Program-made: the position numbers and the translations under genes
Source: Actinomycetota bacterium
GTDB taxonomy: Bacteria > Actinomycetota > Actinomycetes > Nanopelagicales > Nanopelagicaceae
Assembly (NCBI GenBank): GCA_029978425.1
Contig: JAPOJL010000010.1
Span: 1 to 15,504 of the forward strand
Reading direction: 5' to 3'
Length of the DNA: 15,504 nt
Part shown: in pieces, positions 1 to 15,504 of the stretch
How the letters are laid out: each line of letters starts with the position of its first letter
Position numbering within the stretch: position 1 is the stretch's first letter
Notes under the pieces: model-generated
The model's database searches: none
What the model was told of the DNA's origin: nothing
What the model saw: the letters and a program-made list of their open reading frames with translations, nothing else

Positions 1-1367
1 TACTAAGTCTTGTGCTTGTTATCGGCACTATGTTGATTCTGTCCTGGCAGATAACCATCGTTTCACTGCTATTAGTGCCTGCCTTTCTCCTTCCCACAAA
101 GTGGGTAGGGCGAAAGCTGCAACGACTCACTCGTGATTCCTTTAATCTCAACGCAGAGATGTCAGCGACGATGACTGAAAGATTTAATGTATCTGGAGCC
201 TTACTTGTCTCTCTCTATGGAGATCCGAGGGAGGAAGGTTCATACTTTTCAACGCGGGCCCGTAAAGTTGCTGATATTGGAATCTCGATTGCCTTGCTGA
301 ATCGAATCTTCTTCATTGCCCTAACTTCCATTGCGGCAGTAGCCACTGCCTTTGCTTATGGAGTTGGCGGACATCTCACCATCAACAAAGAGATCACTTT
401 AGGTACTTTGTTAGCCATCACTGCTTTGCTGGCTCGATTGTATGGACCACTCACGGCGCTTTCTAACGTCCGCGTAGATGTGATGACTGCGCTGGTCTCA
501 TTTGAGCGCGTCTTTGAGGTACTCGACCTCACTCCGATGGTGCGCGATAAGGCAGATGCCAAGCCGATTTCATCTGGACCACTCAATATTTCATTTAACA
601 ACGTTAAATTTTCATATCCTCGCGCAGAAGAAATCTCTCTTGCATCCCTTGAATCTGTTGCGAAGCCTGAGACCATTCAAAGTGGCGAGATCCTGAAAGG
701 AATTTCCTTTGACGTTCCTGCCGGAACTTTAACTGCTCTCGTGGGTTCATCAGGGGCAGGCAAAACCACAATCAGCGCGCTGCTCCCACGCCTTTACGAC
801 GTCACAGATGGTGGAATCTCAATCAATGGCATCGATATTCGCGATCTTCAAGTGCAATCACTCCGCGATGCCATTGGAATAGTGACGCAGGATGCTCATA
901 TGTTCCATGACTCCATCGCCACAAATCTTCGTTATGCAAAAGCTGATGCGACCGAAGCCGAGATGGAGAATGCATGTCGCTCAGCACAGATTTGGGATTT
1001 AATCAGCTCGTTACCTAATGGTTTTGACACAGTAGTTGGCGAACGAGGTCATCGCCTTTCTGGTGGCGAGAAACAACGCCTTGCGATAGCACGTCTTTTA
1101 CTAAAAGCTCCAAGAATTGTTGTCTTGGATGAGGCGACTGCTCATTTGGATTCAGAGAATGAGGCATTAGTTCAACAAGCCCTTGCGAGTGCGTTAAAGG
1201 ATCGAACCAGCATTGTGATTGCTCATCGCCTCTCAACAATTCGAGCGGCGGATCAGATCCTGGTTCTTGATGATGGTCTCATCAAAGAACGTGGTCGCCA
1301 CGATGAATTACTAGCGCTCAATGGAATTTATGCAGATCTTTATCAGCGTCAGAGTTTTGCCGTTTGA
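1..1367 (+). CDS. ABC exporter, fused membrane and ATP-binding domains (5' end outside window)
   Basis: Half-transporter of the ABCB/MsbA type: a membrane domain followed by a nucleotide-binding domain that drives export of an unknown substrate across the cytoplasmic membrane. The frame is open to the first base with no stop or clear start, so about 150-180 N-terminal residues of a roughly 600-residue protein lie outside the window. Numbering from the GTG at 12: hydrophobic membrane segments lie at about 1-30 and 90-145. The ATPase domain starts near 190 with the A-loop FSYP, then Walker A GSSGAGKTT (about 245-253), Q-loop VTQD, signature LSGGE (349-353), Walker B IVVLDEA (about 369) and H-loop IVIAHRL. 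All catalytic motifs are intact. An insert of about 20 residues between the A-loop and Walker A resembles actinobacterial relatives. The gene ends inside the convergent SURF1 gene, sharing 19 bases. Substrate cannot be predicted. Confidence 0.93.
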   Translation, partial: LSLVLVIGTMLILSWQITIVSLLLVPAFLLPTKWVGRKLQRLTRDSFNLNAEMSATMTERFNVSGALLVSLYGDPREEGSYFSTRARKVADIGISIALLNRIFFIALTSIAAVATAFAYGVGGHLTINKEITLGTLLAITALLARLYGPLTALSNVRVDVMTALVSFERVFEVLDLTPMVRDKADAKPISSGPLNISFNNVKFSYPRAEEISLASLESVAKPETIQSGEILKGISFDVPAGTLTALVGSSGAGKTTISALLPRLYDVTDGGISINGIDIRDLQVQSLRDAIGIVTQDAHMFHDSIATNLRYAKADATEAEMENACRSAQIWDLISSLPNGFDTVVGERGHRLSGGEKQRLAIARLLLKAPRIVVLDEATAHLDSENEALVQQALASALKDRTSIVIAHRLSTIRAADQILVLDDGLIKERGRHDELLALNGIYADLYQRQSFAV

Positions 1368-2065
1368 GCCTTGCGATCTTCGCGAATCACGAGATACCAA
1401 GCAAAAGCGACGAGAAAGATAAAAAGTATCCATTGGAATGAATAAGCCAGGTGCGGTCCGTCGCTGAGTTCGGGAAGTGGGGTTGGTACATCTGGCGTGA
1501 ACGCTGGGTTGGAGCTAGAGATCAAATCAAAGTAAATCGGTTCAGTCGCCACAGATTGGTCTAGATTCCATTTAGTGAGTTTGGGCGTTGAGTTAGAACC
1601 GGGAATGGCAAAGACACTGCCTTGAACTTGAGATTCAATATCTTGGACTCGTACATGAGCTGTGATCTGAACTTTTTCATTAGTTATTTTTTGAACGCTG
1701 GGTGGGGTCTGAGCATCTTTACCAGCGATAACCCAACCTCGATCGACCCAATACTTCTTGCCACTCTGACTTGTAAACAGCGTCACAACCCCAAATCCAT
1801 ATTTGCCCTCGTGATAGCGGTTACGAATCAGGAACTCTTTGCTGGGATCAAAGGCGCCTACAAGTTCAATTCTGCGCCAAGCAATTTCAGACTCTTTGCT
1901 ACTACTTAAGTAACTTTCGGAGATTAAAGTTTTCGCAACGTTATTGCGAATCAAATCGTTGTTGGCATGTCGTACTTGGTAGCGATCATATTGCCAGAGC
2001 GCTCCTTGAAAGCAGCCGAATATCAACGCCAGTGCTAAAGCGGTGATAGTAACGAAGCGACGCAT
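1349..2065 (-). CDS. SURF1 family cytochrome oxidase assembly protein
   Basis: 238-residue membrane protein of the SURF1 family, which helps insert heme a into subunit I of aa3-type cytochrome c oxidase. It fits the family in length and layout: one N-terminal membrane helix (about 5-25), a large extracytoplasmic domain, and one C-terminal helix (about 205-227) ending in a basic tail. Family motifs visible are WRRIELVGAFDPSKEFLIR (about residues 63-81), YWVDRGWV and, before the last helix, DGPHLAYSFQW. It lies 30 bases downstream of the DUF3099 gene on the same strand, a pairing known in actinobacteria. No Shine-Dalgarno precedes the ATG; a TAGGCT hexamer 7 bases upstream could be a promoter for a leaderless message. 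Its last 19 bases overlap the end of the convergent ABC gene. The assignment implies aerobic respiration with a heme-copper oxidase, whose genes are not in the window. Confidence 0.93.
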   Translation of the reverse strand: MRRFVTITALALALIFGCFQGALWQYDRYQVRHANNDLIRNNVAKTLISESYLSSSKESEIAWRRIELVGAFDPSKEFLIRNRYHEGKYGFGVVTLFTSQSGKKYWVDRGWVIAGKDAQTPPSVQKITNEKVQITAHVRVQDIESQVQGSVFAIPGSNSTPKLTKWNLDQSVATEPIYFDLISSSNPAFTPDVPTPLPELSDGPHLAYSFQWILFIFLVAFAWYLVIREDRKAQTAKL

Positions 2066-2072
2066 AAGGTAA

Positions 2073-2078
2073 AGCCTA
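2073..2078 (-). promoter_or_regulatory. possible -10 element of surf1 (TAGGCT)
   Basis: On the minus strand TAGGCT fits the actinobacterial TANNNT pattern and ends 7 bases before the SURF1 ATG, so transcription would begin at or next to the start codon. The region lacks a Shine-Dalgarno, which favours a leaderless message. No good -35 is visible (GAATAA at the expected distance). Readthrough from the DUF3099 gene 30 bases upstream is the simpler alternative. Confidence 0.25.
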
Positions 2079-2095
2079 GATGCTCTTGCGAACGC

Positions 2096-2410
2096 TTATT
2101 CAATTTCTTTCTGGCGACTGCGAAGATTCTTAGCTTGACCGCGGATTGTTTCGCGGCCTCCATTTGCAACAATCACAGAAATGTAGGGGAGTGTTACCGC
2201 ACCAAAGAGAAAGAACCAGCGATAAGGACTTGGCGTAAATACCGCGAGGAGAAAACATGCGGTTCTGATCATCATTGAGATGAAATACTTTTTCTGGCGA
2301 CCAGGCAGATCATCGGAGAGCGCAGAGCCGGCTTCAGTAATGCTCTGGAACTGGTCCTCCTGATTTTTTGGACGGCTCCAGAATCGGCTCTTCGAACCAC
2401 TTTGCGTCAT
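2096..2410 (-). CDS. DUF3099 family small membrane protein
   Basis: 104-residue protein of unknown function matching the actinobacterial DUF3099 family by its conserved core: a segment SITEAGSALSDDLPGRQKKY (23-42) followed by ISMMIRTACFLLAV, then two membrane helices at about 44-60 and 64-82, the second containing LPYISVIVANGGR. The tail is short and charged (EIE end). Both termini probably face the cytoplasm, since the flanks are rich in Arg and Lys. The N-terminal 20 residues are polar and look disordered. It is the first gene of a two-gene minus-strand unit with SURF1, so a link to the respiratory membrane is possible but unproven. Divergent from infC, sharing the intergenic region 2411-2636. 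No Shine-Dalgarno precedes the ATG. Confidence 0.88.
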   Translation of the reverse strand: MTQSGSKSRFWSRPKNQEDQFQSITEAGSALSDDLPGRQKKYFISMMIRTACFLLAVFTPSPYRWFFLFGAVTLPYISVIVANGGRETIRGQAKNLRSRQKEIE

Positions 2411-2416
2411 AGTGGG

Positions 2417-2422
2417 AGCCTA
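2417..2422 (-). promoter_or_regulatory. probable -10 element of the DUF3099-SURF1 unit (TAGGCT)
   Basis: On the minus strand TAGGCT (TANNNT pattern) is followed by exactly 6 bases and then the ATG of the DUF3099 gene, placing the expected transcription start at the A of the start codon. With no Shine-Dalgarno present this suggests a leaderless transcript. The -35 position (GTGCGT, 17-base spacer) is weak. The same hexamer stands before the SURF1 start. Confidence 0.4.
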
Positions 2423-2458
2423 GGTCTCGCAGCATCTCCACGCACTTTGAGCCCGATT

Positions 2459-2486
2459 TTGAAGGAGTATTCGAAAAAGGTACTAT
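2459..2486 (+). promoter_or_regulatory. probable promoter of the infC operon
   Basis: TTGAAG at 2459-2464 (four of six matches to TTGACA), a 16-base spacer, and TACTAT at 2481-2486 (TANNNT). Transcription would start near 2493, directly before the first hairpin of the leader, giving a 5' untranslated region of about 144 bases to the proposed ATC start. Predicted by eye only. Confidence 0.4.
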
Positions 2487-2510
2487 TTCGGCCTTGGTCA
2501 CAGGACCAAC

Positions 2511-2525
2511 ATGAAGTGGAGCTAG
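2511..2525 (+). other. possible four-codon upstream ORF (M-K-W-S) in the infC leader
   Basis: An ATG at 2511 is followed by AAG TGG AGC and a TAG stop. An AGGA at 2502-2505 lies five bases upstream and could act as ribosome binding site, but it is partly within hairpin H1. The stop codon falls in the loop of hairpin H2, so a translating ribosome would open H1 and H2. A chance mini-ORF is quite possible. Confidence 0.2.
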
Positions 2526-2625
2526 CCGCTCCCACCTACCTCACTTTTAGGTGAGCTGGTCAACAAGAGCAAGACCAAAATATTGGTCTCATTCTGGCGG
2601 CTGACTTCCATCATGCTTTTAGTGA

Positions 2626-2630
2626 AGGGA
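2626..2630 (+). promoter_or_regulatory. Shine-Dalgarno that decides the infC start (AGGGA)
   Basis: AGGGA within the purine run 2624-2634 lies six bases before the ATC at 2637. This spacing is ideal for ATC. It lies inside the coding frame if the upstream ATG (2613) or GTG (2622) were used, and neither of those has a comparable site. Confidence 0.6.
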
Positions 2631-2636
2631 AGAGTT

Positions 2637-3212
2637 ATCAGCACAGCAGAACCACGTATCAATGATCGAATTCGCGTTCCTGAGATTCGTTTGATTGGTG
2701 CTTCTGGCGAGCAGGTCGGTGTCGTAGCGATTGATGAAGCGCTTCGTATGGCCGAAGAATATGGTCTCGATCTCGTCGAGATTGCTCCCGAAGCAAATCC
2801 ACCAGTCTGCAAGATCATGGACTTCGGAAAATATAAGTACGAGATCGCTCAAAAAGCGCGCGAAGCCCGTCAGAACCAGACCCACATTGTGGTCAAGGAA
2901 ATTCGAATGGGTCTCAAGATTGAGAATCATGATTACGAAACGAAGAAGAACCATATTGAAAAGTTCTTACTCGGTGGTGACAAGGTGAAGGTAACTGTTC
3001 AATTCAAGGGTCGTGAACAGACCAGACCAGAAATGGGGTTCAGATTGCTACAACGTCTTGCAGAAGATGTCGCCGCAACTGGATTTGTTGAGTTCGCTCC
3101 GAAGCGCGAAGGCCGTTCCATGACAATGGTGCTTGGCCCCGTGAAGAAGAAGAGCGAAGCCCTCGCTGAAGCAAAGCGCGCCCGCGCCGCCCAGGCCCAA
3201 ACTGAGAAGTAA
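2637..3212 (+). CDS. infC: translation initiation factor IF-3
   Basis: IF-3 binds the 30S subunit, prevents premature joining of 50S and checks start codon and initiator tRNA. From the proposed ATC start the product has 191 residues: N-domain with [23 protein letters not shown] and [15 protein letters not shown], an interdomain helix, and C-domain with [10 protein letters not shown] and [17 protein letters not shown], then a charged Lys/Ala-rich tail. Family similarity begins at [14 protein letters not shown], where actinobacterial IF-3 proteins begin; only ATC matches this point. Alternatives in frame are GTG 2622, ATG 2613 and TTG 2583, adding 5, 8 or 18 residues without family support. A rare start codon in infC is established for E. 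coli (AUU), where IF-3 discriminates against it and so represses its own translation. First gene of infC-rpmI-rplT. Confidence 0.96.
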
Positions 3213-3262
3213 CAAGGCCGAGAAGTAACAAGAGCGAGAAATAAAAGAACGAGAATTACAAG
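3204..3262 (+). repeat. degenerate tandem repeat, four units of 15-16 bases, at the infC end
   Basis: GAGAAGTAACAAG at 3204-3216 and again exactly at 3220-3232, then GAGAAATAAAAGA at 3236-3248 and GAGAATTACAAG at 3251-3262. Periods are 16, 16 and 15 bases. The first unit contains the last codons and TAA stop of infC, so the infC-rpmI spacer appears to have grown by duplicating the gene end. Nearly all purine plus A/T on this strand, unlikely to fold, which would keep the rpmI ribosome binding site open. Confidence 0.75.
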
Positions 3263-3284
3263 CTAGACCTACAGGAGGAAAGCA

Positions 3285-3482
3285 ATGCCAAAGATGAAAA
3301 CACATAGTGGCGCAAAGAAGACATTTCGCGTCACCGGAAGCGGAAAGATCGTGCACGAGCGCGCTGGCAAGCGCCACCTCCTTGAGCGCAAATCTTCACG
3401 TCTCACACGTCGTCTATCAAAAGACCAGACTGCAAATGACCGCAATACGTTTTCGGCCAAGCGTCTGCTTGGAATGAAGTAA
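3285..3482 (+). CDS. rpmI: 50S ribosomal protein bL35
   Basis: 65-residue basic protein of the large ribosomal subunit. The N-terminus [20 protein letters not shown] is diagnostic for bL35, and the length equals the family norm. The body is rich in Arg and Lys ([13 protein letters not shown]) for rRNA contact. A strong Shine-Dalgarno AGGAGG (3273-3278) lies six bases before the ATG, much better than at most genes in the window, as expected for a highly expressed ribosomal protein. Separated from infC by a 72-base spacer of tandem repeats, and followed after 11 bases by rplT; the three genes form the conserved IF3-L35-L20 unit. Confidence 0.98.
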
Positions 3483-3493
3483 GGAGATAAGAC

Positions 3494-3856
3494 ATGGCTA
3501 GAGTAAAACGTGGTGTTCATGCGGCCAAGAAGCGTCGTACAACCCTTGAGCGCGCCAGCGGCTACCGCGGACAGCGTTCTCGTCTCTTTACTAAGGCGAA
3601 AGAGCAAGTAACTCACTCACTTGTTTACGCTTTCAACGATCGTAAGGATAAGAAGGGCGACTTCCGCCAACTTTGGATTACTCGTATCAACGCAGCCACT
3701 CGCGCTAATGGAATGACATACAACCGTTTCATTCAGGGTCTCAAAGCAGCTGGCGTTGAAGTAGATCGCCGAGTTCTCTCGGATCTTGCTACCAATGATC
3801 CTGCTGCCTTTACAGCATTGGTCGAAGTAGCACGTAAGAACGTCAAAGTTTCCTAA
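3494..3856 (+). CDS. rplT: 50S ribosomal protein bL20
   Basis: 120-residue ribosomal protein that is essential for early 50S assembly and binds 23S rRNA domain II. The start [26 protein letters not shown] and the motif [21 protein letters not shown] (about 61-81) are typical of bL20, as is the length (about 117-125). AAGGAG at 3481-3486 overlaps the rpmI stop codon and sits seven bases before the ATG, so the two genes are probably translated in tandem. In several bacteria L20 represses its own operon by binding a leader or intergenic RNA; whether the infC leader here is such a target is unknown. Confidence 0.98.
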
Positions 3857-3874
3857 AGTCATTCGCCGCAAGCG

Positions 3875-4660
3875 ATGATTACGAGCCTTCATTCGCCTCA
3901 CGTCGAGGCGGTGAAGGCTCTTTTAGGTTCTCGGGGAGTTAAAGCGCGACGCGAATCTCAGACATATGTCGTTGAGAGTCTGCAAAATGTGCGTGAGTTG
4001 ATAGATAACGCTCCGCACCAAGTCAAGACAATTTATCTCACTGCGGATGGACAAGAAAAGTTAGGTCCCGTTTCAGGATTTGATATTCAAGAAGTCTCTC
4101 CTGAAGTAATGAAGGCAATGACTGACACTGTTACACCACAAGGTTTACTTGCCATCGCAAAAATTCCTAGCCAATCGCTCTCTCAACTTTTCTCTTCACA
4201 AAAAGGGGCTCTGAAGTTGGCATATTTCTGGGAGATTCAAGATCCAGGAAATGCTGGAACTGTAATCCGCGCCGCCGACGCTTTTGGATTCGATGGAGTT
4301 CTCTTCTCTGACAAAAGTGTTGATGCGTACAGTCCCAAGGTTGTGCGATCGAGTGCGGGATCCCATTGGCATATACCCATCATTGAAGATGTGACGTTGG
4401 AAGCGCTGATGAATGCAGCGGAAGAAAATAGCTCCGAGTTGTATGCAACCGATGCAGATGCTGACCTTTACCTACTCGTTGCTGCTCAAGAATCTGCTTC
4501 CAAGAGTGCGATATGGATATTCGGCAATGAAGCTCGTGGCATCCCACGTGATCTTCCAGCAAAACGAGTTGCGATCCCAATCAACGGCAAGGCAGAGAGC
4601 CTGAATTTGGCGACTGCAGCCTCAGTCGTGATGTATGCCGTCTCGGCTGCTCGAAAATAA
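3875..4660 (+). CDS. SpoU/TrmH family RNA 2'-O-methyltransferase
   Basis: 261-residue SPOUT-fold enzyme that transfers a methyl group from S-adenosylmethionine to a ribose 2'-OH of rRNA or tRNA. A small N-terminal substrate-binding domain (about 1-105, starting with ITSLHSPHVEAVKAL) precedes the knotted catalytic domain. Motif 1 is DPGNAGTVIRAADAFG (123-138) with the key Asn126 and Arg132; motif 2 is FGNEARGI around 217-222; motif 3 is INGKAESLNLATAASVVMY (236-254) with Asn244. All three are intact. Genes of this family sit between rplT and pheS in many actinobacteria, often called 23S rRNA methyltransferase; the exact target nucleotide cannot be read from the sequence. It follows rplT after 18 bases and is probably in that operon, although no Shine-Dalgarno is visible before the ATG. 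Confidence 0.93.
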   Translation: MITSLHSPHVEAVKALLGSRGVKARRESQTYVVESLQNVRELIDNAPHQVKTIYLTADGQEKLGPVSGFDIQEVSPEVMKAMTDTVTPQGLLAIAKIPSQSLSQLFSSQKGALKLAYFWEIQDPGNAGTVIRAADAFGFDGVLFSDKSVDAYSPKVVRSSAGSHWHIPIIEDVTLEALMNAAEENSSELYATDADADLYLLVAAQESASKSAIWIFGNEARGIPRDLPAKRVAIPINGKAESLNLATAASVVMYAVSAARK

Positions 4661-4683
4661 CCGCCAAAGTACCTTCCAATTAG

Positions 4684-4689
4684 TAGAAT
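4684..4689 (+). promoter_or_regulatory. probable -10 element of pheST (TAGAAT), leaderless
   Basis: TAGAAT matches TATAAT at five of six positions and is followed by exactly six bases and then the GTG start of pheS, so transcription should start at the start codon itself. No Shine-Dalgarno precedes the GTG. The -35 region (CCGCCA with a 17-base spacer) is poor. The 35-base gap leaves no room for a Phe-rich leader peptide or attenuator. Confidence 0.55.
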
Positions 4690-4695
4690 TCCGCA

Positions 4696-5712
4696 GTGTC
4701 GTTAGATAACGCAGAAATCGAGAAAATTAAGTCTGAGGCAATCAGCGCTATTTCTGCAGCGAAATCCCTTGTTGAACTTCGTGAAGTAAAGATCAGCCAT
4801 GTTGGCGATCGCTCACCCATTGCTCGTGCCAATCAGGGTCTTGGACAACTTCCCGTGGAAGAGCGCGCTGCGATGGGTAAAGTTATCGGAACAGCTCGCG
4901 CCAATATCAATCAAGCATTTGATGATCGAGAGAAAGTTCTGACTGCAGAACGAGATAGCACGGTGCTCATTGAAGAACGTGTTGATGTCACCCTCCCGAC
5001 AAATCGAAATCCTCGAGGCGCACTTCATCCGCTTACGATTCTTAGTAATGAAATTTCAGATCTCTTTGTTGGCATGGGCTACACCGTTCAAGAGGGTCCT
5101 GAGATGGAATCCTCATGGTTGAACTTTGATGCCCTCAACATTCCTGCTGATCATCCTGCACGTACCATGCAAGATACTTTCTTTATTGAGCCACTCTCAT
5201 CCGGACTTGTGATGCGTACACATGCTTCTCCGGTACAGATCCGCACCATGCTTGAGAATGAGCCGCCTATTTATGTGATCTGCCCAGGTCGTACATATCG
5301 CGCTGATGAACTTGATGCGACTCATACGCCGGTCTTCAATCAGGTTGAAGGGTTGGTCGTTGATAAAGGCATCACCATGGCCCACCTCAAAGGCACTCTT
5401 GATCACTTCGCAGCAAAAATGTTTGGACCTGGAGTCACAACACGTATCCGCCCATCTTTTTTCCCTTTCACAGAACCAAGTGCAGAAGTTGATTTCTTCT
5501 ACAACGGACGCTGGATCGAGTGGGGCGGCTGTGGCATGGTCAATCGCAAAGTTTTGGAAGCGTGTGGCATCGATACCAACATTTATACCGGTTTCGCTTT
5601 CGGAATGGGACTTGAGCGCACATTAATGGTCAAGCATGGCATCAACGATATGCACGATATCGTCGAAGGAGATGTCCGCTTCTCTCGACAATTTGGAACT
5701 GGTGCGCGATGA
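4696..5712 (+). CDS. pheS: phenylalanine--tRNA ligase alpha subunit
   Basis: 338-residue catalytic subunit of the alpha2-beta2 enzyme that charges tRNA-Phe in the cytoplasm. An N-terminal coiled-coil region (about 1-85) contacts tRNA. The class II catalytic core begins with RGALHPLTILSNEI (about 106), followed by EGPEMESSWLNFDALN, the motif 2 region GRTYRADELDATHTPVFNQ (198-216) and motif 3 GFAFGMGLERTLM (299-311). The end DIVEGDVRFSRQFG is of the actinobacterial type. Full length for the family. The start is GTG, chosen because the protein start fits relatives and a -10 element is placed right before it; no ATG is nearby. The stop overlaps the pheT start (ATGA), giving coupled 1:1 translation. 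Confidence 0.97.
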   Translation: MSLDNAEIEKIKSEAISAISAAKSLVELREVKISHVGDRSPIARANQGLGQLPVEERAAMGKVIGTARANINQAFDDREKVLTAERDSTVLIEERVDVTLPTNRNPRGALHPLTILSNEISDLFVGMGYTVQEGPEMESSWLNFDALNIPADHPARTMQDTFFIEPLSSGLVMRTHASPVQIRTMLENEPPIYVICPGRTYRADELDATHTPVFNQVEGLVVDKGITMAHLKGTLDHFAAKMFGPGVTTRIRPSFFPFTEPSAEVDFFYNGRWIEWGGCGMVNRKVLEACGIDTNIYTGFAFGMGLERTLMVKHGINDMHDIVEGDVRFSRQFGTGAR

Positions 5713-8189
5713 AACTACCTTTGTCGTGGCTCTCTGAGTTTGTAGTCCTCCCCAAAAACATTACTGTCGACAAGATTGTTGCCGCCTTCGTCAAAGTTGG
5801 TTTTGAAGTAGAAGGTGTAGAGAATCCAGCTGAGTCGATTAAGGGTCCTCTTGTTGTTGGAAAAGTCCTTTCCATCGAAGAGCTCACTGGCCATAAGAAG
5901 CCGATTCGTTATGTGGGGCTTGATTGTGGTGAAAAGAAAACCCGATTCGTTATTTGCGGTGCAACCAATTTTGCAGAAGGTGACTACGTCGTGGTCGCAC
6001 TTCCTGGAGCAGTACTACCTGGAAACTTCGCTATCTCAGCCCGTGAAACCTATGGCAAAACCAGCAACGGAATGATCTGTTCAGCACGTGAACTAGGCCT
6101 CGGCGATGACCACAATGGCATCATTGTTGTGCAAGAGAAAAATCTCAAGGTCGGGGCACCTGCTTTGGATGTGCTTGGTGCAAATGATCCCATCATCGAT
6201 ATCGCGGTTAATCCTGACCGCGGTTATGCGATGAGCGTTAGGGGAGCAGCGCGTGAATTAGCAATGGCGCTCGGAGTGCCTTTTAAAGATGTGAATTCAA
6301 AAGCGCTGATTACGACATTAGAGCGGAAGAAGAAGCGCGGAAAAGTCACGCCAGTTCTTATCACGGATAAGAGTGGGGCATCTCGAATTTACCTACGATC
6401 TCTCACGAATGTGAATCCTTTAAGTCAAACTCCTTCGTGGATGGCGCGCCGACTCACACAAGCGGGCATGCGTCCGATCTCGATTGCAGTCGATATTACA
6501 AATTACGTAATGCTCGAATTGGGTCAACCGCTCCACGCCTTCGATGCTGCGAAGATCGCTGGAAGTTTGCGAGTCCAACGTGCTGGCGCATTCAAAGAGC
6601 TTGTCACGCTCGATAACCAGAAGCGCAAACTCCATAAAGAAGACTTATTGATAGCCGATGATAAGAAGCCACTTGCTCTTGCTGGAACGATGGGCGGACT
6701 CGATTCCGAGGTTACTGAATTCACGGTCTCCATCGCTCTTGAAGCAGCGCACTTTGATTCGGTAGCAATCGCACAAAATTCCCGTCGTCATACCCTTAGC
6801 TCTGAAGCATCCCGTCGTTTTGAACGAGGAGTGGATCCTGCGCTGGCTGAGGTAGCTTCGGCTCGCGCTGCTCATCTTCTTATGGAATTTGCGGGGGCAA
6901 CGTATCTTGGAACTGCGTCAAAAGTTTCAGCTATCGCAAAGCGCACTACTGCCGTCTCTGCTCAGGAAATCTCAGATCTGATCGGTACAACGTACTCCGA
7001 TAAAGAGCTTCAGAAAGCGCTCACCAGTATTGGCTGTGGGATGAAGAAGAACGGTAAAAAATGGAGCGTTGCGCTTCCATCGTGGCGCCCTGATCTTCAC
7101 AATCTTCCAGATTTGGCCGAAGAAGTTGCTCGATTCTATGGATATGACCGTATCCCTTCGATATTGCCTTCGGTAAAGCTTTCGAAGAATGGGCGTTCTG
7201 GTCTTACTCCATTGCAAAATCGTAAACGTGCCCTCGCCCTTAAATTGGCACATCGAGGACTTGTTGAAGTTCACAACTATCCATTTGTAAGTGACCACCA
7301 GATGCAACTTTTTGGATTCACAGGGGATCGCGCCAAGACTTTTACTATCGCAAATCCAATGTCTGATGAATATCCACATCTGCGCACCCATCTCACGCCT
7401 GGACTTCTCGCTGCGGCAGCCCGTAACTTGTCGCGCGGTGAAAAGTCTGTAGCGCTCTTTGAAACCGGTTCTATCTTTAGAAACACAGAGAAGATTGAAA
7501 CTCCAGGAAACATAAGCACCTCAAAGCGTCCAAGTGCCGCTCAAATCAAGAAGATCTACGAGAGCGTGCCCAAACAAGCGCTACATATCGGTGGCGTTAT
7601 TGCCGGTGAATTTGTTGGTTCTGGATGGTGGGGTAAGGGACGAATGGTGGATTGGAGCGATGCCGTTGATCTCGCCGCCGAACTCATCACAGAGACGGGC
7701 CATGAATTTAGCGTTCACAACGTTGAACTTGCACCATCGCATCCAGGTCGTTGCGCTGAATTTCGAGTGAACAACAAAGCGGTTGCCCATGCGGGTGAAA
7801 TTCATCCGCGCATCACGACAGCCTTAGGACTTCCGGAAAGAACCGTTGCATTCGCGCTCATTGTTGATGCCATTCCATTTGCGTCTCCGGTTCAAGCCAT
7901 ACCCGTCAATACAATGCCGGCGGCGATTCAAGATATCTCGCTTTTCGTCGACCAGAAGGTGTCGGCCGGTGATGTTGAAGCGGCACTTGTTGAAGGCGCC
8001 GGAGAATTGCTCGAGAGCATCCAACTCTTTGATCGTTTCCAAAAGCCAGGAGAATCTCAAGTCTCGCTAGCTTTCTCACTCGTTTTCCGTGCGCCTAATC
8101 GAACGCTAACTGCCGATGAAGTCTCAGCGCTACGCGAGGCAGCAGGAGCTAGCGCTGTAAAGAAATGCGGGGCTCAGATACGCTCGTAA
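5709..8189 (+). CDS. pheT: phenylalanine--tRNA ligase beta subunit
   Basis: 826-residue beta subunit, full length. Domains in order: an N-terminal segment; an EMAP/OB-fold tRNA-binding domain (about 45-155, GPLVVGKVLSIEEL to GDDHNGIIVV); the B3/4 editing domain that hydrolyses mischarged Tyr-tRNA-Phe (about 215-385, with LGQPLHAFDA, His276, and SSEASRRFERGVDP from 364); B5 (about 410-475); a catalytic-like core (to about 690) that has lost activity in this family; and a C-terminal FDX-ACB anticodon-binding domain (about 735-826). It starts within the last codons of pheS (ATGA overlap). Its stop codon is followed directly by the ARG-box operator of argC, so the pheST transcript may run into the arg operon unless stopped; no terminator hairpin is visible there. 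Confidence 0.97.
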   Translation: MKLPLSWLSEFVVLPKNITVDKIVAAFVKVGFEVEGVENPAESIKGPLVVGKVLSIEELTGHKKPIRYVGLDCGEKKTRFVICGATNFAEGDYVVVALPGAVLPGNFAISARETYGKTSNGMICSARELGLGDDHNGIIVVQEKNLKVGAPALDVLGANDPIIDIAVNPDRGYAMSVRGAARELAMALGVPFKDVNSKALITTLERKKKRGKVTPVLITDKSGASRIYLRSLTNVNPLSQTPSWMARRLTQAGMRPISIAVDITNYVMLELGQPLHAFDAAKIAGSLRVQRAGAFKELVTLDNQKRKLHKEDLLIADDKKPLALAGTMGGLDSEVTEFTVSIALEAAHFDSVAIAQNSRRHTLSSEASRRFERGVDPALAEVASARAAHLLMEFAGATYLGTASKVSAIAKRTTAVSAQEISDLIGTTYSDKELQKALTSIGCGMKKNGKKWSVALPSWRPDLHNLPDLAEEVARFYGYDRIPSILPSVKLSKNGRSGLTPLQNRKRALALKLAHRGLVEVHNYPFVSDHQMQLFGFTGDRAKTFTIANPMSDEYPHLRTHLTPGLLAAAARNLSRGEKSVALFETGSIFRNTEKIETPGNISTSKRPSAAQIKKIYESVPKQALHIGGVIAGEFVGSGWWGKGRMVDWSDAVDLAAELITETGHEFSVHNVELAPSHPGRCAEFRVNNKAVAHAGEIHPRITTALGLPERTVAFALIVDAIPFASPVQAIPVNTMPAAIQDISLFVDQKVSAGDVEAALVEGAGELLESIQLFDRFQKPGESQVSLAFSLVFRAPNRTLTADEVSALREAAGASAVKKCGAQIRS

Positions 8190-8190
8190 A

Positions 8191-8224
8191 TGTATAAATA
8201 TGCATAGATTTGCATAGATATACA
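8191..8224 (+). promoter_or_regulatory. tandem ARG boxes (ArgR operator) before argC
   Basis: Box 1 is TGTAT-AAAT-ATGCA (8191-8204) and box 2 is TGCAT-AGAT-ATACA (8211-8224), its mirror image; 26 of 34 bases fit one dyad centred between 8207 and 8208. The 5-4-5 layout equals that of E. coli ARG boxes (TGAAT, four A/T, ATTCA). Box centres are 20 bp apart, two helical turns, against 21 in E. coli. A third overlapping box, TGCAT-AGAT-TTGCA (8201-8214), lies between, so the units repeat every 10 bases. Position before argC and over the predicted -35, with argR in the operon, make ArgR the clear candidate ligand. Starts one base after the pheT stop. Confidence 0.85.
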
Positions 8225-8238
8225 AAAGGCTTTACTCT
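8210..8238 (+). promoter_or_regulatory. probable argC promoter, leaderless
   Basis: -35 TTGCAT (8210-8215), a 17-base spacer and -10 TACTCT (8233-8238, TANNNT). Six bases then separate the -10 from the argC ATG, placing the transcription start at or beside the start codon. The -35 lies inside ARG box 2, so bound ArgR would block polymerase. No Shine-Dalgarno is seen before the ATG. Confidence 0.55.
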
Positions 8239-8244
8239 ACGTCT

Positions 8245-9276
8245 ATGAAGATTGGGGTAGTGGGGGCTAGCGGATACGCGGGCGGAGAGCTTTTAAGGCT
8301 GCTCTCAAAACATCCTGAATTTGAAGCTATCTACCTAGCGGCAGGCTCAAATGCAGGGGAGAAGATCACTTCAATCCACTCTCACCTTGTCGCGTATTCC
8401 AATAGAAGTTTCTCGGCTACATCTGCAAGTGAGATAAACAAGTGTGATCTGGTCTTCCTAGCACTTCCACATGGTGAGTCGGCATCACTTGTAAAAGAAA
8501 TCAGCCCACAAGTAAAGATTGTAGATTTAGGCGCCGATTTTCGATTGAAAAATGCGCCATCCTGGAAAAAGTATTACAACGATAGTTATGCCGGAGCCTG
8601 GCTATATGCCATTCCGGAACTACCTGGAAAACGCGCCGCCATCGCAGCCGCGGACCGCGTTGCAAATCCGGGTTGCTATGCCACCGCGATCGCACTTGCA
8701 GCCGCTCCTGCAGTGCGCGGCGGCGGAATAGATGCATCGGACATAGTTGTGGTCGCCGCGAGCGGCACAACAGGGGCTGGACGTACTTCGAAAGTTAACC
8801 TCAGCGCTAGCGAGATTATGAACTCCATGACATCCTACAAATTCGGTGGCGTTCATCAACACACGCCCGAGATCGAAGAAACTCTTGGTGAATTACAAGG
8901 TGATGGAGATAGTTCTGCTGTAAAGATTTCCTTCACGCCTATTTTGGCGCCGATGCCACGAGGAATATTGGCTACCGTCACTATGAAGACATCGCAAGAT
9001 GAAAAATCGCTCCGCGCTTTGTATGAGAGTGCGTATTCACGGGAACCATTTGTAAAACTCTTAGAACCTGGATTTCTCCCAGAAACCTCGTCGCTGATTG
9101 GTTCGAATGCAGTTCACATGCAAATTGCGGTAGATCCACATACATCAAGGCTTATTGTCTCTGTCGCAATCGATAACTTAGGAAAAGGCGCAGCAGGGCA
9201 GGCGCTACAAAACGCCAACATAATGGCGGGTCTCGATGAGACCCTGGGGCTAGATGCCATGGGAATTGGACAATGA
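8245..9276 (+). CDS. argC: N-acetyl-gamma-glutamyl-phosphate reductase
   Basis: 343 residues, normal family length. Reduces N-acetylglutamyl phosphate to the semialdehyde with NADPH, the third step of arginine synthesis, in the cytoplasm. The N-terminal Rossmann motif GASGYAGGELLRLL (7-20) binds NADPH. The catalytic cysteine is Cys144 in ANPGCYATA. Further family motifs are LGADFRL, GTTGAGR and HQHTPEIEE. First gene of argCJBDRH-tyrS. It starts at the ATG directly behind a predicted -10 element, which argues for a leaderless message, and it is the gene controlled most directly by the ARG boxes. Its stop overlaps the argJ ATG by four bases (ATGA). Confidence 0.97.
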   Translation: MKIGVVGASGYAGGELLRLLSKHPEFEAIYLAAGSNAGEKITSIHSHLVAYSNRSFSATSASEINKCDLVFLALPHGESASLVKEISPQVKIVDLGADFRLKNAPSWKKYYNDSYAGAWLYAIPELPGKRAAIAAADRVANPGCYATAIALAAAPAVRGGGIDASDIVVVAASGTTGAGRTSKVNLSASEIMNSMTSYKFGGVHQHTPEIEETLGELQGDGDSSAVKISFTPILAPMPRGILATVTMKTSQDEKSLRALYESAYSREPFVKLLEPGFLPETSSLIGSNAVHMQIAVDPHTSRLIVSVAIDNLGKGAAGQALQNANIMAGLDETLGLDAMGIGQ

Positions 9277-10424
9277 CAACTTCATTGCCACAGGGTTTCC
9301 GAGGCGCGGGTATCTCTGCTGGCATTAAAAGTTCAGGCCTGAAAGACCTAACCCTGATTGTTAATGACGGCCCGCAGCTATTTGGGACTGCAGTTTTTAC
9401 GACGAATCAAGTTGTTGCCGCTCCCGTCACATGGACGCGCCAAATAATTAAGGATCAAATAGTGGCTGCAGTACTTCTTAACAGCGGCTGCGCTAATGCT
9501 TGTACTGGTCCAGATGGTTTTGCGGATACCCATCGCTCTGCTGAAAAGGTGGCTGAGGTGCTGGGAATATCAGCGAGCGATGTTGGAATCTGTTCTACGG
9601 GGTTGATTGGGATGCGTTTGCCAATGGATGCGCTGATGAGCGGGATTGATAAAGCGCATAAGAATTTAAACAAGGATTCTTTGATCGATGTAGCAACAGG
9701 AATCATGACTACTGACTCCAAACCAAAAATTGCAATACAGGAATCACAAGGTGCACAGTTTGCGGGAATCGCTAAAGGCGCAGGAATGTTGGCGCCCGCG
9801 ATGGCAACGATGCTCTCTGTCATCATGACAGATGCAATTGTGGAGCCAAAGGTTGCAAGTGTCGTATTCCAAGATGTTGTCGATAGAACTTTCAATCGCA
9901 TTGATTCAGATGGTTGTACTTCCACTAATGACACAGTCTTGTTGATGTCATCAGGAGCATCGGGGGTGACTCTCTCGGAAGACGATTTGCGAGCAGCCCT
10001 TTTCAATATTGCAGATAGTTTGGCACGTCAGCTTATTGCTGACGCCGAAGGTCATTCCAAGATCATCTCCATCACGACCGTTAATGCCAAAAGTGAGAGA
10101 GATGCTGTGGAGATAGGACGAGCATGTGCGCGTAATAATCTATTGAAATGCGCGCTCCACGGAGAGGATCCAAATTGGGGGAGAATTCTTGCTGCGATTG
10201 GCACTACAAACGCTGTGCTCGATCCGCAGAAGATTGATGTCACTCTCAATGGAGTCAAAGTCTGTGAATCAAGCGCTCCGGGCCAGCCACGTGATCTTGT
10301 GGATATGAAAAATGAGCTCATTGAAATTGTGATTGATCTTCATATGGGTAGTTCTGCAGCAACAGTCTGGACTAATGATTTGACTGCAGAATATGTTCAC
10401 GAGAATTCGGCATACGCAACATGA
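9273..10424 (+). CDS. argJ: bifunctional ornithine acetyltransferase / N-acetylglutamate synthase
   Basis: 383 residues. Moves the acetyl group from N-acetylornithine to glutamate, closing the acetyl cycle; many members also make N-acetylglutamate from acetyl-CoA. The protein cleaves itself into alpha and beta chains before a Thr nucleophile: here Thr179 in KGAGMLAPAMATMLS. Upstream are CANACTGPDG and the oxyanion-type motif CSTGLIG; downstream DSDGCTSTNDT and EDPNWGRILAAIG, typical of the beta chain. Whether it is mono- or bifunctional cannot be told from motifs alone. No argA or argE is in the window, which fits a cyclic pathway. Coupled by ATGA overlaps to argC before and argB after it. 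Confidence 0.96.
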   Translation: MTTSLPQGFRGAGISAGIKSSGLKDLTLIVNDGPQLFGTAVFTTNQVVAAPVTWTRQIIKDQIVAAVLLNSGCANACTGPDGFADTHRSAEKVAEVLGISASDVGICSTGLIGMRLPMDALMSGIDKAHKNLNKDSLIDVATGIMTTDSKPKIAIQESQGAQFAGIAKGAGMLAPAMATMLSVIMTDAIVEPKVASVVFQDVVDRTFNRIDSDGCTSTNDTVLLMSSGASGVTLSEDDLRAALFNIADSLARQLIADAEGHSKIISITTVNAKSERDAVEIGRACARNNLLKCALHGEDPNWGRILAAIGTTNAVLDPQKIDVTLNGVKVCESSAPGQPRDLVDMKNELIEIVIDLHMGSSAATVWTNDLTAEYVHENSAYAT

Positions 10425-11179
10425 TCGTTATCAAATTTGGTGGCCATGCGATGGGGGAGAGCTCCGCGGCTTGGATGAAAGAGATTGCTACGCAGTTCAC
10501 AAATGGTGAGAAATTTGTCATTGTGCATGGGGGTGGACCCCATATCGACGCTGAGTTAAAGGTTCGAGGAATTGAGAAAAAATCGGTCAATGGTTTTCGC
10601 ATCACTACTCCAGAGATTATGCATGTGGTGGAAATGGTGCTTACTGGAACTGTGCTGCGTTCTGTAGTTCGTTCTTTGCGAGCAGCAGGTTTACCTGCGG
10701 TCGGAATTACGGGAAGCGATGATGGGCTTCTAGAGGTCAAGGTTAGGGACGTAGAAAAACTAGGTCTTGTTGGTGAAGTTGTGAAAGTTAACCCAGGAAT
10801 CATCAATGACTTGCTCGATATGGGATACCTACCCGTTATCTCGCCTGTTGCCAATGACAGCGCTGGACAAGCTCTCAATATAAATGCTGATATCGCAGCG
10901 GGTGCAATTGCAGGAGCTTTGCGCGCAAATCAGATGCTCTTCATGACCGATGTCCCGGGCATCTACGCCCAGTGGCCAGATAAAGACTCTCTCATCTCTG
11001 AAGTAAGCGTTGCGGAGTTGAAAGATATGACTTTCGCAGATGGCATGGTTCCTAAAGTAGAGGCTGCGATTAATGCCGTGGAATCAGGCGCTACATCTGC
11101 TCGAATTATGGATGGCACCTCATTACTAGCTTTCACGGATGCGCTTCAAGGAAAGGGTGGAACATGGGTACGACAGTAA
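10421..11179 (+). CDS. argB: acetylglutamate kinase, short form
   Basis: 252-residue amino acid kinase that phosphorylates N-acetylglutamate, the second step of the pathway. Motifs: VIKFGGHAM (3-11) for ATP phosphate binding, VHGGGPHID (34-42) for the acetylglutamate site, NINADIAAGAIAGAL, MTDVPGIY and the C-terminal GMVPKVEAAINAV. Arginine-inhibited hexameric kinases, usual in actinobacteria, have about 290-300 residues with an extra N-terminal helix of 20-25 residues. That helix is missing: an in-frame TGA lies at 10376-10378 and the 14 codons between it and the ATG hold no start. The C-terminal loop is also short. The form is therefore like the arginine-insensitive dimeric E. coli enzyme (258 residues). 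Overlaps argJ by four bases and argD by sixteen. Confidence 0.96.
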   Translation: MIVIKFGGHAMGESSAAWMKEIATQFTNGEKFVIVHGGGPHIDAELKVRGIEKKSVNGFRITTPEIMHVVEMVLTGTVLRSVVRSLRAAGLPAVGITGSDDGLLEVKVRDVEKLGLVGEVVKVNPGIINDLLDMGYLPVISPVANDSAGQALNINADIAAGAIAGALRANQMLFMTDVPGIYAQWPDKDSLISEVSVAELKDMTFADGMVPKVEAAINAVESGATSARIMDGTSLLAFTDALQGKGGTWVRQ

Positions 11180-12384
11180 GAAAACCCATAGCGAAGAATT
11201 CCGCAATCAAGTCGAATAGAAAGATTGCTGAACAATGGAGCGCGTTGATGCAATCGAACTACGGAACTCCAGCAATCGGTTTAGTGCGTGGTAAAGGTAT
11301 TGAGGTATGGGATGTCGAAGGCAAGAAGTATTTGGATTTTCTCGGTGGGATTGCCACCAACATTCTGGGGCATAACAACCCAGCAATTGTTTCTGCTATT
11401 GCTAAACAAAGTAAAACTCTTAGCCACGTGAGTAATTTCTATGCCCACGAACCGGCTCTGCTCCTAGCTCAGAAATTAAAAGAGATGACCGGTGATGATT
11501 CTGCGCGCATCTTCTTCTGTAATTCAGGAGCCGAGGCCAATGAAGCGGCGCTCAAGATTTCCCGCCGAACAGGAAAGAAGAAAGTAGTTGCTGCATCGGG
11601 TGCATTTCATGGCAGAACTATGGGCGCTCTTTCGCTAACCGGACAACCCTCCAAACGTGATCCCTTCAAGCCTTTACTGCCTGGAGTGCGTCATGTTCCT
11701 TACGGAGATATCAAAGCTTTAAGGAGAGCCGTAACAAAGCGCACTGCAATGGTGATTCTTGAACCAATCATGGGTGAAGCTGGAGTAGTTGTTCCGCCTG
11801 CGGGATATCTCAAGGCGGCGCGAGAGATTTGTTCGGCAAAAGGTGCGTTGCTTGTCATTGACGCTGTGCAAACTGGTATGGGGCGGACCGGACAATGGTT
11901 TGGTTATGAGGATGAAGGAATTATCCCTGATGTCATCACTCTGGCTAAAGGTCTTGGCGGGGGATTGCCACTTGGCGCGATGATTGCGCTGGGAAAAACT
12001 GCAGATCTTTTAACTCCAGGAAGTCATGGAACCACTTTTGGTGGAAATCCCATCGCAGCAGCAGCAGCGCTGGCAACAATCGATGAGATTGAAAAAGGTA
12101 AATATAAGTCCCTCAATCTTGTCAAAGGTGCGCTTCTTAGAAATCTTCTCTCGCCCATTATTGGAGTAACAAAAGTTCGCGGCAAAGGTTTATTGATTGG
12201 AATTATTCTAAAAGATTCCAAGGCTAAGGATGTTGCGGCAGCGCTTCTCAAACGAGGTTTCCTTGTAAACGCAGCAAACGATGAAGTGATTCGTATTGCA
12301 CCTGCATATGTTGTAAGCGATCGGCAGATTATGAGTTTTGTCTCAGCCTTCAACGATATCTGCGAGGAGATCTACGGTGGCTAA
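11164..12384 (+). CDS. argD: acetylornithine aminotransferase
   Basis: 406-residue PLP-dependent class III aminotransferase that converts N-acetylglutamate semialdehyde to N-acetylornithine with glutamate as donor. Visible are the N-terminal YGTPAIGLVRGKG and VWDVEGKKYLDFLGGIA, the cofactor site FFCNSGAEANEAALKISRR, the FHGRTMGALSLTGQ segment, the PLP-ring Asp in VIDAVQTGMGRTG, and the Schiff-base Lys262 in TLAKGLGGGLPLGAM. ATG 11164 is chosen for its purine-rich ribosome site just upstream (AAAGGGTGG, 11152-11160); the first 20 residues are basic and not conserved, and the next in-frame ATG (11248) would remove 28 residues. It overlaps argB by 16 bases and argR by 8. argF, which often follows argD in mycobacteria, is absent here. 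Confidence 0.96.
   Translation: MGTTVRKPIAKNSAIKSNRKIAEQWSALMQSNYGTPAIGLVRGKGIEVWDVEGKKYLDFLGGIATNILGHNNPAIVSAIAKQSKTLSHVSNFYAHEPALLLAQKLKEMTGDDSARIFFCNSGAEANEAALKISRRTGKKKVVAASGAFHGRTMGALSLTGQPSKRDPFKPLLPGVRHVPYGDIKALRRAVTKRTAMVILEPIMGEAGVVVPPAGYLKAAREICSAKGALLVIDAVQTGMGRTGQWFGYEDEGIIPDVITLAKGLGGGLPLGAMIALGKTADLLTPGSHGTTFGGNPIAAAAALATIDEIEKGKYKSLNLVKGALLRNLLSPIIGVTKVRGKGLLIGIILKDSKAKDVAAALLKRGFLVNAANDEVIRIAPAYVVSDRQIMSFVSAFNDICEEIYGG
12365..12370 (+). promoter_or_regulatory. Shine-Dalgarno that decides the argR start (AGGAGA)
   Basis: AGGAGA lies within the end of argD, six bases before GTG 12377. It is the reason to prefer this GTG over the in-frame ATG at 12338, which has no ribosome site and would add 13 residues unlike the family. 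Confidence 0.75.
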
Positions 12385-12910
12385 AAAAGGTGGTATCTCC
12401 TCAAACGCACGACGTGCACTCGTGATTTCATACGTAAATCAAGGACAGGTGCGCTCCCAAAGTGATCTCGTTGAATTATTAGCAGATGAAGGAATCGACG
12501 TCACTCAAGCAACTGCTAGTAGAGATCTTGAGGATGTCGGTGCGGTCCGTGGAAAAGATGCCAGTGGGGTAATGCGATATCAATTGATGAACTCTGAGGT
12601 CGAACCGCTTGCGCGCATGGCTCGAGTATCAGATGAATTGGTTTTAAGTATCACTGCGAGCGGAAATCTTGTTGTGGTGAAAACCCCTCCAGGCGGTGCT
12701 CAATTACTAGCAAGCGCACTCGATCGCGCTTCGCAATCGGGTGAACTCTCCTCGATCATTGGAACTATCGCTGGTGATGACACAGTGCTTGTTATCTCGC
12801 GAAACGCCACGGGTGGCAAAGCCTTAGCTGTTCAACTCCGTGATTTCATTGGGTCTGCTTTAAGTAAGAAAACAACTGGTGGTTCACGTAAGCAGAAAGC
12901 GAGACGTTGA
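12377..12910 (+). CDS. argR: arginine repressor
   Basis: 177-residue hexameric repressor that binds ARG boxes when loaded with arginine. The N-terminal winged helix-turn-helix (about 9-75) starts at SSNARRALVISYV and contains VTQATASRDLEDVGAV (42-57), with the DNA-contacting Ser48-Arg49; most relatives have TQATVSRD. A linker leads to the oligomerisation and arginine-binding domain (about 85-157) with GTIAGDDT (129-136), whose Asp pair binds arginine. A basic tail follows (KKTTGGSRKQKARR). Start GTG 12377 gives the expected MAKKGG-type beginning. Encoded between argD (8-base overlap) and argH (1-base overlap, TGATG), so the regulator sits in its own target operon and should repress itself through the operator at 8191-8224. 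Confidence 0.95.
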   Translation: MAKKGGISSNARRALVISYVNQGQVRSQSDLVELLADEGIDVTQATASRDLEDVGAVRGKDASGVMRYQLMNSEVEPLARMARVSDELVLSITASGNLVVVKTPPGGAQLLASALDRASQSGELSSIIGTIAGDDTVLVISRNATGGKALAVQLRDFIGSALSKKTTGGSRKQKARR

Positions 12911-14337
12911 TGGCGCTGTGGGGTGGTCGGTTCTCATCTCAGCCTGAAGAGGCGATGTTTGCACTCTCACGAAGCGTTCATTTCGATTGGCGTTTAGCTC
13001 CATATGATCTTCGAAGCTCACTCGCACATGTAGCCATCCTTCAAGAGAAGAAAATTATCGATTCTGATACTGGTAAGAAATTAGAAGGGGCGCTGCGCCA
13101 ACTTCAGAAGGAAGTTGCAGCGGGAACATTTACAGCAATCGATTCAGATGAAGATGTTCACTCGGCTCTGGAAAGAGGTTTAAAGGAGAAGCTTGGAGAT
13201 GTAGGTGGCGCTATCCGCGCAGGACGATCGAGAAATGACCAAGTAGCTACCGATTTCCGTCTTTATCTCATTGATCACATGATTGAGATAGCTTCTCAAC
13301 TGCTGGTTGTACAAAAATCCATTGCTGAACTTGCTGAACAGTATGTCGATGCAGTCGCTCCAGGATTTACTCACCTGCAACATGCACAGCCTGTCTCGTT
13401 TGGACATGAACTTGCCAAACATGCTCACGCATTTACTCGCGATATTTCGCGAATTCACGATTGGTTGGCACGAAGTAATTTCTCGCCTTTAGGAGCGGGA
13501 GCTTTATCTGGCTCTTCGTTGCCACTTGATCCCGAAAAATCGGCCGCAAGCCTTGGATTTAGCGGTGTCATAGAGAACAGCATTGACGCAGTCATGGATC
13601 GAGATTTTGCGGCCGAAGCGCTCTTTATCATCGCTCTGGCTGGAGTTCATATCTCTCGTATTGGCGAAGAGTGGACGCTCTGGAGTAGCACTGAGTTTGG
13701 CTGGGCGAAACTTGATGATGCGTATTCCACTGGATCATCGATCATGCCCCAGAAAAAGAACCCTGATGCAGCTGAACTAGCGCGCGGAAAGTCGGGACGT
13801 TTCATCGGTAATCTCACTGGTCTGTTGACAGTCATGAAAGGTTTAGCTTTCGCCTACAACCGCGATCTCCAAGAAGATAAAGAATCGGTCTTTGATTCTG
13901 TTGAGAATTTGCTGCTATTACTTCCTGCAGTATCAGGAATGATCGCAACCACAACCTTCGATAAATCGAAGATGAAGGCTGCAGCTCCACTTGGTTTCTC
14001 TCTTGCAACCGAGATTGCTGATTTCTTGGTGAAGCAATCGGTGCCATTCTCTGTAGCCCATGAAGCAGCCGGGGCATGTGTAAAGTTATGTGAAAGCAAA
14101 GATATCGAGTTACATCAACTATCTGATGAAGAGTTTTTGTCGATTCATCCCAAGTTAACAGCCGATGTTCGCGCGCTACTAAATGTTGATGGCGCAATTG
14201 CTGCTCGAACTAGCCCCAACGGAACAGCCCCATCGAGTGTGAGAAAGCAACTTGACACTCTTAATCAGACTATTGCAGCGGAATCGGCATGGGTTGCCAG
14301 CGAGCGGAGACGCTTTTCAGGCATGATGGACCAATGA
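12910..14337 (+). CDS. argH: argininosuccinate lyase
   Basis: 475-residue homotetrameric enzyme of the fumarase/aspartase superfamily that splits argininosuccinate into arginine and fumarate, the last step of the pathway. Start ATG 12910 gives MALWGGRFSSQPEEAM, the family-typical N-terminus; TTG 12907 would add one residue. Motifs: SDEDVHSALERGL, AGRSRNDQVATDFRLYL, FTHLQHAQPVSFGHEL with the catalytic His, and the signature GSSIMPQKKNPDAAEL (275-290) whose loop Ser is the likely catalytic base. Full length. Start overlaps the argR stop by one base; stop overlaps the tyrS ATG by four. The preceding enzyme, ArgG, and ArgF must be encoded elsewhere if the pathway is complete. Confidence 0.97.
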   Translation: MALWGGRFSSQPEEAMFALSRSVHFDWRLAPYDLRSSLAHVAILQEKKIIDSDTGKKLEGALRQLQKEVAAGTFTAIDSDEDVHSALERGLKEKLGDVGGAIRAGRSRNDQVATDFRLYLIDHMIEIASQLLVVQKSIAELAEQYVDAVAPGFTHLQHAQPVSFGHELAKHAHAFTRDISRIHDWLARSNFSPLGAGALSGSSLPLDPEKSAASLGFSGVIENSIDAVMDRDFAAEALFIIALAGVHISRIGEEWTLWSSTEFGWAKLDDAYSTGSSIMPQKKNPDAAELARGKSGRFIGNLTGLLTVMKGLAFAYNRDLQEDKESVFDSVENLLLLLPAVSGMIATTTFDKSKMKAAAPLGFSLATEIADFLVKQSVPFSVAHEAAGACVKLCESKDIELHQLSDEEFLSIHPKLTADVRALLNVDGAIAARTSPNGTAPSSVRKQLDTLNQTIAAESAWVASERRRFSGMMDQ

Positions 14338-15504
14338 CCAGCGCTCTCTTAGATGATCTGCAATGGCGCCAATCCATCGCGCAAACCACTGATCGTGGCG
14401 AGCTAGCCGAGTTCCTTGATAGCGGATCTCGTTCGCTCTATTTAGGTTTTGATCCGACGGCGCCTAGTCTTCACATCGGCAATCTGGTTGCTTTAACAGT
14501 CCTACGGAGATTCCAGTTAGCAGGCCATCAGCCAATTGCCCTGGTTGGGGGAGCCACTGGGTTAGTGGGCGATCCCAGTGGAAGGAACTCAGAACGCAGC
14601 CTCAATGACGTTGCCGTCGTTGAAGAGTGGGTTGGAAAAATACGTAAGCAGCTTGAAGGGTTTCTAGATTTCAGCGGCAAAAACCCAGCGATTATGGCTA
14701 ATAATCTGGATTGGACTAAGCCCGTATCTGCGATTGAATTCTTACGCGATATTGGAAAGCACTTTAGCGTTAATCAGATGCTCAATAAAGATGCAGTGTC
14801 TGCCCGTCTCGAGAAAGATGGAATTTCCTACACGGAATTTTCATATCAAGTCCTCCAAGCGTTTGACTTCCTCGAATTAAGCCGACGTAACAACTGTTTG
14901 CTACAAATCGGCGGAAGCGATCAATGGGGAAATATTGTGGCGTGCGTTGATTTAATTCGTCGCGTAGAGAGTAAATCAGCACATGCTCTGACTATCCCGC
15001 TCCTTGCTAAAGCTGATGGCACAAAGTTTGGAAAAACTGCGGGCGGCTCTATCTGGCTCGATTCAACGATGACGACTCCATACGCTTTCTTCCAATTTTT
15101 CCTCAACTCTGATGATCGTGATGTTGAACAATTACTCCGTACATTCTCATTTAAATCACATGACGAATTAGATGCTCTCTTCGAATCGCTGAAAACAAAT
15201 CCCGGAGCGCGTGAAGCGCATCGCGCTCTTGCTCGTGAAGTGACATCGTTGATTCACGGCGAATCTACGACAGTTAAAGTGGAGAATGCAGCCAAGGCGC
15301 TCTTCGGTCAGGCTGAGATCCGCGAACTTGATGTTGAAACTCTGGAGTCAGCGCTCTCTGAGCTACCGCGAACCACAATTAGGAAGGGCGAACCAATCCC
15401 AACTTGGGTTGATCTGATTGCAGCTTCCGGTGTTGTCGATTCTAAATCGGCTGCGCGGCGCGTTGTTAAGGAAGGCGGGGCATATCTCAATAACGAGAAA
15501 ATTT
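14334..15504 (+). CDS. tyrS: tyrosine--tRNA ligase (3' end outside window)
   Basis: First 390 residues of class I tyrosyl-tRNA synthetase; the frame stays open to the window end, so about 30-35 residues of the usual 420-425 are missing. It charges tRNA-Tyr in the cytoplasm. The N-terminal Rossmann catalytic domain has LYLGFDPTAPSLHIGN with the HIGH-type motif HIGN (47-50), GGATGLVGDPSGR, the tyrosine-binding YQVLQAFDF and QIGGSDQWGN, and the KMSKS-type loop KFGKT (231-235), as in the short bacterial TyrS type. A C-terminal S4-like RNA-binding domain begins near 345 (PTWVDLIAASGVV, AARRVVKEGGAYLN). The ATG overlaps the argH stop by four bases, so translation is coupled to the arginine operon. 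No independent promoter was recognised in the argH end. Confidence 0.96.
   Translation, partial: MTSALLDDLQWRQSIAQTTDRGELAEFLDSGSRSLYLGFDPTAPSLHIGNLVALTVLRRFQLAGHQPIALVGGATGLVGDPSGRNSERSLNDVAVVEEWVGKIRKQLEGFLDFSGKNPAIMANNLDWTKPVSAIEFLRDIGKHFSVNQMLNKDAVSARLEKDGISYTEFSYQVLQAFDFLELSRRNNCLLQIGGSDQWGNIVACVDLIRRVESKSAHALTIPLLAKADGTKFGKTAGGSIWLDSTMTTPYAFFQFFLNSDDRDVEQLLRTFSFKSHDELDALFESLKTNPGAREAHRALAREVTSLIHGESTTVKVENAAKALFGQAEIRELDVETLESALSELPRTTIRKGEPIPTWVDLIAASGVVDSKSAARRVVKEGGAYLNNEKI

Follow-up and report, generated by a model that had tools for sequence, protein, structure and literature searches.

The infC gene in the window (the whole stretch of DNA analysed here, 15,504 nucleotides) is preceded by a leader rich in repeated complementarity, which raises the question of whether this leader is an RNA switch, which ligand it answers to and which step of expression it controls. 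Pfam searches confirmed the claimed order of the downstream operon as IF3-L35-L20: on the + strand, infC (2637..3212; IF3_N and IF3_C, with an AUC start at 2637-2639 aligned in relatives) is followed by rpmI (3285..3482; PF01632) and by rplT (3494..3856; PF00453), whose product, L20, is the proposed ligand. The window derives from a relative of Candidatus Nanopelagicaceae, the best named match of its IF3 being at 99%. An L20 gene was located 3' of IF3 in 72/72 loci with more than 1.1 kb of sequence after IF3 (near-duplicates counted), so that the leader occupies, in the window and in these loci, the position upstream of an L20-encoding operon that is expected of L20 r-leaders. We consider it probable that what precedes infC here is an actinobacterial form of the leader through which L20 regulates its own operon; L20 would bind to it and it would act here on translation, together with IF3 feedback at the AUC codon.

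A conserved core ahead of infC

Leaders from the window and from the loci of relatives (110 leaders, 102 distinct) have a conserved core ahead of infC, AAGnGGAG-loop-CUCCCACC-hairpin-GGU (as DNA, AAGnGGAG-loop-CTCCCACC-P2-GGT). It is formed by two stems, at 2516-2535 and at CUCAC/GUGAG 2539-2543/2551-2555, which the original prediction had located correctly but set aside. A CTCCCACC-like motif was detected in 88/102 distinct leaders; the remaining 14 lacked [CG]TCCCAC[CT] in the examined stretch, some of them displaying near variants by eye. All 88 leaders with the motif also had AAGnGGA at most 40 nt upstream, a pattern that was not required for their selection. In the window, the corresponding AAG (2514..2516, + strand) contains an AA dimer that is a candidate L20 contact. 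The adjoining P1 hairpin, GUGGAG/CUCC-CAC (2516..2535, +), is invariant in 18/18 genus sequences and aligns with the first helix of RF00558; P1 is backed by this near-invariance, without covariation support, and its 5' strand and loop are also used to form the antisequestor described below.

P2 (2539..2555, +) is closed by a helix with two consecutive C-G pairs, between ACC (2534..2536, +) and GGU (2558..2560, +, within CUGGUCAA). TGGTC follows P2 in 22/22 genus sequences and ACC was present in 82/82 sequences of alignment A3, whose rows were picked by CTCCCACC and by GGT, so that the invariance of both motifs in it follows from selection. A3 holds 82 of the 89 listed core sequences, seven having been omitted by hand; L102 yielded no core. 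Covariation in P2 is strong: counted with its closing pairs, it had both-side changes in 8/11 pairs, and the whole structure in A3 gave 138 double-change cells versus 51.5 in shuffles, with 0/500 shuffles as high and slid controls reaching at most 49. Folding of 2480-2640, a stretch that takes in about 13 nt of the probable promoter, was also more stable than that of its own shuffles (z -3.88, 0/200 as stable). According to PMC7247131, L20 leaders have in common an AA dimer and two G-C pairs in succession, a signature also present in the 23S site, and the core agrees with it in its letters and pairs, as distinct from three-dimensional docking.

A putative -10 element, TACTAT (2481..2486, +), would place the transcript start near 2493; a scan of the window for sigma-70 promoters found none. 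Among the 59 family leaders described below, TANNNT occurs 33 nt 5' of AAG in eight and 15 nt 5' of AAG in 20; in the latter lineages, transcription may start at the AAG of the receptor itself.

Alternative pairing and access to the Shine-Dalgarno region

In the mechanism that we propose, the receptor would consist of AAG, P1 and P2 with its ACC/GGU closure. With little free L20 available, the 5' strand and loop of P1 (2514-2529) would pair with 2597-2609 (GCGGCU...CUUCC), and this antisequestor would compete with the Shine-Dalgarno region for CUUCC, allowing translation of infC-rpmI-rplT. We infer that L20 in excess would bind the P1/P2 junction and favour P1 by stabilising it, that the downstream segment thus freed would pair with the Shine-Dalgarno region and lower initiation, and that the AUC start would add feedback by IF3 itself; the direction and the size of the effect are inferred with the ligand. 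The model was built on computed features, namely the conserved core, an antisequestor that changes in step, a downstream region able to pair with the Shine-Dalgarno region and the position before the rplT operon.

The antisequestor joins AGCCGC (2524..2529, +; the P1 loop and the first C of the 3' strand), whose last 5 nt have an exact downstream complement, to GCGGCT (2597..2602, +), which changes in step with the P1 loop. Swap tests were performed on the family, defined not by lineage but as the 81 leaders left after setting seven apart by hand, and thinned to 59 distinct ones, in which the P1 loop has 5-7 nt. An exact 5-nt complement of the loop segment was found downstream in 51/59 leaders and was missing in eight, compared with a mean of 18.8 and a maximum of 30 for swapped partners. 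The duplex energy of the whole segment was likewise lower than with swapped partners (z -10.1, 59 leaders), the own partner being among the best three of 59 in only 15/59. Loop and partner types could be scored in 51 of the 59 leaders and matched in 47 of these, as GCCGC/GCGGC, GTCGC/GCGAC or ACCGC/GCGGT; on the IF3 tree they amount to only four loop-type and seven partner-type changes, too few for a sign test to reach significance. The original view of a conserved, structured leader with alternative pairings is supported, but the pairing that changes in step involves 2514-2529 with 2597-2609 and not the TTGGTC/GACCAA segments to which it had been attributed.

The Shine-Dalgarno region AAGGGAAGAG (2625..2634, +) was recognized from the sequence and is conserved before the start codon. 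In constrained folds CUUCC (2605..2609, +) pairs either with the P1 5' strand or with this region; in the genus 81.4% of cells were paired with the Shine-Dalgarno side, with no both-side changes, and alignments A1 and A2 had none in the sequestor. Complementarity between the downstream and Shine-Dalgarno regions exceeded that of swapped partners (z -4.5, 59 leaders), with the own partner among the best three in just 3/59. When the two folds were enforced in the 51/59 leaders with an exact antisequestor, mean Shine-Dalgarno pairing was 0.48 in the antisequestor fold versus 0.69 in the P1 fold. It was higher in the P1 fold in 38/51 leaders, lower in seven and tied in six (p 1.5e-6), so that by calculation 38/51 leaders behave as expected of exclusive folds differing in Shine-Dalgarno accessibility, with a small difference and helices that can coexist in the window. 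The P1 fold minus the antisequestor fold had a median of 1.4 kcal/mol, which favours the antisequestor, and ranged from -7.0 to +8.1 between leaders.

In this family-wide run, Shine-Dalgarno pairing in the window was 0.46 with the antisequestor enforced and 0.66 with P1 enforced, the latter fold being better by 3.7 kcal/mol. Folding of 2493-2640 favoured the antisequestor by 3.5 kcal/mol (pairing 0.44 versus 0.64) and folding of 2493-2660 favoured P1 by 1.7 kcal/mol (0.57 versus 0.67); from the putative transcript start, the sign of the preference thus depends on the stretch folded. The helix between the loop and GCGGCU coexists with the Shine-Dalgarno hairpin in the best fold of 2480-2640 and, with the inner helix enforced, in 2493-2660. 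Because these can coexist, exclusivity in the window depends only on the outer part, in which CUUCC pairs with the 5' strand of P1; it is stricter in some relatives (L037 and L066 among them), since there the GCGGU segment itself joins the Shine-Dalgarno pairing. This coexistence, the small difference in Shine-Dalgarno pairing and the lack of double changes in the sequestor are the weak points of the predicted Shine-Dalgarno part of the model.

Control of initiation rather than intrinsic termination had been anticipated and is supported for this lineage; consensus scans listed nothing resembling a terminator on the + strand of the window, and an intrinsic terminator in the window was rejected on that basis. 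The leader might instead be an L20 leader with another output, in which bound L20 blocks ribosome entry directly or alters mRNA decay or transcription and the Shine-Dalgarno hairpin is minor. The receptor is indeed much better conserved than the platform, the predicted difference in the window is small and terminator-like hairpins occur in other actinobacterial leaders. We nevertheless regard another output as unlikely, given the swap tests for both the antisequestor and the Shine-Dalgarno complementarity, the 38/51 leaders that follow the Shine-Dalgarno model and the result of the consensus scans.

L20 and IF3 as candidate ligands and the distribution of the core

L20 had been suggested among the possible ligands, and the presence of its gene in the operon, the resemblance to RF00558 and the order of the core together make it a likely, not a proven, ligand of the leader. 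That order, AAG, P1, P2 with ACC/GGU C-G pairs, P3 and platform, is the one of the B. subtilis L20 leader, in which, according to PMC6097659, L20 binds the H1/H2 junction, H3 is dispensable and the terminator H4 forms upon binding. The Firmicutes leader (RF00558; B. subtilis infC-rpmI-rplT) is identical in operon and position and likewise has AAG, a first hairpin, a CC...GG-closed second one, a variable third and a downstream switching element; Infernal aligned the window and one relative (L013) to it in register. In contrast to it, the window has no terminator and scores far under the gathering score, the P1 loop (5-7 nt) carries the antisequestor, and GGAG/CUCC replaces GAAGC/GCUUC.

At gathering cut-offs, Rfam gave no match in the window or in 20 loci. 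RF00558 was the top sub-threshold match of both the window (23.1 bits, E 0.014) and L013 (26.3 bits, E 0.002, same register), compared with a gathering score of 58.7 bits and with E values of 0.01 reached by chance by unrelated Rfam families; it was absent from L134 and L073, two of the four leaders tested. A scan of 60 genomes with RF00558 gave none over the cut-off and, among the matches listed, none at infC loci. Membership in RF00558 as defined by Rfam was therefore rejected, the scores being far below 58.7 bits and the intrinsic terminator that is its output being absent from the + strand of the window. The 23S rRNA of three relatives has GGUCCCAAAG and, later, ACCGA, which we take to be the L20 area, the two presumably pairing in the L20 site. 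A further candidate, CUGGUCAAG as a mimic of this site, was dropped, as the 23S CACUGGUCAAGUG seen in the relatives belongs to the L11/L10 region. The original view that the leader fits no known class thus holds in so far as the Rfam model stays under its cut-off, but the leader is similar to the Firmicutes L20 leader (PMC6097659, PMC7247131) in the order of its elements, in its position and in its conserved letters.

Other L20-related leaders are less close. The E. coli L20 operator, a pseudoknot and an irregular hairpin, likewise serves translational repression by L20, with 23S-site mimicry reported (PMC10931766), but it controls the L35 and L20 genes, not infC, and has another architecture. 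The Deltaproteobacteria L20 r-leader candidate is said to retain two G-C pairs and the AA dimer (PMC7247131); it belongs to another scaffold and lineage and was set beside the present leader by description, not by sequence. The M. tuberculosis infC 5' UTR is long (326 nt) and abundant (UTR/CDS 2.6 and 4.9), and the authors propose a regulation like that by L20 in B. subtilis; they also point to homology with the infA leader, and no L20 motif or structure is defined in the available part of that report (PMC3207917).

From its conservation in the relatives, the infC start is most likely AUC 2637-2639, preceded by AAGGGAAG, and not a canonical codon. In a motif search seeking such codons at the aligned place, family leaders had AUC in 74/81 and GUC in 7/81 cases, and other actinobacterial loci had AUC in 27/29 and AUU in 2/29. 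The leaders seemingly starting infC with GUC form a subgroup (L049, L052, L053, L071, L072, L077 and L081). The non-canonical infC start on which IF3 autoregulation through the start codon depends was thus found here, similarly to Streptomyces, in which infC uses ATC; repression of non-canonical starts by IF3 is established (PMC5472188). Such feedback would come on top of control by L20, acting at the codon and independently of the leader receptor. The conserved AUC start and the Streptomyces precedent could also be read as indicating that IF3, or a 30S intermediate, is itself the ligand of the switch, acting at AUC while the folds only tune Shine-Dalgarno access. This seems improbable to us: feedback at AUC can do without a receptor further upstream, and the core looks like that of L20 leaders. 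Nor does codon discrimination account for the place of the core in other leaders, about 154-253 nt before infC, or for the terminator-like hairpins that frequently accompany it there.

The exact pattern AAGNGGAGN{2,8}CTCCCACC was detected in 206/296 genomes of the class, with a backward-read control that was mostly 0 by eye, and was lacking in 90/296, several sampled families being almost wholly without it (by eye). Nearly all fetched pattern matches (29/30, the exception being L131) sit about 154-253 nt before the infC start. In a phylum sample, matches to model R1 lay 5' of infC in 11/12 class genomes, the loci fetched being those of all but the twelfth, G118 (12.6 bits). In other classes, only 2/19 fetched R1 loci preceded infC (L154 and L171, the latter weak at 17.2 bits), and R1 matches outside the class are mostly chance. 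L154, whose genome belongs to a different class within the phylum, has a core-like element 117 nt before infC (23.3 bits).

A loose scan detected terminator-like hairpins between core and infC in 22/36 other actinobacterial leaders (5.4 when shuffled) and in 6/59 of the family set (3.4 when shuffled). In these other lineages, too, complementarity links the 5' strand and loop of P1 to the downstream region (z -5.1, 34 distinct leaders), so that one and the same P1 strand seems to govern two types of output. In three leaders (L095, L096 and L097) the core is accompanied by a strong hairpin with a T-run behind it (6 T, 7 T and TTTCTT, respectively), which makes them candidates for transcription attenuation.

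This bears on whether the leader could be a constitutive element without ligand, conserved for mRNA protection or translation enhancement. Structure alone proves no switch, the case made here consists of sequences and predicted folds, and the Shine-Dalgarno difference in the window is small. A constitutive role is nonetheless hard to reconcile with alternative folds whose long-range pairing changes in step, with an AAG conserved outside the helices and with one core preceding either terminator-like or Shine-Dalgarno platforms, and we give it little credence.

Returning to the L20 reading, we found no description of an actinobacterial L20 or infC leader motif in the open-access literature, a scope outside which most subscription papers fall, and the M. 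tuberculosis analogy with B. subtilis (PMC3207917) had already hinted at the idea. L20 leaders are listed in Gammaproteobacteria, Firmicutes and Deltaproteobacteria (PMC7247131), and the L20 RNA of B. subtilis is said to have a narrow distribution, in Firmicutes (PMC6097659); Thermotogales have been added to the latter distribution (PMC3766115). A broader proposal, on which we are evenly divided, is that one L20 receptor RNA is common to Actinomycetia, perhaps co-descended with that of Firmicutes, and that its output was exchanged: terminator-like attenuation in many lineages and, in the small-genome freshwater relatives of the window, Shine-Dalgarno sequestration with the antisequestor in the receptor loop, stacked on IF3 feedback at AUC. 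If so, a single mRNA would sense both L20 and IF3. A class-wide counterpart in actinobacteria would supply a missing piece for a major phylum and a candidate family for Rfam. It would also help to explain why infC leaders can be long, as reported for M. tuberculosis (PMC3207917), and would constitute a natural series of leaders with one receptor that may control either transcription or translation.

The TTGGTC/GACCAA repeats and minor features

The five repeated segments were located as claimed (TTGGTC 2494-2499, GACCAA 2504-2509, TGGTC 2557-2561, GACCAA 2573-2578 and TTGGTC 2583-2588), and a hexamer present at least twice with two reverse-complement copies was reached in only 2/2000 dinucleotide-preserving shuffles of 2493-2636. 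The first two form the hairpin H1, TTGGTC-ACAG-GACCAA (2494..2509, +), 5' of the core; across 18 genus sequences, 3/6 of its pairs have both-side changes and 78.7% of the cells are paired. The last two belong to P3 (H4 in the original prediction; 2572..2589, +), a spacer variable in length and sequence among relatives, with both-side changes in 5/5 pairs and 75.3% of cells paired. Compensatory changes thus occur within each hairpin on its own.

The exchange of partners among H1, TGGTC and H4 that had been put forward as the switch draws on the rarity of these segments in shuffles and on a TGGTC-GACCA pairing seen in the enforced P1 folds of the window and of L010. L010, however, retains H1 and has an unrelated H4. 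TTGGTC is kept in H1 in 14/22 genus sequences, and only nine of the 22 have GACCAA or TTGGTC in the fourth hairpin, these being the window and eight relatives that share 91-93% identity with it. GACCA is found 5' of AAG in only 25/59 family leaders, and cross-pairing between H1 and H4 was no better than with swapped partners (2700/5000 permutations as good, n=12). The mutual complementarity across the repeats is therefore restricted to the window and its closest relatives, H1 and H4 change independently of each other, and their cross-complementarity is best seen as a coincidence between two local hairpins; the partner exchange was rejected, and we regard it as very improbable. Leader-peptide attenuation through a short uORF readable at 2511-2525 (AUG AAG UGG AGC UAG, Met-Lys-Trp-Ser-stop, from AUG 2511) was rejected as well and deserves hardly any weight, as an AUG is missing at this place in most leaders from outside the genus (which read AUCAAG, CUGCAAG and others) and L012, L014 and L020 have lost the stop.

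After rplT, a hairpin GAGCCTTCA...GTGAAGGCTC followed by TTTT, not listed by the consensus scan, was noticed by eye at 3883-3924, where it falls inside the first codons of a SpoU-like methyltransferase ORF (3875-4660).
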